DNA from: a virus
Length of the DNA stretch: 59,914 nucleotides
Reading direction: 5' to 3' (one strand)
Virus record (IMG/VR): IMGVR_UViG_3300034374_007566
Location: 1 to 59,914 of that record
Under the pieces are notes generated by a model. It did not search any database and was not told the origin of the DNA. It saw only the letters and a program-made list of their open reading frames with translations. Shown here piece after piece: positions 1-59,914 of the stretch (its first letter is position 1; each line of letters begins with the position of its first letter). A program made the translations under genes and the position numbers.

Positions 1-95
1 GCCGCAACGAGCGTGTCGCCCAAATACGCTTTCGTCGGGTAGGCGGCAGAGCCCAGCCGTAACGTCGCGTCGGTGGTGCCGAGTTTCAGGGTCAT
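1..95 (-). CDS. N-terminal fragment of a tail/receptor-binding protein
   Basis: The first 31 codons of a minus-strand gene that runs off the left edge. The ATG at 95 overlaps the stop of the next upstream gene as ATGA, which fixes the start. The peptide opens MTLKLGTTDATLRLG and later has AYLGDT, the same LxLGxxxxT repeat that opens the LamG protein at 406-2025. This looks like a shared virion-anchoring N-terminus. Its C-terminal part may be the fn3-like fragment at 59678-59914 if the genome is circular, but a direct end-to-end join is not in frame. Confidence 0.6.
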   Translation of the reverse strand, partial: MTLKLGTTDATLRLGSAAYPTKAYLGDTLVA

Positions 96-409
96 GGGGT
101 TGTTGGGTCAGGGGGGAGGAGGGCGAGGGCTTCGGCCAGCGGCACTACTTCGACGGCAGGCAGCAGGATTGCCGGGTCAGACGCTGACCACATGCCATGC
201 AGCAGACCTCCAGGCATCACCTCTGTCAGCACATCGGCGTGCAGGTAAAACCGCCCGTCGGGCAGGCTGGCAGCAATCGGCCAGCAGTTTGGGCTGCCGT
301 GTGCAGCGTGCAGTTCCGAGAGCCTCTCAGCAAGCGGCTGCGGAAACACAAGGGCGTACTCCTTGCACCACTCCAAAGACACAGGAAACTCAACGTCCTC
401 CAGCGTCAT
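92..409 (-). CDS. Small tail-fibre-associated protein, copy A (105 aa)
   Basis: A 105-residue soluble protein with no family I can name. It is paralogous to the 101-residue protein at 57715-58020: both begin MTL-D-E-PV and both contain ILLPAVEVVPLA near the C-terminus and L-ELHA-HG in the middle. Each copy follows a LamG tail protein with an ATGA overlap (406-409 here). That fixed pairing suggests it is a chaperone or accessory subunit of the LamG protein, like small fibre-assembly proteins of other phages. This role is inferred from position only. Confidence 0.7.
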   Translation of the reverse strand: MTLEDVEFPVSLEWCKEYALVFPQPLAERLSELHAAHGSPNCWPIAASLPDGRFYLHADVLTEVMPGGLLHGMWSASDPAILLPAVEVVPLAEALALLPPDPTTP

Positions 410-2025
410 ACAAGCGGCCTCCCTAACGCAGAAATCAACGCGGTGTAGGCAGCATCGTAGGCGGCGGCTTGCGGCTGCGTCAGCGACAGGCCAATCGAAT
501 AACCGGCCAGCGGAAATGTCACAAATGCGCCCGGCGTGCCACTGTCGTTTGCCGCCGCTACATAGAAGTTTTCAGAGATCGCCCCTGGCGTGACGCTAGA
601 GGCTAGGCTGGCAATCGACGTGCCGCCCTCGTAAACGTCTAGCGATGTGGCCCCAGACCTGTTGGCGATGTAAAGACCGGCAGCAATGGTTGCTCCCAGC
701 GTTGCCGTTTGGGCTGGACTGTTTCCTCCCCAATAGCCACGCACAACCTGATCGCCTCCGGTAGTCCAACTGACTAGCCAGTATCGGTCTGTTGTGCTGA
801 CGTTTGCACCGACAGGGATCAAGAACGCAGCAGGTGTATGCGTGCCCATCCACGCCGCAATATGACCCGTTGCTGCGGAGGGAAGATCGTCAATAGCCAA
901 CCCTGTGTCTAAGTAGGCACTGGTGTTTCCCGTTTTTACCAAGCCTACCGTCGGACTGTAGTCGCCACTGACGAATGGGCCTGCTCCTGGGTTCGTATCG
1001 GTCGCGTTTCCGTAGGTCGTCCCGCCGAACGTCGGCCCCCGGTACAGCGGCACCAGCGCGGCGTTGAGCCCCGTTCCGGCGAACAGGTTGAGCCGGTAAA
1101 AGCGGTCGCGGATGGATGCCGCGTCGATGGCGTTGCAGAAGGTGTTGACCGCCGCCGCCGTCGATTCGCTGACCGTCCCGCCGTTGGCGTACACGCGGTT
1201 CACCCAATCCTGTGCGTCGGCGTTGCTCACCTGCGGGGCGAGGGTGATGCCCCACTTGCGGGCGAGGTAGTCGATCACCCGGCCCGCGTCAGCATCACTC
1301 ACACTGCCATCGTATAGTAGCAGTTCGCCAAACGCACCGGGCAAAATCGCTGTGTTGTTTGTAAACGCGCCGACATTGATGTGCTGCGACAGTCCGTTGC
1401 TTCCAACAGTGCTGTCTACCACTGACAGCGATTTGTTGTTTACCGCGCCAGAAGAACTAGCCCCATCAAACCGAAACGCACCGACAGCGATGTCGGACGC
1501 CTTCCAGTATCCGTAAATCTGAAATGCTGTACCCGCCCAGGCTTGTGTTGTGCTGTTCACAGTGCCAGAAAGAATAGCCCGCGTGCTGCCAGCACTCCCA
1601 TCAAACAATGTGCCGATACCACTGGCGTTAGCCTTGATCGCATAGAAAGCAGTGTACGGTTGCGACAGCCCAAGGTTGCTGCCTGTCGTAGTTAGCCAAG
1701 TGGCAGGCGAGGCTGCATATTGCAATCCTTTCCGGCTGCCGATGCTTGTGATCGTCGGCCTATTCCCCGCCGTCGCCTGCGTGGCGTGTCGGTTGTTCCC
1801 TGACTTGTCGCCCCAGTAGCCCACCGGATCGCTGGTTGCGGTGGCGGGGGTGGTGCCGTCGCTGTTCTGGAACAGCGTCGAACCGTCCGCCGCGTCCAGC
1901 CAGAGGGCCAGCCCTTCAATACTCGTCGGGTCAAACGCACTCACCTCCTCCGCCCCCAGGTACGCCGTAACGTCCTGGCTGCCGAGTTTCAGCGTTACGT
2001 CCTGGGTGCCTAGTTTCAGCGGCAT
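406..2025 (-). CDS. LamG-like tail/receptor-binding protein, copy A (539 aa)
   Basis: Starts with tandem LKLGTQDVT and LKLGSQDVT repeats (residues 3-20) and AYLGAEEV, then a concanavalin/LamG-type beta-sandwich domain (about 35-260) with GLALWLDAADGS, YWGDKSGNNRHA and a C-terminal DYLARKWG motif typical of LamG_3 domains. The C-terminal half (about 265-539) shares VNTFCNAIDAASIRDRFYRL with the second copy at 58017-59642. The likely role is binding a host-surface polysaccharide at the tail tip. Stop and next start overlap as ATGA. Domain call is firm; role in adsorption is inferred. Confidence 0.75.
   Translation of the reverse strand: MPLKLGTQDVTLKLGSQDVTAYLGAEEVSAFDPTSIEGLALWLDAADGSTLFQNSDGTTPATATSDPVGYWGDKSGNNRHATQATAGNRPTITSIGSRKGLQYAASPATWLTTTGSNLGLSQPYTAFYAIKANASGIGTLFDGSAGSTRAILSGTVNSTTQAWAGTAFQIYGYWKASDIAVGAFRFDGASSSGAVNNKSLSVVDSTVGSNGLSQHINVGAFTNNTAILPGAFGELLLYDGSVSDADAGRVIDYLARKWGITLAPQVSNADAQDWVNRVYANGGTVSESTAAAVNTFCNAIDAASIRDRFYRLNLFAGTGLNAALVPLYRGPTFGGTTYGNATDTNPGAGPFVSGDYSPTVGLVKTGNTSAYLDTGLAIDDLPSAATGHIAAWMGTHTPAAFLIPVGANVSTTDRYWLVSWTTGGDQVVRGYWGGNSPAQTATLGATIAAGLYIANRSGATSLDVYEGGTSIASLASSVTPGAISENFYVAAANDSGTPGAFVTFPLAGYSIGLSLTQPQAAAYDAAYTALISALGRPLV
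1085..1156. repeat. 72-bp near-identical segment shared by the two LamG genes (copy 1)
   Basis: This segment matches 58687-58758 at 71 of 72 positions, same orientation and frame, while flanking parts of the two genes differ widely. It encodes the residues around FCNAIDAASIRDRFYRLN. Identity at DNA level implies recent duplication or ongoing recombination between the copies. Confidence 0.9.
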
Positions 2026-2050
2026 GACGCTAGAGCCTCTCTCTTGGGAC

Positions 2051-2422
2051 TTATCGGTCCCAGCGCTTGTCGGATGATTCGTAGAGCCGCTCCAGCGACT
2101 GGTGGGCCGGCGTGCCGGCCGAGCGGTATCGCTGGTTCATGATTTGGATTTGCTCAGGGGTTAAGGGCCTTCCTTGGGATTCCGCCGTCAACGCATCAAG
2201 CACTCCGCCGTCCACAAACTTGTCGTAGTTAATGTGGTGGTTGTCCCCTGCCTGGATGTCCGCAACCGCAATCAACGCCGCGTGCCGCGCCATGGACGGC
2301 GACCGCGCGCCCCGAACCAAACGCAGCCTGCGGATCAGATCCTCCGGTGACCGAGAAGTGCGCAGGCTGGATTCCACCGCCGCTATATCGCCCGGCGTGT
2401 ACTCGTCAGTGTAAGTTGGCAT
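2051..2422 (-). CDS. Hypothetical late protein (123 aa)
   Basis: Unrecognised. A mostly alpha-helical, charged 123-residue protein lying between the LamG tail protein and small virion genes in the late operon, with short spacing (about 25 bp) to the downstream gene. An arginine-rich stretch RRLRLVRGARS sits near residue 31. There is no signal peptide or membrane segment. It is probably a minor structural or assembly protein by position. Confidence 0.6.
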   Translation of the reverse strand: MPTYTDEYTPGDIAAVESSLRTSRSPEDLIRRLRLVRGARSPSMARHAALIAVADIQAGDNHHINYDKFVDGGVLDALTAESQGRPLTPEQIQIMNQRYRSAGTPAHQSLERLYESSDKRWDR

Positions 2423-2431
2423 GAGGCTCTC

Positions 2432-2596
2432 TCAGGACGTAATGATGTAGAGCGTCTTGGCGTCCGGGGCCGAGAGAGCGTCGTAGTCGCTCTGGGAGAG
2501 GGTCACAATGTTGCGAATCTCCGTAGCCCCAGCGATGCCGGCGGCTACGCTTTTGACGGTGTCTTCAGAGCGAGGCGGGAATGATGGTACGGACAT
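2432..2596 (-). CDS. Small tail-associated protein with VTLSQSDYDAL motif (54 aa)
   Basis: A 54-codon gene filling the gap between its neighbours; ATG at 2596, TGA at 2432. The C-terminus reads NIVTLSQSDYDALSAPDAKTL followed by YIIT, which matches the (L)TQAxYDALxxxDxxTLYxI motif found at the ends of many phage tail or baseplate subunits. It is presumably a small tail component. Its short length and lack of other motifs limit the call. Confidence 0.65.
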   Translation of the reverse strand: MSVPSFPPRSEDTVKSVAAGIAGATEIRNIVTLSQSDYDALSAPDAKTLYIITS

Positions 2597-2598
2597 GG

Positions 2599-2925
2599 CT
2601 AACCCTTCAGGCAGACGGTCATGGCGCAGGTGGTATTGCCTGTCACCACCGGAACGACAAACGGGAAGGCAAAGCAGGCATCAGGCACCGGGTGGGCACC
2701 CACTGTCACAGCAGTTGTCACAGCGGAGCCATCGGCGTAGATCGCCAGGGGCGTTTCGTTCTGGCCGTGGGCACCGTACCAGTCGATCTGGGTGGCACCG
2801 GCCGTGTTGCCGATCAGCACCCCAGCACCAGCCATATGAGTGAAGGCGAACCGTGGGCTCGTTGACGCAGCGGCGCTGGACGCAACGATACTGACGGTGT
2901 TCTGGAACCGGGTGATTTCGATCAT
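2599..2925 (-). CDS. Hypothetical virion protein (108 aa)
   Basis: A 108-residue, beta-rich, Ala/Thr/Val-rich protein of the type seen in small phage head or tail decoration proteins. No family recognised. The start at 2925 overlaps the upstream stop as ATGA, so it is translationally coupled to the 177-residue gene. It lies in the portal-to-tail section of the late operon. Confidence 0.6.
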   Translation of the reverse strand: MIEITRFQNTVSIVASSAAASTSPRFAFTHMAGAGVLIGNTAGATQIDWYGAHGQNETPLAIYADGSAVTTAVTVGAHPVPDACFAFPFVVPVVTGNTTCAMTVCLKG

Positions 2926-3455
2926 TTGCCCTGCCTCTTCTTTGGATGTGCCTGCTTGTTGATGATCATCTCCCGCAGCTCGCCATCCTTCTTGCCAGGA
3001 TGCCGCTTGCGGTAGCGGGGCAGCTCCTCCTTAATGATTCGCTCATTCAGCACCGTCCGCTTGGGTGGCACGGGAGTCCCATGGTGGGTCACCGCACCTT
3101 CCACCGTCAGGTTGCGTTGCCTCGCTACCTTCTTAATGTCCGCCGTGGAGTCCACCCACGCCAAAGGATCACGGTGGGCCCGGCCATCGGCCAGGCCGCC
3201 CACATAGACCTTTCCGCTAGGGTCGATCCCGGCTGCACGGGCCTCCCGCAGGATGGTCTCTGCCTGCTTCTTGGGCATGTTGTCCAGCCACTGCTGGTTT
3301 AGTCGCCCCTCCATGAAGGCCCTGTCGGACCCTTTGGTCCCAGGAGGGCACTGAAGGGCGCACATCTCAGCCCATCGCTCACCGTAGGGCAGGGCCCTGC
3401 GGTAGGTTTCCTCAGCCTCCGGGCCCAGCCGGCTGATTGTCAGCGGGATTTCCAT
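2922..3455 (-). CDS. Hypothetical basic protein downstream of portal (177 aa)
   Basis: A charged, helical protein with a Lys/Arg-rich C-terminus (HPKKRQGK). It begins inside the portal gene with a 44-bp overlap in another frame. No catalytic motif seen. Its place directly after the portal suggests a head-completion or DNA-packaging accessory role, which is inference only. Confidence 0.6.
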   Translation of the reverse strand: MEIPLTISRLGPEAEETYRRALPYGERWAEMCALQCPPGTKGSDRAFMEGRLNQQWLDNMPKKQAETILREARAAGIDPSGKVYVGGLADGRAHRDPLAWVDSTADIKKVARQRNLTVEGAVTHHGTPVPPKRTVLNERIIKEELPRYRKRHPGKKDGELREMIINKQAHPKKRQGK

Positions 3456-5427
3456 CTGGCGGCTCCTGCCCCGGCGGAGGTCCTGGCGGCGGCGGGGGCG
3501 GCGGCGGCACCAGGTACTTACTCACATCGATGTCCATGGCCCTCCCCCAATCCTCCAACAAGGCGTTGAACAGATTCGGCATGCCGGCCTGCATCATGCC
3601 CTGGGCCACAGGCATCATGACCTGCATGGCCTGGTTGACCTGTTCGACCTTGGTTCCCTTGTTGGGCTTCCTCGCACTGCCGGCCTCCACGCGGAAGTCA
3701 AACTCCCGCAGAAGCTGCTCTGGGTCCATGCCCTGGACGTGCATCTGCCAGGCCTGCGCAGCCAAGGGCCCAAGGAGAGGGGCAACGTCCTGGGGCTGGA
3801 CCAGCCACCTCGCCAGGAAGGCTTCCTTGCGGGCCACCTCTGACAGAGCATCCTCCAGGGTGTTGGCCATGTCGTCGGGCCTCACGGAAATCTGCTCAGC
3901 CTTCACGGCGGCCTCTGCGGCACTCCTGAACTGATTTCTGGACATGCCATAAATGAGTTCTGTCAGACCCACCCGGCGGTCGAACAGCTCCGTGACCGCG
4001 GCAACGATGTTCCACATGTCCATGGATACGCCGGGCAAGTTGAACACGCTGATGATGTCGTTGACGTTCCGGCCAATGGCTTCGGAGATTTCAACGATTT
4101 TGAAGCCTGACTCATCCGAATCCAGAATCTTGGCCTTCAGGTCGTTGTCCGCGGCCTTGGCTACGCCGATCATCGTCTGGGACGAGGTGGCGATCTTGGT
4201 CGCCATGAACGACATCGCCCAGTTGATGAACCGCAGCTCACCAATCCCCGGTTTGATCAGCGAGATGGGATAGGAGTAGCCCGGCTTTTTGAACCACTGG
4301 AGAATGGTACAAGGCCAGCCGTGGGGCTCTGCCCAGAATGGAATCGGCCACTGGCAGGAGGCGAACAGTGCAGGGGGGACGCCCGTCTCGTCCACGTCCT
4401 CTTGGAGTAGTTCCTGCGGGACGTTCAGCGGGAAGTCCACCCCCTCCGCAACGACGATGTAGCAGTATTCGCCAAGGGCATCGAACTTGCCCCTAATCTG
4501 CTGGTCGGCGTCCTTCAGCCGGTCACCAAAGCCAGTCTTGGAATAGATTTCCCAATAGGTGACCAGGTCGTTGGTCTTGCCCATCTTCTTGCGAGTCTCA
4601 TAGCCCCGCTCTTTGCGGGTGCTGCGAGAATCGTAGCTCTCGGCGTGGCCCTTCAGGTCTTCTGGGTTCAGGCCAAACTTGGCGGCCACAAAGTCCTTGG
4701 GATGACACCTCCGCCTGGCCAGCCACAGGATGTCGTCCTGACTGTCGGCGTCCGGGTCCCAGACGATGTTGTCGAAGGACTCATAGAACGAAGTAGCGAT
4801 CCGCTGGTCGGAGCCGGGAGGCTGGTACAACTCCGTGAACCAGCAACTGGCACCTTTGATCAGGGCCTCGTCCACCACCATCCGGGACTGGTCCTTCAGG
4901 TTCATCTCATTGGCTGAGTAGTTCAGGTACTCATCCATCAGCTTGGAGATGACGTTCCGCCGCTCCGAGAGGAACTGGGTCTGCTGGACCATCTGCTGGT
5001 ACATCTGCATCATGGGGTCCGGCATCATCACCGGCTGGCCATCGGGCCCCATGACTGGCTGGCCGTCCGGACCCATCTGCGGGACCGGCGGCTGCGGAAT
5101 GATCCCCAGCATCTGCGGGGCGATGATCGGATGCTGGCGGGGCGTGCAGACCCGGGACGGGTTGCGGTGGTGGATGACTGAGCCAAAGAGCCGAACGGCC
5201 TCCCAGACCCGGTTGACGGTCATCCGGAAGGCCGGCGGCGCTAGGCCCTTGACAAACCCCTTCTCGCCCCGGCTGTACTCAGATTTGAACATCCATGCGT
5301 TGTCGCCGTCATAGAAGTTCATCGCCTCTTCGGCGTCCTCCTGGAAGGGCTTTTTATGCTCCTTGGCCAGGTGAATCTTTTCTAGCCACCCCTTAACGAT
5401 GGGGCGGAGCGGGTTTGTCTCAGACAT
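3412..5427 (-). CDS. Portal protein (671 aa)
   Basis: Forms the dodecameric ring through which DNA enters and leaves the capsid. The 671-residue size, the N-terminal region with FYDGDNAW and the WEIYSKTGFGDR and PGVSMDMWNIVAAV-type segments, and the place two genes from the terminase all fit podovirus-like portals. Residues about 105-140 hold a Pro/Met/Gln-rich insert (repeated MGPDGQPVM) and the C-terminus is a Pro-rich tail with a run of eight prolines, both likely disordered. The next gene starts inside its 3' end. Confidence 0.8.
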   Translation of the reverse strand: MSETNPLRPIVKGWLEKIHLAKEHKKPFQEDAEEAMNFYDGDNAWMFKSEYSRGEKGFVKGLAPPAFRMTVNRVWEAVRLFGSVIHHRNPSRVCTPRQHPIIAPQMLGIIPQPPVPQMGPDGQPVMGPDGQPVMMPDPMMQMYQQMVQQTQFLSERRNVISKLMDEYLNYSANEMNLKDQSRMVVDEALIKGASCWFTELYQPPGSDQRIATSFYESFDNIVWDPDADSQDDILWLARRRCHPKDFVAAKFGLNPEDLKGHAESYDSRSTRKERGYETRKKMGKTNDLVTYWEIYSKTGFGDRLKDADQQIRGKFDALGEYCYIVVAEGVDFPLNVPQELLQEDVDETGVPPALFASCQWPIPFWAEPHGWPCTILQWFKKPGYSYPISLIKPGIGELRFINWAMSFMATKIATSSQTMIGVAKAADNDLKAKILDSDESGFKIVEISEAIGRNVNDIISVFNLPGVSMDMWNIVAAVTELFDRRVGLTELIYGMSRNQFRSAAEAAVKAEQISVRPDDMANTLEDALSEVARKEAFLARWLVQPQDVAPLLGPLAAQAWQMHVQGMDPEQLLREFDFRVEAGSARKPNKGTKVEQVNQAMQVMMPVAQGMMQAGMPNLFNALLEDWGRAMDIDVSKYLVPPPPPPPPGPPPGQEPPDGNPADNQPAGPGG

Positions 5428-5441
5428 CGGAGTTTCCTGGG

Positions 5442-5747
5442 CTACTTCTTATTGCCCGGTGAACGCCGCTCCAGGGCCGAAAGCCGCTCGGAGAGCTGGG
5501 CAATCCGGGGGTCCCGCGGGCGGTGTTCCCAGGTGCCGAACTTCTTCCACTCCGGGTTGTCCGCCAGGCGGGGGTCATCGACGTGGTGGACAGACGGCTT
5601 TTCGACACCCCCGTACCCAGGGGACAGGGCCCACAGGTAGAGCGTGTCCCTGCCGACCTTGGCCACAAACGCCATCTGGGCCTCGGCACCCTCATGGGGG
5701 CGGAACAGGACGGTATCACCAAGACCGGCTTCAGGCATCGACCACAT
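5442..5747 (-). CDS. Small conserved phage protein between terminase and portal (101 aa)
   Basis: A 101-residue protein with an N-terminal beta-barrel-like half (GLGDTVLFRP, FVAKVGRDTLYLWAL) and a C-terminal helix ending SERLSALERRSPG. Similar small proteins occur beside terminase or portal genes in environmental phages, but I cannot give a family name. It starts 2 bp after the terminase stop and is clearly part of the packaging module. It may be an SH3-like adaptor, which is speculative. Confidence 0.6.
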   Translation of the reverse strand: MWSMPEAGLGDTVLFRPHEGAEAQMAFVAKVGRDTLYLWALSPGYGGVEKPSVHHVDDPRLADNPEWKKFGTWEHRPRDPRIAQLSERLSALERRSPGNKK

Positions 5748-5749
5748 AA

Positions 5750-7414
5750 CTAGCTCCTTGTAGGACCCAAACAGACGTAACCCTTACCATCCTCGCCCCG
5801 CCGCTTCTTTCTCTCCGCCAGCCACTTCACCCACCAGGGGTCGGCGGCCGGCGTAGACGGGGGGGCGTGGTATGACGGCTCATAGGCGCAGAGGTACTCC
5901 AAGCACTGGACGGCGTGGACTTCGCCGCGGGTGTTGGGCATGTCAGTGACGAACGCCCCGGAGTTGCTCTGGATCACTTTCTTCTTGTATCGCTTTATCT
6001 CCCGGATCAGCTCCGGGCAGGCTCCCTCCAGGAACCGCAGTTGTGTTGTTCCATCGCCCCGGATGTGGAGCATCTGCCTGACCAGGCTCGTCCTGGCGAC
6101 GATGTCATCCGATCCAGGGATGAACTGATGGCCGCCCAGTTGGAAGCGAATCTTCCGGTTTCTCAGTTGCTCTGAATACAGGTCGCACGGCAGCCGGCCG
6201 GAGCCAAGGTCTCTGAGCGTGCCGCCGTGCATGTCCATGATGGCCGCGTAGATATGCTGATCTCGCACCTTCTTGGCGAACTCCTCGCCCCAGATCAGTG
6301 CGTTAGCGTTACGGATGTACAGTTCGTCGTAGATTAGCAGGAATCGCTCGTCAGGTGGGACCGCCCCAAAGACACAAGCCATCACTGTGTGGCCGGGGTC
6401 AATCGCTACATAACGGGTCCACTCATGCGGTACGCCCCCTTCTAGGCTCATCATGTGGACTGGCGAGAAGTTGGGGTACATCAGGATGGAGTCCTGGGTG
6501 AACTCCCCCTCGGCCCGCATGCGAAGCTCGTCCACGCCCAGGGCCGACCACCGGGCGATGTTCTTCTCCTTCTCCTCCGGGTCGATGTGGTCGTTGTCCA
6601 GGAACCGATAGACAAACTTTTCGATTCTTGGAGGGTCGATGCCGTCCTCCCGCTCCTTGTCGGCTCGCTCGCACAGCCCCAGCAGGGCGTCGTTCTTGGA
6701 GTGCGGCATGGCTGACCACATTAGCCTTCCCTTGCGGTCAGCCAGGCGGGCCTGCATTTCACCCACCCAAGAGGGGTTTGATATATCTTCGTCCAGGTGG
6801 ACAAGGTCGGCCTGGAACCCCTGGGGCGGCTCACCCTCCGATGAGAAGAAGTGGACCGTCCAGCCGTTCGCCAGGACCACCCGTTGGCAGTAGCCGGCGT
6901 TCTTCAGGACCCAGGAAGTCTCTGAGACGAATCTTGGTGGCACCAACGGCGGGGCCGGCTTGGCCTCGGCCTTGCGGTCGGCATCCTTGACGGGATCGAA
7001 GGCTCGCCACTCCTTCGTCTCCTCGTCCTTAATCATTTTGAACGCCCCGGCTTTGAAGAGCATCGGGTAGCAGACCAGGCCGATGTGCGGCCAGTTCCTC
7101 CCAACAACCACCAGGTTGCCGCCCTCTTTGGGGTACTTCTCATGCGGGTCCTGGCCAGTCAGGGCACGGGCGTCTTCGACAAACGTGGAAAGGCTCTTGC
7201 CGCTTCGGTTGCCTCCAAGCACTATCCGCTCAGAGGCCGTGGAGGCGTGCATCAGCTCCTGGTGGGCCATCGGTCGATAGAGACGCAACGCCTCTATCTT
7301 CCGGCTCTTCAGCTCGCTCTGAACCTCCTTCAGGACGCTCAGGGAGTGCTGCGTGATGCCAGGGACGATAGGCGGCTTAGGAGGCTCTGGTATCTGGCGC
7401 GGGTGCTTCTTCAT
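5750..7414 (-). CDS. terL: Terminase large subunit (554 aa)
   Basis: The DNA-packaging motor and headful or cos nuclease. Walker A GGNRSGKS is at residues 67-74 and Walker B with catalytic acid (LVHLDED) at about 204-210. The RNase H-like nuclease domain begins near residue 335 with AIDPGHT (first metal-binding Asp about 339) and continues with IMDMHGG near 393. Length is usual for the family. The start lies inside the upstream zinc-finger gene (38-bp overlap), and the portal block follows directly. Confidence 0.92.
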   Translation of the reverse strand: MKKHPRQIPEPPKPPIVPGITQHSLSVLKEVQSELKSRKIEALRLYRPMAHQELMHASTASERIVLGGNRSGKSLSTFVEDARALTGQDPHEKYPKEGGNLVVVGRNWPHIGLVCYPMLFKAGAFKMIKDEETKEWRAFDPVKDADRKAEAKPAPPLVPPRFVSETSWVLKNAGYCQRVVLANGWTVHFFSSEGEPPQGFQADLVHLDEDISNPSWVGEMQARLADRKGRLMWSAMPHSKNDALLGLCERADKEREDGIDPPRIEKFVYRFLDNDHIDPEEKEKNIARWSALGVDELRMRAEGEFTQDSILMYPNFSPVHMMSLEGGVPHEWTRYVAIDPGHTVMACVFGAVPPDERFLLIYDELYIRNANALIWGEEFAKKVRDQHIYAAIMDMHGGTLRDLGSGRLPCDLYSEQLRNRKIRFQLGGHQFIPGSDDIVARTSLVRQMLHIRGDGTTQLRFLEGACPELIREIKRYKKKVIQSNSGAFVTDMPNTRGEVHAVQCLEYLCAYEPSYHAPPSTPAADPWWVKWLAERKKRRGEDGKGYVCLGPTRS

Positions 7415-7907
7415 GCGGTGCCGGCAACGCCTTAATGGTGATTGCCGTCTCCAGGAGTCGATCCCTCAGCTCCTCCTCCAGCTCTTCCTCACTCCACAGG
7501 GCAAGCGGTTTCTTGGCCCCGCCAAGAGCGGTGTTGTTGGTGACCAGCCGGACGATGGTCTCCAACTGCTTAGTTCGATGCGCCCCCCCTGGGGGTGAGT
7601 CGTAATACTGCTTCATGAAGAGGTTGGCAAAGCCCCGGACGCCCCCGGTGTACTCCAGGAGCGTCTCCAAAAGTTCCGCGGCATGCGGGATGTTCGCACC
7701 GCCAAGACGAGCCACCTGGCAGAACGTATCGACCGCATCGGCTTCGATCTTGTCTAGGCGTTCGTCCTTCTTCCGCTTGCGGCGTTTCTTCTCATACTCG
7801 CTGCGGCACTTCTTGCACTGACTGTGCCTGCGGCCATCAGAGGCCACATGGAACGCATGAAGGGGCAGGACCTTCTGGCACTTAACGCACTGCTTAGTAG
7901 ATGACAT
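7377..7907 (-). CDS. Putative terminase small subunit with N-terminal zinc finger (176 aa)
   Basis: A CxxC zinc finger (CVKCQKV, then CKKCRSEY, about residues 7-35) is followed by a very basic segment (KKRRKRKKDERL) and a helical C-terminal half. The gene overlaps terL by 38 bp and directly precedes it, the usual site of the small terminase subunit that recognises phage DNA. ATG at 7907 is preferred; an upstream TTG at 7916 is possible. A general DNA-binding protein such as an HNH remnant without catalytic residues cannot be excluded. Confidence 0.55.
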   Translation of the reverse strand: MSSTKQCVKCQKVLPLHAFHVASDGRRHSQCKKCRSEYEKKRRKRKKDERLDKIEADAVDTFCQVARLGGANIPHAAELLETLLEYTGGVRGFANLFMKQYYDSPPGGAHRTKQLETIVRLVTNNTALGGAKKPLALWSEEELEEELRDRLLETAITIKALPAPHEEAPAPDTRAS

Positions 7908-9321
7908 CGTCAGCAAGGGCGAGGTCTAGCCTCGCCTTCCATACGTTCCCTTCGACCGTGTAGACCAGTTCGCTGTCCTGCACGGCCTGGCGGACTCCCT
8001 TAAACACATAGTAGTCATGGCCTGCCAGCAAGTGCTTGGCCTTGGGCCGCCACGCCTTGATGTCCGCCTCCACCGACTCCCGGTCATGCTCAGCGTCGAT
8101 GTAGACAATGTCGAACGCCCCGTCCGGGAACGTGCCGGCTACTTCCGGGGAGCGACCCACTGCGTGCGTGATGTCATAGCCCGCGGTGTTGCGGAGGAAG
8201 ACTTCCAGCGGCGTGCCGCGGGATTTGTCGTAAGCCTTGCACCCGTCGTCGTTCTTGGAGCCTTCCCAGGTATCAACGCAGGTGACCCTGGCCCCTGCCC
8301 TGGCCATGACGATGGCACTCCTGCCGGCCCAGGAGCCTACTTCACACACCGTGGGTGCGCGGCCATGCTCACGCAAGAAGTCCTGGATCAGGTTTCCCAA
8401 CGCCATGGCGTCCACGGCAGGCAAATCCATGCCCATGCCATCAAAGTCCTGGAGCTTGGCAAGCTTGTCCGCTACGGGGGAGCGGAAGTCCACCAGTTTG
8501 GTGTCATGTTCGTAGCCAGACTCCAAGGACGCCCGCATCTTGGCGCTCACGTCCGATGCAGCCATCACAACCGGCTTGCCAACGCACTTCGGCTTCCAAT
8601 GGCCAGCCCAGGCGTCCCAGTTGCAGTACACCGGGTTGTAGCCCAGCTTCTGAGTGCCAACCAAAGACAGGTCCCTAGTCATGGTCACGTCTTCTGTGGA
8701 GGCCTTCTCGGCACAGAAGCGGTCCTTCCACTCATAATAGAACCATGGCTTGTCTTCCGCAGTCCTGGGCTCCGTGAGTTCAAATGCTCTCATGTCGTAC
8801 ATGATAAGCCCGGTAGGCAGGGCGGCACATTCCTGGATGCCGGCCATCTTCACGGCCGTGTGCCGGTCGTACATCTCCAACTGGAAGTCCGGATTGGGGT
8901 TTTCGGACTGGAGGTTGTTCCACCGGAACACATAGACACACTCCACCGGAGGCGGGCCGCAGTACGGGGCACCAATCACGCACGGACCCTTGTGGTAGTG
9001 ATCAACCAAGAAGTCGAAGGAGGTAGGAAAGAACTCCCTGGCGTCTGGGTGGTCGGCGTGGATGTCCGGCTTCATGTCGCTGTCCACCATCACCAGGACA
9101 TCCAGGCCGTACTCCCTGGCCTGGATGACTGCCCGGTTGCGGGTCATGGTGATCGGCGTGTCCGCCAGATTCCAGACACGCACGCCGTCAACGCGGGGGT
9201 CCTTGACCGCCTTGTTGACCAGCGGAATCATCCACTCACGGATGTCCGGGACCTCAGACGAGATTCCGCCGTTGCCGCCATACGAAAAGGTGACAATGCC
9301 GACCTTGAACTTCTGCTGCAC
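7894..9321 (-). CDS. Glycosyltransferase-methyltransferase fusion (475 aa)
   Basis: The N-terminal about 255 residues look like a GT-A type glycosyltransferase: KVGIVTFSYGG at the start, MTRNRAV at 59-65, the DSD metal-binding motif at 80-82 (LVMVDSDMKPD) and STEDVTMTRDL near 208. The C-terminal about 180 residues are a class I SAM methyltransferase: VCEVGSWAGRS at 325-334, acidic VTCVDTW at 347-352, DIVYIDAEHD at 404-413 and GHDY at 434. It starts at GTG 9321 with an AGGAG site. A fused sugar-transfer and methylation enzyme inside the packaging region could modify virion or host glycans. Substrate unknown. Confidence 0.75.
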   Translation of the reverse strand: MQQKFKVGIVTFSYGGNGGISSEVPDIREWMIPLVNKAVKDPRVDGVRVWNLADTPITMTRNRAVIQAREYGLDVLVMVDSDMKPDIHADHPDAREFFPTSFDFLVDHYHKGPCVIGAPYCGPPPVECVYVFRWNNLQSENPNPDFQLEMYDRHTAVKMAGIQECAALPTGLIMYDMRAFELTEPRTAEDKPWFYYEWKDRFCAEKASTEDVTMTRDLSLVGTQKLGYNPVYCNWDAWAGHWKPKCVGKPVVMAASDVSAKMRASLESGYEHDTKLVDFRSPVADKLAKLQDFDGMGMDLPAVDAMALGNLIQDFLREHGRAPTVCEVGSWAGRSAIVMARAGARVTCVDTWEGSKNDDGCKAYDKSRGTPLEVFLRNTAGYDITHAVGRSPEVAGTFPDGAFDIVYIDAEHDRESVEADIKAWRPKAKHLLAGHDYYVFKGVRQAVQDSELVYTVEGNVWKARLDLALADDVIY

Positions 9322-9334
9322 GGGGAACTCCTGA

Positions 9335-9350
9335 AGCTAGGGGGGGTGTA
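9335..9350 (-). promoter_or_regulatory. Leader motif shared by two late-gene leaders (copy 1)
   Basis: On the minus strand the leader of the fusion enzyme reads TACA-C7-TAGCT. The leader of the scaffold gene (13495-13508) has the same element with C5. Both sit just upstream of the ribosome-binding site of a late gene. A control role is inferred from the repetition. Confidence 0.4.
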
Positions 9351-9359
9351 CAGGTAGCC

Positions 9360-9365
9360 AGTATA
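9360..9365 (-). promoter_or_regulatory. Possible extended -10 promoter
   Basis: On the minus strand TGGTATACT matches an extended -10 element (TGnTATAAT, hexamer TATACT, five of six). It lies about 40 bp upstream of the GTG start at 9321. No good -35 hexamer is present. It may restart transcription of the glycosyltransferase-terminase-portal block downstream of the terminator at 10760-10793. Confidence 0.4.
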
Positions 9366-9386
9366 CCAAAGCCAGCCGCCGGCGCG

Positions 9387-10604
9387 CTACCTGCCGCGGT
9401 AATACTGTATGTATCGCGGGTCGGTGGCCTTAAGCGTCTCCGGCGATATCTCGTTACCTTCCCTGTCCAAGGTGCGAACCCGCCCGTCGCGGTAGGCCTG
9501 GGCCCGGGCCGAAGGCTTATTCTGGCTCTTCCACCATTCGTATTGGCTGGCGGGGATTGGCGTGCTTCCATTAACGTACATAATGCCCGCCGCTGCGGCC
9601 TGCGCCGGGGTGCCACGGAAGTTGCGTATTGCCGCCCAGGCGGCCGGGTCGTATTTCGGAGCATTGCCCTCACTGGCGGACTTTCGCCCACCACCGCGGA
9701 GGCGGCGAGCCGTCCGCTGCCTCAGGGCACGGCTCCCGGCAAGTTGCTGTCGCCGGATTTCCTGGGTCCGGCGTGCCTCCGCTTCCCTTTCTTCCTGCGT
9801 CGGGGGAGTGCTGTTCCTAACCACGGTTCGCCAGTGGTCCTCAGTAAGGGGACGGGTGCCACGGTACATTTCCCGGCTCTTTGCCAGGGTGCCGGCCGCC
9901 GGCCCGGAGAACGCCCCGCCAGAGTTGTGCTGCTGGAGATACTCTTCGTAACTGCCCGGCGCAGGGCCTGTCGGTTCGCTTGGCGGCTGGCTGGTCTCTG
10001 GCGGCCGGAAGCCCGGCTGGGCGTTGGGAAGCGGACCCAGCGAACCAGGCTGCGACTCGCCTTGCAGCCGGCGGATTAGGTCCGGGCTATTGTAAACATC
10101 GTTCCCCAGGGGGAGCCCCAGCCCACCTGGCGGCTGGGCCATTGGGTTGAAGTTGAACTGCGGTGCCCCAAGCACGCCGGGCTGCTGCCAGCTCTGCTGC
10201 TGCATCTGGCCAAGTTGACTGTTGACGTTGCTGATCAGCGAGTTACGCCAGTCGAAGTTAGGCTGGGATGTCGCCGCACCAAACGGGTTGCCCCAGGACT
10301 GCTGGAAGGGCGGGGGCCGCTGGTCAGGCGGTGCGTAGGCGAGATTGCCGTTCTGCCCGTATGGCGTGGAGTTCGCATACGGGCTCTGCTGGGGCTGGGC
10401 CATCCCAGGGCTATAAGCGGAATACGCACTAGGCTGCCGGTCGGACCCGCCCGTGTAGTAACCCTGCCACTGATTGGCGTTTGGCTTGCTGCCGTACAGC
10501 TCCTGGTTGGTCTTGCCAAGGGCATCCCAGGCCTGCTTGTATTCCTGCTGCGTCTTCCCGGTCTGGCTGCCGGGTTGCGTCATCCATCGCATGGGGCTGC
10601 TCAT
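9387..10604 (-). CDS. Pro/Gln-rich low-complexity virion protein (405 aa)
   Basis: Unrecognised. The first about 230 residues are dominated by Pro, Gln, Gly, Asn, Ser and Tyr (for example YSAYSPGMAQPQQSPYAN). The rest is basic, with RRLRGGGRKSASEG and an ordered-looking C-terminus. It has no catalytic motif or membrane segment. Such disordered proteins near capsid genes are often internal or minor head proteins. The start overlaps the 49-residue gene as ATGA. Confidence 0.65.
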   Translation of the reverse strand: MSSPMRWMTQPGSQTGKTQQEYKQAWDALGKTNQELYGSKPNANQWQGYYTGGSDRQPSAYSAYSPGMAQPQQSPYANSTPYGQNGNLAYAPPDQRPPPFQQSWGNPFGAATSQPNFDWRNSLISNVNSQLGQMQQQSWQQPGVLGAPQFNFNPMAQPPGGLGLPLGNDVYNSPDLIRRLQGESQPGSLGPLPNAQPGFRPPETSQPPSEPTGPAPGSYEEYLQQHNSGGAFSGPAAGTLAKSREMYRGTRPLTEDHWRTVVRNSTPPTQEEREAEARRTQEIRRQQLAGSRALRQRTARRLRGGGRKSASEGNAPKYDPAAWAAIRNFRGTPAQAAAAGIMYVNGSTPIPASQYEWWKSQNKPSARAQAYRDGRVRTLDREGNEISPETLKATDPRYIQYYRGR

Positions 10605-10750
10605 TGCCGGTCCTCCTGCGGCTCAGAGATCATCGGCGGGGCGTACACCAGCATCCGGAGCTTCTCCATGTCCTCCATTGGCACTCCACGCCTCGCCTCA
10701 GCGATCAGCATCCGAAGGAACTCCAGGTTTTGGATTGCTGGACTGTCCAT
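10601..10750 (-). CDS. Small helical protein (49 aa)
   Basis: A 49-codon gene whose stop overlaps the next start as ATGA. It is methionine-rich and amphipathic (LRMLIAEARRG, EDMEKLRMLVYAPP), so probably a single helical hairpin. Its start lies only 10 bp after a strong terminator hairpin, so its expression depends on read-through from the capsid operon. Confidence 0.55.
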   Translation of the reverse strand: MDSPAIQNLEFLRMLIAEARRGVPMEDMEKLRMLVYAPPMISEPQEDRQ

Positions 10751-10759
10751 CTAAACGAA

Positions 10760-10793
10760 AGGCCTCTGACCCAGTTTCCCAGGTCAGAGGCCT
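10760..10793 (-). terminator. Rho-independent terminator after the capsid genes
   Basis: A perfect 12-bp inverted repeat (AGGCCTCTGACC / GGTCAGAGGCCT) with a 10-nt loop, followed on the minus strand by TTTCGTTT. It lies between the decoration gene and the 49-residue gene and would set a high capsid-to-packaging expression ratio. Confidence 0.75.
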
Positions 10794-10818
10794 CCCCCTA
10801 GCCCCGTGAGAGGCATGC

Positions 10819-11373
10819 TCAGCTACGAACCAGGTTGACGATTGCCAGGACATCCTGGGCCGTGGTGCCGGCCGAGATGGCTCGGCCGATGTACCCAGCC
10901 TGGAGATAAGTGGAGGCTGCCGTCTGAGCCTGGCCGGCGGTGGTCGCCACATTGCTGGCGGCGGCCGTGAGGCTCGTCAGGACGGTGTCCGCCGCGGCCT
11001 CCTTGCCCGGACCAAGTTTGATCTCAGTCGGGCCCGACACGGTCAGCCAGAACACGTCGTTGTTGGCCACCCCAGCCGAGTTCAGATGCTCGTCCACCAC
11101 ACCAGCCGACGCAGTGTCGGTGGTGTTGTTGTAGCCATCGACCTCCGTGAAGGAGCCACTCTTCCAGGTGACCACCCGCTTGGGCAGGAGGGCCACGCCG
11201 GAGGTGTTCCGCACGGCAATGCAGGTCTTCAGCCGGTTGGACCGAATCGCACCCGTGGTGGGGTCCACGTCAGGGAACTGCTTGATGGCACCCACCCAGC
11301 CCGTGCCGTCAGAGGTTGACGACACGCCAAGGGTCTGGCCGAGCGCAAAGGGAGGATCATTCGTCAAAGACAT
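10819..11373 (-). CDS. Putative head decoration protein (184 aa)
   Basis: A 184-residue, beta-rich, Thr/Ala/Val-rich protein placed directly after the major capsid gene, the usual site of capsid-stabilising decoration proteins. It has CIAVRNTSGVALLPKRVV (residues 51-68), a pattern seen in proteins that coat the capsid surface. The start has an AAGGAG site 9 bp upstream. It is followed by a strong terminator, so it is co-expressed with the capsid. Function is inferred from position and composition. Confidence 0.6.
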   Translation of the reverse strand: MSLTNDPPFALGQTLGVSSTSDGTGWVGAIKQFPDVDPTTGAIRSNRLKTCIAVRNTSGVALLPKRVVTWKSGSFTEVDGYNNTTDTASAGVVDEHLNSAGVANNDVFWLTVSGPTEIKLGPGKEAAADTVLTSLTAAASNVATTAGQAQTAASTYLQAGYIGRAISAGTTAQDVLAIVNLVRS

Positions 11374-11388
11374 CTAGTCAGCTCCTTG

Positions 11389-12495
11389 TCAGGCAAGTGC
11401 GGTCCACTTAATAAAGTTACGCGGGCTCTTAAACTTAAGGTTGCCGAGCGTTGAAACACAGTAGCGATAACTTTGGGTAACTTCGTCGTAGAAAGGCCCC
11501 TCAGAGTTAAACATCTGTCCCTCCATATTCAGGAGTTCGATGTTACCGATGGCCAGGCCGTAGGCCGTGTTGGCCGGGACCGCGTACTCCGTTCCCAGTT
11601 CCACGCCGTCAAGCTGCACGGTGTTGAAGCCGTAGCTCTTCAGGCTGTTCTCGCCGGAGACGATGACCCGCTCCTTGGAGTCCTGGGCGTTCAGGAAGTC
11701 GATGTACAACTTCCGATCCATGACCACCAAATCGACGGCGTCTTCCTTGGTGTCGTTCCGCTTGGCGAAGTGGAGGCCCTCACGGAGAGCCTTCACGCAG
11801 TTAGCCGACCAGGTGGTGTCACCAAAGTAGGACGAGGTGTAGTTAACAATCAGCGGCGAGTAGAAATCGAACTCGCTGTCGGCCTTGCCAGCCGGCCACA
11901 CGCCTTCCAACTGCGAACCGCCGTAGGCACCAAGCTGGGTGCTAAGGCCGGCGTAGGTGTCGGACGGGTAGCCAAACGGGTCGGCGGCGTTGGCCGTGCG
12001 GGCCTCGCCGGTCGCCACGTTGATCGTCTGCGTTCCGGCCAGGAAACTCTCCAGGCCGTGGTAACGCAGCTCGTTGCCCGCGGCCGATCCATCGATGTAA
12101 ACCTCCTGCGCGAGGTACTGTTCGATGGAGGTGAGCAGCCGGCTGCTCATCTTACCCGCCACGTTGACCAGGGCGCTGGTGCCCCGGTTCTCCAACAGCT
12201 CCTTGCGATAAATCGCATCGGTGGCCTGATAGCCGCGGTACTCCAGCTCCGCCTTCTTCCACAGGTTCTGCCGGCTGAAGGACCGGGGAGTCTCGCCGTT
12301 ATTCCCCTGCGGCTGATGCAGGCGGTAAGACACCTCCCAGTCGAAGCCACGGCCTGCCATGTTCATCCGGATGTTGCCCCGGCTTTCGATGGCAGCGAAG
12401 ACCATGTACTTCCGCAGGGAAGCGATCTCTTCCTCACGCAGGTGGTTAACCAGCGTAGTTGCGATACTTCGGGCAAAATCAGTGGTGCTGGCCAT
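11389..12495 (-). CDS. Major capsid protein (368 aa)
   Basis: The HK97-fold shell protein. The 368-residue length, position between scaffold and decoration genes, and overall pattern support this: an N-terminal helix ending EEEIASLRKYMVF, central KAELEYRGYQATDAIYRKEL (E-loop/P-domain region) and VDLVVMDRKLYIDFLNAQ. No separate prohead protease domain is present in it. The gene has no low-complexity regions, in contrast with its neighbours, as expected for an abundant ordered protein. Confidence 0.8.
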   Translation of the reverse strand: MASTTDFARSIATTLVNHLREEEIASLRKYMVFAAIESRGNIRMNMAGRGFDWEVSYRLHQPQGNNGETPRSFSRQNLWKKAELEYRGYQATDAIYRKELLENRGTSALVNVAGKMSSRLLTSIEQYLAQEVYIDGSAAGNELRYHGLESFLAGTQTINVATGEARTANAADPFGYPSDTYAGLSTQLGAYGGSQLEGVWPAGKADSEFDFYSPLIVNYTSSYFGDTTWSANCVKALREGLHFAKRNDTKEDAVDLVVMDRKLYIDFLNAQDSKERVIVSGENSLKSYGFNTVQLDGVELGTEYAVPANTAYGLAIGNIELLNMEGQMFNSEGPFYDEVTQSYRYCVSTLGNLKFKSPRNFIKWTALA

Positions 12496-12503
12496 TTTAA
12501 CTC

Positions 12504-13478
12504 CTAGATCAAGCCGTCCTTAACGAGTTGGGACTTAAGGCGTTCTTCCAAGGTCTGCTTGGGCTTTGGTGCCCTGGGCTCCGTTGCCCCACCGCTCCTG
12601 TTGGGCGTGCGGGTGGCACGCTCACGCAGGAACTGCATGTTCGATTGTTCGACCGGCGACTCTTGCGGCGGCGGGGGCGGCGGTGCCTGCTGCATCTGCT
12701 GGTATCGCAGGTTCAGCAGGTCGCGCTCCAACATGCTCGTCGCATACTGCCAACGGCCTTCTGGTGTGTTGATTCCGGACTGGGCGGCCTGGGCGATGTA
12801 CTGCTGAATCGCCTGGCCCTCCGGGGTGATCTGTCCTTGCTGGTCGTAGAGCCAGTCAGCGTTCTGCTGCTCTAGGCTCTGGACGTAGTTTTGTGCGGTG
12901 TACTGGCCGAGTTGCTGCTGGACAAGCTCCTGGGCCTTCTGCATCGCCACCTGTTCGACAAATGGCTTCAGGGTGCTTTCGGGGTCCGTGACCAGCTTCT
13001 TGGCGAAGTTGGTGGTGTAGGCCTGGTAGTTCTGAAGGGCGGCCTTGGCCTCCAGCGGTGCGCTTGGGTCTACAACCTCTCGGCCCGTCTCTGGGTCCCG
13101 GATGATGTACTGCTTCCAGGTGTCTTCAACCTTGGGAGGGTTCCACCACCTAGGCTGCTCTTCGGTCTTGGGCTGCTGCTGGGACTGGAGCCACTCCTGG
13201 TACTTCTGCTTGTTACTGGCGTACTCCATCGCCACCGGCATGACATCTTGGTACTGGCGAAGCTGCTGCTGAGCTTCCCGGTAACCCTGCATGGACGCAT
13301 AGAGCGTCTGGGCGATGGCCACATCGTCTGCACCACGGAACTCAGGAAGTTCCTTGAAAGCGTCGTAAACGCTTCCTTGGGGTGCTGGCTGATTGTCAAA
13401 GGACTGCTGAGGAGGAGCTTCAGGAACTGGGGCTCCCGCTACTTCGGGAGCTTCTACCTGCGGTGCTTCTTCGCTCAT
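12504..13478 (-). CDS. Scaffolding protein (324 aa)
   Basis: Directly upstream of the major capsid gene. It is acidic and Gln/Pro/Glu-rich with an unstructured N-terminus (EEAPQVEAPEVAGAPVPEAP), long Gln-rich helices (YREAQQQLRQYQ) and a short basic C-terminus (LEERLKSQLVKDGLI) of the type that docks scaffold to capsid. This order and composition are classic for podovirus scaffolds, which guide shell assembly and then leave. A GGAAAGGAAAA site precedes the ATG. Confidence 0.75.
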   Translation of the reverse strand: MSEEAPQVEAPEVAGAPVPEAPPQQSFDNQPAPQGSVYDAFKELPEFRGADDVAIAQTLYASMQGYREAQQQLRQYQDVMPVAMEYASNKQKYQEWLQSQQQPKTEEQPRWWNPPKVEDTWKQYIIRDPETGREVVDPSAPLEAKAALQNYQAYTTNFAKKLVTDPESTLKPFVEQVAMQKAQELVQQQLGQYTAQNYVQSLEQQNADWLYDQQGQITPEGQAIQQYIAQAAQSGINTPEGRWQYATSMLERDLLNLRYQQMQQAPPPPPPQESPVEQSNMQFLRERATRTPNRSGGATEPRAPKPKQTLEERLKSQLVKDGLI

Positions 13479-13494
13479 GGTTTTCCTTTCCGGT

Positions 13495-13508
13495 AGCTAG
13501 GGGGTGTA
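13495..13508 (-). promoter_or_regulatory. Leader motif shared by two late-gene leaders (copy 2)
   Basis: The minus-strand sequence TACA-C5-TAGCT lies 17 bp before the scaffold start and repeats the element at 9335-9350. The surrounding 72-bp gap (13479-13550) holds no gene and probably contains the start of the scaffold-capsid transcript. No convincing -35/-10 pair is visible. Confidence 0.4.
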
Positions 13509-13550
13509 TGTGTGTAGATTGCCCCTTAGCCCAGATTCGTAAACCGATTT

Positions 13551-14801
13551 TTAGCGCACGGCCGGCATGAGCTGTTCGATGAGCGGGTCAACAGCCAATC
13601 GATTCATCGTCTTGTCCGGGTACGCCATGACTGGAAGTGCGGCTCCTTCCATCATCGCCGCACCGACACCCACGTCCGTACCAAGAGCAGCGGCCGTCGC
13701 TTCCGCAGTCCGTGACGCACCCGACCTGCCGAAAGTCCCCGTCCATCCACGGTGCCTGGCTATATTCATCTGCCGAAGGGCCCGCGTGAACGGGTTTGTT
13801 CCGCCGTGCAAGGCAGACTTCGTTACAGCGGAGCGAACTCCACCAAAGGCCGGGATGTTGTCCGTGAGGGAGCCCGCCACTATCGCCGTTGGGTAACGCA
13901 GCCATTCAACCCCGTCGAACACATCCGGGGCCTCATTAACATAGGTGAACATGTCGCCGGACATGTTTTGCTTGCTTGGCATGTACGGCATCACGGACCC
14001 GTCTTCGTACCGCCTTAGAGCCTCCTGGTAGGCGCGGTCGGCCAGCGAGGTCGAACTGCCGTCCGCGGACGGGTCCACCATGTCCATGGCACCCGTCAGA
14101 CCGCCCAGGAGCAACGTATCCAGGGCGTTGCCAGTCTGCGTTGCGATCTCTTGGCGGTTGTCATACGCATAGTTGGGCAGGCCAAGATCATTAAGCACAC
14201 GCCCGCCAACCAACTGGCCGTAACCGCCAAACGTGCCGCCAATAGAACTGAGCCAGTTAAACGCCTTCCCGGCCGGGGACCAGGGCGGCAGCATCTCCTG
14301 CCGGTACGGCTTGATCTCCGTGTCCGCGTTCCGGATCATCGTCATCGGCACCGTAGTGCCATCCGGCAGCGTGATGGCGTCCTGGAACGCCTGCTTGGTG
14401 GCGGCGTCAGAGTCTTTGATCTCTCCGGCCACCGCCTGCAAACCCCGGAGCAGCCCCGACCGTTGATTTGCTAACTCCCAGTCTTTCTGGGTGCGGACTG
14501 TCTTGGGGGCGTAGAGGTACGACATTGACAGCGGACGGGCGTCCGGAAGCAGGACGCCACGCTCGTCAAACATCGGCGGAGCGACTCGCTTGCCCTGGCC
14601 GGCAAGCCTGGCCTCACGGGGGAAGGGGTGCGGGGGCACAGACTGCATGCCAGCCTGCTGGATGCGGGCGATCATCTCGTCACGGAGACGAAGACGCTTC
14701 TCCGTTTCCTGCTTGGCGTAGCTACGGGCATAAGCCAGACGCTCCGCCTCCTCGGCCTCCTTGGCACGGATGCGTGCCGCTTCTTCGGCCAGGCTTGCCA
14801 C
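13551..14801 (-). CDS. Hypothetical virion protein with coiled-coil N-terminus (416 aa)
   Basis: It starts at GTG 14801 behind a GGGGTGAG site. Residues 1-50 are a strongly charged Ala/Glu/Arg coiled coil (AEEAARIRAKEAEEAERLA). The remainder is globular with Gly/Ala stretches (GNALDTLLLGGLTGAMD). No family recognised. It sits just before the scaffold gene. Long helical-plus-glycine-rich proteins in this place of podoviruses are often internal head proteins ejected with DNA; that role is inferred. Confidence 0.6.
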   Translation of the reverse strand: MASLAEEAARIRAKEAEEAERLAYARSYAKQETEKRLRLRDEMIARIQQAGMQSVPPHPFPREARLAGQGKRVAPPMFDERGVLLPDARPLSMSYLYAPKTVRTQKDWELANQRSGLLRGLQAVAGEIKDSDAATKQAFQDAITLPDGTTVPMTMIRNADTEIKPYRQEMLPPWSPAGKAFNWLSSIGGTFGGYGQLVGGRVLNDLGLPNYAYDNRQEIATQTGNALDTLLLGGLTGAMDMVDPSADGSSTSLADRAYQEALRRYEDGSVMPYMPSKQNMSGDMFTYVNEAPDVFDGVEWLRYPTAIVAGSLTDNIPAFGGVRSAVTKSALHGGTNPFTRALRQMNIARHRGWTGTFGRSGASRTAEATAAALGTDVGVGAAMMEGAALPVMAYPDKTMNRLAVDPLIEQLMPAVR

Positions 14802-14814
14802 GGCTCACCCCTGG

Positions 14815-15144
14815 TTACTTGCCGTATGAGGGGGCGTAGGTCATTTCCTGGCTGCTATTGCCCGTGGCCAGTTGCTGCGGAGCCAAGCGGATCGTTCCGG
14901 GCCCCATGCCGGAAGCGAGCCGCTGCTGCTCCAACTGATCCATCAACTGGCGGATACGCATCTCCGCCGGCTGGGACTGGAAGGCAGCAAGCTCCAGGCC
15001 CTTTAGCGTGGCCGCATCCTTTGCGAACGTGCGGGGATCATTGGAATAAGGATCGATTGGGTTGTTGAAGTTCAGGCGACCGGCAGCGTCATAGCCAACG
15101 CCGCGGCCCGCAATGAACCGATTGTAGTTGTCTACTGCACTCAT
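14815..15144 (-). CDS. Hypothetical late protein (109 aa)
   Basis: The ATG at 15144 overlaps the preceding stop as TGATG; a GTG at 15147 is the alternative. It begins MSAVDNYNRFIAGRG and has a Gln/Arg-rich helix (RIRQLMDQLEQQRLAS). It has no signal, membrane segment or catalytic motif. It is part of a run of small coupled genes between cargo-like genes and the capsid. Confidence 0.55.
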   Translation of the reverse strand: MSAVDNYNRFIAGRGVGYDAAGRLNFNNPIDPYSNDPRTFAKDAATLKGLELAAFQSQPAEMRIRQLMDQLEQQRLASGMGPGTIRLAPQQLATGNSSQEMTYAPSYGK

Positions 15145-15476
15145 CACATTCCCCGGGCTTGGCGGATTCGTTCAATCATGGCAGCGATCTGCCCTTCAGT
15201 GAGGGCTGGTGTTTCCTGTCGCTGAGCGTGGGGCATGCCGAAGGCCCGCTGGTGGTATTGCAGGGCCCGCTCTTGGCGAAGCCGCCGCATGTCCTCTTCG
15301 GGCGAGGGCGGAGCGTTTGCAATCGGGCCACCCTGGGCCATGGCGGGATTCCACCGCTGCATGTCCGCAGGCGTGGCCATGGTGGAAGGGCCAGCCTGGA
15401 ACTGCGGGGGCATCATGTGGCCGCCAGGAGGAAGCTGGAAGTTCGTCATCCCAGGGGCTTGCATCGTTGCGTTCAT
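15144..15476 (-). CDS. Met/Pro/Gln-rich small protein (110 aa)
   Basis: The N-terminal 60 residues are Met/Pro/Gly-rich and probably disordered (QLPPGGHMMPPQFQAG). The C-terminal half is helical (SPEEDMRRLRQERALQYHQ). Unrecognised. Coupled to the following gene by TGATG. Confidence 0.5.
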   Translation of the reverse strand: MNATMQAPGMTNFQLPPGGHMMPPQFQAGPSTMATPADMQRWNPAMAQGGPIANAPPSPEEDMRRLRQERALQYHQRAFGMPHAQRQETPALTEGQIAAMIERIRQARGM

Positions 15477-15484
15477 GGCGTCTC

Positions 15485-15886
15485 CTAGTTCTTATTGCCC
15501 TTCTTCCGGGCACGGCGGATCGCAAGTTTGATAAGTAGCCTGCCGACCACGGAAACGTAAGGGAACTTTCGCTTCTTAGCCTCTTCAGCTAGCCAACGGT
15601 CGATGTCTTCGATGTGCTGCTCGCACCACGCGCAGCCGTTCTTGTCCATCGCCGCCGCCCGCTTATTGCAGGCGCAGTTTGGTTTGGCCATGATGCCGAA
15701 AGACTTCAGGAGCGCCTTCAGCTCCGTTCCTGGCCCGCCGACAACAGGCGGCGGCTTCGGGCGGCAGTGCGCGCGGAGGCCTGGCCTGCGGGTCGCCACG
15801 CGGCGACCACAGTGACGGCACACCGCCACGCCTCGGCCGTAGACGAAATCACACTCCTTGGACATCGATCTGAGCAGATGTTCCAT
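15485..15886 (-). CDS. Cys-rich putative zinc-binding protein (133 aa)
   Basis: Two Cys clusters: CRHCGRR (about 23-29) and CACNKR with CAWC (about 71-88). This fits one or two small zinc fingers. The basic C-terminus (RRARKKGNKN) suggests nucleic-acid binding. The start at 15886 has GGAG upstream; an internal ATG at 15865 is an alternative. It overlaps the upstream gene by 38 bp. Role unknown. Confidence 0.55.
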   Translation of the reverse strand: MEHLLRSMSKECDFVYGRGVAVCRHCGRRVATRRPGLRAHCRPKPPPVVGGPGTELKALLKSFGIMAKPNCACNKRAAAMDKNGCAWCEQHIEDIDRWLAEEAKKRKFPYVSVVGRLLIKLAIRRARKKGNKN

Positions 15887-16538
15887 CGCCGTCTCCGCCG
15901 TATGAAGTGACAGTCCCGTTGTAGTCGCTGCACGGATACACCGCCCAGCCGCAGGCCGTGTTGGTGGCCGACTCTGCTGACGGCGTGAGAGTCATGAAGG
16001 CCGAAAGCGCACCAAACTTGTAAACACTTATTGACGCAGATCGGACAGACGCCACGCCCACAAAAACAACAACTGAGTAGTCGCCGGAGTCGAAGTTCGC
16101 CGTACCCGAGCCCGTGCATCCCAGGTCCACCAGATACCCGCCCGTGAAGTTAATCAAAGACTCTACGTCGCTGTCGTATGTGGCATCCCCGGTAGACATC
16201 GTATAGCCGCTCCCGGTGACCCGGGCACTAGACGTGCCTCCGCCAGAGCAGTCTGGCACGGGGTCCGACACTGCGTCCGCCACGGGGTCGCACTCCGTTC
16301 CGCAGGCGGTGGAGTTGTATCCCCTCACGCACTGATAGACGACGCACCCATCGTCATTTGTTACGGGTTCACAGCAACCAGACGTGCAATCGAAGTCCGC
16401 ACAGTCGGTTCCTGAGCCCTTGTACACACCGCCCAGCGTGGCACAGTCCGCTGCTGTCTCCTGGGTGCAAACGTAGGAGCCGGCCGACAGATGGCAGCAC
16501 GCCCCCTTGCAACAGCCGCACGGGTCCGTGTAGGACAT
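15849..16538 (-). CDS. Cys-rich virion-associated protein with planctomycete-like motif (229 aa)
   Basis: The first about 95 residues carry many cysteines (DPCGCCKGACC, CTQETAADCATLGG, TSGCCEPV). The spacing GACC-x-C-x-T-x-DC-x-GG-x-Y-x-G-x-GT-x-C is a pattern I associate with secreted Planctomycetes proteins. The rest (about 100-229) is a Gly/Ser/Thr-rich beta domain. There is no signal peptide. It may be a disulphide-stabilised surface or adhesion component of the virion. Host link and function are inference. Confidence 0.6.
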   Translation of the reverse strand: MSYTDPCGCCKGACCHLSAGSYVCTQETAADCATLGGVYKGSGTDCADFDCTSGCCEPVTNDDGCVVYQCVRGYNSTACGTECDPVADAVSDPVPDCSGGGTSSARVTGSGYTMSTGDATYDSDVESLINFTGGYLVDLGCTGSGTANFDSGDYSVVVFVGVASVRSASISVYKFGALSAFMTLTPSAESATNTACGWAVYPCSDYNGTVTSYGGDGDGTSAQIDVQGV

Positions 16539-16539
16539 G

Positions 16540-16836
16540 TCACCACGCCAGGAAAGCGAGAAGAACCCACTTCACGCGGTCAGCCCAGTACGCCGCGGAC
16601 ATCTTGCCCTTGGCGATGTTCTTAGCGTGGCGGGCCTTGAAGGACTCTCGCCGCTTGCGGTAGGACTCCGACTCGCCGTCCTTCCTGGGGGAACCAGAGA
16701 CTCCCTGCTGCCCGAAGCGGATGATCTTCTCCTGGCCGCCGGCACAGGCCTTAACAACGTGGGACTTGGTGTCATGGCCAGGTGTCCGCTTGGGAGAGTT
16801 GCAGGCCAGGCGGCGGATGTTGTCTTCACTTCCCAC
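16540..16836 (-). CDS. Small basic conserved phage protein, RFG/KARHAKN family (98 aa)
   Basis: Best start is GTG 16836, preceded by GGAAGAAG, giving (M)GSEDNIRRLACNS, which resembles the start of the next upstream gene. The body has KIIRFGQQGVSG and RESFKARHAKNIAKGKMSAA, a block I know as conserved in small proteins of many environmental phages. It is very basic and of unknown function, perhaps DNA-binding in the virion. It ends 1 bp before the Cys-rich gene. Confidence 0.7.
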   Translation of the reverse strand: MGSEDNIRRLACNSPKRTPGHDTKSHVVKACAGGQEKIIRFGQQGVSGSPRKDGESESYRKRRESFKARHAKNIAKGKMSAAYWADRVKWVLLAFLAW

Positions 16837-16972
16837 TGAGCTTCTTCCATTGCTTGGAGTCTGGGTAGTCCTTGTCGCCAGGCTTGGCGGGCTTCTCGCC
16901 TCGCTCACGCTTGGCCCGGATGTTGTGCCACAGGCCCCGCTTCAGTTGGCGGATGTTGTTCTCGCTGCTCAT
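16826..16972 (-). CDS. Small basic protein (48 aa)
   Basis: MSSENNIRQLKRGLWHNIRAK and a Lys-rich tail. The ATG at 16972 overlaps the stop of a 25-codon gene as ATGA, and its 3' end overlaps the next gene by 11 bp. Its N-terminus echoes that of the downstream gene (S/G-SE-NIR-L), suggesting the two arose from one start region. Confidence 0.55.
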   Translation of the reverse strand: MSSENNIRQLKRGLWHNIRAKRERGEKPAKPGDKDYPDSKQWKKLSGK

Positions 16973-17046
16973 ACGGGGTAGCCGTCCATCTCTATTGGTC
17001 CCCAGGTGTCCCCGTCCCACCAAATCCACATAAGGTCAAAGGGCAT
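16969..17046 (-). CDS. Trp-rich mini-protein (25 aa)
   Basis: A 25-codon frame with coupled overlaps at both ends (TGATG at 17044-17048, ATGA at 16969-16972). The peptide MPFDLMWIWWDGDTWGPIEM plus DGYPV has five tryptophans. The double coupling makes translation likely even though the product is tiny. It may also serve to carry ribosomes across to the 48-codon gene. Confidence 0.45.
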   Translation of the reverse strand: MPFDLMWIWWDGDTWGPIEMDGYPV

Positions 17047-17342
17047 CAGTCCAAGCCCACGGGGCCACTCTTCTTAGGACGGCGTTCTTTCTTCATGTAC
17101 TGATTGGGCTTGGAGTTACGATACGGCATCAGGCGTGGTCCGCCGTAATAGCCATTCCGCTGGTAGTCTTCCAGTTGCTGGAACTCCTCCGCCATGGCGG
17201 CCTGGCCCATCTCTTTGGCGAACGCCTGATATTCCGGCGACTGCGCTTGGCTGTACGCCTGCGACCGCTGCTGGGAGTCCAGTTGGCCTCGCAGCATGGC
17301 GTTCTCTTCCAACAACATTCGGATGCGTTCTTCAGGGCTCAT
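17046..17342 (-). CDS. Hypothetical late protein (98 aa)
   Basis: N-terminal helix with leucine-heptad character (ERIRMLLEENAMLRGQL), a Gln/Tyr-rich middle and a basic C-terminus. Coupled to both neighbours (ATGA at 17339-17342, TGATG at its end). Unrecognised; likely a minor virion protein. Confidence 0.55.
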   Translation of the reverse strand: MSPEERIRMLLEENAMLRGQLDSQQRSQAYSQAQSPEYQAFAKEMGQAAMAEEFQQLEDYQRNGYYGGPRLMPYRNSKPNQYMKKERRPKKSGPVGLD

Positions 17343-18115
17343 CGGTTGTCTCCTTGGTAGTTATTGCCCGCCGCCACACCAGCGCCGATCAATGCACGCC
17401 TCAGGTAAGGAATCGCCTCATTGCGCAGCGAGCGGGAGTTCAGGACTCCTTCTGCGGTGATGCGTTCCCGGAGATTCCCAGCCTCACGGGCCTTTTCCAG
17501 GAGCCGGGCTGCATCCTCTGCGGTGTTGATCGGCCCCGCACCAGGTAGCAACCCGCCCAGGGTCGCCCTGATCTCCTCAGGCAAAGAGAGGTACTCCATG
17601 TACTGCTCGGCCTTCCTGGGCGACATGTCCGCCCACAGGGGAGGGGAGTTAGCAGGAGCTTGCAGGCGGCGAGCTACCCCTTTGCCGTAAAGGCGGTCCA
17701 GGGCGTGGCGGGACTCTTCAACCAGAGCCAATGGGTTGTTGCCTACCTGAATCGCAGAGCGGCCCCGGCTGTCCAGGCGGAACCGTCCCTCTGCCCCACG
17801 GCCAACTCCAGGCCGGTCGTAGTAGTACAGCGGAATCTCATGGCCGGAGACGCCGTAGTAGTCATTCGTCCGGTAGCGGGCGTCGTCTAGGAACTGAATA
17901 GGGTCGTCTGCCTGCTTGGCCTTGGCCCGTGCCAGGAACTCCGCTGCCTCGTCGCCGTACTGGGCCATGACCACCTTCAGCGGGTCCACTGCCAGAACGC
18001 GGTCGTAGTTCCGCTGGGACTTGGGAATCTCGGCCGAGCGGCGGGCCACAAACTCGCCGGCCTCGCCAACTAGCTCACGGACGGCATTGGCGTATGCGTC
18101 GGCTAGGCGGCTCAT
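17339..18115 (-). CDS. Possible zincin-like domain protein, EExxH variant (258 aa)
   Basis: Residues about 90-145 follow the layout of phage polyvalent-protein zincin domains: a Tyr-rich strand (GHEIPLYYYD), GRGAEGRFRLDSRG, AIQVG, then LVEESRHALDRL, where families usually have HExxH followed by A-L/I-D. Here the first His is Glu (E133-E134-S-R-H137), so metal binding is uncertain. The rest is helical. It lies in a run of late genes that could be cargo or inner-virion proteins. Confidence 0.45.
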   Translation of the reverse strand: MSRLADAYANAVRELVGEAGEFVARRSAEIPKSQRNYDRVLAVDPLKVVMAQYGDEAAEFLARAKAKQADDPIQFLDDARYRTNDYYGVSGHEIPLYYYDRPGVGRGAEGRFRLDSRGRSAIQVGNNPLALVEESRHALDRLYGKGVARRLQAPANSPPLWADMSPRKAEQYMEYLSLPEEIRATLGGLLPGAGPINTAEDAARLLEKAREAGNLRERITAEGVLNSRSLRNEAIPYLRRALIGAGVAAGNNYQGDNR

Positions 18116-19176
18116 GCCATTCCCTCGGCCCAGCTATCGTTTCGATACATGTACTGCCGGCCGCGGATCACGTCGTCCAGGACCTTCTCTGGCGGCTCGC
18201 CAAGTTGCTTCGCCCGTTGCTTTAGGCGATTCTCCAGGCCATGGAGGAAAGACGGGTAGTCCAGACTCCTCATGGCCGGCGAGCGGGCACCCCGCATCAT
18301 CCAGATTGCCGGCTGTGCCTGGCTGATCGGCACATCGCCCGCCGCTTGCAGGATGGCCTGACGGGCCGGCGAGTAGGCCCGGGATTCAAACGGCAGGCCA
18401 AGCCAGCGGTGCATCCAGCTATCCATGGCGGCTGCGTCCGGATCGCCAAGTTTCTGGTTGTAATAGTCGCCCAGCTTATACCTAGCACCGGCCCCTTCAT
18501 CGCCAGGGAACTGCAAGCGACCCTGGAGGTATTGGTTGGCCTTGTACAAATCCTGCCCCTGGGCGAAGCCTCCATAGCCCTGCGGGATCAGCCCTTCTTC
18601 ACGGGCCCGGCGTATCCGTTCGACAGCCTCATCGTAACTGGCCGCCTCTGGCAGTAGTCCTTGCTTGTGGAGGTTGTAGAGCAGCGAACCCTTCTTAATC
18701 TCCTGCTGGACGGGCGAGGCATTGCTAGATGCCGATGTCAGCCCCATGAAGCGGCGAAACTCCCGGTCGCCCCTATCTCTACCAAGCACAGAGCGGAATC
18801 GTTCCTGGAGCGGTCCCGTGAAGTACCACTGCCCATAGCCCGCCTCCAGGCCACGCCGCATGTCTTCTTGGAGAGACGGCATCACCGCATCTATCGCTTC
18901 GATCTCATCTTCATAGACCATGCCCGGCCGGCGAACCCTGGAACGGACCGGCATGTCAACTGCCGGATACAACTCACTGCCCATGACCTCTAGGGGCCGC
19001 ATTGGGGGAAGCGGGCGGGCGGTTTCCGATAGTTCCAGTGGAACGGCCCTGTTTGCTCTGGCCGGGCGAACCACTGCACCGGCAGGCGGAACATAAGCTC
19101 CCGGCCTAGACTGCGATGCCACCCTATCCAGGACGGCATCGGTCAACTTCCTGGCGATACGGTCGGCTGTGCCCAT
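18112..19176 (-). CDS. Hypothetical late protein (354 aa)
   Basis: Unrecognised. An N-terminal helix (ADRIARKLTDAVLDRVAS) precedes a Pro/Ala linker and a globular region about 110-354 with GQWYFTGPLQERFRS, FRRFMGLTSASSNASPVQQEI and WMHRWLGLP. The segment order suggests an ordered, possibly enzymatic domain, but I cannot assign it. ATGA coupling to the 258-residue gene. Confidence 0.6.
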   Translation of the reverse strand: MGTADRIARKLTDAVLDRVASQSRPGAYVPPAGAVVRPARANRAVPLELSETARPLPPMRPLEVMGSELYPAVDMPVRSRVRRPGMVYEDEIEAIDAVMPSLQEDMRRGLEAGYGQWYFTGPLQERFRSVLGRDRGDREFRRFMGLTSASSNASPVQQEIKKGSLLYNLHKQGLLPEAASYDEAVERIRRAREEGLIPQGYGGFAQGQDLYKANQYLQGRLQFPGDEGAGARYKLGDYYNQKLGDPDAAAMDSWMHRWLGLPFESRAYSPARQAILQAAGDVPISQAQPAIWMMRGARSPAMRSLDYPSFLHGLENRLKQRAKQLGEPPEKVLDDVIRGRQYMYRNDSWAEGMA

Positions 19177-19181
19177 ACAGG

Positions 19182-19673
19182 CTATTGCCCCACGGGAATC
19201 CAGTCCCAGCCAGGTGTCGCCAAGAGGGCGTCCGTCGCCCTGACCGGAGCGTCCGGAAGCAGTAGCCCCTCCGGCACGCGGACGACTTGCTTGCCCATGT
19301 TTGCACGGAAGAACTGCACCGGCTCACCAGAGCCGCCCCGCACCCAGTGCTTCACATTTACCCCGCCACCGCGTGATCTGCCAGACGCAGGAGGAAGAAA
19401 GAACCCTATGCTCCGGGCGTCCGCTAGCTCCGGTTCCGTTAGCGTGCGGTAAATCCAGCCTTGCTCCGTGAGGTGGTCCAAGGGGCCTGGAGCGCCGTAC
19501 TGAATAGCTGGCCGGTCATGGACAAGATTCCTCATCGGGGGGCCACCGGGCATGCCGGCGCGAGCAGCTTCTGCTGCCAGGCGGCGTACATTAGCCGGAG
19601 TTGATATCGCCACCTGCGGTCGGCTGGCTGGCCTGCCCATCAACCGCCGCAGGAGTTCTTCACGTCGCCCCAT
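19182..19673 (-). CDS. Putative ART-like protein with MGRRE N-terminus (163 aa)
   Basis: Starts MGRREELLRRLMGRP. Residues about 70-130 read GWIYRTLTEPELADARSIGF, GGGVNVKHWVRGG and QFFRANMGKQVVRVP, which resembles the (I/V)YR...L-S/T-E-E-x-A/G...strand arrangement of ADP-ribosyltransferase-like domains found in phage cargo proteins. No catalytic Glu motif can be fixed by eye. Its first codons and 24 bp of upstream DNA match those of the gene at 19704-20282, so the start is supported. Confidence 0.5.
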   Translation of the reverse strand: MGRREELLRRLMGRPASRPQVAISTPANVRRLAAEAARAGMPGGPPMRNLVHDRPAIQYGAPGPLDHLTEQGWIYRTLTEPELADARSIGFFLPPASGRSRGGGVNVKHWVRGGSGEPVQFFRANMGKQVVRVPEGLLLPDAPVRATDALLATPGWDWIPVGQ

Positions 19674-19703
19674 GGAGATGAGTGTCCGGGCTAAACGACG
19701 CTG

Positions 19704-20282
19704 TTAATCAACTACCGGATATCCCAGGGACCGAAAGATGTCCTCAGCACCCAGAGAGGCGGCCTCTCTTTCAGGAATGCTGTACAGAATCGTCCTCGGC
19801 CTCTTGCCTGGGTCCGGGCCATAGAGCTGTAGACGGCGTTCAATGTCACCCGCCAAGTTTGCCCGTTTCGTCATCCAGTTGACAAAGTATGAAGGGTGAT
19901 CCCGGAGAGGAACGCCAGGGAAGAGTTGGTCTCCGCGAGCGCCGTCCATGGGAATCATCGGTCGATACAAGTGATAGGCGGTGTCGTTCGGATGAAGGTC
20001 AGGCTCCAACTGACGCCACACTCGCCCCACTTCCGGGTCTCTAATCAATCGCTGAGGGCCATACGTTCGATACTGGTTGGGGATGCCTGCATCCATCAGG
20101 CGATTCCACTCTTCCAGGTACGGGTCAATGGCAGGAAAGCGCGGCCCAGGAATGGCCACGGAAGACGGCCTCGGCGGCACCAGGACCTTTGGTGGCGGCG
20201 GCGGGGGAGCAGGAATACGCGGAGGAGCGGCCCTCGCAGCCGCTTCACCGACTCGCTTAATAAGCCACTCTCGTCGCCCCAT
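19704..20282 (-). CDS. Hypothetical paralogue with MGRRE N-terminus (192 aa)
   Basis: The ATG at 20282 gives MGRREWLIKRVGE, parallel to MGRREELLRRLMG of the next gene, and upstream DNA is also conserved (CGGACACT-nn-TCT-nn-ATGGGGCGACG). A proline run PAPPPPPPKVLVPPRP links to a C-terminal region with YHLYRPMIPM and PRTILYSIPERE. Function unknown. It appears to be the first gene of the late block after a 320-bp or longer gap. Confidence 0.55.
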   Translation of the reverse strand: MGRREWLIKRVGEAAARAAPPRIPAPPPPPPKVLVPPRPSSVAIPGPRFPAIDPYLEEWNRLMDAGIPNQYRTYGPQRLIRDPEVGRVWRQLEPDLHPNDTAYHLYRPMIPMDGARGDQLFPGVPLRDHPSYFVNWMTKRANLAGDIERRLQLYGPDPGKRPRTILYSIPEREAASLGAEDIFRSLGYPVVD

Positions 20283-20394
20283 AAAGACAAGTGTCCGACC
20301 GACGTGATCCCGGAGATTTTCAAAAATCCAAGAGAGGGATTGATATAAGACCTCCTGATCGACTGGGGGGGCCGGGGGCCTGACCGAAAGCCGA

Positions 20395-20589
20395 TCACGC
20401 CCCCCCTGGCCGCTGCCGTGGCCGGTCGATTCTGGCCGGTCTGGCCGTCCGGCTGCCGGTCGCAACCCGCTGCGGCGTCACGGTTTGCGTGTTCGGGCAG
20501 GGTTCCCGCCCAAACACCCCCCCAATGGGGACGGGTTGCCGGCGTGGTTTCGGGCGGTGGCCGGCGGGACCGGGCAGCGTGCGGTGCAT
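20395..20589 (-). CDS. Doubtful small ORF (64 aa)
   Basis: ATG at 20589 with a GAGGGG site, but the product is Arg/Pro/Thr-rich (RTARPARIDRPRQRPGGA) in the manner of chance frames in GC-rich DNA. It lies in the otherwise empty 20283-20909 stretch, which is extremely GC-rich and shows only short overlapping frames. Listed for completeness. Confidence 0.2.
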   Translation of the reverse strand: MHRTLPGPAGHRPKPRRQPVPIGGVFGREPCPNTQTVTPQRVATGSRTARPARIDRPRQRPGGA

Positions 20590-20598
20590 CTGCACCCC

Positions 20599-20913
20599 TC
20601 ACTGATTGTCCCCTGGCCGTGGTCCCGTGTTCCGATTGTGGCAGGCGTCACCCGCCGCGTGTACGGTGGGCCAGTCGTTGTAGCGTCGGGATGCTGGCAA
20701 TCCCCCGGGCCGGGCGCGTCCGCCCTGCGCACTGCATGCTATGGTTGGTGGTCCTCCTCCGTGGCCGGGTATCACTCCCGGCCGTACACTTGATCCATAT
20801 CGTCTCCTTCGCGGTTCTCGGTGGCACGCTCTGCCCGGGTGCTGGCGGGCGTGTACGGTCAGCCCCCGCCGCGCTCTCCGTGTCGGGTCTGCTGCGGCGG
20901 GGGCGGTTCTCAT
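20599..20913 (-). CDS. Doubtful ORF coupled to the upstream gene (104 aa)
   Basis: Starts with an ATGA overlap (20910-20913) to a credible gene, which is the usual coupling in this genome, but composition (Arg/Pro/Gly/His-rich, no hydrophobic core) argues against a folded protein. Inside it, on the minus strand, GAAGGAGACGAT-ATG starts an 8-codon frame, so a frameshift or decay of a former gene is possible. Confidence 0.25.
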   Translation of the reverse strand: MRTAPAAADPTRRARRGLTVHARQHPGRACHREPRRRRYGSSVRPGVIPGHGGGPPTIACSAQGGRARPGGLPASRRYNDWPTVHAAGDACHNRNTGPRPGDNQ

Positions 20914-21149
20914 AGGAGCCAGACCGGCACGGCATCGGGGAGCGTTACCCCTAGCCGGCGGGCAATCTGGCGGGCGGTCTGGTGCGGGGTCGGGTTCCGG
21001 TCCTCCGCATACCATACCTCCCAGGTCCGGCGACCATCGCCCCAGGTGAAGCCACCAGCGACGATAGAGGCCCCTCGGTATGCCCAGCGGTGGATTCTCC
21101 CGTCCTCACTGCCGGGGCGAGTCTCGCATTGTGGGAACGGTGGCCTCAT
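20910..21149 (-). CDS. Small conserved-looking protein (79 aa)
   Basis: The ATG at 21149 overlaps the stop of the sigma-like gene as ATGA. The product is balanced in composition with RIHRWAYRGASIVAGGFTWG, RRTWEVWYAEDR and a C-terminal helix HQTARQIARRLGVTLP. This looks like a small strand-strand-helix protein. Unrecognised; co-expressed with the sigma-like gene. Confidence 0.55.
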   Translation of the reverse strand: MRPPFPQCETRPGSEDGRIHRWAYRGASIVAGGFTWGDGRRTWEVWYAEDRNPTPHQTARQIARRLGVTLPDAVPVWLL

Positions 21150-21730
21150 GCTGCCCCCCCCTTCATTGGCGGCAAGCCCGCAACCCTCCGCCAGTCGTTG
21201 ATAGCCTCCAGGCGGGAAGCCTCTCGGCTGGCCGGATTGGGATCGCCAAGCCCCACCGGGATACGGTCGGGCATCCACTCCGGCGGTCCTGCCTCTGTAA
21301 CTGTTGGGGTCCATCCCGGTTCATGCTCCGCCCGGCTGCCGATCCCGTAGGCTGCCAGAGCATCCGCCAGCGGGATACCTCTTGGCTCTGCGGCCATGGC
21401 AATGGTCTGCGGGTCTGGCATCACTGAGCGGTCCACAACCGGGACCCGATAGCGTCCCTCCTCCTCCGCCTTACGCCTGCGGCTGGCCCTCTTGGCCTCT
21501 GCGTCTGCGTGGGGCAGAAGAGCCCGATAGGTTCCCGCTCTGCGGGCGATAATGCGGGCCGTGTTGATCACCTGGCCAGGAGCCTCGGCGGTCCTGCACA
21601 ATCGGCCTTCCAGGTGCCGAAGTGCCACCTCTTGGGCTATGTCGTCCGCGGTGGCGGGGTCGATTCCTTCCCGGATTGCGTTGTTGCGTACTGCGGTGAT
21701 GACGCGGGGGAAGTCGCTGGGAAGTATCAT
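21146..21730 (-). CDS. Putative sigma-region-2-like protein (194 aa)
   Basis: Residues about 9-60 read RVITAVRNNAIREGIDPATA, DDIAQEVALRHLEGRL, then a helix with IIARRAGTYRALL and the basic RASRRRKAEEE. This order matches sigma-70 regions 2.1-2.3 of ECF-type factors (the D-(I/L)-AQE-(V/T)-(A/F)-LR-L core). A clear region 4 HTH is not seen; the C-terminal half is Pro-rich. It has a CCCAGGAGCC leader and a sigma-70-type promoter upstream. It could be an early regulator of late transcription. Alternatively a non-sigma DNA-binding protein. Confidence 0.45.
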   Translation of the reverse strand: MILPSDFPRVITAVRNNAIREGIDPATADDIAQEVALRHLEGRLCRTAEAPGQVINTARIIARRAGTYRALLPHADAEAKRASRRRKAEEEGRYRVPVVDRSVMPDPQTIAMAAEPRGIPLADALAAYGIGSRAEHEPGWTPTVTEAGPPEWMPDRIPVGLGDPNPASREASRLEAINDWRRVAGLPPMKGGAA

Positions 21731-21775
21731 GTTCTCGGCTCCTGGGTGTGTGTCGGTTGTCCAGCCGACTGTATG

Positions 21776-21803
21776 ATTCTATCGGCTGCCCACTGTCTTG
21801 CAA
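21776..21803 (-). promoter_or_regulatory. Sigma-70-type promoter for the sigma-like gene
   Basis: On the minus strand TTGCAA (21798-21803), a 16-bp spacer and TAGAAT (21776-21781). The -10 matches five of six positions and the -35 four of six. It lies 46 bp upstream of the ATG at 21730. Short inverted repeats AGCCGA/TCGGCT overlap the -10 and could be operator half-sites. Confidence 0.5.
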
Positions 21804-21815
21804 GTGAGAATATGA

Positions 21816-22046
21816 TTAGTTCCATGACCAGCGGTGGCGGATTGTAACGCCGTGGTCATCTCGCAGCGTGATATATGCCACGGTGCTACCCTCACGCCTG
21901 CGGTAGGCTATCTGCGATTGTCTGCGGGCATACTCCTGGGCTGCCTTCACTGCGTCCCGCCAGTTGGGGCGGGTTAGGGTTCGGGCTGTGCTGCTGATGC
22001 CTCGGCGGTGGTGGTGCGTCTCTGTGATTATCTGCGCCTGTACCAT
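21816..22046 (-). CDS. Hypothetical early protein (76 aa)
   Basis: The ATG at 22046 has AAGGGG 8 bp upstream. The product is basic with WRDAVKAAQEYARRQSQIAY (helix) followed by two strands (STVAYITLRDDHGVTIRHRW). The helix-hairpin plan resembles small phage DNA-binding or host-takeover proteins, but no family is recognised. Confidence 0.55.
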   Translation of the reverse strand: MVQAQIITETHHHRRGISSTARTLTRPNWRDAVKAAQEYARRQSQIAYRRREGSTVAYITLRDDHGVTIRHRWSWN

Positions 22047-22120
22047 CGGTTTCCCCTTGGGCTGGTGGTTCGGTTCTTGCCGGCCCCGGCTACGCTGCCG
22101 GGGCCGGCTTGCCTGCTGGC

Positions 22121-22378
22121 CTACTTGGTGGCCAGTTCCCCGGCATGGTCCAGGATGTAACCCTTCAGATCGTCGGCACGGTCCAGCAGTCGCTCCCACT
22201 GGTCGCGGTAGAGCGTGACGGGAAACCGTGCGTTTAGTCCGTAGACGCTGACGGCCCCCTTTTGGCTGACCTTGAACGTGATACTCTTTCCGGCCCGTGC
22301 CTTGGTGGCTGCCAGTTCCGCACGGACCTGCTCCAGTTCGGCGGCAAGTTCGGCGGCGGTGGGGCTCTTGTTGGCCAT
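22121..22378 (-). CDS. Conserved small phage protein, VYGLNARFPVTL family (85 aa)
   Basis: An N-terminal coiled-coil (AAELAAELEQVRAELAATKA) then ITFKVSQKGAVSVYGLNARF, PVTLYRDQWERLLD and a terminal helix. The second half belongs to a small family I recognise from many environmental phages, usually without assigned function. The ATG at 22378 has CAGGAG 8 bp upstream; the leader CCAGGAGCCGA recurs before the gene at 21730. First gene of the leftward early operon. Confidence 0.65.
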   Translation of the reverse strand: MANKSPTAAELAAELEQVRAELAATKARAGKSITFKVSQKGAVSVYGLNARFPVTLYRDQWERLLDRADDLKGYILDHAGELATK

Positions 22379-22431
22379 GGTTTCGGCTCCTGGGTTGGCG
22401 TGGGTTCCGCAACGTGCGGCACCCTCACCAC

Positions 22432-22476
22432 AAGAGGGACGAAGGCCCCGAAAAAAAACGCCGCCGCGTCCCTCTT
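22432..22476. other. Stem-loop in the divergent control region
   Basis: A perfect 10-bp inverted repeat (AAGAGGGACG / CGTCCCTCTT) encloses 25 nt with a run of eight A. On the minus strand the right arm is followed by TTGTGGTG, and the 13 bp CACCACAAGAGGG (plus-strand reading) occur again beside the cloverleaf-like element near 42586. It lies 54 bp upstream of the 22378 start. Confidence 0.5.
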
Positions 22477-22557
22477 TAGATGCGGGCCTCACGCTCGCCG
22501 CCGTCGCCGCCGCTGCGGGGCGGTTTCGCCCCTGTTTTCCAGGGGTTTCCCCGGTTT

Positions 22558-22579
22558 GGAGTGTACAAGGGTACACTCC
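22558..22579. promoter_or_regulatory. Palindromic operator candidate
   Basis: GGAGTGTAC-aagg-GTACACTCC, a perfect 9+9 bp palindrome with a 4-bp centre, in the 290-bp divergent gap between the leftward and rightward early operons. The symmetry and place fit a dimeric repressor site, for example for the small HTH protein at 30344-30607. The gap 22379-22668 holds no gene that I can support. Confidence 0.6.
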
Positions 22580-22614
22580 CCCTGCCAGCCTGGCCCCCCA
22601 CGGGGGGAACTGTG

Positions 22615-22654
22615 CGGTGCGGACAGCGGTTGGCTTTCGCACGGTGCGGACAGC
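22615..22654 (+). repeat. Tandem CGGTGCGGACAGC direct repeat
   Basis: Two exact 13-bp copies (22615-22627 and 22642-22654) start 27 bp apart, just before the first rightward early gene. With about 2.6 helical turns spacing they may be binding sites for an activator or repressor of the early operon, or part of a replication origin. Confidence 0.5.
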
Positions 22655-22668
22655 ACATGGAGATTGGT

Positions 22669-23541
22669 ATGTACAAGACGGCGACGATCCTACAACCCGG
22701 AGACAGCAACAGTAAGATCAGCCATGGGACTGGATACAAGGCCTATACCATCTCCTTGGCATCGTCTGACTCCTCTGGATACAACATGTGTGCCAGGGCG
22801 ATCAGACGGTCCAAGATTGAAGAGTTTCGGGACAGGGGATGGGATATCTCTGAGATTGCCCAGTGGGCCAATGCCCGTGGGTTGTCCATGTGTTCCTACG
22901 GCTGTGTGACCTGGGAGGCCGGGCATGGTCGGTCTGACTTTGTGCGGGATGCCCGGATCAACCTGACTAACTGGCTGCGGGAGAATCCCCGGTCCTTTGG
23001 TGCCTATCTCCGCAGGGGTATTGACAAGGCGGAGCGGAACAAGGGTGACAGTGAGATCGCATGCCGGCCAAATGTTGACTCTGACGAGCGGTGGGAGAAG
23101 CGGTTTCCTTGGATGTTTGACTATGCCTGGAAGTGGTATGACTACACCAAGCTGTCAGATCGTCTTGGTCGGGCCCCTTATCACCTGACCTACAGTTACA
23201 ACGACGGCACTACCTACGATGACTGGAAGCGTGTCTATGACACTGGCTCCAACATCTCTGTAGTGTTTGACGCTCTGTGGAATCCCTGGGGTAACCAGTT
23301 TGGTTACCTGCCGGCCACCTGGACTGACCCCAATGGCAAGGTCTGGCGGGTCATCGACGGGGACAAGAGTGACTACCGCTTCCTGGATGACCAGGACGTG
23401 TGTGTCGGCCTTCGCCTGAAGGCTGACCCTGAGCGGCGGGATGAGATGCGAGAGACAGAGTTTGTGGTGCCGAATGGCATCGACATGGTGGGTGACGGTC
23501 ACCCATCGGAACTGAGTTTCGGCCACTACCTAGCGGGGTGA
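22669..23541 (+). CDS. DUF7227/GP88-like phage protein (290 aa)
   Basis: First gene of the rightward early operon; the ATG at 22669 has GGAG 6 bp upstream. The order of motifs fits the phage family related to mycobacteriophage Gp88: SNSKISHG, TISLASSDSSGYNMC, MCSYGCV, then DARINLTNWLRENPRSF, YDYTKLSDRL, YHLTYS, NISVVFDALW and WRVIDGDKSDYRFLDDQDVC. These proteins have paired cysteines and a conserved C-terminal VIDGDxxDxRFLD block; their activity is unknown. Family assignment is by motif memory. Confidence 0.6.
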   Translation: MYKTATILQPGDSNSKISHGTGYKAYTISLASSDSSGYNMCARAIRRSKIEEFRDRGWDISEIAQWANARGLSMCSYGCVTWEAGHGRSDFVRDARINLTNWLRENPRSFGAYLRRGIDKAERNKGDSEIACRPNVDSDERWEKRFPWMFDYAWKWYDYTKLSDRLGRAPYHLTYSYNDGTTYDDWKRVYDTGSNISVVFDALWNPWGNQFGYLPATWTDPNGKVWRVIDGDKSDYRFLDDQDVCVGLRLKADPERRDEMRETEFVVPNGIDMVGDGHPSELSFGHYLAG

Positions 23542-23544
23542 TTT

Positions 23545-23718
23545 ATGTGCGACTACGACTGGCTTGGCTATGGCCTGCTCCTGAAGTTCGGCCATGGCAC
23601 CGTGTTCATGCAAGGCGATGAAGCCTCTGAGTTGTATGACCAACTGGAGGAGTGTCAGAGCCAGGAGCAGATTGACCTTTTGATCGGGGACTACGCGGAA
23701 CTTGCGGAGGAGGAGTGA
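23545..23718 (+). CDS. Small acidic protein (57 aa)
   Basis: The ATG at 23545 has GGGGTGA upstream. Acidic product ending IGDYAELAEEE, with a YDQLEECQSQEQID helix. Unrecognised. One of a chain of tiny acidic early genes. Confidence 0.55.
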   Translation: MCDYDWLGYGLLLKFGHGTVFMQGDEASELYDQLEECQSQEQIDLLIGDYAELAEEE

Positions 23719-23720
23719 GC

Positions 23721-23957
23721 ATGGACTTTGACCACATGAAGACCCTGGAGATTGTTCCTCCTTATGAGGTTCGGTTCATCCGGGAGTGTGAGCGTGACTA
23801 TGTCAGCCTCTGCTGGTGGGCTTCCCGTGCCTACGGCAGCAGCAGGCATGAGCGGCTGTGCTATGTGGTGCGGCAGTTCATTCGGAAGTACCCCCAGTAC
23901 GAAGGCCGCGGTGGCGGGGTGTACAAGGACGTGTGCGGCATCCTGGAGAATGCGTGA
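23721..23957 (+). CDS. Hypothetical early protein (78 aa)
   Basis: The ATG at 23721 is preferred to GTG 23715 because GGAGGAGG lies at the right distance. Contains RECERDYVSLCWWASRAYG and RLCYVVRQFIRKYP, a Trp/Tyr/Cys-rich helical core. Unknown function. It ends in a TGATG overlap with the next gene. Confidence 0.55.
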   Translation: MDFDHMKTLEIVPPYEVRFIRECERDYVSLCWWASRAYGSSRHERLCYVVRQFIRKYPQYEGRGGGVYKDVCGILENA

Positions 23958-24328
23958 TGAGCGACTACTACACCGAAGACTTTGCCGACATCGTTTCCTG
24001 TGCCAGGGAGCGATGCATGCTGAATGACATCATGCGAGCCTGGGGTGACAGCGGACTGCCCGAGGACTTTTCCGACAGCGGTGTCCGACCGGCCTTCAAT
24101 CGCAACAGCGGGCATGTGTTCCTTGTCAATGAGGACCTGGATGTCTGCATGCTGCGGGACGGCAAGTTGGAGTCCTTCTACACCAGCCCCTATGAGGGCA
24201 GGGAAGGTTTCTTCGATGAACTGCTGGAGGAGTACGCCGACATGCACCCAGAGGACCAGCGGTGGATGCGTGACATCGCTGACCACACTGGCCGTGATAT
24301 CCCGGAGGTTGACGATGCTGAAGTCTGA
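23957..24328 (+). CDS. Hypothetical early protein (123 aa)
   Basis: Coupled by TGATG. Acidic; a strand pair GHVFLVNEDLDVCMLRDGKL is followed by a long helix EGREGFFDELLEEYADMHPE. The layout resembles small phage anti-host proteins but I see no nameable family. Confidence 0.55.
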   Translation: MSDYYTEDFADIVSCARERCMLNDIMRAWGDSGLPEDFSDSGVRPAFNRNSGHVFLVNEDLDVCMLRDGKLESFYTSPYEGREGFFDELLEEYADMHPEDQRWMRDIADHTGRDIPEVDDAEV

Positions 24329-24524
24329 GCGGGCCAAGCAAGACCTGGAGGATGGCCGGGCAGTGGTCTTCCTCAGTGATGGGGAGACCTGGGATCAGGT
24401 CGAAGACTGTGTTGTTCGCTTCCACTCCGAGGAGGAGGAGTGGGAGTGGGGTGACGGGCCCAAGGGCTGGGTCACGTTGCATCTGGATCAGATCATTCGC
24501 CACTACTTGGAGAGCCACCAATGA
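24315..24524 (+). CDS. Small acidic protein (69 aa)
   Basis: Overlaps the upstream gene by 14 bp; the ATG at 24315 has CCCGGAGGT upstream. Sequence RAVVFLSDGETWDQVEDCVV and EEEEWEWGDGPKG, probably a small beta-barrel. Function unknown. It ends in an ATGA overlap with the clamp-like gene. Confidence 0.5.
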   Translation: MLKSERAKQDLEDGRAVVFLSDGETWDQVEDCVVRFHSEEEEWEWGDGPKGWVTLHLDQIIRHYLESHQ

Positions 24525-25141
24525 ACCTTCCCAAAGCAATCGCTGCTCTGCCCAAGTGGGCTGACGAGTACCCATCCCACTACCAGTTGGACTGCATCCG
24601 CCTGCGGGCCGATGGCCGGCAAGCATACGCCGAGGCCACGGACGGCTGCCGCCTGTGCCGGCTGACGTGGCATTGCGAGGGAGTTGAGGGTGACTATCGC
24701 CTGCCGCACAAGGCCCTTGCCCGTGCCCTGCGGTCGGTCGGTGTCACCCCTGATGGGTATCACGCCAGCCTGAACGGAGATGTCACGGTGTACGGCAAGA
24801 AGTCTGGTGCGACAGTCAAGCCAGAGGAGCCGGAACGCTGGCCGCAAAGCGAGGAGGTGTTGTACCCGGAGCCTGGCACGGAGCCGATCCTTCTGTCGGC
24901 CAAGGAGCTGAGGGACCGTGCCCGTGCTGCCCTGAAGGCAGGCGAGGACGGGATGACGCTGAAGATTGACGATGTGACTACCAAGTTGACATCCAAGTAC
25001 GTCCGTGACATGGCCGAGACTGCGATCCAGTGCGGCTATGACAACGTGGCTGCGTCCACCAAGGATGAGAAGTCTGCCGTCCACTTCTGGGCGGACGGCA
25101 AACTGCTGTTTGATTCCGTGATCATGCCCCGTTTGGACTGA
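24521..25141 (+). CDS. Two-domain beta-clamp-like protein (206 aa)
   Basis: The N-terminal half has ATDGCRLCRL at 39-48 followed by YRLPHKALARALRSVG, which matches domain II of bacterial DnaN (ATDGHRLA... then P-RKxLxELxR). The C-terminal half has SKYVRDMAETAIQCGYDNV (158-176) and ends FDSVIMPRLD, matching domain III (FNxxYLxDxLxAL... ending YVVMPMRL). So domain I appears absent and the protein is about 55% of DnaN length, with two repeats like PCNA or T4 gp45. It would tether a polymerase or repair enzyme to DNA. Coupled by ATGA to the upstream gene. Confidence 0.6.
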   Translation: MNLPKAIAALPKWADEYPSHYQLDCIRLRADGRQAYAEATDGCRLCRLTWHCEGVEGDYRLPHKALARALRSVGVTPDGYHASLNGDVTVYGKKSGATVKPEEPERWPQSEEVLYPEPGTEPILLSAKELRDRARAALKAGEDGMTLKIDDVTTKLTSKYVRDMAETAIQCGYDNVAASTKDEKSAVHFWADGKLLFDSVIMPRLD

Positions 25142-25153
25142 GGAGGAACCCTG

Positions 25154-25603
25154 ATGATTCGCTACCTGAAGAACCGTTTCCGTGCTTACATCCAGGGCAT
25201 CATTGCCGAGAAGGTGGATGCCATCGCTGCCCTTGCCGCCGAGCAGGTGGATGTGGACTCCGTTGTTGACACTGTGATGGACCGCGTGACGGCCGAGCCT
25301 GACGTGGAGTACGACCTGCTGGCCGAGCAGATCGACATCGAAGAACTGGCCCGGCAGATCGACACGTCCTACCTGGCAGGGGAGATGGACTACTCGTCCC
25401 TGGCCTCCGGGGTGGACGTGTCGGAGTTGGCCCGGGAGATTGACGTGTCGGACATTGCTGCCGAGATCGACGCCTCAGAGGTGGCGTCAGCGTTTGATGA
25501 GGATTCCATTGCCGACCGGGTAGTGGAGGACCTGGACTACAAGTGCCTGGCCGCTGCGATTCTGAAGGAACTCCGCCCGGTGGAGGTGCGGCCTTCGGCC
25601 TGA
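25154..25603 (+). CDS. Nonapeptide-repeat acidic protein (149 aa)
   Basis: Residues 51-122 are eight tandem nine-residue units of the form (I/V)-D-x-S/E-x-(L/I)-A-x-x, for example IDIEELARQ, IDTSYLAGE, MDYSSLASG, VDVSELARE, IDVSDIAAE, IDASEVASA. The N-terminus is basic (RYLKNRFRAYIQ). The repeat could form an amphipathic superhelix with a strongly acidic face, possibly mimicking DNA or binding a basic host protein. No family known to me. Followed by a strong terminator. Confidence 0.6.
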   Translation: MIRYLKNRFRAYIQGIIAEKVDAIAALAAEQVDVDSVVDTVMDRVTAEPDVEYDLLAEQIDIEELARQIDTSYLAGEMDYSSLASGVDVSELAREIDVSDIAAEIDASEVASAFDEDSIADRVVEDLDYKCLAAAILKELRPVEVRPSA

Positions 25604-25652
25604 GTGTGGTAGAATGCGTTGACTGGGTGGGCCTTCTGGCCCGCTCCTGGGG

Positions 25653-25695
25653 CCCCGGCGGGGAAAATGTCCTAAGTACCCGCCGGGGTTTTTTT
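25653..25695 (+). terminator. Rho-independent terminator 1 of the early operon
   Basis: CCCCGGCGGG (25653-25662) and CCCGCCGGGG (25679-25688) form a perfect 10-bp stem, loop 16 nt, followed by seven T. It would end most transcription after the nonapeptide-repeat gene. A possible extended -10 element (TGGTAGAAT, 25607-25615) lies just before it. Confidence 0.85.
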
Positions 25696-25728
25696 GTGTA
25701 CGTTCCTGAACCTGTACGGATGCACACC

Positions 25729-25947
25729 ATGAAGACCATCGTCCATGTGAACCAGCATGTGATCCGCAAGAACAACAAGACCGGCGAGCGTGATCCCGTG
25801 CTGACAGTCAAGACCTACAAGGACAACCGCTATGCACACTCAGTGCGGATCGATGGTCCTTGCGTTGTGCGTTATGAGCCTGATGCCCCGCTCTCCTGCG
25901 GTGCCAGGGTGTGGATTGAAACCGAAAGCAAAGTGGAGGTGGAGTGA
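25729..25947 (+). CDS. Conserved small protein, MKTIVHVNQH family (72 aa)
   Basis: Begins MKTIVHVNQHVIRKN and ends PDAPLSCGARVWIETES. I recognise this short beta-rich family from phages and bacterial genomes; function is not known to me. The ATG at 25729 fits the family start; 25720 would add three residues. First gene after terminator 1. Confidence 0.65.
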   Translation: MKTIVHVNQHVIRKNNKTGERDPVLTVKTYKDNRYAHSVRIDGPCVVRYEPDAPLSCGARVWIETESKVEVE

Positions 25948-26147
25948 TGACTGTCGGCCAACTGCGAGAACTGATTGCGGACCTGCCGGACACCTACAAC
26001 GTCCGGCCCCAGTGGGCACCGGGCAAGGAGCCCGGCGACCATGAGCCTCACGTTTGCCTGCGTGGGTTCGATGTGCTGAACGGTGAACTGCTGGCCCTGG
26101 TGGAACTGTTCTACCTGGACGAGATCGAAGACGAGGAGGCGGAGTGA
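25947..26147 (+). CDS. Conserved small phage protein, TVGQLRELIADLPD family (66 aa)
   Basis: TVGQLRELIADLPD-x-V followed by an acidic tail is the layout of a common small phage protein whose strand-turn-strand follows a (T/S)V-x-(E/D)L-x-x-x-(L/I)-x-x-L-PxD signature. TGATG coupling at both ends; SD GGAGGTGGAG. Confidence 0.6.
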   Translation: MTVGQLRELIADLPDTYNVRPQWAPGKEPGDHEPHVCLRGFDVLNGELLALVELFYLDEIEDEEAE

Positions 26148-26224
26148 TGAAGAGCAAAGTCACGGCTAGGTATTCCGTCATTTGGAGAGACGGCGTGGCG
26201 AGGAAGATTCCGCACAGGCGATGA
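26147..26224 (+). CDS. Basic mini-protein (25 aa)
   Basis: A 25-codon frame coupled by TGATG to the gene before it: KSKVTARYSVIWRDGVARKI plus PHRR. Probably translated as part of the chain; role unknown. The next 56 bp hold only the ribosome-binding site of the following gene. Confidence 0.4.
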   Translation: MKSKVTARYSVIWRDGVARKIPHRR

Positions 26225-26280
26225 ATGACGCTATAGGACCGCGGATACGGAACACACCAGCGAATGAAGGAGGTGAAGTG

Positions 26281-26478
26281 ATGAGCGAGATCGACAGCGA
26301 GGCGCAACAGTCGTTGGCAGGAATCTGGTACGCCAGGTCGCAGTTGCTGGAGAAGCGGCTGCTCCGGCTCCGGGCAGCGTGCGTTGAGGTTCTTGACTGG
26401 GCCGAGGCCCAAGACGAAGAGCGGCGGCCGGCGTGGGTGGATCGACTGACCCGCAGTATGAGTGCGATGAACCCATAG
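26281..26478 (+). CDS. Small helical early protein (65 aa)
   Basis: ATG at 26281 with a near-perfect AAGGAGGT site 8 bp upstream, one of the strongest in the window. A single long helix (SQLLEKRLLRLRAACVEVLD). Unknown function. Confidence 0.55.
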   Translation: MSEIDSEAQQSLAGIWYARSQLLEKRLLRLRAACVEVLDWAEAQDEERRPAWVDRLTRSMSAMNP

Positions 26479-26491
26479 AGGAGGACTACTG

Positions 26492-26680
26492 ATGCCGACG
26501 ATTGAACTGCGTGACGAAGACTTAGAGACAGTCCTGGAGGCTGTTATCTATGCCATAGAAACAATGAAGTACGATCTTATTGACCCAAGCAACAGCACGC
26601 TTTACTCCCCGGAAGAACGATCTGCCAAGGAGAAACTTGTAGCACGCTTGGAAATGCTCGCCTCCCGTTTCATTCTTTAG
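26492..26680 (+). CDS. Small early protein, MPTIEL paralogue 1 (62 aa)
   Basis: MPTIELRDEDLETVLEAVIY and a second helix. The start is similar to the next gene (MPTIDLTDEQYRTVIAAL), so the two are tandem paralogues. Acidic, all-helical. Confidence 0.55.
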   Translation: MPTIELRDEDLETVLEAVIYAIETMKYDLIDPSNSTLYSPEERSAKEKLVARLEMLASRFIL

Positions 26681-26692
26681 AAAGGTTACGAC

Positions 26693-26887
26693 ATGCCAAC
26701 GATTGACCTGACCGACGAGCAGTATCGGACCGTCATTGCCGCCTTGTCTCAGACTGACTACGCATGCCATCACGGAGACTCCGACGCTCTGGACGCGGCG
26801 GCTCACAACGCCGGCCTAGCCCTGAAGTTTTTCGGAGAGAAGACTGCCGCCGAAGAGGCGGCCGAGCAGGAAGAGGAGGAAGACTGA
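26693..26887 (+). CDS. Small early protein, MPTIDL paralogue 2 (64 aa)
   Basis: Paralogue of the preceding gene with a Glu/Ala tail (KTAAEEAAEQEEEED). It ends in a TGATG overlap with the AEGRE gene series. Confidence 0.55.
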   Translation: MPTIDLTDEQYRTVIAALSQTDYACHHGDSDALDAAAHNAGLALKFFGEKTAAEEAAEQEEEED

Positions 26888-27129
26888 TGCCCTACCAAGA
26901 CAGTGACTACCCCAGTGTCCTGCGGGGGAGAGACAAGAGAGAGAGCCGGAGGTTGCTGGCGGCGGCACCGGAGATGCTGGCCGCACTGAAGCGGATGCGT
27001 GAAGTGTTTGAACAGTTGTCAGACGGCGACTGGCGGATGCTAGACGCTACCTATGTGGATCAACTTATCGAAAGCGATGGACTGCACGGCTGCGATAAGG
27101 CAATCGCCAAAGCAGAAGGGAGGGAGTGA
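26887..27129 (+). CDS. AEGRE-series paralogue 1 (80 aa)
   Basis: First of three tandem genes that share the core (A)R-L-(L/I)-AAAPE/D-(M/L)-L and the identical C-terminus AIAKAEGRE. Here RRLLAAAPEMLAALKRMREV. The family is the widespread phage HTPGPW-type small protein, of unknown function. The final codons double as the ribosome-binding site for the next gene. Confidence 0.65.
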   Translation: MPYQDSDYPSVLRGRDKRESRRLLAAAPEMLAALKRMREVFEQLSDGDWRMLDATYVDQLIESDGLHGCDKAIAKAEGRE

Positions 27130-27401
27130 TGTTTCATACACCTGGGCCTTGGACTATTGAATACGAAGACGCTGATGGCGACATGTTGGAGAACGGCGTG
27201 ACCATTGAGTCATGCGAGGGGCCAGTGGCTTTCAATGTGATCGACTGCTCTGCCCGCCTCATCGCAGCAGCACCGGAGTTACTGAAGGAACTGAAGTATT
27301 TGGTGGAGCAGTTTGAGGAGGCCGTTGATTGGGTGCCTGAGTACACTGCGATGGCGGACAGAGCAAAGGCCGCCATTGCCAAAGCTGAAGGGAGGGAGTG
27401 A
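27129..27401 (+). CDS. HTPGPW-family small protein, AEGRE paralogue 2 (90 aa)
   Basis: FHTPGPWTIEYEDADGD is the family signature, followed by SARLIAAAPELLKELKYL and AIAKAEGRE. Proteins of this type occur in multiple copies in many phages and prophages; function unknown. TGATG coupled. Confidence 0.75.
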   Translation: MFHTPGPWTIEYEDADGDMLENGVTIESCEGPVAFNVIDCSARLIAAAPELLKELKYLVEQFEEAVDWVPEYTAMADRAKAAIAKAEGRE

Positions 27402-27733
27402 TGGAGACTAGGGACTGGACGCTAGAAGAGCCTAGCTGGGGCTGGCCGGACAACGTCGATGAGACTGGAACCGATGCGGCATACGGCTACCGATACGTTC
27501 CGATCAAGCAGACACGCCAGGACGGCTACTGGTGGCACGTCGCCAGGGTATCAGTGGACGAAGGCGATGATGAAATGCTGGCAGACGCCCGCCTCATTGC
27601 AGCAGCCCCGGACCTCCTGGCCGCGGCTAGACTGGCGAACCAGGAACTGATTGACATGGGACAGGGCAGCAGCGGGTCGCCTGCGTTGGTGGCACTGTGG
27701 GCTGCGATTGCTAAGGCTGAAGGGAGGGAGTGA
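27401..27733 (+). CDS. AEGRE-series paralogue 3 (110 aa)
   Basis: A divergent N-terminal 60 residues (WGWPDNVDETGTDAAYGYRY) precede the common ARLIAAAPDLLAAARLANQE and AIAKAEGRE. TGATG coupled to the preceding gene. Confidence 0.65.
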   Translation: METRDWTLEEPSWGWPDNVDETGTDAAYGYRYVPIKQTRQDGYWWHVARVSVDEGDDEMLADARLIAAAPDLLAAARLANQELIDMGQGSSGSPALVALWAAIAKAEGRE

Positions 27734-27737
27734 CGTT

Positions 27738-27935
27738 ATGCGAATATCCAACAAGCAAATATCCTATGCCCTTGTTGGCTATGAGTTGTCCTCTGAGGAG
27801 ATCGCTATTGCTCTGCGGAACATTGAGACGACGCTTGATGCCGTCGCGGAAACACTAGAGAACGACAGCGCCTCTGCCACCTTGGGCGATGCGTCTAATC
27901 TTATCCAGGCCATGCGGGAGGGATTGAATGCCTAG
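27738..27935 (+). CDS. Hypothetical small early protein (65 aa)
   Basis: Three helices (ELSSEEIAIALRNIETTLDA...). No link to the AEGRE proteins at protein level, but it is followed by a copy of their boundary repeat. It may have been inserted inside or replaced a former fourth paralogue. Confidence 0.5.
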   Translation: MRISNKQISYALVGYELSSEEIAIALRNIETTLDAVAETLENDSASATLGDASNLIQAMREGLNA

Positions 27936-27962
27936 CATTGCCACAGCAGAAGGGAGGGAGTG

Positions 27963-28217
27963 ATGATCTACGCCACCAGCGTGTCGGGCTGCGCCAGTTC
28001 CCTGCGGGCTGCTGAGTTGGCGCAGTTCTTCGGCTGCCCGTATGGTTTCCGCCGCGTGCATGGGGTGCGGCGCATGTTTGAAAGTTACCGCATTGGCCAG
28101 GCCGACCCGCCCGTTGGTTGCCTGAACCAAAACTGGTCAGGCCCGGCCCTAGTCTGGTATCCAGAAGGCAACTGGATGGAGGTTGCTGAGGCCGTTTCCA
28201 ATGGAGAATCCACATGA
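27963..28217 (+). CDS. Hypothetical early protein (84 aa)
   Basis: The ATG at 27963 is served by the orphan boundary repeat. Cys/Arg/Tyr-rich with SGCASSLRAAELAQFFGCPY and FRRVHGVRRMFESYRI. Possibly a small nucleic-acid-binding protein. Ends in ATGA. Confidence 0.5.
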   Translation: MIYATSVSGCASSLRAAELAQFFGCPYGFRRVHGVRRMFESYRIGQADPPVGCLNQNWSGPALVWYPEGNWMEVAEAVSNGEST

Positions 28218-28501
28218 AGAAGTCTGACATCATTGCCGAGATCGCTGGCTGGGAGCAGAAGTATTTCGACCTAGTCTGGTATGCCCGCAGCACCCATGAT
28301 GAACCTGCCAGCCAGTCAGGCCGGCAGAGAGTGGAGGCGGCATGGCCCACCGACCTGGAGGAGCTGCGGTCTGATGACACCAACTGGCAGCACGGGTTCA
28401 ACAGTGGTTGCCTTGCGGCATTCCGGCTGGTTCAGGGGCTCCTTGGTTCCGATGATGACGCGGAGTTTGCACGGCAAGAGTTTCCGTTCCTAGATACATG
28501 A
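28214..28501 (+). CDS. Hypothetical early protein (95 aa)
   Basis: Helical acidic protein (EIAGWEQKYFDLVWYARS; FNSGCLAAFRLVQGLLGSDD). The HGFNSGCLAAFRLVQ helix resembles a common phage small-protein motif (H-GFNSG-LAA-R), function unknown. ATGA coupled. Confidence 0.55.
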   Translation: MKKSDIIAEIAGWEQKYFDLVWYARSTHDEPASQSGRQRVEAAWPTDLEELRSDDTNWQHGFNSGCLAAFRLVQGLLGSDDDAEFARQEFPFLDT

Positions 28502-28512
28502 GGAGGTGAGTG

Positions 28513-28764
28513 ATGGGTAAGAAGAAGTCCGATGGCGTGGGTTTCTCGTACCCACGGGTATACACCCTGGTGCTGTATAACACTGGCGGCGGCGACCACG
28601 GCAACACGTTCGCCGTGTTGTCTCAGTTGGTTGACGAGGAGATCGACCGCATCGACCGCGGTGAGATTGCGGATGACCACCTGAAGCCGTTGCTTGTGAT
28701 CCGAGAGCAACTGATTGTGGAGTTCGACAAGGGGCGCTATGGCCCGCGGGGCAGTGAGTCCTAA
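28513..28764 (+). CDS. Hypothetical early protein (83 aa)
   Basis: ATG at 28513 with GAGGAGGTGAG. A basic start KKKSDG, then YTLVLYNTGGGDHGNTFAVLSQL and helices. Unrecognised. Confidence 0.5.
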   Translation: MGKKKSDGVGFSYPRVYTLVLYNTGGGDHGNTFAVLSQLVDEEIDRIDRGEIADDHLKPLLVIREQLIVEFDKGRYGPRGSES

Positions 28765-28779
28765 AAGCGGAGGTGAGTT

Positions 28780-29043
28780 ATGGCTAAGAAGAAAGCCAAG
28801 AAGAAGTTGGAGTCCGGCATGGTGTTCCATGCCCTGAAGCTGAACGAGCAGGACCTACGTCACCTGCGGTGGGTGCTGTCCGATCACATAGAGGACCAGA
28901 AGCACCTGATGAACTCGCCGCCAGCGAAGGGCCAGACCCCGGAGGAGATGCTGGAGGATTGGGTGATCGCACGGGACTTCATGGCCGACTCCATGAAGAT
29001 CATTCAGATGATTGACAAGGTGTACCCGGAGGGAGATGAGTGA
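28780..29043 (+). CDS. Hypothetical early protein (87 aa)
   Basis: A basic start (AKKKAKKKLE) followed by helices (LNEQDLRHLRWVLSDHIEDQ; MADSMKIIQMIDKVY). Unrecognised. TGATG coupling to the next gene. Confidence 0.5.
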   Translation: MAKKKAKKKLESGMVFHALKLNEQDLRHLRWVLSDHIEDQKHLMNSPPAKGQTPEEMLEDWVIARDFMADSMKIIQMIDKVYPEGDE

Positions 29044-29345
29044 TGGAGAGACATGAGCATGACACGTTGCGAGATGCGGTCACCAAGGCGTGCGGCGATG
29101 CCGCCTACCTGGACTACCGTGACCCTATATGGCAGGCAATATCTGGTGCGTTCGACTGGCAGAACTGCTGGCCCGTCATCGATGGGAGTGGCCACATAAC
29201 GGGTGAGGTCTCCGAGGGCGTGCCAGGATTGCTCGCCACCCCGGACTATGAGGCCATGATCTGGCGGGCCCAGGCACAGTTGCACCACTGGGAGATCGAT
29301 GAGGAGGAAGGGACTGCACGGATTCCCCTAGTTACCAAGGAGTAG
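29043..29345 (+). CDS. Hypothetical early protein (100 aa)
   Basis: Acidic with Trp-containing core (PIWQAISGAFDWQNCWPVID). Unknown. TGATG coupled to the preceding gene. Confidence 0.5.
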   Translation: MERHEHDTLRDAVTKACGDAAYLDYRDPIWQAISGAFDWQNCWPVIDGSGHITGEVSEGVPGLLATPDYEAMIWRAQAQLHHWEIDEEEGTARIPLVTKE

Positions 29346-29348
29346 GTC

Positions 29349-29420
29349 ATGGATGACCAGACTGCGGAGATCGTAATGCTGGTGGTGCGTTTGATCCTCG
29401 CCATTTTCGGAGAGGGATGA
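29349..29420 (+). CDS. Single-span membrane mini-protein (23 aa)
   Basis: ATG at 29349 with AAGGAG 9 bp upstream; the product is mostly one hydrophobic helix (IVMLVVRLILAIFG). Too short for most gene finders. Comparable to the 23-residue membrane peptide at 30812-30883. May act on the host membrane; inference. Confidence 0.5.
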   Translation: MDDQTAEIVMLVVRLILAIFGEG

Positions 29421-29470
29421 CCACCTAATCGAAGAGATACTGTACGCTTGTACGGTATCGGCCTTGTTTG

Positions 29471-29504
29471 CCCCGACGGCAGCGTGCCGGCGGGGTTTTC
29501 TTTT
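29471..29504 (+). terminator. Rho-independent terminator 2 of the early operon
   Basis: CCCCG-ac-GGCA / TGCC-gg-CGGGG stem with a GCG loop, followed by TTTTCTTTT. It lies between the membrane mini-protein and the DUF932 gene. A short inverted GTAC repeat (TGTACgctTGTACGG) is just upstream. Confidence 0.75.
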
Positions 29505-29521
29505 GCGCTAAGGAGACTGCT

Positions 29522-30247
29522 ATGACGATGCTGATCCACTGCGGCGGAGAGCTTGTGACCCGTGACCAGATCGATGATGCCCCTGTCCCTGAGTCCACCC
29601 ACACCTGGACCCCTGTCGCTCACGGCGATGTCGTCAGCATGGTGGAGGATTCCATCCAGGGCAGCGGGCTGAAGATCACCGACAGCCAGTTCGCTCTTGC
29701 CCGCAGCGGGCAGCGGATGTTCGGCACCATCACCCTGGCCGGCGGCACGGACTACGCCACCGTCATCGGAGTTCGCAACTCCCATGACAAGTCCTTTCCC
29801 GTGTCGTTCTGCCTGGGCTCCCGGGTGTTTGTCTGCGACAACCTGGCCTTCTCTTCGGAGGTGGTGGTCAAGACCAAGCACAGCCGGCTGGTGCTGGACC
29901 GACTGCCCCGCCTGGTCAATGAGGGTGTCGCCCGGCTGATCGAAAAGCGAGGCCACCAGGCCAAGCGGATCGAAGCCTACAAGGACGAGCAGGTCCGTGG
30001 CCTGCCCCACCTGCATGACCTGGTGCTGCGGTCCTACCGGGCCAATGCCCTGCCGGCACGGGCGATCTCTGAGGTGCTGAACGAGTATGACTCGCCCAGC
30101 CACCCGGAGTTCTCCGAGCCTACGCTGTGGAGTTACTTCAACGCCTGCACGGAGGTGCTGAAGAAGTACGGCAACCTGCCGCAGCGGACCATGCGTCTGC
30201 ACGGCGTGGTCGACGCCGAGGTCGGCAGCAAGTTGCTGGCGGTCTGA
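29522..30247 (+). CDS. DUF932 protein (241 aa)
   Basis: VSMVEDSIQGSGLKITDSQF, TITLAGGTDYATVIGVRNSH and FPVSFCLGSRVFVCDNLAFS are the core of the DUF932 family found on plasmids and phages (LF-82-type). The family is of unknown biochemical function. ATG at 29522 with AAGGAG. Flanked by terminators on both sides, so it may have its own promoter (a -10-like element was not found). Confidence 0.75.
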   Translation: MTMLIHCGGELVTRDQIDDAPVPESTHTWTPVAHGDVVSMVEDSIQGSGLKITDSQFALARSGQRMFGTITLAGGTDYATVIGVRNSHDKSFPVSFCLGSRVFVCDNLAFSSEVVVKTKHSRLVLDRLPRLVNEGVARLIEKRGHQAKRIEAYKDEQVRGLPHLHDLVLRSYRANALPARAISEVLNEYDSPSHPEFSEPTLWSYFNACTEVLKKYGNLPQRTMRLHGVVDAEVGSKLLAV

Positions 30248-30284
30248 TCCCTGACGGCTGTGCGGTGCGTTGCCGTTCAGCCGT

Positions 30285-30329
30285 GTGGTGGGGGGGGAGC
30301 CCAAGCCCCCCCGCCACTTCCTTTTTCTT
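30285..30329 (+). terminator. Rho-independent terminator 3 of the early operon
   Basis: GTGGTGGGGGGG (30285-30296) pairs with the C7-G-CCAC arm (30306-30317); loop with GCCC; then TTCCTTTTTCTT. A second weaker stem ACGGCTG/CAGCCGT lies just upstream (30253-30287). Follows the DUF932 gene directly. Confidence 0.75.
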
Positions 30330-30343
30330 GCAAGGAGATGAGC

Positions 30344-30607
30344 ATGAAAGCCCTGCGATTCGACGTGTCTAAGTTTTGCAAGGACTACATGGAGGCCCGT
30401 GACGCTGGCCTGACCATGGAGGAGTTCGCCCAACTGCTGGGCGTGACGCTTGGCGTGGTGGCCGGCAGAAAGCATCGCCTGATGAAGCGTGGCATCGTCC
30501 TGCCACCGCTGAAGGTCACCAGGAAGCGGGCTGCTAAGCCTGTCCTGCGGCTGACTGGGCCTGTCGTCCAGGCTCCGCTGCACTTCACCATCACAGTAGG
30601 AGGCTGA
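30344..30607 (+). CDS. Putative HTH regulator (87 aa)
   Basis: GLTMEEFAQLLGVTLGVVAG then RKHRLMKRGI is a helix-turn-helix (about residues 24-50) of the kind seen in small phage regulators; the rest is basic. ATG at 30344 with AAGGAG at good distance; ATG 30338 would sit on the ribosome-binding site. Candidate binder of the palindrome at 22558-22579; inference. Confidence 0.55.
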   Translation: MKALRFDVSKFCKDYMEARDAGLTMEEFAQLLGVTLGVVAGRKHRLMKRGIVLPPLKVTRKRAAKPVLRLTGPVVQAPLHFTITVGG

Positions 30608-30608
30608 G

Positions 30609-30803
30609 ATGACTATCACGCTGACAGTCAATGCTAGGGAGATCGACTACCTGCGGCGGGCAGTCGAACGTGACTTGGAGATGTTTGATGCCGAGTCGAT
30701 GATGTGCGACATGGAGGAGTACGCTATGGTGGAGGCAGCGCAGGCATGCCAGGTTCTGAAGATGCTGAAGCGTGTTTGCCAGGACCATGTTTACCCTCAC
30801 TAG
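30609..30803 (+). CDS. Hypothetical early protein (64 aa)
   Basis: One strand (TITLTVNAREIDY) then helices with Met/Cys (MMCDMEEYAMVEAAQACQVL). Unrecognised; acidic. Confidence 0.5.
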   Translation: MTITLTVNAREIDYLRRAVERDLEMFDAESMMCDMEEYAMVEAAQACQVLKMLKRVCQDHVYPH

Positions 30804-30811
30804 GAGCCGCC

Positions 30812-30883
30812 ATGGACTTTCTGCTGGGCACGTTTATCTTGTGTGTTATCTTTTACGCTTCATCGAAACAGTGGGGTGAGTAG
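30812..30883 (+). CDS. Single-span membrane mini-protein (23 aa)
   Basis: MDFLLGTFILCVIFYASSKQ plus WGE: one hydrophobic span with a charged C-terminus. TAGGAG 8 bp upstream. Its stop overlaps the GTG start of the next gene (TAGTG). Unknown function. Confidence 0.5.
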   Translation: MDFLLGTFILCVIFYASSKQWGE

Positions 30884-31221
30884 TGGTAGACTTTGACTCT
30901 GTAAAACAAGACGACTGCATGTATGGCCTGAGCATGGAAGTGCTGGATGAACTGCGTGACCACATCCAGGACCTTTACCTACGCATGTTCCAGCGGTGCG
31001 AGGAACTCCCAGACGGCCTACCCAACGTCGTCCTGCCTGCCTTGACGCTGGCCTGGATTGAAGCCACGTCTTCAATCTTTGGTTCTGCTTCCTATGAATC
31101 GGCACTGTCTATCCTGTCTGGCATCTCGCCAGAAGACAAAGAGTCCCGTAAACTTATGCGGCAATCCATCAACGACCTTCTCCGCCGCACGCGGTGGAGC
31201 CTCCGGAGGAAGAAGTCTTGA
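30883..31221 (+). CDS. Hypothetical early protein (112 aa)
   Basis: GTG start at 30883 within TAGTG; GGGGTGA upstream. Helical; basic C-terminus (LRRTRWSLRRKKS). Resembles no family I can name. Confidence 0.5.
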   Translation: MVDFDSVKQDDCMYGLSMEVLDELRDHIQDLYLRMFQRCEELPDGLPNVVLPALTLAWIEATSSIFGSASYESALSILSGISPEDKESRKLMRQSINDLLRRTRWSLRRKKS

Positions 31222-31577
31222 AGTACCACGGCTTTATCACAGAAGAGAAGAACACTGGCGACATCCTGAAGTCCACCTTCCGCGGTTACTACATCCCTGT
31301 AGAAGAGCGGGAAGGCGGCTGGATGCCAGCCGGCCCTGCGATGGAAGACCCGGACGACCAGGTCAACCTGTACTCCAACGTGTACATGTTCCAGGTACAC
31401 CGCAACGGAGAGCCCACGGGTCCGCTGGACGACATACCTTCCCCGGACGGGTTCACCGTGGTGGCACGTTACTGGTTGCCCGATGACTACCGACCGGACA
31501 CGCCGGAGGAGCGGGCCGCCCGGAGGGAGCAGTCAGAGGCAACGCTGCGAGACATACTAGGGAGGTGCAAGGAATGA
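31218..31577 (+). CDS. Hypothetical early protein with TTG start (119 aa)
   Basis: TTG at 31218 overlaps the preceding stop as TTGA and has GGAGGAAG 8 bp upstream; the alternative GTG at 31194 has no site. Product: KYHGFITEEKNTGDIL, FRGYYIPVEEREGG and a C-terminal charged helix PEERAARREQSEATLRDIL. Unknown. Confidence 0.5.
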   Translation: MKYHGFITEEKNTGDILKSTFRGYYIPVEEREGGWMPAGPAMEDPDDQVNLYSNVYMFQVHRNGEPTGPLDDIPSPDGFTVVARYWLPDDYRPDTPEERAARREQSEATLRDILGRCKE

Positions 31578-32335
31578 ACTGCTACGGCTACATCCGGGTA
31601 TCCACGGACGATCAAGCGAACTCCCGTGAGAACCAATCCGACAAGATCACTGAGTTCGCAGAGCGGGAGGGCATACATCTGGCTCAGATTTTTGTTGACG
31701 AAGACGTTTCCGGCTCCATTCAACTGCGCCGCCGCCCCCAGGGCAAGATTCTCTGGGACATCCTGGACCCTGGCGACACGGTTGTGTTCTGCAAGCCCGA
31801 CAGGGTCTTCCGCTCAGTCCTTGACTCCGCCGACACTGTCCACATATGGCTACAGCGGCAGGTCCGTTGCGTCATCTTGGACCTGGGGATCGACCTGGCA
31901 ACGCCTGCCGGCCGGCTGGTATTCAACCAGATGACCGCTTTCGCTGAGTTTGAGCGGGAGATGATCGCCCAGCGGACCCGGGAGATCGCTGCCTACCTGA
32001 AGAAGCAGGGCCGTCCTTACGGGGGCGCGCGGCCCTTCGGGTGGCAGAAGGTTGGCCGCGGCCGGGATGCTCGCTTTGAACCTCTGGATTCTGAGAGAGA
32101 GATCGCCTTCCGCGTCCTTGACCTGAAGGAGCAGGGCAAGTCTTACCGTGACATCGCTTGGATTCTTGCGAAGGATCGGACAGTGAAGCCGGGGAAGAAG
32201 TGGACTGACACGGGGAAGGGCGTTTGGTACTCCGTCTCCGAGGTCCATGCGCTGTGTCAGGCAGCTCGTCTAGGATTCCCAGTCGCTCCAAGAGCTGCTT
32301 TGCTAGCCGCCGGGAAGCAAGGGACGCCGACCTGA
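31574..32335 (+). CDS. Serine recombinase (253 aa)
   Basis: Resolvase/invertase family. YIRVSTDDQ at 6-14 with catalytic Ser10 and Arg8; CKPDRVFRS at 73-81 with the conserved Asp-Arg and Arg80; TAFAEFEREMIAQRT at 121-135 is the conserved E-helix. A helix-turn-helix-like region (SYRDIAWILAKD) follows at 190-201. GGAGGT lies 7 bp before ATG 31574, which overlaps the upstream stop as ATGA. It could invert or resolve phage DNA, or integrate it. The last about 140 codons are antisense to the sigma gene. Confidence 0.85.
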   Translation: MNCYGYIRVSTDDQANSRENQSDKITEFAEREGIHLAQIFVDEDVSGSIQLRRRPQGKILWDILDPGDTVVFCKPDRVFRSVLDSADTVHIWLQRQVRCVILDLGIDLATPAGRLVFNQMTAFAEFEREMIAQRTREIAAYLKKQGRPYGGARPFGWQKVGRGRDARFEPLDSEREIAFRVLDLKEQGKSYRDIAWILAKDRTVKPGKKWTDTGKGVWYSVSEVHALCQAARLGFPVAPRAALLAAGKQGTPT

Positions 32336-32771
32336 CGTTCAGGTTGAACTCGTCCGCCAGGTCGGTGATCCGTCGCTTGCGGACAAACCTGCACACAGCC
32401 ATGGCCTTGTCCCGCTCTTCCATCCCAGCGATGGCTTCCGACAGGTCATCCCTCTCATCGGTAGTGGCGGTCTCCGCCTCAGCCATGGCCATGCCAACCC
32501 TCTCCCCGGGAGAGCGGGTCAGCTTCCGGATGGACTTCAGCATCGCATTCAGGATGGCCTGGGCGAAGTACCTCTTGGGGTAGGGCAGCTTGTCCTTGTT
32601 GTAAGTGCGGGCGGCCTTGCAGAGAGCCAGATACCCCTCGCCTTCCAGGTCAGGAATCAGTGCGGCCCGCTGCCAGCCCGGACGATTCTGAACGAAGTAA
32701 CGGGCGATCACCAGGACCATCTCCTGGTACTCAGTCACCAGGGCCTGCTGCTTCTTGGTCAATCGCTTCAC
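31923..32771 (-). CDS. Sigma-70-like factor with long antisense C-terminal tail (282 aa)
   Basis: Region 2: LIPDLEGEGYLALCKAARTY then FAQAILNAMLKSIRKL (about 37-85) matches sigma-70 regions 2.1-2.3. Region 4 HTH: RRITDLADEFNLNVRSASLA (about 132-151). GTG start at 32771 overlaps the previous stop as GTGA. Residues beyond about 190 are Ser/Pro/Arg/Gln-rich and lie antisense to the serine recombinase gene; no stop intervenes before 31923. Likely directs host RNA polymerase to phage promoters. The tail may be untranslated noise of strand overlap only if a frameshift exists. Confidence 0.7.
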   Translation of the reverse strand: MKRLTKKQQALVTEYQEMVLVIARYFVQNRPGWQRAALIPDLEGEGYLALCKAARTYNKDKLPYPKRYFAQAILNAMLKSIRKLTRSPGERVGMAMAEAETATTDERDDLSEAIAGMEERDKAMAVCRFVRKRRITDLADEFNLNVRSASLASRRLAKQLLERLGILDELPDTAHGPRRRSTKRPSPCQSTSSPASLSDPSQESKRCHGKTCPAPSGQGRGRRSLSQNPEVQSEHPGRGQPSATRRAARPRKDGPASSGRQRSPGSAGRSSPAQTQRKRSSG

Positions 32772-32935
32772 TCGTCCGCCTCTTCGACAATGATCTTGAT
32801 CAGGCCCGCCGCCGCCATGACCGGCAGTTTCTTGCGCCGCCTGTCCTTCATCACCCTGCGGACAGCCAGCCGCCAGTCTTCCGGCTCATACTGGTAGACC
32901 CAATACTCTTCACCGTCCGTGGCGGTGACCCGCAT
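32768..32935 (-). CDS. Small basic protein (55 aa)
   Basis: MRVTATDGEEYWVYQYEPED then a basic helix VRRVMKDRRRKK and a hydrophobic helix. ATG at 32935 without clear site. GTGA coupling to the sigma gene suggests a joint regulatory role; function unknown. Confidence 0.5.
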   Translation of the reverse strand: MRVTATDGEEYWVYQYEPEDWRLAVRRVMKDRRRKKLPVMAAAGLIKIIVEEADE

Positions 32936-32946
32936 CAGGCGTTGCG

Positions 32947-33186
32947 TCAGTCGATTCGGCACTCCTTGCACTCCTTGCACGCACAGTCTTCCGGGCAAGG
33001 GCAGATGCTGGTGGTCCCGTCAGGGTGAGTGATCACGCCGCTCTCGCACTCCCCGCAGCATCCCCGCGTGGGGCTCATGCTGGCCCGAGCAGCAGAGATA
33101 GCCGCTGCCGAGCGGGCGTGTGCAATGTCCAGGTCATTGGGATCAGCCGACAACCAAGTCAGGAACCAGATGAATAAACGCCACAT
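32947..33186 (-). CDS. Membrane-anchored Cys-rich protein (79 aa)
   Basis: N-terminal hydrophobic span (WRLFIWFLTWLSA), helical linker, and a C-terminal cluster of nine cysteines (CCGEC, CPCPEDCACKECKEC) suited to binding zinc or an iron-sulfur centre. It sits in the lysis/envelope gene group. The layout suggests a membrane-attached metal-binding knob; unknown function. Confidence 0.55.
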   Translation of the reverse strand: MWRLFIWFLTWLSADPNDLDIAHARSAAAISAARASMSPTRGCCGECESGVITHPDGTTSICPCPEDCACKECKECRID

Positions 33187-33187
33187 C

Positions 33188-33451
33188 TCACCACCCCCGC
33201 GTGTGGTCAACCATGACATAGCCGTCTGCACCAACCTCCGACTTCACCGGCTGCAACTCTTCCGGCGGGTCCTCCGCAACCAAGGCAATCCAAAGCAGGT
33301 TCTTGGCGGCACGGGCCACCCACTTCAGGAAGGGCCGGTCGTCTTTGCGGGACGGCGTGGTGGCCGAGCCGGCAAACACAAACCATCCGACCGCTAGGCC
33401 GACCACCAAGGCGATGATGACGGGCCGGTTATTGTGCGAGCCAGCCGCCAT
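33188..33451 (-). CDS. Single-span membrane protein (87 aa)
   Basis: Short N-terminus, one transmembrane span (VIIALVVGLAVGWFVFAG, about 9-26), then a basic and amphipathic cytoplasmic or periplasmic domain. Overlaps the papain-like peptidase gene by 23 bp and probably acts with it, for example as a spanin-like or holin-helper protein. Inference from position. Confidence 0.55.
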   Translation of the reverse strand: MAAGSHNNRPVIIALVVGLAVGWFVFAGSATTPSRKDDRPFLKWVARAAKNLLWIALVAEDPPEELQPVKSEVGADGYVMVDHTRGW

Positions 33452-34460
33452 TATCCAGTTCCCGGAAGTCGAAACCGTCGATTGAGCCGATTGCATACGA
33501 GTCACCCTGTCCTAGTATCGATTCAACGTCCTTCTTCTCTGCCCAAAAACATCCATCTGGCATGTCGTCTGGCCACTTGCCACCCCCTACATAGTTGCCC
33601 CAGCTATTGATGATCAGCGCACCATCACGGGGGCTGCCGTTCTCTTGGAACCTAAGGCCGATGATGCACATTTGGTGCATCCAAACCCCCGAGCGACGGC
33701 AGTAGCCATCACTGTCCCTGGTGGTATTGAAGCCAACACTGGATGCGATGGTCACGGGGTAGCCGCTAGTCACCGCTGCGACCAGCTCTTCCCAGGTCTT
33801 CACTGCAACGACATGCTTGCAGGGATGCTTCTTGGCCTCAGCATCCATCTTGCCGTTGTCGCCCTGCCCGCCGCATCCGTAGGCTCCGTACTCTTTAGCC
33901 CTGCTTGCAGAGTAGGTGGTCAGGTCCCGCCCAACCACGGGCTCACGGTAGACCACCCCCCAGTCCTTCAGCCACTTCGCTGCACCCCAGCCCGTGGCAC
34001 CATCGCTGTACCCGCCGACCGGGCGGGCACCGTCGCCTGGCTTCCCTCTGGCTTCTACGCGGGCTCCGCCGTAGATTGGCTCAGACGCAGGCAGGAGGGG
34101 CGGGTCGGCACGCTGGCCCTGGGTCCAGTCTACGCTCTCAGCACAGTACACAGCGTGCATAGCTCCCCATGACACGCAGTCTCCAATGCCCTGCCGTGCA
34201 ACTTTGAACGGCGTCCCATAGCGGGCCTGGTGGGCCTGGTCCATGTGGCGGTATAGGAAGGTGTCCTTGTGCGTTGCCTTGGCCATGGCATCCGCACCAG
34301 CCTGGGCGAAGTACGGCTGGTCCAGTGAGCGCAGGAATATCTGCACACCCACCGGGTCAGGCACATAGCCAGTTGGCATCTCCTTCTTGGGGAGAGCCAG
34401 GAGGACCGCCAATGAGACAACGGCCACCGCCAGGAAGAGTCGGAACGGATGCGGCTTCAC
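33429..34460 (-). CDS. Membrane-anchored papain-like cysteine peptidase (343 aa)
   Basis: Signal anchor at residues 6-24 (FRLFLAVAVVSLAVLLAL). The C1-family active site is complete: Q90-GIGD-C95-VSWGA (oxyanion Gln and nucleophile), H262 in WMHQMCIIGL, N285 in ALIINSWGN. Export across the membrane suggests action on the host envelope or on surface proteins, in a group with holin-like genes. Murein lysis by a papain fold is possible; degradation of a proteinaceous host cell wall would also fit. Substrate inferred only. Confidence 0.75.
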   Translation of the reverse strand: MKPHPFRLFLAVAVVSLAVLLALPKKEMPTGYVPDPVGVQIFLRSLDQPYFAQAGADAMAKATHKDTFLYRHMDQAHQARYGTPFKVARQGIGDCVSWGAMHAVYCAESVDWTQGQRADPPLLPASEPIYGGARVEARGKPGDGARPVGGYSDGATGWGAAKWLKDWGVVYREPVVGRDLTTYSASRAKEYGAYGCGGQGDNGKMDAEAKKHPCKHVVAVKTWEELVAAVTSGYPVTIASSVGFNTTRDSDGYCRRSGVWMHQMCIIGLRFQENGSPRDGALIINSWGNYVGGGKWPDDMPDGCFWAEKKDVESILGQGDSYAIGSIDGFDFRELDNGGWLAQ

Positions 34461-34981
34461 CGGGCGGACTCCGCTGCCTTGGCAACCTCACGGTAAGCAG
34501 CGATCCACTTCCGCTTGGTCTCGTCATCCATCGGCCCGCCAGATGTGCCAGCGTGGGAATCCAGGTAAGCACCGATGGCATCCCTGGCCAGGGGATGCTT
34601 CTCGCCAAGGCTCTCGCCCTTGCAGAGGAGCTTCCTGGTTCTGATCCGGAGTTCATCAAAAGCCATCCCGGAGACCAGGAGCGGCTCCGCCTGGGCCATG
34701 TCCCATTCCAGTTCGTTCGCTAACTCCGCACAGAGAGCGGCCACTAGAGCGGCATCCTCCGAAGCGTCCGGCCCGACGAACTTCCCAGTCAGGTTGAACC
34801 CGACCGGCGGCGGAGGAGTGGGGGCCGGAGACCGGCCTGCGTAGGACCAGACCGCCGCAGCCAGCAGGGCAACTGCCGCAAGATGGCGAGAGTCCGGTGC
34901 TTTGAACTCATGGTAGTTCGCTTTGATCCAGGGCCAGGCCAACGCCACGCCGGCCAGCAGCAGCAGGATGATCGTCATCAT
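34457..34981 (-). CDS. Membrane protein of the lysis group (174 aa)
   Basis: Two hydrophobic spans near the N-terminus (IILLLLAGVALAWPWI and HLAAVALLAAAVWSYAG), a Pro-rich linker (PAPTPPPPVG) and a soluble C-terminal domain that is helical with conserved-looking Cys pairs. Coupled by ATGA to both neighbours. Perhaps a lysis accessory protein; no family known. Confidence 0.6.
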   Translation of the reverse strand: MMTIILLLLAGVALAWPWIKANYHEFKAPDSRHLAAVALLAAAVWSYAGRSPAPTPPPPVGFNLTGKFVGPDASEDAALVAALCAELANELEWDMAQAEPLLVSGMAFDELRIRTRKLLCKGESLGEKHPLARDAIGAYLDSHAGTSGGPMDDETKRKWIAAYREVAKAAESAR

Positions 34982-35346
34982 GAGCGCACCATCGGAAGAA
35001 GGACCTCCACCGCACCAGCCGTGAGCGACAGAATCAGGGCCCGGATGGACGGCTTAGCCAGGAGCCAGACTGGCCAGACCACTGGCGGAATGGCCTTGTC
35101 CGCAAGGCGGTCGAAGAGAGCCGCCACCGCCTCCACCACCATCTCCTTCTTCTCCGCCCCGGTCATCTGGTTGACGGCGTCCAGGGTGGTGATGGACAGC
35201 CGGACCAGGGCCAGCATCAACTCGCCAAACTCAGACCAGGTAAGGCCGTCCTTGGCCTTCTCGGCGGCAGCGTCCAGGAACACAAGGACTTTCGGCCCAA
35301 AGAACTGGGAGTCACTTGCCTTTGCAAGGGGGGCATCTGCGTACAT
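34978..35346 (-). CDS. Putative holin-like protein (122 aa)
   Basis: ATG at 35346 with GAGAGGAGAA. The FLDAAAEKAKDGLTWSEFGE-LMLALVRLSI segment and the C-terminal amphipathic/hydrophobic helices (PPVVWPVWLLAKPSIRALIL) resemble holin superfamily proteins of environmental phages. Located beside the membrane-bound peptidase, as a lysis cassette would be. Only moderate support. Confidence 0.5.
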   Translation of the reverse strand: MYADAPLAKASDSQFFGPKVLVFLDAAAEKAKDGLTWSEFGELMLALVRLSITTLDAVNQMTGAEKKEMVVEAVAALFDRLADKAIPPVVWPVWLLAKPSIRALILSLTAGAVEVLLPMVRS

Positions 35347-35710
35347 TCTTTCTCCTCTCGCAGGCCACGGCGACCACCGCATGGCCGGCTATATCCAAGA
35401 GTGTCTTCTGGATAGATATTGTCTCTTCAAGCGCCCTCAGCCGGCGGGTTTTCTCACCGATCCTGGCGACCTGATAACGGGTCGGATCGATGCCGTCGTC
35501 CTTCACGCCCAGGGCGTTCTCCAGCGGGTCCTCCCCGCAGCCGTAGTAGCCACGCTTCCGCGTTAGTAGGGCGTACAACTCATCACAGATCGCCCGGTAC
35601 GGATCACCAGGTCCGCTCTCTGGCGGCGTTGACGATCCTTCCGTATTCGGCCCAGAAGGTGGGGTGGTGGGGGTCTTCCTCCCCGTCACAAAGGTGGGCA
35701 GTCCTGGCAT
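35312..35710 (-). CDS. MazG-like/DUF6378-type protein (132 aa)
   Basis: Disordered N-terminus, then DELYALLTRKRGYYGCGEDP, RYQVARIGEKTRRLRALEE and LLDIAGHAVVAVACE. This K-x-x-x-YG-x-x-DP-L-N...K-x-RRL...LLDIAGYA order is that of small phage all-alpha NTP-pyrophosphatase-like (DUF1599/DUF6378) proteins, which may clean nucleotide pools. Start supported by GAGGAG upstream. Overlaps the zincin gene by 107 bp. Confidence 0.55.
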   Translation of the reverse strand: MPGLPTFVTGRKTPTTPPSGPNTEGSSTPPESGPGDPYRAICDELYALLTRKRGYYGCGEDPLENALGVKDDGIDPTRYQVARIGEKTRRLRALEETISIQKTLLDIAGHAVVAVACERRKNVRRCPPCKGK

Positions 35711-35942
35711 GTGCTAGCTCCTCACACAGGGTGTCAACCAAAACGTCCAGGCTAGACGTGTTAGCCAGGACAATCATTCCTCTCTGCTCGTCTTCGTCGA
35801 AGTCAAAGTAGCCGTGCATCTCCGGGAGCTTGTCAGGGCTCCTCAGGTAGTACCGGAGGGGGAACGGAACCGGGAACCTCCGGTTCGCCCACCGCCGGAA
35901 CCTCTGGACCACGCGCTTCCTCCAGTCGGATGAACAGTTCAT
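35604..35942 (-). CDS. SprT/zincin-like protein, EExxH variant (112 aa)
   Basis: LVDTLCEELAHARTAHLCDG then DPHHPTFWAEYGRI (residues 68-102). The layout matches small phage zincins (LLHEWAHA...DHxxxWGxxYxR), but the first histidine of HExxH is replaced by glutamate (E74-E75-L-A-H78). The third ligand region HH (92-93) is kept. May be inactive or use another metal site. Start lies within the resolvase gene. Confidence 0.55.
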   Translation of the reverse strand: MNCSSDWRKRVVQRFRRWANRRFPVPFPLRYYLRSPDKLPEMHGYFDFDEDEQRGMIVLANTSSLDVLVDTLCEELAHARTAHLCDGEEDPHHPTFWAEYGRIVNAARERTW

Positions 35943-36228
35943 ACGCCCGCTCCAAGGGCACCGTCAGCAACCACGGCTCTTTGGTTTTTCGGTGCAGGAC
36001 CACAGGTACATTGCCCTGGGCGTCACGGATGGCCTGCCGCATCCAGGCACGGACGCTCTCTCGCTCCACAAACTTCACCTCCCAATGGACGCCATCAGCG
36101 TCCACCGCCAGGTCGGCCGAGCCTTCGCCGGAGAACTGCTGGGCCCGCCGGGCGGAGATTCCCAGGGCAGAGCGGATCGCCTCCGCAGCCTGGCGCTCGC
36201 CGCGTTTTCCCTTCTCCCGCTGGTTCAC
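35833..36228 (-). CDS. PD-(D/E)XK Holliday-junction-resolvase-like nuclease (131 aa)
   Basis: GKRGERQAAEAIRSALG (helix with Glu17), SADLAVDADGVHWEVKFVER (D39, E50, K52) and a basic helix give the D-x10-E-x-K core of small archaeal-type Hjc/VRR-like resolvases. GTG start at 36228 with GTGA overlap. Role: resolving recombination intermediates together with the RecE/ERF/SSB genes upstream. Confidence 0.65.
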   Translation of the reverse strand: MNQREKGKRGERQAAEAIRSALGISARRAQQFSGEGSADLAVDADGVHWEVKFVERESVRAWMRQAIRDAQGNVPVVLHRKTKEPWLLTVPLERAYELFIRLEEARGPEVPAVGEPEVPGSVPPPVLPEEP

Positions 36229-36464
36229 AGGACCCTCACAAACAGGGGGCCATCCGGCCCGACATAGGCACCCAGCGTGTTGTATTCAAACCACTCCACG
36301 GCCTCCTCAGGAGACATGCCGTCCTTCTCCAGGATTTCCAGGCAATGGTCGGCGTCGTAGACCAGGACATGCCGATGGAATGGGTTCAGCGTGTAGCCAA
36401 TGGCGGCGTCTTCAAACCCGTCTGCGGCCATGGCATCAGGGTTCAACTCAGCGAGGACCTCCAT
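36225..36464 (-). CDS. Conserved small phage protein (79 aa)
   Basis: ATG at 36464 in TGATG, with GGAGG 7 bp upstream. AADGFEDAAIGYTLN, VLVYDADHCLEILEKDGMSP, EEAVEWFEYNTLGAYVG is a family I recognise as frequent in phages (D-GF-DA-IG ... VYD-x-C-EIL ... E-x-NVxGAYVG), without known function. Confidence 0.7.
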   Translation of the reverse strand: MEVLAELNPDAMAADGFEDAAIGYTLNPFHRHVLVYDADHCLEILEKDGMSPEEAVEWFEYNTLGAYVGPDGPLFVRVL

Positions 36465-36865
36465 CAGGGTTTCCTCCCGGAAGTCAGATTCGTCTGGCGT
36501 TCCAGCAGATACCATTCGTCTGGCTCCTCTGGCTCATAACCCAGGTGCTTCTTATGCCGCAGCGAGGCTAGGTACACCGGGTCATAGTTTTCGGGATCGC
36601 TCTGCTGCTTCGCCCACAGCACTGTACTATTGTATATCGGCGGGAAGTTCCCCGCTACCTTGCCGGCATGGAGAACGTCATGGCAGCGAGAGCAGAGTCG
36701 GCAGTAGTTCCTGACATCATGCTTGCGGGCGGAGCCGGACATGATGTGGTGGACGTGCAGGTCACGCCGGCCATCGCTCTGCGGCCACCAGCAGATAGCG
36801 CAGGAGAGGTGTTCCTGGGCCCACTCCCAGCATTCCGCCTGCTCTCGCTTGTTCATCCTTGCCAT
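36464..36865 (-). CDS. HNH endonuclease (133 aa)
   Basis: ββα-metal motif: CAICWWP, DLHVHHIMSG, N-Y-C-RLCSRCHDVLH (residues about 22-66), with Cys pairs for a structural zinc. The DNA cut by it is unknown; genes of this type work in packaging, recombination or as free homing nucleases. ATG at 36865. Its ribosome-binding site lies in a hairpin arm. Confidence 0.75.
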   Translation of the reverse strand: MARMNKREQAECWEWAQEHLSCAICWWPQSDGRRDLHVHHIMSGSARKHDVRNYCRLCSRCHDVLHAGKVAGNFPPIYNSTVLWAKQQSDPENYDPVYLASLRHKKHLGYEPEEPDEWYLLERQTNLTSGRKP

Positions 36866-36872
36866 AGCGTGG

Positions 36873-36896
36873 ACCCCTTCCCTGCCGAGAAGGGGT
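36873..36896 (-). promoter_or_regulatory. Hairpin covering the HNH ribosome-binding site
   Basis: ACCCCTTC (36873-36880) and GAAGGGGT (36889-36896) form an 8-bp stem; on the minus strand the 3' arm GAAGGGGT lies 8 bp before ATG 36865 and is the only Shine-Dalgarno candidate. Translation may be held down until the stem opens. The rest of 36897-37141 holds no gene; TATAAG near 36939 is a weak -10-like match. Confidence 0.5.
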
Positions 36897-37141
36897 GAGT
36901 CTCCTTGGGGGCGTCCTTGCCTGGGCGTGGTGCCGTCTTATATGGGGCTAGTCTCGGCTGCGACCAGGACGTAGGGGTTTTTGCTGGATCAAGTACCAGC
37001 CCGTTGCCTGGAGTTTCGCACGGACCACGCTGACTTCGGCGGACTCGCCGCTCCGGCTGTAGGCCGGCTTTCTTTAGGCTGGCGTCTGGTTGATTTCTAT
37101 TGCGGTGTCAGGAAGCCAGAATATGAGGCACCGCGTGTTCG

Positions 37142-37339
37142 TTAGGTTGGATCAGGGATGCCGTACATGGCATTCCCCATGATCCGTATGTCACTACTAT
37201 CGAAGTGATTAAAGCGGCCGTCATCGAACAGCCAGACGCCCCAGACAGTGTTAATGTGGGGCCCGTAGTCAATCATTACCAGTGCATCACCCTCTCCCAG
37301 GGGCGTCATTACATGGATCGGCGGATTCAACTGGAGCAT
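37142..37339 (-). CDS. Conserved small phage protein (65 aa)
   Basis: ATG at 37339 in TGATG. LNPPIHVMTPLGEGDALVMI, DYGPHINTVWGVWL and GRFNHFDSSDIRI match a small family seen in many phages (TPLG-G-A...W-V-L-DG-x-HFDSS-x-R). Function unknown. Confidence 0.65.
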   Translation of the reverse strand: MLQLNPPIHVMTPLGEGDALVMIDYGPHINTVWGVWLFDDGRFNHFDSSDIRIMGNAMYGIPDPT

Positions 37340-37641
37340 CACTGCGGCACGGCACATCCACGGACGTAAGCGTGCCACTGTTCCATCATGTCGTCAGGCC
37401 ATTCCCATGGAATCAGGGTCCCTTCGATGGGGTAGGGCGTCAGAACAGCCCGCCCCGTCTCTTCGTCAATCTCTTCGGTCCAACCGACATGCGGGCAGCG
37501 CCCCTTTACAACCATCACCTTGGCAGCGAATGGGTTGTCTTCACTATCCAAGGCTGAAAACAGCCAGAACGCATCCCAGTCAGCAGGCGACCGCAGAACG
37601 GACACAGAGTTATTAGGCCAGGTTGCAACTATCAGTGACAT
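37339..37641 (-). CDS. Hypothetical protein (100 aa)
   Basis: ATG at 37641 with GAGGAGG. Trp-rich beta protein (WDAFWLFSALD; GTLIPWEWPDDMMEQWHAYV). Unrecognised. Confidence 0.5.
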   Translation of the reverse strand: MSLIVATWPNNSVSVLRSPADWDAFWLFSALDSEDNPFAAKVMVVKGRCPHVGWTEEIDEETGRAVLTPYPIEGTLIPWEWPDDMMEQWHAYVRGCAVPQ

Positions 37642-37650
37642 GGTTCCTCC

Positions 37651-37794
37651 TCACTTCGCCAACATCCACAAGCCAATGTTACTAAAGGCATAGCCTGCGT
37701 AGGCGATGCCCATTGCGTCGTTGCCCTTCAGGAACTGTTCAAAGCTCACAAAGGCGTAGACGCAGCCGGTCAGGATTATAAGCAAACCGCTCAT
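37651..37794 (-). CDS. Two-span membrane mini-protein (47 aa)
   Basis: MSGLLIILTGCVYAFVSFEQ, then GIAYAGYAFSNIGLWMLAK: two hydrophobic spans. The ATG at 37794 overlaps the preceding stop as ATGA. Could be a small holin-like or envelope-modifying peptide. Confidence 0.55.
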   Translation of the reverse strand: MSGLLIILTGCVYAFVSFEQFLKGNDAMGIAYAGYAFSNIGLWMLAK

Positions 37795-38051
37795 CTGTGT
37801 ATCGCCGGATGAAGTTCGTAACCGCATCCGCTTTCCGCGTCGGTAATCTGGATGCGGACAATCCTGGGGAACTGCGTGGCTGTGATCCTGGCGACCGCAG
37901 CCATGTCATGCTCGTCCAGAACTTCCTTGTGATTAGCCGCCCAGACCTGGATGGCGGCGTGGTCACGCTGGTAGGTTTCCTCACTGTCCAGCGTGACGCC
38001 CATCCGCCACCTCGGCATGCGAACGACGACGTAGTTTTGCAGTAGGTCCAT
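37791..38051 (-). CDS. Hypothetical protein (86 aa)
   Basis: ATG at 38051 with GGAG. An alpha/beta small protein (YVVVRMPRWRMGVTLDSEET; RIVRIQITDAESGCGYEL). Unrecognised. Confidence 0.5.
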   Translation of the reverse strand: MDLLQNYVVVRMPRWRMGVTLDSEETYQRDHAAIQVWAANHKEVLDEHDMAAVARITATQFPRIVRIQITDAESGCGYELHPAIHR

Positions 38052-38075
38052 GGCTACTCCGGTATGTATCCCCAG

Positions 38076-38648
38076 CTAGAGATCAGGATTGCTCTTAGCC
38101 TCTCCATCTCCTTCTCCATCGCCGCCATCCTGGCGGAATGCCTGCATGTCGCCATCGACCCATTGCAGTTGGTCCTCTGTGCAGAGGTACTGCAACAAGG
38201 TGTCGGCTGGTCGCAGGAACTTGGTTGGGGCGACGAGGGTGCTAACTTTGAACCCTCGCATCGAATCCCAGATTTCTTGGAACTCCCAGGAGTCGTCTCT
38301 GTCCAGGGCGGAAATCCAGCACCAGGCTCCGGTTGGCTTGGACAAGAAGACCCAAGCCCATGGCTGTGGTCCGTTCTTAAGGCCTGACTCGTCATCTACG
38401 AACACTGTGTCATATGGGTAATCCTTTGGTCCTGTGAACTTCAGTCCGCGCAGCTTGACTTCGATTGCGACGAGGCCAACGCAGTCGGGCGTGGGGCAGA
38501 AGTCCTTCCGCGGGTTGTGGTTAGGAAGAACAAGCTTCTTCCCGTGAGCCACAGCCCCCCCAGCAGTCCGACAGGTCTCCACCCAGTGCTTCTCGGCCCG
38601 GTGTGCCTCGCCAAGGACCCGCAAGAAGTCCGCTTTGCGCCAGCTCAT
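38076..38648 (-). CDS. Possible PD-(D/E)XK nuclease-like protein (190 aa)
   Basis: CPTPDCVGLVAIEVKLRGLK (51-70) offers D55-x7-E63-x-K65, the usual core of restriction-endonuclease-fold proteins. It is followed by FTGPKDYPYDTVFVDDESG, a block also seen in other phage proteins of this kind, and PWAWVFLSK. Together with the resolvase and RecE it would be a third candidate of this fold. The fold call is by motif only. Confidence 0.45.
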   Translation of the reverse strand: MSWRKADFLRVLGEAHRAEKHWVETCRTAGGAVAHGKKLVLPNHNPRKDFCPTPDCVGLVAIEVKLRGLKFTGPKDYPYDTVFVDDESGLKNGPQPWAWVFLSKPTGAWCWISALDRDDSWEFQEIWDSMRGFKVSTLVAPTKFLRPADTLLQYLCTEDQLQWVDGDMQAFRQDGGDGEGDGEAKSNPDL

Positions 38649-39081
38649 TACGCCTCCTCACTACAGCAGCCCGAGCGTAAATCTCGTCCTGCGTTAGATC
38701 GGTCTCTAGGATGTCCTCCCAGTACTCACTGGAGAGGGGCTCTGCCTTGCGGATACGGTCGATCCGCAAGTCGCAGTCTCTGACAACCTCATCGCTCACG
38801 CCGAAGGCTGCGGCGATGTGGCGGTATGTTCGCTCTGGGTAGCCCAGTGACAGGGCGATCAGCCGGTCCCGTGAAGGCAGGCCGTGCTTGCGGAGCATGT
38901 ATGACATCCGCATGGCGACAGGCTTTGACAATCCGATCTGGATCGACACCTTCTTCAGCCCCTCACGGTTCTTTACCACCCTGTGATACAGAGTCGGTGC
39001 CAGTGCGAGCGGCACGCCCGCGGAACCAGTCCGCAACTCTTCGCCATATTCCAGGCCGGTGAGCCTCTCCCTCTCCCTCAT
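38521..39081 (-). CDS. HTH-containing protein (186 aa)
   Basis: ATG at 39081 with a strong GGAGGAGGAAG; a TTG at 39144 overlapping the helicase stop is the alternative. VSIQIGLSKPVAMRMSYMLR and IALSLGYPERTYRHIAAAFG contain HTH-like helices; a C-terminal helix (TQDEIYARAAVVRRRNELAQ) follows. Probably DNA-binding. It overlaps the downstream gene by 128 bp. Confidence 0.5.
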   Translation of the reverse strand: MRERERLTGLEYGEELRTGSAGVPLALAPTLYHRVVKNREGLKKVSIQIGLSKPVAMRMSYMLRKHGLPSRDRLIALSLGYPERTYRHIAAAFGVSDEVVRDCDLRIDRIRKAEPLSSEYWEDILETDLTQDEIYARAAVVRRRNELAQSGLLAGPWRGTPGREALGGDLSDCWGGCGSREEACSS

Positions 39082-39244
39082 CTTCTTCCTCCTCCACAAA
39101 CGGAAAAGCCTCTTCGACGTGAAGAAGCCGCGTGATCTCGTCAAGCGTGCTGGAGAGCAGTGCGTCTCTCCTTTTCTCTCCGGAAGTAACCTCGCTGCCA
39201 GCCTCGGATGGTTGGCTGCCTGAGTGCCCAGTCGATGTAGCCAT
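38963..39244 (-). CDS. Doubtful acidic ORF overlapping two genes (93 aa)
   Basis: A third frame through the helicase/HTH junction, with plausible sequence (LDEITRLLHVEEAFPFVEEE, then GIWRRVADWFRGRAA). It overlaps the helicase end by 104 bp and the HTH gene by 119 bp. Either a nested gene or a chance frame. Confidence 0.3.
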   Translation of the reverse strand: MATSTGHSGSQPSEAGSEVTSGEKRRDALLSSTLDEITRLLHVEEAFPFVEEEEDEGEGEAHRPGIWRRVADWFRGRAARTGTDSVSQGGKEP

Positions 39245-40628
39245 CTGGTACGTCCCTCATTCGCTTGCCCGCGTACCGCCCCCGTAGCGGCACCTTGTAA
39301 TCTGCGATGTCCTTCTTCTGGCCGCGGATGTTGACTTCCTCGGCATGTAACTCAGCCTCTGCCTGGCCATGTAACGCCCGCAGCCCCTCTTCGATCAGCT
39401 TGGCCTTGCGGAGTTTCTCGGCGGCCTGGGCTAGCAGGTCGGCCTCGTCCATCGGCTCGTCGGCCTCGCCGGCAGCCTCGCGGGCGAACTCCCGGAGTTC
39501 TGGTTCTTTGACGAACATGTCCACAGCAGTCACCAGACGGTGGTCGGCCACGCTGTCGGTGATGTCGATGATCCGGAAGTGCGGCTTGTCGCTGGCGGCT
39601 ATGGCAGCACGCCGCTCCTCGGCGGTCTCCAGGCCATCCACCACCCCAGGCAGTGGACGCATCGCCCTCCCGTAGATTTGCAGGGCGAGGACCAGGCTCT
39701 TGGTCGGCCTGGCCATGAAGATCGTCTCCGTGATCGGAGCGTCGAAGCCCATGGTCGCAACCTGGCAGTTGCACAGAAGGTCCAGGTCGCCTTGCCGGTA
39801 GCGGGCGATGATCTGGTTTCGCTCCTCCTCAGGCTGGATCGACTTGTCACCGCAGACAAAGGCTGCGTTGATGCCGTACTTGGGAGCCATCTCAGCGAGA
39901 GCGCGGGCGCTGGCAACACCGGGGAGGAAGGCGATGGCCGCGCCTCTGCGCTCTCGCTGGATGGTCACGCACAGTTCAGACAGTGGCCTCGCGGCCCCCA
40001 TGATCAGGTCCAGGTCGGCGGCACTGAAGTCTCCCCCAGTGACCCTGACATCAGTCATCTTGAAGTGCCGGCAGCGAACGATCTTCGCCAAGGGAGGGAC
40101 GCACCAGCCCTGGTCGATCCCTTCCTCGGCCGCCATATGGAAGGCCTCATGCTCATAGACCTCCATCAGCGGCTTGCCGTCCATGCGGAACGGCGTGGCG
40201 GTGAAGCCGATCACATAGCCGCCAGCCTCCACAAACTCCCGCAGCATGGCCAGGAAGGCCGGGCTGAACTGGGTGTGGCACTCATCGATGATGATGACAC
40301 GCACCCCCAGGAATCGCTTATACCTCCCCCGCAGGAGAGTCTGAGCGGAAGCCACAGTGACCCTGCCGTCCTGGCCCCAGGCACCAGCCATCTCCACGTC
40401 CGTGTACTCGCCCGTCACTCTGTCGGCGGTGTCGGCTGCCTGCCAGACAAGCTCCCGCATGGGGGCGATGATTAGAATCTTGCTGTTGCACAGCATCTTG
40501 GCCAGGAGCGAGAAGATCACGGTCTTCCCAGCCCCGGTGAACAGCGTGCAAAGAATCCACCTGTGACCAACTGCCATCGCATCGATGAGCCGGTCGCAGC
40601 ATTCCTGCTGGTAGTCTCTCGCTTTCAT
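39141..40628 (-). CDS. SF2 DEAD-like helicase (495 aa)
   Basis: Motif I TGAGKT (31-36), motif Ia APMREL, motif II DECH (115-118), motif III FTATPF (142-147), motif VI QIYGRAMRP (317-325). Order and length are those of phage replication/recombination SF2 helicases (UvsW- or RecG-related shape). Works with SSB, ERF and RecE upstream. A GGGAGAGG site precedes the ATG. The C-terminus is charged (YFRREKERRTALQHA). Confidence 0.85.
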   Translation of the reverse strand: MKARDYQQECCDRLIDAMAVGHRWILCTLFTGAGKTVIFSLLAKMLCNSKILIIAPMRELVWQAADTADRVTGEYTDVEMAGAWGQDGRVTVASAQTLLRGRYKRFLGVRVIIIDECHTQFSPAFLAMLREFVEAGGYVIGFTATPFRMDGKPLMEVYEHEAFHMAAEEGIDQGWCVPPLAKIVRCRHFKMTDVRVTGGDFSAADLDLIMGAARPLSELCVTIQRERRGAAIAFLPGVASARALAEMAPKYGINAAFVCGDKSIQPEEERNQIIARYRQGDLDLLCNCQVATMGFDAPITETIFMARPTKSLVLALQIYGRAMRPLPGVVDGLETAEERRAAIAASDKPHFRIIDITDSVADHRLVTAVDMFVKEPELREFAREAAGEADEPMDEADLLAQAAEKLRKAKLIEEGLRALHGQAEAELHAEEVNIRGQKKDIADYKVPLRGRYAGKRMRDVPDGYIDWALRQPTIRGWQRGYFRREKERRTALQHA

Positions 40629-40648
40629 CAGCCTCTCCCTGGCTGTGC

Positions 40649-40677
40649 CCCCCGGGGCCCTCCTTGGACCCCGGGGG
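40649..40677 (-). other. GC-rich stem-loop between SSB and helicase
   Basis: CCCCCGGGG (40649-40657) / CCCCGGGGG (40669-40677), 9 bp, loop 11 nt. No U-tract follows on the minus strand, so it is not a classic terminator. May act as an RNA-processing or stability element between the two cistrons. Confidence 0.5.
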
Positions 40678-40699
40678 ACGCAATCCGTTCAGCCATCCT

Positions 40700-41026
40700 T
40701 CAGAACGCCGGAATCTCTGCTTCCTCCCTGACCCCGCCTCCAAGCAGGGCAAGATTCCGAACGTCCAGCGACCAGAACTCCTTTTGCTGGCCGTCCTTCT
40801 CATACTGGCGGCACTTCAGTTCGCCGCTCACGGCAACCTGCTTGCCGCGGGTGAGGTACTCAGTCACCCCGCCAGGTCGCCACATGTCGCAGGAGATGTA
40901 GAGCGTCTCGTCCCGCCGGCCATTGACCGCAATGCGGAACGAAGCGACTTCGTTCTCTCCAACCACCTTGCTCTCGGCGTCACGGGTCAGGTTGCCAGTG
41001 AACGCACAGCTATTCAGACTTGCCAT
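40700..41026 (-). CDS. ssb: Single-stranded DNA-binding protein (108 aa)
   Basis: OB-fold of the SSB family: NSCAFTGNLTRDAESKVVGE, VASFRIAVNGRR, LYISCDMWRP and KQVAVSGELKCRQYEKDG. The length is that of the core domain without an acidic tail, though the C-terminus EEAEIPAF keeps a short acidic end with a final Phe as in the DDDIPF type. Protects ssDNA during recombination-dependent replication. Confidence 0.85.
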   Translation of the reverse strand: MASLNSCAFTGNLTRDAESKVVGENEVASFRIAVNGRRDETLYISCDMWRPGGVTEYLTRGKQVAVSGELKCRQYEKDGQQKEFWSLDVRNLALLGGGVREEAEIPAF

Positions 41027-41675
41027 CTCGTCCTCCTTCTATATTGGCCGCATAGGCCTCCACTCGGTCCAATACGCCGGGCGAGCAAACCTTCTCACTC
41101 ACCCGGAGTTTCACCAGGCCGACGATCTTCTTGACCTCGGCCTTGTTCTTTGCCTTGTCCAACTGGTGCTTGGCGGCCTGTTCGATCTCCAGGCTCTTGT
41201 CGCCCTTCTTGTCGGGTGCGACACGCTGACCGTCGTCGTCCTCCTCCGCCCAGCCACCCACCAAGCCAAGCAGCAGATATTTCTTGGCGTAGGTGTACGC
41301 CGACCCAAGGCTCTGCATGTCCATCTTCGCCTCGCCAGACTTGTCAACGCCCAGGTAGATCGGGCACTGCGAGGTAATGAACTGGCCGCTCTTGTGGCGG
41401 AGAATGCCCGTGGCGATCCACTCGCCCTGGCGGTGCGACAATCCAATCTGAGGCAGGGCCAGGCCGTACTTGGTCAGCGGCCCCCTGAGCGCCTCGCAGA
41501 TTCCCGCGTAGGTCAGGTAGTGGTACTTCCCGAACTTGTTCTCGCCGGTCTTGGAGATCGCAGGGTATTCCGCCTGGGCCTTTGCCAAGTCAGCGGTCAA
41601 CTCTGCGGTCTCTGTCGAACTCGTCACCCCAAAGAGCGAGTGGTCAAGCACCGAGTCCATTCTTGCAATCGTCAT
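41010..41675 (-). CDS. erf: ERF-family single-strand annealing protein (221 aa)
   Basis: LAKAQAEYPAISKTGENKFG, KYHYLTYAGICEALRGPLTK, YGLALPQI and QSLGSAYTYAKKYLLLGLVG (about 28-155) define the ERF family (P22 Erf). Anneals homologous single strands for recombination or circularisation. Coupled to the exonuclease by ATGA and overlapping ssb by 17 bp, as recombinase pairs usually are. Confidence 0.85.
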   Translation of the reverse strand: MTIARMDSVLDHSLFGVTSSTETAELTADLAKAQAEYPAISKTGENKFGKYHYLTYAGICEALRGPLTKYGLALPQIGLSHRQGEWIATGILRHKSGQFITSQCPIYLGVDKSGEAKMDMQSLGSAYTYAKKYLLLGLVGGWAEEDDDGQRVAPDKKGDKSLEIEQAAKHQLDKAKNKAEVKKIVGLVKLRVSEKVCSPGVLDRVEAYAANIEGGRDGKSE

Positions 41676-42553
41676 CTCTGTCCTCCTCTAGTCCAGGCTG
41701 GGAACTCCAGCTCCATCTCCTCCTCATCCTCCGCACTGCGATACACGCCCAGCTCCCTCCGCAGGGCCATCTGGTCCAGCGTGACCGCAATCTCCAGCCT
41801 CGCCCGCTGCACCAGGTCCTCTGGGAGCGTGTACACCCGCACCGCAAACGGGGGCGTACTCTGGGCAAAGACAAACTTCAGTTGGTGGTCGGGCCAGCCG
41901 CAGGCCATGGCAGCATCGACGTACCACGCGGCTTGCCAGAGGTAGCCGTAGTCGATGCAGGAGCGGTAAAGCTGCGACCAGTTGCTGGATGTGGTCTTGA
42001 AGTCCCACAAGTAGTCGGGCGTCACCCCGTCAGCCAAAGCCTTCCGCTTGTGGCCGGCGGCGTCCGTGTGGCGGAACGTCGCCTGGCAGTCCTCTGTGGC
42101 TTCGATGATCTCCCGGGCGGCCCGGTTGCCCATCACGTTGGCAACGATGTGGCGGAGCTTCCAGGAGTCGGAGCGGGAGATTTCCATCGCATTACCGATG
42201 GAGTCCTTCCATTCGGTGTACGCCTTTCCACGCCTTGCCCCGTTGCTCAGGACCTCGTCAGGCGGCGAGACGTACAGAGATTCCCATTCCACGCCGCAGA
42301 CCAGCATCGGGATCGCCCTGTCAACCAGGGTCCCGAAGTCAGTCGCTGAGTTGCCGGTGAACAGGCGTTCCCCGCTGTCCAGCATTTCCTGCCCCAGCCC
42401 GCCGTTCTTGAAGACTGAGTGGGCTGTGCTGCGGGTGACGTGCCCGTCGTCCTGACGGTAGGCAAGGTCAATGGACTCTTGGTCCAAGAGCAGCTTCGTC
42501 CCGCTGGTGGAATCGATGCAGCCAGTCGTATAGCCTGAGATAGTGGTCGTCAC
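41672..42553 (-). CDS. RecE/lambda-exonuclease-like PD-(D/E)XK exonuclease (293 aa)
   Basis: GTG at 42553 with GGGAGGAAAG is preferred; longer frames would run into the cloverleaf-like element. KALADGVTPDYLWDFKTTSS (171-190) carries the catalytic D184 and K186, and WQAAWYVDA (206-214) is the QxxxY motif of the RecB-nuclease family. Produces 3' ssDNA that Erf anneals. First gene of the recombination operon. Confidence 0.75.
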   Translation of the reverse strand: MTTTISGYTTGCIDSTSGTKLLLDQESIDLAYRQDDGHVTRSTAHSVFKNGGLGQEMLDSGERLFTGNSATDFGTLVDRAIPMLVCGVEWESLYVSPPDEVLSNGARRGKAYTEWKDSIGNAMEISRSDSWKLRHIVANVMGNRAAREIIEATEDCQATFRHTDAAGHKRKALADGVTPDYLWDFKTTSSNWSQLYRSCIDYGYLWQAAWYVDAAMACGWPDHQLKFVFAQSTPPFAVRVYTLPEDLVQRARLEIAVTLDQMALRRELGVYRSAEDEEEMELEFPAWTRGGQR

Positions 42554-42589
42554 GCTTTCCTCCCGTTTTTGGGATAAGCGTGGACACCA

Positions 42590-42676
42590 CAAGAGGGGCG
42601 GACGGCAGGACCATGTGTCCTGCTTCGCCGCACAACGGGCTGTGCTAGCCAACTGAGCTAGCTGCCCGCCCTCTTG
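42590..42676 (-). ncRNA. Cloverleaf-like (degenerate tRNA-like) element
   Basis: The core 42596-42671 is 76 nt. GGGCGGG pairs with TCCGCCC as a 7-bp acceptor-like stem, lengthened outward by CAAGAGG/CCTCTTG. Inside are three hairpins: GCTAGC/GCTAGC around TCAGTTG (the tRNA D-loop signature AGCTCAGTTGG), GCACA/TGTGC around GCCCGT, and GCAGGAC/GTCCTGC around ACATG. The T-loop lacks TTC and no CCA is encoded, so a working tRNA with known anticodon cannot be claimed. It lies between the RecE-like gene and the integrase. Confidence 0.5.
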
Positions 42677-42712
42677 ACTGACCCCTTTTTTGGGGGCAAG
42701 TAAAGGTGTGCC

Positions 42713-43540
42713 ATGCTTATCCTAGATTACGCTAAACAATACGCTAACAGAGTCGGTGCTTCTCCGGGATACCTGGAGCAGTTGGAAGTGTTTTTCCGCC
42801 GATTGCCGTGGAATGTGGAGTCTGTTACAGCAGACAATGTCGATGCCTACCTCACGCAGGCGCTCACTCATCTCTCCCCTCAGACCGTCGCCAACCACCG
42901 CAGAATGCTCACAACCGTCATGGACGACGCAGCCAAGCAAGGAGTGAACACCTGTATACACAGGCGATTCCGCCGAGTCAAGGTGCCCAGACCGATTCCG
43001 AGAGCTTGGAGCCGGAGCGAGATTCGCTGCCTGGTGGACGAGGCTAGAGCAGAGAGCGGTCATTTCCGTGACCTACCGAAGTCCGATTTCCTTGTCGCCT
43101 GGTTTTTGGCCGGCTACTGCCTGGGCCTCCGGGCGGGAGATTTGCACGCCATCCGTTGGGAGCAAATCCGTGGGCGAAGGTTGTATCTGATCCAGGGCAA
43201 GACTGCAAGCCCGCACGTTGCGGTTTTTACCGACGAGGCTTTGCTGGCGTGTAAGGCCCTTCCGCGGCGGGCCCGGGTCTTTGGTGACTTCGCTGCTATC
43301 AACACCATCCAGCAGTGGGTGGCCAAGGTGGTGAAGCGGGCGGGCCTGGCCGGCAGCACCAAGTTCCTCCGGCGAAGCTGTGCGACCTATAGCAAGGTCA
43401 TGGGCAAGAGCCCGCAGCATGCCCTCGGCCACCTCACTGAAGGACTGGCCGAACGGAACTACGTTGACCGCCTTCTATATGAAGAGGAGGCCGGCATCAA
43501 CGGAGAGCCGCTGCCGGCAGTGCTAGATGTTGAAGACTGA
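42713..43540 (+). CDS. int: Tyrosine recombinase/integrase (275 aa)
   Basis: N-terminal SAM-like core-binding domain (1-95), catalytic domain with CLGLRAGDLHAIRW (R140), GKT (K163), KFLRRSCATY (R220), LGHL (H240) and RNYVDR (nucleophile Y250). The usual HxxR box II is KxxR here. AAAGGTG precedes the ATG. Placed next to a tRNA-like element, as for phages that integrate at tRNA genes. Converges on the long late protein with an 18-bp overlap. Confidence 0.85.
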   Translation: MLILDYAKQYANRVGASPGYLEQLEVFFRRLPWNVESVTADNVDAYLTQALTHLSPQTVANHRRMLTTVMDDAAKQGVNTCIHRRFRRVKVPRPIPRAWSRSEIRCLVDEARAESGHFRDLPKSDFLVAWFLAGYCLGLRAGDLHAIRWEQIRGRRLYLIQGKTASPHVAVFTDEALLACKALPRRARVFGDFAAINTIQQWVAKVVKRAGLAGSTKFLRRSCATYSKVMGKSPQHALGHLTEGLAERNYVDRLLYEEEAGINGEPLPAVLDVED

Positions 43541-46500
43541 CAGCGGGTCCTGCTCGGCCTGCTTCCGTTCCCGGGCCTTCCGGGCCGCCTCGGCCTGGAG
43601 CGCCCTGTACAACAAGTATTGCCGCTGCTCTTCCTGCGAGAGCTTCACCAGGTCCTCTGGCTTGATGTACAAGTTCTCATAGGAGGACATGCCAGTGGCC
43701 TGGTCCAGGAGTTCGTTCAGCGTCGTCCGGGCTGCCAGCCGCCGGACGCGGTCCTGGTCAACGTCCTGGAACTTCATGCCAGTGAGGGTGTTGAAGGCAA
43801 TCTTTGCGGCCCGCTCGCCGGGATTCAGCCGGTTGTCTCGGGCCTGGCGGATGAGCCCAAGCACCCGTGACCCACCTGGCAAGTTGACGCCGATCTGCTC
43901 TATCGTCCTGCCAAGTGGGCCGATGTCCTGCTCCAGCATGGAATAGAGGTCGCTCAGTTGACGCCCTGAGTAGAACTGGCGGTTAAGGATGTACTCCAGC
44001 GGACCCTTAATCAGCGGGTTGCTCTGGCCAAGAATGTTCTGGCCGGTCTTCATGATGGAGTCGCCAACTGAACCAACCACACTGTTGCTGACGCCTGGCG
44101 TAAAAAGGTTCAGCAGGCCCTCATACGGCCAGTCTATGCTGGTGAGAAACCGCGTCAGATCGGGGTTGCTTTGGCCAATGAATGGAATGCTCTCGTCAAG
44201 CGGTATCGACGTGGACTGCCGAAGATACTCAGGCGTGAAGCGGTCCTCGCTTGGCTCGCCGGCCCGGTTGATCGCCCGGATCGACTGCCCCATCAGCCCG
44301 GCCGGCTTGTTGACAAGCTGGTCAGCTACCAGCGGCGTGATGCCCTTGGTGTAGGAGTAGAACGGAATGAGCCTCTTCAGGTACTCACGTTCAAACTCTG
44401 TGAAGGCCTGGGGGCGATAGTCCACCTGTGTCAGGTCAGCAATCGCCTTTGCCTGGCGGGGATCGTCGCCCTTGCGGATGCGATTCAGGTACGCTCCCAG
44501 ACGATTCATGGTGTCAGTGGTCTGGGCGGCGGCGTCCCCAGCGGCCACCAGGAAGTTGTCCGAACCGCTCTTGCCGCGGACCCTAAATGGATTCCAGAAC
44601 GCCCAGCTTCCTGGCCGGAACTTCGCTCCCAGGCCGGCGGTGTAGTTGCCCCCCAGTCCCGGGATGTTGGTCTGCATGTTCAGGTTGCCGGCCTGCCGAC
44701 CCAGGTCGTCAACGACACTGGTCCCCAGGACCCCCTCGGCCCCAGCGTCAGTGAGGAACTTGCGAACCATCAGTTCGTCAAGGAGTTCCTGGTCCGTCGC
44801 GTCCGCGTACTTAGGAAGCGAGCGAAGGGCGTTTAGGTTTGCAGGCGTGTTCAGTGCCTGGTATTCCGGCAGGTCCCTGACGCGGCCTGGAATCCAGGAG
44901 TAGTCACCCCTGCCGATCTTGTAGGCGGCGACCTCATCCGTAGGGCTGAAGGCGCTCTTCATCGCAGAGGCGAAGGAGCCACTGTACTTGTCCCGGGAAT
45001 AGCGGCTTGGGTAGAGCAAGGCCAGCGACTTAAACACATTGGTGTAGTCATCCACGGCCTTCATCAGCGGGCCGAGTTCACGGGGGTTGCGTGCGCCCAG
45101 GATGCGCTGGTTCAGACGGTCGATGTCGGCCTTACGGACAGACAGATTGGCAAGGTCTTCGGGCAAAATGCCGAGCCGGCCGGCGACGGCATTGGTGGCG
45201 TTCGACACGCCCTCCCGCCCTCCCTTTAGCTTTGGCCGCTTAGTGTCGAATCCCAGTAGCTTCAGGGCTTCTTCCAGGCCATACACCTCATCGCCGGCCA
45301 CCTCGTCAGCGGCGCGTCGGATGAGCATGTCATCGCCAAGGATGCGATCCAGCAGCACATCGGCGGTGGCTTCGGATCGCCTCCTGGACCGGACATACCG
45401 TTGGATGTCGTTGACCGCGTCTCCGTAGAATGGCAGTTGATCTCGGGCAAAGTTTTCTGGCAGGTTGCGGAGCGTGTCCGCCAGGTCGGTAAACAGTTTT
45501 TGCTCAGCCTCAGCGGCAGCGGCCTCGGCAGCAAAGCCTTTCCCTGTTCGCAGATAAGCGAACGGGTCTGCGAACTCATTGGCATTGTCGGCCAGCCACT
45601 TCTTCAGTATGGATGAGCCAGTTGCGCCGGTTTCGGCAATATCAGGCGCGTTGCGGAGCGCCTCTTGCAGCGCGCCGTCCTTGGCCATGGCGTCGATGAC
45701 CCTTGCAGGGAAAGCCCTGGTGTAGCCGCGGCGGCCACGCCCTTCGCCCAGAACGCTCGCAACCCTGGGATCAGAGGCGTACCCGCGGCCCCGCCTGCCT
45801 TTTGCTCCGGCGGGGTAGACAGGGCGATCAGGGGTGACACGTTGCCGCAAAAAGTATTCGATGTCGTTGGGGAGTTTGCTGTCTGTGAGCGGAATGCCCC
45901 GTGCCCTTGCAGCGTCAATGGCTCGGCGGGTCTCGCCCTTGGCAAAGTCGATGAGACCTTCCGCCCCACCGCCCGGCGCAAAGAGAGGGCGGATTTCATC
46001 CGACAACTGGTCTAGCGGTCGGCCTTCCAGCACGTCCCTCAGAGCAGACCGGAAGCCCTGAGAGCGGAAGGTGTCTTCGCCAACATTGCGGGCGGTGTTG
46101 ACCAGGGCCTCCGACAGTTCCCTGTCTGCAACGCGGGCAGCGTCCTTTGTAGACTGCGTCAGTTGCCTTGCCATCCACCGATCAGCCTCGTCGCTGAAGC
46201 CCATGAACTTGGTGTCGAACATGGCCTGGGCGGCCCGGACGGCTGGGCCAGTGAGGCGGCCGTACTGGAGCGTGTCGCCAATCTTGTCGGCACCCTTGGC
46301 AAGGAGGTCGCCGCCTCGCTTGCCATAGAAGTCCACGCCCCACTCGCCAACGAACGGGATCGATACCCGGTTGCTGGCGGTCAGCGACTGGCCCAAGAGA
46401 TCGTCGGCCCTGTCGCCCGCGGCCCGCAGGAAACGCTCCCTGGCATCCGCCCGGAGGTTGGCAGGCAGTAGGTCGATGAGTTCACTTGGCGACTGGCGAA

Positions 46501-47029
46501 GAAGCTGATTGCGACCGATCTCTTTTCCTGACCGCTTGCTGGCTTCCCGTGCCAAGAGCCCAAGGTCGTCCGTGAGCAGGCCAGCCTTTGATGCGGCTCG
46601 GCCGGCGGCCGTCTTGGCTGCACCGCCAAGGAGCGGGGCCAGGCCGAAAGAAGCATAGGTCAGCGGGTCTAGGAGAATCTCTGCGGCCAGGCCGCCGCCA
46701 AAGTTTCCGTAGTTGTCCTCACCGCTAACCAGCCCGTAGTCCCTCAGCAACTCCCGGCCGGTCACGCGCTCGTCGGAGGTCTCCCAAAGCGCCGACAAGC
46801 CCTTCATTGGGCCTTCGCTGAGAAGCCCCCGGACGATGGCACCGGGCGTGTCCAGGAGCCACCCAACGGCAGACAGCCCAGACGCTCCCCGCTGGGCCAA
46901 CTCCCGGAGCATGGAGTCCTTCTCATCCTCCGGGATGGCGTCTTCGACGCGGCGCTTGCGGGTAACTGGGATTACGCCAAAGATGTCTTCGCCAATCCCT
47001 GGCAGCGGTGGTAGGGATGGCAATGACAT
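43523..47029 (-). CDS. Very large internal-virion-like protein (1168 aa)
   Basis: Last gene of the late operon and the longest in the window. Helical, with hydrophobic Gly/Ala stretches near the N-terminus (LLDTPGAIVRGLLSEGP, EILLDPLTYASFGLAPLLGG) and many charged helices. I take the DPLTY-(A/L)-SFG segment as typical for large inner core or ejection proteins of podoviruses. It probably enters the host with the DNA. No protease or lytic transglycosylase motif recognised. Confidence 0.65.
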   Translation of the reverse strand: MSLPSLPPLPGIGEDIFGVIPVTRKRRVEDAIPEDEKDSMLRELAQRGASGLSAVGWLLDTPGAIVRGLLSEGPMKGLSALWETSDERVTGRELLRDYGLVSGEDNYGNFGGGLAAEILLDPLTYASFGLAPLLGGAAKTAAGRAASKAGLLTDDLGLLAREASKRSGKEIGRNQLLRQSPSELIDLLPANLRADARERFLRAAGDRADDLLGQSLTASNRVSIPFVGEWGVDFYGKRGGDLLAKGADKIGDTLQYGRLTGPAVRAAQAMFDTKFMGFSDEADRWMARQLTQSTKDAARVADRELSEALVNTARNVGEDTFRSQGFRSALRDVLEGRPLDQLSDEIRPLFAPGGGAEGLIDFAKGETRRAIDAARARGIPLTDSKLPNDIEYFLRQRVTPDRPVYPAGAKGRRGRGYASDPRVASVLGEGRGRRGYTRAFPARVIDAMAKDGALQEALRNAPDIAETGATGSSILKKWLADNANEFADPFAYLRTGKGFAAEAAAAEAEQKLFTDLADTLRNLPENFARDQLPFYGDAVNDIQRYVRSRRRSEATADVLLDRILGDDMLIRRAADEVAGDEVYGLEEALKLLGFDTKRPKLKGGREGVSNATNAVAGRLGILPEDLANLSVRKADIDRLNQRILGARNPRELGPLMKAVDDYTNVFKSLALLYPSRYSRDKYSGSFASAMKSAFSPTDEVAAYKIGRGDYSWIPGRVRDLPEYQALNTPANLNALRSLPKYADATDQELLDELMVRKFLTDAGAEGVLGTSVVDDLGRQAGNLNMQTNIPGLGGNYTAGLGAKFRPGSWAFWNPFRVRGKSGSDNFLVAAGDAAAQTTDTMNRLGAYLNRIRKGDDPRQAKAIADLTQVDYRPQAFTEFEREYLKRLIPFYSYTKGITPLVADQLVNKPAGLMGQSIRAINRAGEPSEDRFTPEYLRQSTSIPLDESIPFIGQSNPDLTRFLTSIDWPYEGLLNLFTPGVSNSVVGSVGDSIMKTGQNILGQSNPLIKGPLEYILNRQFYSGRQLSDLYSMLEQDIGPLGRTIEQIGVNLPGGSRVLGLIRQARDNRLNPGERAAKIAFNTLTGMKFQDVDQDRVRRLAARTTLNELLDQATGMSSYENLYIKPEDLVKLSQEEQRQYLLYRALQAEAARKARERKQAEQDPLSVFNI

Positions 47030-48759
47030 TACTGTGCAACCGTTCCGGGAGGGAGTGATCTGTACGGGTCTCGCATTTCTGACACCTCAGACTTGCGTTC
47101 TTCCGGCTGTTTAAAAGTTGCCCCAACAGTGTCCACCATCGCAATCAGTTCCGCCTCAGGCATCCACGGGAAAGTCTTGCGCGCCCAGGCCAATGTCCGC
47201 TGACGGCCTTCGGGCGTGAATGCGCTACCGCCACTGCCAGGTCTGCTTGCGATATGGGTGGCCACCCACTCGTCAGTCGTTTTGTAAGCAAGCTCTTGTT
47301 GCTTGCGCGCCATCTCTTGCTGTTGCCACGCAAGGGCCTGCCCTTCCGTCCCGTCGTTGAAGCCAGAGTTAAGCCATCGTCGGGTTTCAAATCCCGCTTG
47401 GGCAGCCTGAACATCCAGCGGCGTAGCCCCACCCCGCCGCCCCTGCGTCAGGCGGTCAAGCAGCATGACCTGCCGAAACCCAGGGTCCATTTGTTGCATT
47501 TGGAGACCAGGCTGACCGCTGTTCATCTGCGCGTTTTCGGTCTGGATGCGGCGGGCATTGGCAACCTGCGCGGCCTTGCGATCTTCGTAGCCGCGGCGGG
47601 CGTCTCGCTTTAGTTGCCGCATCGCCATGTCGTCGTCGCCCTGGAGTTCTTCCGGGAGCGGAAGAGTCTCGTCCACGTCTGGGTAAGGCACGCCGGCACG
47701 CCGGGCCAATCGGTCCACGCGCTGCTCATACAGGAAGGCATCTCGCTTCCTGGTAGCCTCGGCATGGGCCTCTGGCGAGAGCTTGTAGGCGTACTGCGGG
47801 CCGGAGGGACCGTCAACGAGTGTTGGAACGTAGCCACGCGCCTCTAGGTCAGGTCGGCGTGGCGGCTCACCGAAAGCCGCGTTCGCAACACCGGCCTGCG
47901 GAATTGGCTGAGGCCGTCTCCCGGCGACCGGGGTCCTCAGCATCTGCTGTGCGATCCCAAGCGTTTCTGCTGGCGAGGCACCCGAAAAATCGCCCGTCCG
48001 CAAGGCTGGGGTCGGTGCGGCAATCTGCGGACCAGCGCCTCCCGGCTTATTCTCCAGGATCATAGGCGTATCGGAAGCCATCATGTCCTGCTCTAGCTGC
48101 GACGGCTGGCCCGGAGAAGACGCTTCGTAGGCGTCCATCTGCTGCTGCGATTCAAACGGCTGCTGGCTGCCCCAGCGTCCTGGAGCCTGGGAACGCTTCC
48201 GCTGCCCGCCGGCAGTCTGGAAATCGTCAACCATCAGCGTGCGGGCGAAATCAACCTCTTCCTGCGTGCGAGGCGGGCGGCCGAAGCGGCGCTCATATTC
48301 TTGTCGCAGGGCCACATCGTCATCGATGGGGTCCTCAGATCGGCCGCGGGTAAACGGCGCACCTTCCATGGCCATCATCCGGTCACGGGCTGCGAAGGCC
48401 TCCGTGCCGGGCCGAAGGATGGGGCCGTCCTGTCGGTAGCCACCAGCCATCTCTGCGGCAAGGCCACGCTCATAGTCCGCCTCTGCCTCCATCACGTCGG
48501 TGGGCCGCTGATCAGTTCCGGCCATGTCCCAGGCTTCTTGACGCTGCCGGCTGGCATCAGCAAGGCCTGCCTCACGGGCAGCAGCCGCATCCTTCCGTGC
48601 ATCAATCTCAGCCTCGGCACGGGCCGCAGCCTCACGGGGCTTCATGCCCTGCGAGACGTAGTAAGCAGCGAGGGCTTCCATCTCCTCTTGCTCAAAGTCC
48701 ACGCCGGGAGCGCCGTCCAGGCGGCTCTCCATGCCGGGAGTGAGGGTCAAGCGACTCAT
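47029..48759 (-). CDS. Large helical virion protein (576 aa)
   Basis: Unrecognised; rich in Ala, Arg, Glu, Gln with coiled-coil character (PREAAARAEAEIDARKDAAA). Coupled by TAATG to the 1168-residue gene and by ATGA to the previous one. Probably an inner-virion or ejection protein. Confidence 0.6.
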   Translation of the reverse strand: MSRLTLTPGMESRLDGAPGVDFEQEEMEALAAYYVSQGMKPREAAARAEAEIDARKDAAAAREAGLADASRQRQEAWDMAGTDQRPTDVMEAEADYERGLAAEMAGGYRQDGPILRPGTEAFAARDRMMAMEGAPFTRGRSEDPIDDDVALRQEYERRFGRPPRTQEEVDFARTLMVDDFQTAGGQRKRSQAPGRWGSQQPFESQQQMDAYEASSPGQPSQLEQDMMASDTPMILENKPGGAGPQIAAPTPALRTGDFSGASPAETLGIAQQMLRTPVAGRRPQPIPQAGVANAAFGEPPRRPDLEARGYVPTLVDGPSGPQYAYKLSPEAHAEATRKRDAFLYEQRVDRLARRAGVPYPDVDETLPLPEELQGDDDMAMRQLKRDARRGYEDRKAAQVANARRIQTENAQMNSGQPGLQMQQMDPGFRQVMLLDRLTQGRRGGATPLDVQAAQAGFETRRWLNSGFNDGTEGQALAWQQQEMARKQQELAYKTTDEWVATHIASRPGSGGSAFTPEGRQRTLAWARKTFPWMPEAELIAMVDTVGATFKQPEERKSEVSEMRDPYRSLPPGTVAQ

Positions 48760-49829
48760 CGGCGGCCTCCTGTCACCATGCGGTACTCTGCCGGGCTCAG
48801 CGAAGCCTGGCCCCGGGCGATCCGGCCGGCTCGCTCTGATGGGATGCCGGCGTTCATCAAAACCTGGACGGTTCGCTTCTGGGCGTTGGTCATGTAGGGA
48901 TCACGGTCGGGCGGAGACTCACGCGGCGGCGTGTTGTCACGCTCTAGGACGAGGTCGTCCATCGTCAGGCCACGGCCCATGTCAGCTTCGCTGGCCCCCT
49001 GGAAGCCTTGTTCTCCAAGGTCCACCCCGTCGTCCAGCATGGTAACGGACTCGTCCATAAGACCTTCGATGCCTGGAACGACAGGGGTATCCATGGCTTC
49101 CAGGATCATCTCTGCGAGGCCTTCTGTGTCGTAGTCGGACTCGTCAATCCCAACCTCCGGCTCCACTAAGTCGCTGGCGAGGAGCGTGGACGGTGAATCC
49201 ATCATCCTGGAGGCGTAGTCCGCAAGGCCCTGTGATACAGCGTTCAGCGGAGTGGGGATTTCCTCCGTGCGGTACTCGTCCTGGAACCGGCCAGAGAAGT
49301 CGCCAAGGTCGATCTCATCAACAGGCATGGCGTCAGCCGGGTCCATCGCCTGGGCGGCGGCACCCAGGACGGCGATGTCGTCCAGCGTCAGCGGCTCCTC
49401 GGCCACCTCTTCCGGCTTCGATCCCGCCATCATCACACCACCAGCCCCCAGGGCCGCAGCCAGTGGCACGGCAGCGTCAGACATCATGCTGTTCCGCTGG
49501 AGGCGAGCGGCCTCTTCTCCCATGCGGGCCTGCCGCTGGTAGTCCTCATAGGCCCGGGAGATTGCCGGGAGCGACCGCATCTCTTGCTCAGGAGTAAGGC
49601 GGTCCAGGCGGTTGTTGACCAGAGCCCTGGTCCGATCATTGCGGAGAAGCTGGTCCGCCAGGGGCAGTTCTTCCACCTGGGGCGGCATCTGCGCCCGGAT
49701 GCGGCGATTGAACTGGGCGGGAGTCAACGCATCGACCGACTTCAGGCCACGGCCACGGGCCGCCAGGCGGCGCTGCTGCGCGGCCAGCCGCGCCAGGAAA
49801 GCGTTGACGGCGTTTGGCTGGGGATTCAT
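48756..49829 (-). CDS. Helical acidic virion protein (357 aa)
   Basis: Basic N-terminus (LARLAAQQRRLAARGRG), a hydrophobic segment AAVPLAAALGAGGVMMAG near 115-132 that could span or insert into a membrane, and a long acidic region. Possible ejection protein. ATGA coupled at both ends. Confidence 0.55.
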   Translation of the reverse strand: MNPQPNAVNAFLARLAAQQRRLAARGRGLKSVDALTPAQFNRRIRAQMPPQVEELPLADQLLRNDRTRALVNNRLDRLTPEQEMRSLPAISRAYEDYQRQARMGEEAARLQRNSMMSDAAVPLAAALGAGGVMMAGSKPEEVAEEPLTLDDIAVLGAAAQAMDPADAMPVDEIDLGDFSGRFQDEYRTEEIPTPLNAVSQGLADYASRMMDSPSTLLASDLVEPEVGIDESDYDTEGLAEMILEAMDTPVVPGIEGLMDESVTMLDDGVDLGEQGFQGASEADMGRGLTMDDLVLERDNTPPRESPPDRDPYMTNAQKRTVQVLMNAGIPSERAGRIARGQASLSPAEYRMVTGGRR

Positions 49830-50050
49830 TCAGGCTTCTTTCTGGTGGGCTCGGCGTCCATGTCGATCTCTTTGGGCTTGCCGCGCTTCTCTTCTGTCAG
49901 GTCAGCGAGGTCATTCGACTCCTTAGTCAAACTCTGGAGCATCTCCCGCTCCTCCTGCTCGCTGGCCGTGATCAGCTTCTTAACGAACTTCCGCATGCCA
50001 TCGCGGGTCATGCCTTCCAAGAGTTCGTCAAGGTCCAAGTCCATCTTCAT
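49826..50050 (-). CDS. Small charged coiled-coil protein (74 aa)
   Basis: MKMDLDLDELLEGMTRDGMR, FVKKLITASEQEEREMLQSL and a Lys/Glu tail. ATGA coupled. Minor virion or assembly protein by position. Confidence 0.55.
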   Translation of the reverse strand: MKMDLDLDELLEGMTRDGMRKFVKKLITASEQEEREMLQSLTKESNDLADLTEEKRGKPKEIDMDAEPTRKKPE

Positions 50051-50442
50051 CTCGCTATATCCCCGTAGAGTCCATAGAGAAGGCCAGTGCGCTCATAGTT
50101 CCGAAGCTGGGACTGGGTGTTGTAATCAGTCAGGAGAGACTGCAACGCTTGGGAGTATTGCTCCCGGGATCGGTCGTAGGACAGATTGCTGCCGGCTTCC
50201 TGGTCTGCTTCTTGGAGGTAGTCGGAGTACGCACCTGCCATTCCGCTGGCGTAGTTCTGAGCGGCCTGGATGCCAGCCTGGTTCATCTGGCCGGCACCAC
50301 GGGAGAACCCGGGACGGTCCAGAGACTTGGCGTTGTAGCGGGGGTCAGCGGCAGCCTGTGCCTGGGCTACCTTGGACGGCGAGACTTTCGCTGTCGGTGC
50401 CCGCCGGGGAGGCTGCTGTGCGGTGGTGCGTGTGTAAGCCAT
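50047..50442 (-). CDS. Gln/Ala/Tyr-rich virion protein (131 aa)
   Basis: Low-complexity N-terminus then AGIQAAQNYASGMAGAYSDY. Similar residue pattern (YG, AY, AQ) to the next two genes, which suggests they form one disordered or helical internal structure. Unrecognised. Confidence 0.55.
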   Translation of the reverse strand: MAYTRTTAQQPPRRAPTAKVSPSKVAQAQAAADPRYNAKSLDRPGFSRGAGQMNQAGIQAAQNYASGMAGAYSDYLQEADQEAGSNLSYDRSREQYSQALQSLLTDYNTQSQLRNYERTGLLYGLYGDIAR

Positions 50443-50781
50443 TTATCCCATTAATCCAGATAGCAGGGTGTTCATGTTGCGGAGCCTTGCCATTTCAATC
50501 TGACGCTGCTGGTCCTGCGACTGTGCCATTGCCGTGAGGCCTCGCAGGGAAAGGTCCTGCTGGGCCTGGTCGAACGCGGACTGATATCCGTAGTTGGCGA
50601 GATTTGCCCCCTTCTGGAAGTTGGCCGCATTCTCGGCGGAATAGGCCTTCGATAAATCGCCGTAGGAACTTCCGTACTGACTGTGCTGCGGTGCGGACGC
50701 AAAAGCCGCGGCGGCGTTCGCCCGGTCCTGTCCGCCGACAGGCTTGCGATACGGAAGTTCTGTGCGGTAGTTCAGTTGCAC
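50443..50781 (-). CDS. Gln/Ala-rich virion protein (112 aa)
   Basis: QKGANLANYGYQSAFDQAQQ and DQQRQIEMARLRNMNTLLSG. Starts 3 bp after the stop of the next upstream gene. Part of the same composition group. Confidence 0.55.
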   Translation of the reverse strand: MQLNYRTELPYRKPVGGQDRANAAAAFASAPQHSQYGSSYGDLSKAYSAENAANFQKGANLANYGYQSAFDQAQQDLSLRGLTAMAQSQDQQRQIEMARLRNMNTLLSGLMG

Positions 50782-50784
50782 CGT

Positions 50785-51843
50785 CTACCTCCTAGCGAAC
50801 AAGCCGACTTTTCCAAGCGACTGGTTCCAAAAGTCCGACAGGTTTTGGCCGAACGAGTCGTAGCCGCTCTGCATCTGACCGCGGAGGTCACCCATCCCGC
50901 TCATAAACTGAGAACCGGCAGATCGCTGGTTGCCATAGAACTGATCCATGCCAGCCATGATCGGATCGGTGCCGTCTCTCAGCAGGCCCTGGAGCCCGTC
51001 GTAAACGGTAGATAGCTGCGAGGATGGCATGTCACGGGACGAGTAGTGTTGGCGGTCAAGCTGCTGCCGCGTGAGGGCTGAGTTATTCAGGAGGGCATCC
51101 CGGTAGTCCGGGGACATGATGGCATCCTGCAAGCCCTCTAGCCGACCCATGGCTGTTGTGCTGCCAGGCGTGTAGCTAATCCCGCCGCCCGGGTTGCCCA
51201 TAGGCATGCCCGTGTAGCCGCCAGAGGCGATGGGCCCGGTCGTACCCTCGGCAGAGAACCCACCTCCCGGAGGCATGTAACCACCGCCAAATGCCCCAGA
51301 AAGCGCACCGCCGGCAATCTCGGCCCGCCCCAGGCCGGCGTAGGCATTACCAAGTCCGCTCAGGGCGGCGTATCGGCTGCTGCCCAGCCCGGCCAGCCCC
51401 GCTTGGTCGGCCGCCGCTGCCGTCGCCAGGGCCTGGTTGTATGACTGCTGGTTTCTCGCCCAGGCATCCATGGAGGCGTTGGCGGCAGAGCCGTAGGCAC
51501 CCAGGCTGGCGGAGCCAAGATTCCCAAGGGCACCCATGCGGGCAGCTTCGGCCATGGCGTTTGCGCCATACATGGCACCCCGCTCATTGGCCATAGCGGT
51601 GGCCATGTTCGACAGGCCGCTGTTGTAGTTGCCATATGCCCCCGCCATGGCGTTGGCAAACTGGGCGGGCTGCTGGTACAGCGAGGACAGGATGTTTCCC
51701 TGGGCCTGATACCTGGCGGCATCACGCTGGGCGTTGGCCTGCTGCTCGGCGGCATGACCCTGCATGGTGGCCTGATGAGACCGCCAGGCAGCCTCTATCG
51801 CCTCGGGGGAGCCGCTAAACGTAAAGTTTGTTGTCGGTGGCAC
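50785..51843 (-). CDS. Ala/Gly/Asn/Ser-rich virion protein (352 aa)
   Basis: Long Ala/Met/Gly helices (FANAMAGAYGNYNSGLSNMA; NAMAEAARMGALGNLGSASL) and a Gly-rich centre (GGGYMPPGGGF). The pattern resembles inner tail or ejection-channel proteins of podoviruses. No domain recognised. Confidence 0.6.
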   Translation of the reverse strand: MPPTTNFTFSGSPEAIEAAWRSHQATMQGHAAEQQANAQRDAARYQAQGNILSSLYQQPAQFANAMAGAYGNYNSGLSNMATAMANERGAMYGANAMAEAARMGALGNLGSASLGAYGSAANASMDAWARNQQSYNQALATAAAADQAGLAGLGSSRYAALSGLGNAYAGLGRAEIAGGALSGAFGGGYMPPGGGFSAEGTTGPIASGGYTGMPMGNPGGGISYTPGSTTAMGRLEGLQDAIMSPDYRDALLNNSALTRQQLDRQHYSSRDMPSSQLSTVYDGLQGLLRDGTDPIMAGMDQFYGNQRSAGSQFMSGMGDLRGQMQSGYDSFGQNLSDFWNQSLGKVGLFARR

Positions 51844-51870
51844 AGTATTCTCCGCTACTATGAGTGTCCT

Positions 51871-52899
51871 CTAACGCTTGACGAAGAAATCATCTCGCAG
51901 CACAACTACGCCTTTTAGCTGCGGCTCGGCGGCTACGAACACGTTTTCGGTGTTCCGGAAGAAGCCCTCGTCGTCCTCTTTCACCAGAATCCCGTTTGTC
52001 CCATCGCTCGCCAGACCAGAGGCGTCGGCGGTGCGGAAAAGCGCGGCTTTTAGGTTGTCCTGGGTCCCGTGGATTGTCCCGGACGCCGTTTCCGCAGTGC
52101 TGACGTAGACCGTGGTGGTGCCAGAAAACGTCACAGAGCAGGTGTCGGGGTCGAATGTCACCCCCGTGGGGATCGTCACGCTGGACATCTGGATCGATAC
52201 TGTCCCGCCAGAGATGGGTGCAGCCGGGATATCGATGGTTTCGTAGGGCAGGACGCTGGCGTCAGAAACGTACTGGTGGGGGCGGGCAGCGATCCGGCGC
52301 ACAAACTCCACGCGGGGATTGATGCCGTTTAGATATCCAAGATTCTGGAAAATCCCACGCGGGATAGGCCCCGGGAAGAATCCTCCAGGAGCCCCGGGCC
52401 TGCCGTCCCTGCCGGGCTGGCCTGGCGGGCCCGGCGGGCCAACTACACCCCCGCCATTGATGACGTTGACGTTGATGTTATCGACGTTCATGTCGCCGCC
52501 GTTAAACACCTGGTTGCTAATGAAGTCAGAGTTGAAGTTGGTGGTGTTGACCTGCGGCCCGCCGAAATACTGGTTCTGAAGGAAGTGATTGTCGGTCGGA
52601 AAAAAGAAAGCGCTGTCATACCTGTTGCCAGCGTTCCAGTTGACCGTCATGCCGGGGATATCGACCTGGTCGTAGTTGCTTGTTGTCGGAACGAGCCCTG
52701 GGTACTGCGACGGGTCCCATGAGCCAGGCGGAGCAATCCCAGATGGATGGGCCGGAATCCGGGGCGAGAAGTTGACGCCGCCCCGGTGGGACAGCGGAAG
52801 CTGGCAGTTGCCGAAGGCCTGGGCTAGGGGCTGGACCTGCGACTGAGGCACCCCAGCGGCAAAGGCCGGGAATGCTGCCGGCATGGCTTGCGTGAACAT
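51871..52899 (-). CDS. Collagen-like virion protein (342 aa)
   Basis: Residues about 158-180 are a short G-x-y block (GPPGPPGQPGRDGRPGAPGG), flanked by an Asn/Gly-rich beta region (MNVDNINVNVINGGG) before and a beta-rich C-terminal domain after. Collagen-type trimers are frequent in phage fibres. TGATG coupled to tail tubular B. Likely a trimeric fibre or nozzle-associated spike. Confidence 0.7.
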   Translation of the reverse strand: MFTQAMPAAFPAFAAGVPQSQVQPLAQAFGNCQLPLSHRGGVNFSPRIPAHPSGIAPPGSWDPSQYPGLVPTTSNYDQVDIPGMTVNWNAGNRYDSAFFFPTDNHFLQNQYFGGPQVNTTNFNSDFISNQVFNGGDMNVDNINVNVINGGGVVGPPGPPGQPGRDGRPGAPGGFFPGPIPRGIFQNLGYLNGINPRVEFVRRIAARPHQYVSDASVLPYETIDIPAAPISGGTVSIQMSSVTIPTGVTFDPDTCSVTFSGTTTVYVSTAETASGTIHGTQDNLKAALFRTADASGLASDGTNGILVKEDDEGFFRNTENVFVAAEPQLKGVVVLRDDFFVKR

Positions 52900-55355
52900 C
52901 AGCCGGCCACTCCGCTTACGGTGACTCCGTGAATGACGACGGGCGTCGGCCCCTGGGTGCCGGCCATCGCAACGGCGACGTGCCGGTCACCACCAGAAGA
53001 ACGGGGGTCCATCCTCCCGGCGTAATGCGCCTCGGCGTAACCCACCGCACTGCCAAGGCCGCTGCGGCTAGAGTCCATGTCCAGGACGGCTTCGGTCGAA
53101 CCAGTGGCTGTCGTAAACCCAGACCCCCTGTCGCTGGCCACAGCGTTCTGCCTGGGGGATGTGCTGCCGTTGTAGTGAAGCCGGAGCTTTAGGTCGCATG
53201 CCCCCGTCGTTGGGGTGTACAGGACGCCTACGGCACGGTTTGGCTCGGCCGTCAGGGGCAGGTTGCCAGAGCGATACTGCCAGGAGATAGCGGAGCCGCC
53301 ATCACCGACTCCTGGCTCTAGCGTCTTGGGTGTACCGCCGGCCATGTAGACCACCGTGCGGCGAGACCCGACCGTGGCGTGAGTAGTCTCGGTAATCGCC
53401 TCCGGGTACTCCTCCTCCCACCAGGCCTGCGTGCCGACGCAGTAGCACAGGGCGCGGACGGGCGTAGAGTCGGTGCTGCGGCAATAGAAAAACCGGACGA
53501 CGCGGTCAGCCAGGTTGGCGGAGACATGGAACTTGGCGGACTGCGAGAAGTCAATAATCCCGTCCCGCCAGTAGTTGTCCACGGCCGCTGACAGTGGAGA
53601 CTCTGAGCTGCCGTCGAAGGCGTACATCCCAAAGCTGTCAACGATGAAGGCTACCCCGCCCATGGTGGCCCAGCACTTCCGGGTGAGGATTCCGCGGAAC
53701 ACAGCAAGGTTGATGGACGCATCAATGACGGGCTGGGCGACGTACCTCAGGGAGTAGAGATGCTCAGTCTGCACCACCAGAAGCTGCGATGCCAGCGGAA
53801 TGAGTGCGACAATGCTGTCCTGGACGCCGGCATTTTCCTGGATGATCAGTTCGTTTTCGGCAGGCACGCTTTCAGGTTCGTTGACCTCCGAGAACAGCAG
53901 GCTGTTGGGCTTGGCTCCGGTACTGTCTGCGGCGAACCAGGCCCGGTCCTGAAAGATGACGCCCACGGAGTATTCGGAGGGAAGCACGCCAAACCTGCGG
54001 GCATTAAGCTGCCCGTTAGGGAGGGTGATCGGCATCAGTGCGTAGCCGTCCCGGTCGGGGTCGGTCAGTTGCTCGTCTGACAGAGACTCTGTGTAGGTAG
54101 TAGTTCCGACAGCAATCCTTGCCACCCGGTACAGGACCACGCCCTGGTCGGCCGTTGTTCGCCACAACTCTGTATGCGTTACCCGTGCGTCTGCGGGGGC
54201 GTCCCATTGCCAGGCGAACGCCGTCACGCCTTCGGTAGCGTCGATTTCCACTAGCTCCGATATGTTCGACGGGGCATCCGGGTCGGTGGTGTCGTCCACA
54301 TAGCGATGGCAGCAGAGGTACTGCCCGCGGGCCGGGTAATCCACCTCGGCAACGGCCGCAGCGGCAGTGTCGGCCACAATCGCCTCGGGCTCAGAGACAT
54401 ACAGGCCGCCACTTAGGACGGTGACGGCGTCCACGGTGCCGCCCGTGACTGACGCAGTGGCAACGGCACCACCGCCCTCATCTGCCCGGAACGTAATGAG
54501 CGGTGGCGTGGCATGGTCGGAGCCGCCATCAGTCACGGTGACTGATGCCACGGAATACAGGTGACTGACTTCCAGTTGTGCCCCAGCCCCGCCGCCGCCA
54601 GTGATCGCTGCGGTGATTTCCGTGAGGGCCGACTGCCCGGCATAGAGGATTGACACACCGGAAATCTCGCCCCGCTCGTTGACCGATGGGACGGCATAGG
54701 CGCTAGTTGCATTAGTGATGACAACGGAAGGAGAGGTGGTGGCGTTCTGGGTGTAGCCAGCGCCGCCCGCAGCGACATTGATCTCTGAAAGAAAGTAGTT
54801 CAGATTTGTTTGAAGGGTGGGCATAGAAGGGAACCCGCCGGAGATGGTGACTTCGGGAGTGCCTGTGTACCCTTCGCCACGGGTGATCAGGCGAATCCCA
54901 GAAATACGGCCATCCCGCAGCTCCGCTTTCGCTGTGGCATCGACCGTGGCCCCGCCGCCGGACACGGCCACGGAGGGCGGGCTGTAGTAGCCAGCCCCCT
55001 CATTGACCATGTAGATGCTTTTCACAACGCGGTTGGTGCCGGTTGTTTGCTTCGCAACCGTAGCAGCCGCTGCCGGGGCCTGAACACCGATGGGAACTGT
55101 GGTGGTGTCGGTGATCCGAATCCCCCGCGTGAGGCCGTTAATGCCATACGTCGCGCCGTCACGGCCGTTGAAGAAGCTGTAGCTTGTGCTTCCCAGCGTC
55201 ACAGATGTGTAGGACGAAGTAGTAAGGCCCGGCCGAACAGACAACTGGCCGGGGACTAAGGCTTGGATATTGACCTGCGTTACCGCCGCTGCCGGTGCGA
55301 CTGAGTAGGGCGACACATTTGTGGCCAAGCCTTTGAACTGCGTGATCTGGATCAT
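52899..55355 (-). CDS. Tail tubular protein B-like (nozzle) protein (818 aa)
   Basis: Begins QFKGLATNVSPYSVAPAAAV and NIQALVPGQLSVRPGL, as do T7 gp12-type tail nozzle proteins of podoviruses. Residues about 105-330 hold repeats of GxGYxxxPxVxxSGGG type inserted in the nozzle fold. A later part has DRAWFAADSTGAKPNSLLFS. Coupled by ATGA to the adaptor gene. Confidence 0.7.
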   Translation of the reverse strand: MIQITQFKGLATNVSPYSVAPAAAVTQVNIQALVPGQLSVRPGLTTSSYTSVTLGSTSYSFFNGRDGATYGINGLTRGIRITDTTTVPIGVQAPAAAATVAKQTTGTNRVVKSIYMVNEGAGYYSPPSVAVSGGGATVDATAKAELRDGRISGIRLITRGEGYTGTPEVTISGGFPSMPTLQTNLNYFLSEINVAAGGAGYTQNATTSPSVVITNATSAYAVPSVNERGEISGVSILYAGQSALTEITAAITGGGGAGAQLEVSHLYSVASVTVTDGGSDHATPPLITFRADEGGGAVATASVTGGTVDAVTVLSGGLYVSEPEAIVADTAAAAVAEVDYPARGQYLCCHRYVDDTTDPDAPSNISELVEIDATEGVTAFAWQWDAPADARVTHTELWRTTADQGVVLYRVARIAVGTTTYTESLSDEQLTDPDRDGYALMPITLPNGQLNARRFGVLPSEYSVGVIFQDRAWFAADSTGAKPNSLLFSEVNEPESVPAENELIIQENAGVQDSIVALIPLASQLLVVQTEHLYSLRYVAQPVIDASINLAVFRGILTRKCWATMGGVAFIVDSFGMYAFDGSSESPLSAAVDNYWRDGIIDFSQSAKFHVSANLADRVVRFFYCRSTDSTPVRALCYCVGTQAWWEEEYPEAITETTHATVGSRRTVVYMAGGTPKTLEPGVGDGGSAISWQYRSGNLPLTAEPNRAVGVLYTPTTGACDLKLRLHYNGSTSPRQNAVASDRGSGFTTATGSTEAVLDMDSSRSGLGSAVGYAEAHYAGRMDPRSSGGDRHVAVAMAGTQGPTPVVIHGVTVSGVAG

Positions 55356-56485
55356 CCCTGGTCCGCCTCCAGCGGGCTCGTCCAGCCGCCGTCATGCCAG
55401 ACCTCGCTGGACCGACCAGAGATCGGAGCAAGCTGATCCCGCTCCATGGCCAGCCGCAGGTCTCTTTGGTAAAGGCCAAGGCGATCTTCGATGTCGGTGT
55501 TGCGAATCCGCGCCAGCCAATACTGCGAAGCACTGTCCATGACCTGGTGCATGTGCGGAGCCACGTCGATTGGGTCAGTGATCAGGTACTTGGTAGACGA
55601 GGCGATAGTCCCTGAGTCTGCTGCGGTCAGGCTTGTCGCTGAGCCGACTGCGGTAACCTTTGTTTCTGACTCCCATGGCGTGAGGGATTCCAGCGATCCG
55701 GGCACATTTGACGTGTCGCCCACCCGCAGGACAGAGCCAACCATAGAGTCGGCAAACGACGTGCTGTCTCCCGTGACTGTGGCCCCCGTCCTGGAAATCG
55801 TCCCCGCCCTGGCTGCCGTCTCATGGCCGCTCCAGCGGATTTGCCGGGCTGTCCGGCGGTAGGTGAAGTCGATGGTCTGGACGTTGGTCGGGTAGCCGAT
55901 CAGTTTCAGGGCCCACCCAGTGCTGGCAGGGTCTTTGATGACAGTCCAGTGGAGAGGTTCACCAGAGCTGTTGCTGACCCGCTCCATCTTCATAGCCTGG
56001 TCCGGGGTGACGTATAGCCCGGACCACCAGTTCAGCTCATCTGACGGCTCGTCTAGGTTCCGGAAGTCCGCCGGCAGCGGGTAGACGGTCTTGTAGAAAG
56101 TCGCAGAGTCGCCGGACGACACTGAGCCGGCCGGGAATGTCACGGAGCTGCTGAGAGTCCAGAAAGTGTTTCCTCCAGCGGAAGAAACGATCTCAGCGAT
56201 CCGGTCCCCAATCCTGACGTGGCTATAGTCCCCGGATGGGAGACCGGCTGCGGTTTCCAGGAGGTTCTGGGACAGGTCGGTTCCGCCTGCCAGGGTGGCT
56301 GTGGCCGGGGCAAGCGTGATGACCCGCCCGTGGACGCTGTAGTACTGCCAATCCCTGGCAGTTGTGACCTCGTCATAGGCCCTGTGAACGGCCGTGCGGA
56401 TGTCCCGCTGCTCGGCGTCCTGAGGGCCGCCGTAGGAAGCGATGATAAGCGATTCGACTAGGTCGAAGTAGGTGAGGTAGGGCAT
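55352..56485 (-). CDS. Tail tubular protein A-like (adaptor) protein (377 aa)
   Basis: MPYLTYFDLVESLIIASYGG, EQRDIRTAVHRAYDEVTTAR, DWQYYSVHGRVIT matches the helical start of podovirus head-tail adaptors (T7 gp11-like), with an Ig-like or beta insert in the middle (YSHVRIGDRIAEI) and RDLRLAMERDQ at the end. AGGAGG touches the ATG at 56485, an unusually short spacing. Precedes the nozzle gene, as expected. Confidence 0.7.
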   Translation of the reverse strand: MPYLTYFDLVESLIIASYGGPQDAEQRDIRTAVHRAYDEVTTARDWQYYSVHGRVITLAPATATLAGGTDLSQNLLETAAGLPSGDYSHVRIGDRIAEIVSSAGGNTFWTLSSSVTFPAGSVSSGDSATFYKTVYPLPADFRNLDEPSDELNWWSGLYVTPDQAMKMERVSNSSGEPLHWTVIKDPASTGWALKLIGYPTNVQTIDFTYRRTARQIRWSGHETAARAGTISRTGATVTGDSTSFADSMVGSVLRVGDTSNVPGSLESLTPWESETKVTAVGSATSLTAADSGTIASSTKYLITDPIDVAPHMHQVMDSASQYWLARIRNTDIEDRLGLYQRDLRLAMERDQLAPISGRSSEVWHDGGWTSPLEADQG

Positions 56486-56525
56486 ACCTCCTATTGCCCG
56501 CCGGGAGGCACCCCGGCAACGGGAA

Positions 56526-57167
56526 TCACCACACCGCCTCTGTTGGCGCAACGCCCAACTCTGCCGTTACCCGGCTGATCTCCCGCCAGTAGTGGTGTAC
56601 TGCCGGGCCGTAGCCTGAATAGAGGTGGCACCCGATCAGCACCGGCTCGGGCATGGGCAGCCAGACGGGCTGCCCGCTGTCACCGCTCGCCCAGATGCCG
56701 GGGGCCGCGTAGTTCTCGCCCAGCACCCGCAACGTCGCCTCTTGCACGGTGCCGTCGGCCCGTGTGCCCAGGCAGCGTATCGGCCGCCGGAGATGCTTCC
56801 CCTGGCGATCTGTCCGCAGGCTGACCGCCCAATCCCACGGCAGCAGTCTCGCCGGCTCGCATTCGGCCTCGGCGTCCAGCGTGGCAATGGCGATGTCGGT
56901 GCTGGCGACCTGGGCCACGCTCACCACCGTGCGCTGCCCCCATTCGTAGGTCACCACGTCGCCCGGCGTCAGCCGATAGTGCCAAGCGTGGACAGCGTGC
57001 CACGGCGTGACGAGGCAGCCGCCACGCGGGCCAATTGCCACGCACGGTGGCCGCTCTAGCGGTGCCGCCTCGCAGAGCGTGTAGGGCGACTCTTCCAACG
57101 CCTCCACGCGGTCGCGGAGGTCGCGGATGGCTTCGATTATCGCTCGCCGCAAGGCACCGCCGGCCAT
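56526..57167 (-). CDS. Trypsin-like serine protease (213 aa)
   Basis: GGCLVTPWHAVHAWH (His57), STDIAIATLDA (Asp91) and ASGDSGQPVWL (Ser164) give the catalytic triad of a chymotrypsin-fold protease in order. N-terminal 25 residues are a coiled helix. TGATG overlap and GGAGG set the ATG at 57167. Lying between small tail genes and the adaptor, it could process a tail protein or digest host surface proteins. Role inferred. Confidence 0.65.
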   Translation of the reverse strand: MAGGALRRAIIEAIRDLRDRVEALEESPYTLCEAAPLERPPCVAIGPRGGCLVTPWHAVHAWHYRLTPGDVVTYEWGQRTVVSVAQVASTDIAIATLDAEAECEPARLLPWDWAVSLRTDRQGKHLRRPIRCLGTRADGTVQEATLRVLGENYAAPGIWASGDSGQPVWLPMPEPVLIGCHLYSGYGPAVHHYWREISRVTAELGVAPTEAVW

Positions 57168-57376
57168 CACGCCTCCAGTAGTTCCGCCGGTAGCATCGCC
57201 CTAATCTCCTCGGCCAGCCTGCGGGTCTCGTCGCTGGGTTCACCGTGCTTCAGCAGCGAGCGGCAGTGCTGGTCGATCTCCCACAGTGCAGACAGCGCGG
57301 CCTGTCCCAGGCGGGCGGCGTCGAAATCGCCTTGCTCCTCGGGGAGGCGGAATCGGAATGTCGCTATGGGACACAT
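57167..57376 (-). CDS. Hypothetical tail-region protein (69 aa)
   Basis: RFRLPEEQGDFDAARLGQAA and a helix (RRLAEEIRAMLPAELLEA). ATG at 57376 has only a weak site. TGATG coupled to the protease gene and so possibly its partner or inhibitor. Confidence 0.5.
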   Translation of the reverse strand: MCPIATFRFRLPEEQGDFDAARLGQAALSALWEIDQHCRSLLKHGEPSDETRRLAEEIRAMLPAELLEA

Positions 57377-57419
57377 ATCATTTTTGATGTGTTGTGCAAA
57401 CGTATTAGTAGCCGGGTAC

Positions 57420-57450
57420 ACAGAACCTGTCACTTTTCTACAGGTTCTGT
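57420..57450. other. Perfect 11-bp stem-loop in the tail region
   Basis: ACAGAACCTGT / ACAGGTTCTGT with a 9-nt loop, in the 81-bp gap between the DUF551 gene and the 69-residue gene. No clear T-run follows on either strand. May be an RNA-processing site or operator. A second partial inverted repeat (ACACATATCA...TGATGTGT) covers 57371-57392. Confidence 0.55.
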
Positions 57451-57457
57451 TGACTCT

Positions 57458-57646
57458 TTATGTACGGTCAGTCGGCGGCTCTGGGAGCGGCATCCAGTGG
57501 GCAATCTTTTTGCCGGGATTGTGGTCGGCATCTCGCCATTGCCCCCACAAGTCCAGATAGGCGATGTGCAGGCCGTTGCTCTGGCTCCACACCAGCACTC
57601 GCTGCTCCTCTGCCGGCAGTCGGTCTGTGACGCTGATCCATTCCAT
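57458..57646 (-). CDS. DUF551 family protein (62 aa)
   Basis: MEWISVTDRLPAEEQRVLVW, LDLWGQWRD, IAHWMPLPEPP is the DUF551 signature (W-ISV-DRLP...V-x-HW-PLPxPP) common in phages and prophages. Function unknown. Unexpected in a tail-fibre module; may be a moron. Start 57646 fits the family; 57655 would add three residues. Confidence 0.8.
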   Translation of the reverse strand: MEWISVTDRLPAEEQRVLVWSQSNGLHIAYLDLWGQWRDADHNPGKKIAHWMPLPEPPTDRT

Positions 57647-57714
57647 GCCCGCCATCCTACCGACCTGGGCCGGCGAGTCTACGCCTGTTCTGGCTGGACA
57701 TTGTGCGTCTACGG

Positions 57715-58020
57715 TCACTCGGCAGGCAGCAGGGCCACCGCATCAGCCAGCGGCACTACTTCTACCGCAGGCAGCAGGATCGACTTATCAGCCGCCTCCC
57801 ACATTTCATGCAGATACCCGCCGGGCACTGTCGCCGTCAAAATGTCGGCTGTCAGCATAAGCCGCCCATCGGTCAGGAGGCGTGGCGTTGCCCGGCAGTC
57901 TGGCTGTCCATGCTGTGCGTGAAGTTCAACCAGTCGCTGGGCAAGTTGGGCCGTAAACAGCAGCGCGTGCTGTTTGCCCCACGCATACGTCACCGGCATT
58001 TCAATGTCGGCCAATGTCAT
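57715..58020 (-). CDS. Small tail-fibre-associated protein, copy B (101 aa)
   Basis: Paralogue of the 105-residue protein at 92-409 (shared MTL-D, LAQRL-ELHAQHG, ILLPAVEVVPLADAVALLP). Follows its LamG gene with an ATGA overlap, like copy A. GGGGAGGA precedes the ATG. Confidence 0.7.
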   Translation of the reverse strand: MTLADIEMPVTYAWGKQHALLFTAQLAQRLVELHAQHGQPDCRATPRLLTDGRLMLTADILTATVPGGYLHEMWEAADKSILLPAVEVVPLADAVALLPAE

Positions 58021-59642
58021 GGAGTCCTCCCCAGCGATGATTGAAACGCCGTCATAGCCGCAGCAAACGCCGTGTGCTGGGCCGCACTCATCGACGCGCC
58101 AATGGTGTAGCCGGCGATAGTTTCGTCGTAGTAGCCGGTTCCAATGGGCGAGCCGTCTAGGTTTTGATTGAAAACGTAGATGTTTAGTCCTGGCATCGGG
58201 TCGCCCGTAGCGTCAGATGCGTGAGTCGCGGCACTTGTGCCGTCATCGTAGGTCGTCAGCGAAGTTTCGGCGTCCCTGTCTACAACCAGCAACCCGCCGG
58301 ATGTCGTTGCTATTTGCGCGACAGCACCAACACCCCGAACTTCTGGCGTGAAGTCTCCGCTATTGTTGGAGCGAAACCCCAAAATGCCGTCGGGATCAGA
58401 AATCACCGAATACGCACCGATTGGCCTGTCACTGGCTGGCGGCGCGTTTGTGTTTGGCTTGTAAAAGCCGATATGCGCCATGTCTGGCAGTATGTCTGCA
58501 CTAAATCCAGTGTCTAGATATTTGCTGGTCGCGTTGCCCGTCAGCCCAACGCTCTCGCTGTAGTCTCCCTGAACGAAGTTGTTGTTGGTGTCCAAGGCGT
58601 TGCCGTACTGCGTGCCGCCAAGGCTCGTTCCTCGGTAGAGCGGCACCCTGACGGCGACCAACGAGGCATCGGAGTCGCCACAGAAAAGGTTGAGCCGGTA
58701 GAAGCGGTCGCGGATGGATGCCGCGTCGATGGCGTTGCAGAAGGTGTTGACCGCCGCCAGCGTCCCCACGCTCACGCTGCCAGAGTTGCTGTAGACCGCC
58801 GACTCCCACGCCAAGGCATCGCCGTTGTCTGGGCGGGCCTGCGAGCCGAATCCGGGGAACGAGTAGGCGTAGGGGTGATTGCTGGGCAGTTGGGCCTGGA
58901 GTCCCCACTTCCAGGCGAGGTAGCCTTCGATCTTCTGGTATTCCTCTAGTGTCAGCGCCCTATCCCAGGACAAGACCTCGCAAAGCGTCATCTGGGAGCG
59001 GTATTGAACGGAGATCGCGCCAGACTGAAACCGGCCGCCCAGCAGAACCCCGGCAGCCGTGCCTTCCGATGCGCTTGCGCTTGTTCCCCTGGTCACGCCG
59101 TTGGTGCGAAGCGTCTGCCTGTCGCCAGCAGCGATCTGTCGTCGGATCGTAATGACCGAGAGGGGCAGCGTTCCGGCTCCCGAGTAATCGACAGTGTAGT
59201 TTTCCGATTGCAGGCGAAGGAACGCCGTATTGTCGCGGGTCTCTATCAGCCAAGCATTCGCATTGCCGTTGTCGTTGCCAGACGGCGGATAATAAGAGAA
59301 AACACCTGAAAAGCCGGCTGCGGCGTCCTCCCTGACAACAGTTATCACAGTGTTGTCGCCCAGCGTCACACTTGTGGCGGCAGACAGCACATCACCGCCG
59401 TCGAACGCCAGGGCGTTTTTGCCGTTGACGTAGGCCGCTTGGTAGGTCGGCTGGGCGGCGGCCGTGCCTTGCGTTAGTGCCACGCCCGCCCCACTCTTGT
59501 CACGCCACTCGCTGACGGTGGTGCTGTTCAGCGTGATGGTAGAGGAGTCGGAAGCGTCCCACCAGCCAGAGAGCCCCGCGATGCTCTTGGGATTGAACCC
59601 AGAAGCCAGCGGGCGGAGCAGCCTGGGATTCATGGCACACAT
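58017..59642 (-). CDS. LamG-like tail/receptor-binding protein, copy B (541 aa)
   Basis: LamG_3-type domain (about 18-245: AGLSGWWDASDSS, VSEWRDKSGAGVALT, LAWKWGLQAQLP at its end) and a C-terminal domain that shares FCNAIDAASIRDRFYRLNLF, VPLYRG-S-GGT-YGNA and YLDTGF with copy A. It lacks the LKLG repeats at the N-terminus. The start may be 59642 or 59633. Likely a second receptor-binding specificity. Confidence 0.75.
   Translation of the reverse strand: MCAMNPRLLRPLASGFNPKSIAGLSGWWDASDSSTITLNSTTVSEWRDKSGAGVALTQGTAAAQPTYQAAYVNGKNALAFDGGDVLSAATSVTLGDNTVITVVREDAAAGFSGVFSYYPPSGNDNGNANAWLIETRDNTAFLRLQSENYTVDYSGAGTLPLSVITIRRQIAAGDRQTLRTNGVTRGTSASASEGTAAGVLLGGRFQSGAISVQYRSQMTLCEVLSWDRALTLEEYQKIEGYLAWKWGLQAQLPSNHPYAYSFPGFGSQARPDNGDALAWESAVYSNSGSVSVGTLAAVNTFCNAIDAASIRDRFYRLNLFCGDSDASLVAVRVPLYRGTSLGGTQYGNALDTNNNFVQGDYSESVGLTGNATSKYLDTGFSADILPDMAHIGFYKPNTNAPPASDRPIGAYSVISDPDGILGFRSNNSGDFTPEVRGVGAVAQIATTSGGLLVVDRDAETSLTTYDDGTSAATHASDATGDPMPGLNIYVFNQNLDGSPIGTGYYDETIAGYTIGASMSAAQHTAFAAAMTAFQSSLGRTP
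58687..58758. repeat. 72-bp near-identical segment shared by the two LamG genes (copy 2)
   Basis: Second copy of 1085-1156, differing at one position. See the first copy. Confidence 0.9.
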
Positions 59643-59677
59643 GGGAATGACTCTATAGTGGTTGATCTAGGGAAGGG

Positions 59678-59914
59678 TCAGGTCACGGTCACAGGGTCGG
59701 ACTTCGGCCCCTCGCCAACGGCGCTGACCGCCGAGACTTCGGCCACTGCGCCGGTGTAGTCCTGGGATTGGAAGTTTGCCGATGAGGTGATGGAGGTTGG
59801 CTCCGTCAGCACGCCGTCGAAATAAAACTTGTAGCCGGTGATCGCTGACCCGCCGTTGTCGGATGATGCCGTGTAGATGATTGCCGTGTTGCCGGCCCCG
59901 AACGATGAGTAGGT
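59678..59914 (-). CDS. C-terminal fragment of an fn3-like tail protein
   Basis: A frame open from the right edge to TGA at 59678; 78 residues ending PKSDPVTVT, with SDNGGSAITGYKFYFDG and VSAVSAVGEG. This is the typical second half of a fibronectin type III domain of phage tail proteins. It is probably the end of the gene whose start lies at 1-95, with some sequence missing at the contig ends. Confidence 0.6.
   Translation of the reverse strand, partial: TYSSFGAGNTAIIYTASSDNGGSAITGYKFYFDGVLTEPTSITSSANFQSQDYTGAVAEVSAVSAVGEGPKSDPVTVT

Follow-up and report, generated by a model that had tools for sequence, protein, structure and literature searches.

The virus record analysed here over its full length (59,914 bp, hereafter referred to as the window) encodes on its + strand, at 24521-25141, a probably ringless DnaN-like protein of 206 residues that consists of a domain II and a reduced domain III of the bacterial beta clamp. 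The homology of this protein and its family to DnaN domains II and III is secure, and both the alignment and the structural models indicate that the canonical DnaN ring interface is missing on both sides. The fragment probably works as a decoy or an adaptor and not as a clamp.

The gene and its relation to DnaN

The start ATG of the gene overlaps the stop of the preceding gene (ATGA), and its frame is open for just 22 codons further 5' (228 vs. 206 residues), so a wrongly chosen start does not hide a domain I. Members of the same family are found at nine other viral contigs or loci (206-212 residues, 51-57% identical to the window protein) and amount, with the window's own, to seven distinct sequences. 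The relatives share a common start position, with stops lying within several of the upstream frames, and pairwise dN/dS values of 0.3-0.6 in the family point to purifying selection. The four relatives compared in full (47-60 kb) are mostly collinear with the window, and all four carry the gene. A tblastn search of GenBank phages with the window protein gave no match, no bacterial or prophage homologues were found in genome contigs for either the clamp fragment or the terminase, and the homologue search with the major head protein of the window was also without a match; the best named relatives of the terminase, at 26% identity, belong to Arthrobacter phages.

Positions 137-308 of phrog_947, a profile of 368 positions labelled “DNA polymerase processivity factor”, match residues 5-172 of the window protein with an E-value of 7.9e-5, and the same profile matches relatives with E-values of 1.5e-9 (locus L001), 1.1e-6, 7e-7 and 1.4e-6. 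Beta clamps are the best matches of the family profile in the PDB (E-values of 0.0019 and 0.0053), and an hhalign comparison of the family with an alignment of three-domain DnaN proteins gives a score of 81 and an E-value of 1.6e-11. Chance resemblance to DnaN is ruled out by the hhalign controls, in which the reversed profile scored 18 and the 40 column-shuffled profiles scored at most 21. The window protein has no match in the Pfam scan, relatives have a weak match under its cut-off (PF02767, E-value 0.009), and the family lies far under the curated DnaN cut-offs (TIGR00663 and PF00712/PF02767/PF02768).

Structure prediction gives the same picture. The AlphaFold model from three family rows is confident in domain III and poor in domain II, and its top Foldseek matches are all beta clamps. 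With 37 rows, distant viral DnaN included, the mean pLDDT is 93.2 and comparison with the PDB gives E-values down to 2.4e-10 at a query TM-score of at most 0.79, the best matches again all being beta clamps; the DnaN rows partly guide this second model, while the three-row model is free of them. A preliminary description of the window had described the protein as beta-clamp-like from a few peptides resembling DnaN domains II and III. The reading frame and the quoted peptides are indeed present in the DNA, and the similarity to domains II and III (from hhalign and phrog_947) as well as the clamp fold (from the predicted structure) bear this description out.

Domain layout, ring interface and peptide pocket

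The model secondary structure and the alignment place a complete domain II, with beta-alpha-beta3 occurring twice, at residues 1-119 (24521-24877, + strand). The remainder of the protein (residues 120-206, 24878-25138, + strand) is a domain III which, according to the alignment and the AlphaFold models, has the reduced layout beta1-alpha1-beta2-beta5-alpha2-beta6-beta7-beta8, without beta3 and beta4. The alignment locates the deletion to the junction MTLKID-DVTTKLT (24953-24991, + strand), where approximately 28 DnaN residues comprising beta3-beta4 and E298-E304 are missing, and the beta3-beta4 hairpin is absent from the model as well. None of the seven family members has the E298-E304 segment. 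At 24935-24940 (+ strand) the residues K139-A140 replace I272-L273, the first of these positions being Lys in 7 of 7 members and the second Ala, Glu or Asp. In the E. coli beta ring, domain I of one subunit joins domain III of the next, and the core of this interface includes I272 and L273, with ion pairs made through E298, E300, E301, E303 and E304 (PMC11139829).

The other half of the interface would have to come from domain I, and no DnaN domain I (PF00712) was found at E≤1 in the window and four relatives. This result, with the short upstream frame, rules out a domain I concealed by a wrong start, a split gene or a frameshift, and it confirms the earlier observation that the protein seems to lack domain I, as the gene has none and the search of the window and the four relatives turned up none. 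With both domain I and, in domain III, the strand and the core residues gone, neither side of the canonical interface remains. The preliminary description was likewise right that signatures of domains II and III are both present, although domain III is not whole. At 206 residues, the protein does not have the three domains and approximately 365 residues of bacterial DnaN; it shares with DnaN the fold and order of domains II-III and pocket subsite I, and differs in having neither domain I nor the domain III ring strand and in its subsite II.

The peptide pocket is retained unevenly. In the alignment, ATDGCRL (24635-24655, + strand) corresponds to pocket subsite I (E. coli A171-L177) and VIMP (25118-25129, + strand) to the C-terminal pocket residues (E. 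coli V360-P363). PMC11139829 lists 12 positions for subsite I; over these the identity to E. coli is 81%, with 8 of the 12 invariant, as compared to 18% over all aligned columns, and none of 20,000 random draws reached the subsite I value. Subsite II is 32% identical to E. coli, no higher than background. Subsite I seats the Leu-Phe of clamp-binding peptides and subsite II seats the Gln of the motif; with subsite II diverged, canonical clamp-binding motifs may bind weakly.

Candidate partners and functions

The window phage encodes an SSB, an Erf annealing protein, a PD-(D/E)XK exonuclease, a helicase and an integrase-like protein. In profile searches neither DNA_pol_A nor DNA_pol3_alpha had a match in the window or in five relative records, DNA_pol_B and clamp-loader delta' were likewise without a match in the window and four relatives, and the Pfam scan of 90 window proteins contained neither a polymerase nor a clamp loader; the earlier statement that the phage has no DNA polymerase gene is upheld by these searches. 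A polymerase hidden in the ORFs of 1168 and 576 residues is unsupported, as both lie beside tail genes and have no polymerase profile match. No canonical clamp-binding motif is conserved in the phage's own replication proteins. In the absence of a phage polymerase, a clamp loader and such a motif, the partners of the fragment would be host proteins. Conserved motif-like peptides do occur elsewhere, namely QADLV in the terminase and QLEMY in a methyltransferase-like ORF, and the C-terminal tail of the SSB (40700-41026, - strand), “EEAEIPAF”, resembles the protein-docking tail of bacterial SSB.

Among four readings of this protein we rank first, at what we regard as an even chance, that of a ring-incompetent clamp fragment which would bind host clamp-binding peptides and thus act as a host-directed mimic of the peptide pocket. 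Domain II and the pared-down domain III would be held together around the pocket, and the fragment would stay monomeric, or at least not encircle DNA. It would bind the Leu-Phe part of the clamp-binding motifs of host proteins (clamp-loader delta, DnaE/PolC, repair and regulatory proteins) and would thereby compete with the clamp, diverting or tuning its traffic in the infected host. Clamp-loader delta would be an attractive target; it has no Gln at the usual position and binds by way of subsite I, and monomeric I272A/L273A E. coli beta, which gives no tethering of Pol III, binds delta approximately 50 times tighter than the dimer does (PMC11139829). From these two properties of delta we infer that a ringless fragment could compete for delta or for Leu-Phe motifs. 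Since a full block of clamp traffic would also hurt a phage that depends on the polymerase of its host, the timing, dose or target of such a competitor must be selective. The Twort protein Gp168 is a phage clamp antagonist that binds the DNA channel of beta and prevents loading (PMC11139829). Gp168 and the window protein are alike in being phage proteins with a proposed action on host clamp traffic; Gp168 binds the clamp itself, whereas the window protein would stand in for the clamp and bind its partners.

The preliminary description had suggested either a recruiter of the host polymerase or a decoy for host clamp binders, and this suggestion fits the retained pocket and is strengthened by its conservation. 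The recruiting variant, ranked second and in our view unlikely, is an adaptor that would belong to the recombination-replication machinery of the phage and bring host polymerase or ligase, via their clamp-binding motifs, to intermediates handled by Erf, the exonuclease, SSB and the helicase. The conserved pocket is in keeping with it, as is the presence of those four proteins, since a phage recombination set without a polymerase means that host enzymes must be brought in; it speaks against this reading that the fragment gene belongs to another cluster, on the + strand, while the recombination genes are encoded on the - strand.

Ranked third, and rather improbable, is a repurposed clamp fold that would bind no clamp motifs and would instead have a dedicated partner, e.g., the adjacent acidic repeat protein (149 residues, pI 4.05, 25154-25603, + strand), whose gene comes next downstream in each of the six relatives. 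The divergence of subsite II and the very long branch of the family (4.8 changes per column) both speak for this reading, but unless the protein binds peptides it is difficult to see why subsite I should have stayed so close to that of E. coli. Last, and very doubtful, comes the true processivity clamp of the preliminary description, a closed trimeric ring of six domains, to which a chain of two clamp-type domains (a composition shared with PCNA and T4 gp45) and some retained basic positions of the inner face (K198 invariant; R205 either Arg or Lys) would lend themselves, but which is contradicted, unless a different contact replaces the interface, by the loss of the interface strand, all five glutamates and I272/L273 in every one of the seven members, by a model without the beta3-beta4 hairpin and by a phage without clamp loader or polymerase. 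The ring had been proposed with domain III taken as whole, its deletion having been missed. In both sequence and fold the window protein is nearest to DnaN II-III rather than to PCNA or gp45, and in the alignment and the model its second domain lacks the edge strand with which three such subunits would close a ring. Some unconventional oligomer may nevertheless form.

Reduced clamps in other phages and genome context

DnaN-derived phage proteins without domain I are already present in GenBank, where they are uncharacterised, and our search of the open-licence literature found no papers characterising such clamp fragments. Among them are the proteins of phrog_3007, which carries the label “RusA-like Holliday junction resolvase” and whose members are annotated either as DNA Pol III beta subunit or as RusA-like resolvase. 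The tested members match DnaN (PF02767, TIGR00663, phrog_947), and none of them matches a resolvase Pfam family, so that the label looks wrong, with Pfam, NCBIfam and phrog_947 all assigning DnaN II-III. Examples of DnaN fragments named RusA-like are L101:12004-12522, L102:20010-20522 and L107:1504-2085. A tblastn search with a single 172-residue phrog_3007 “beta subunit” fragment returned 267 phage records, many of them labelled “RusA-like resolvase”. In TheodorHerzl, a phage of E. coli K-12 that also encodes its own DNA polymerase I, the reduced clamp fragment is one small gene, bas14_0007, an occurrence that speaks for the first-ranked reading, and the record note of Bcep781 gp15 reads “DNA Pol III b subunit fragment”. 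E. coli also has beta-star, a short dnaN product that is a clamp of two-thirds length and may offer a lead.

Like the window family, phrog_3007 (TheodorHerzl bas14_0007, EP23p08, Bcep781 gp15) is DnaN-derived and without domain I, and both keep the C-terminal Met-Pro end of the pocket. The aligned phrog_3007 members retain nothing of the first half of domain III, and the ring strand is therefore missing there too; only the window family keeps beta1-alpha1-beta2 of domain III. The phrog_3007 profile matches only L001 of the window family, and weakly (E-value 0.0091). In the tree the long branch of the window family is separate from the phrog_3007 fragments, and the AU test does not reject a joint clade of the two (p 0.12). 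It is a tentative proposal, to which we give somewhat less than even weight, that several phage groups carry ringless clamp mimics, reduced to the pocket, which would act on host clamp-binding proteins and not on DNA, e.g., by trapping the clamp loader, with the window family as a separately reduced lineage. If this is true, the product of these genes in hundreds of phages mimics the docking pocket of the host clamp and is not a clamp, host replication is controlled by a route unlike that of known clamp inhibitors such as Gp168, and a widespread resolvase label in phage records stands corrected.

Other clamp-like phage proteins of approximately 200-217 residues are found in BFVD, and Bacillus phage Sam46 has a clamp of 217 residues. 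Three viral mini-clamps (L082:2842-3972, L083:2815-3957 and L084:3001-4041) lack the first half of domain III and have long Ala/Lys/Pro-rich C-terminal extensions.

A cluster of small + strand genes (22.5-29.3 kb) contains the clamp-fragment gene; the genes bordering this cluster are on the - strand, those for the head at one flank and those for recombination and the tail at the other. The gene whose stop overlaps the clamp start encodes a 69-residue acidic protein (24315-24524, + strand) and is found near the clamp gene in 3 of 6 relatives. The downstream acidic protein contains repeats such as “IDVSELAREIDVSDIAAEIDASEVA”, and the family search with it gave no convincing match. After both genes, at 25649-25692 (+ strand), there is a terminator-like hairpin with a T run (-27.5 kcal/mol, z -2.7) that four of five genomes share; its loop, which ends in CTAAGTA, is conserved, and its stem shows one apparent compensatory change. 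No RNA families or tRNAs were found. A conserved tyrosine-recombinase-like ORF (42713-43540, + strand; PF00589, E-value 0.0039, below cut-off) has no relatives among the bacterial genomes searched. The product of 33429-34460 (- strand) has a hydrophobic N-terminal stretch and no Pfam match, and its “GIGDCVSWG” and “NSWG” recall papain-like cysteine peptidases. Each end of the record has one of two paralogous virion-protein genes (phrog_10356; 406-2025 and 58017-59642, both - strand), and since this pair would adjoin on a circular or permuted map, their position suggests that the record is nearly complete.
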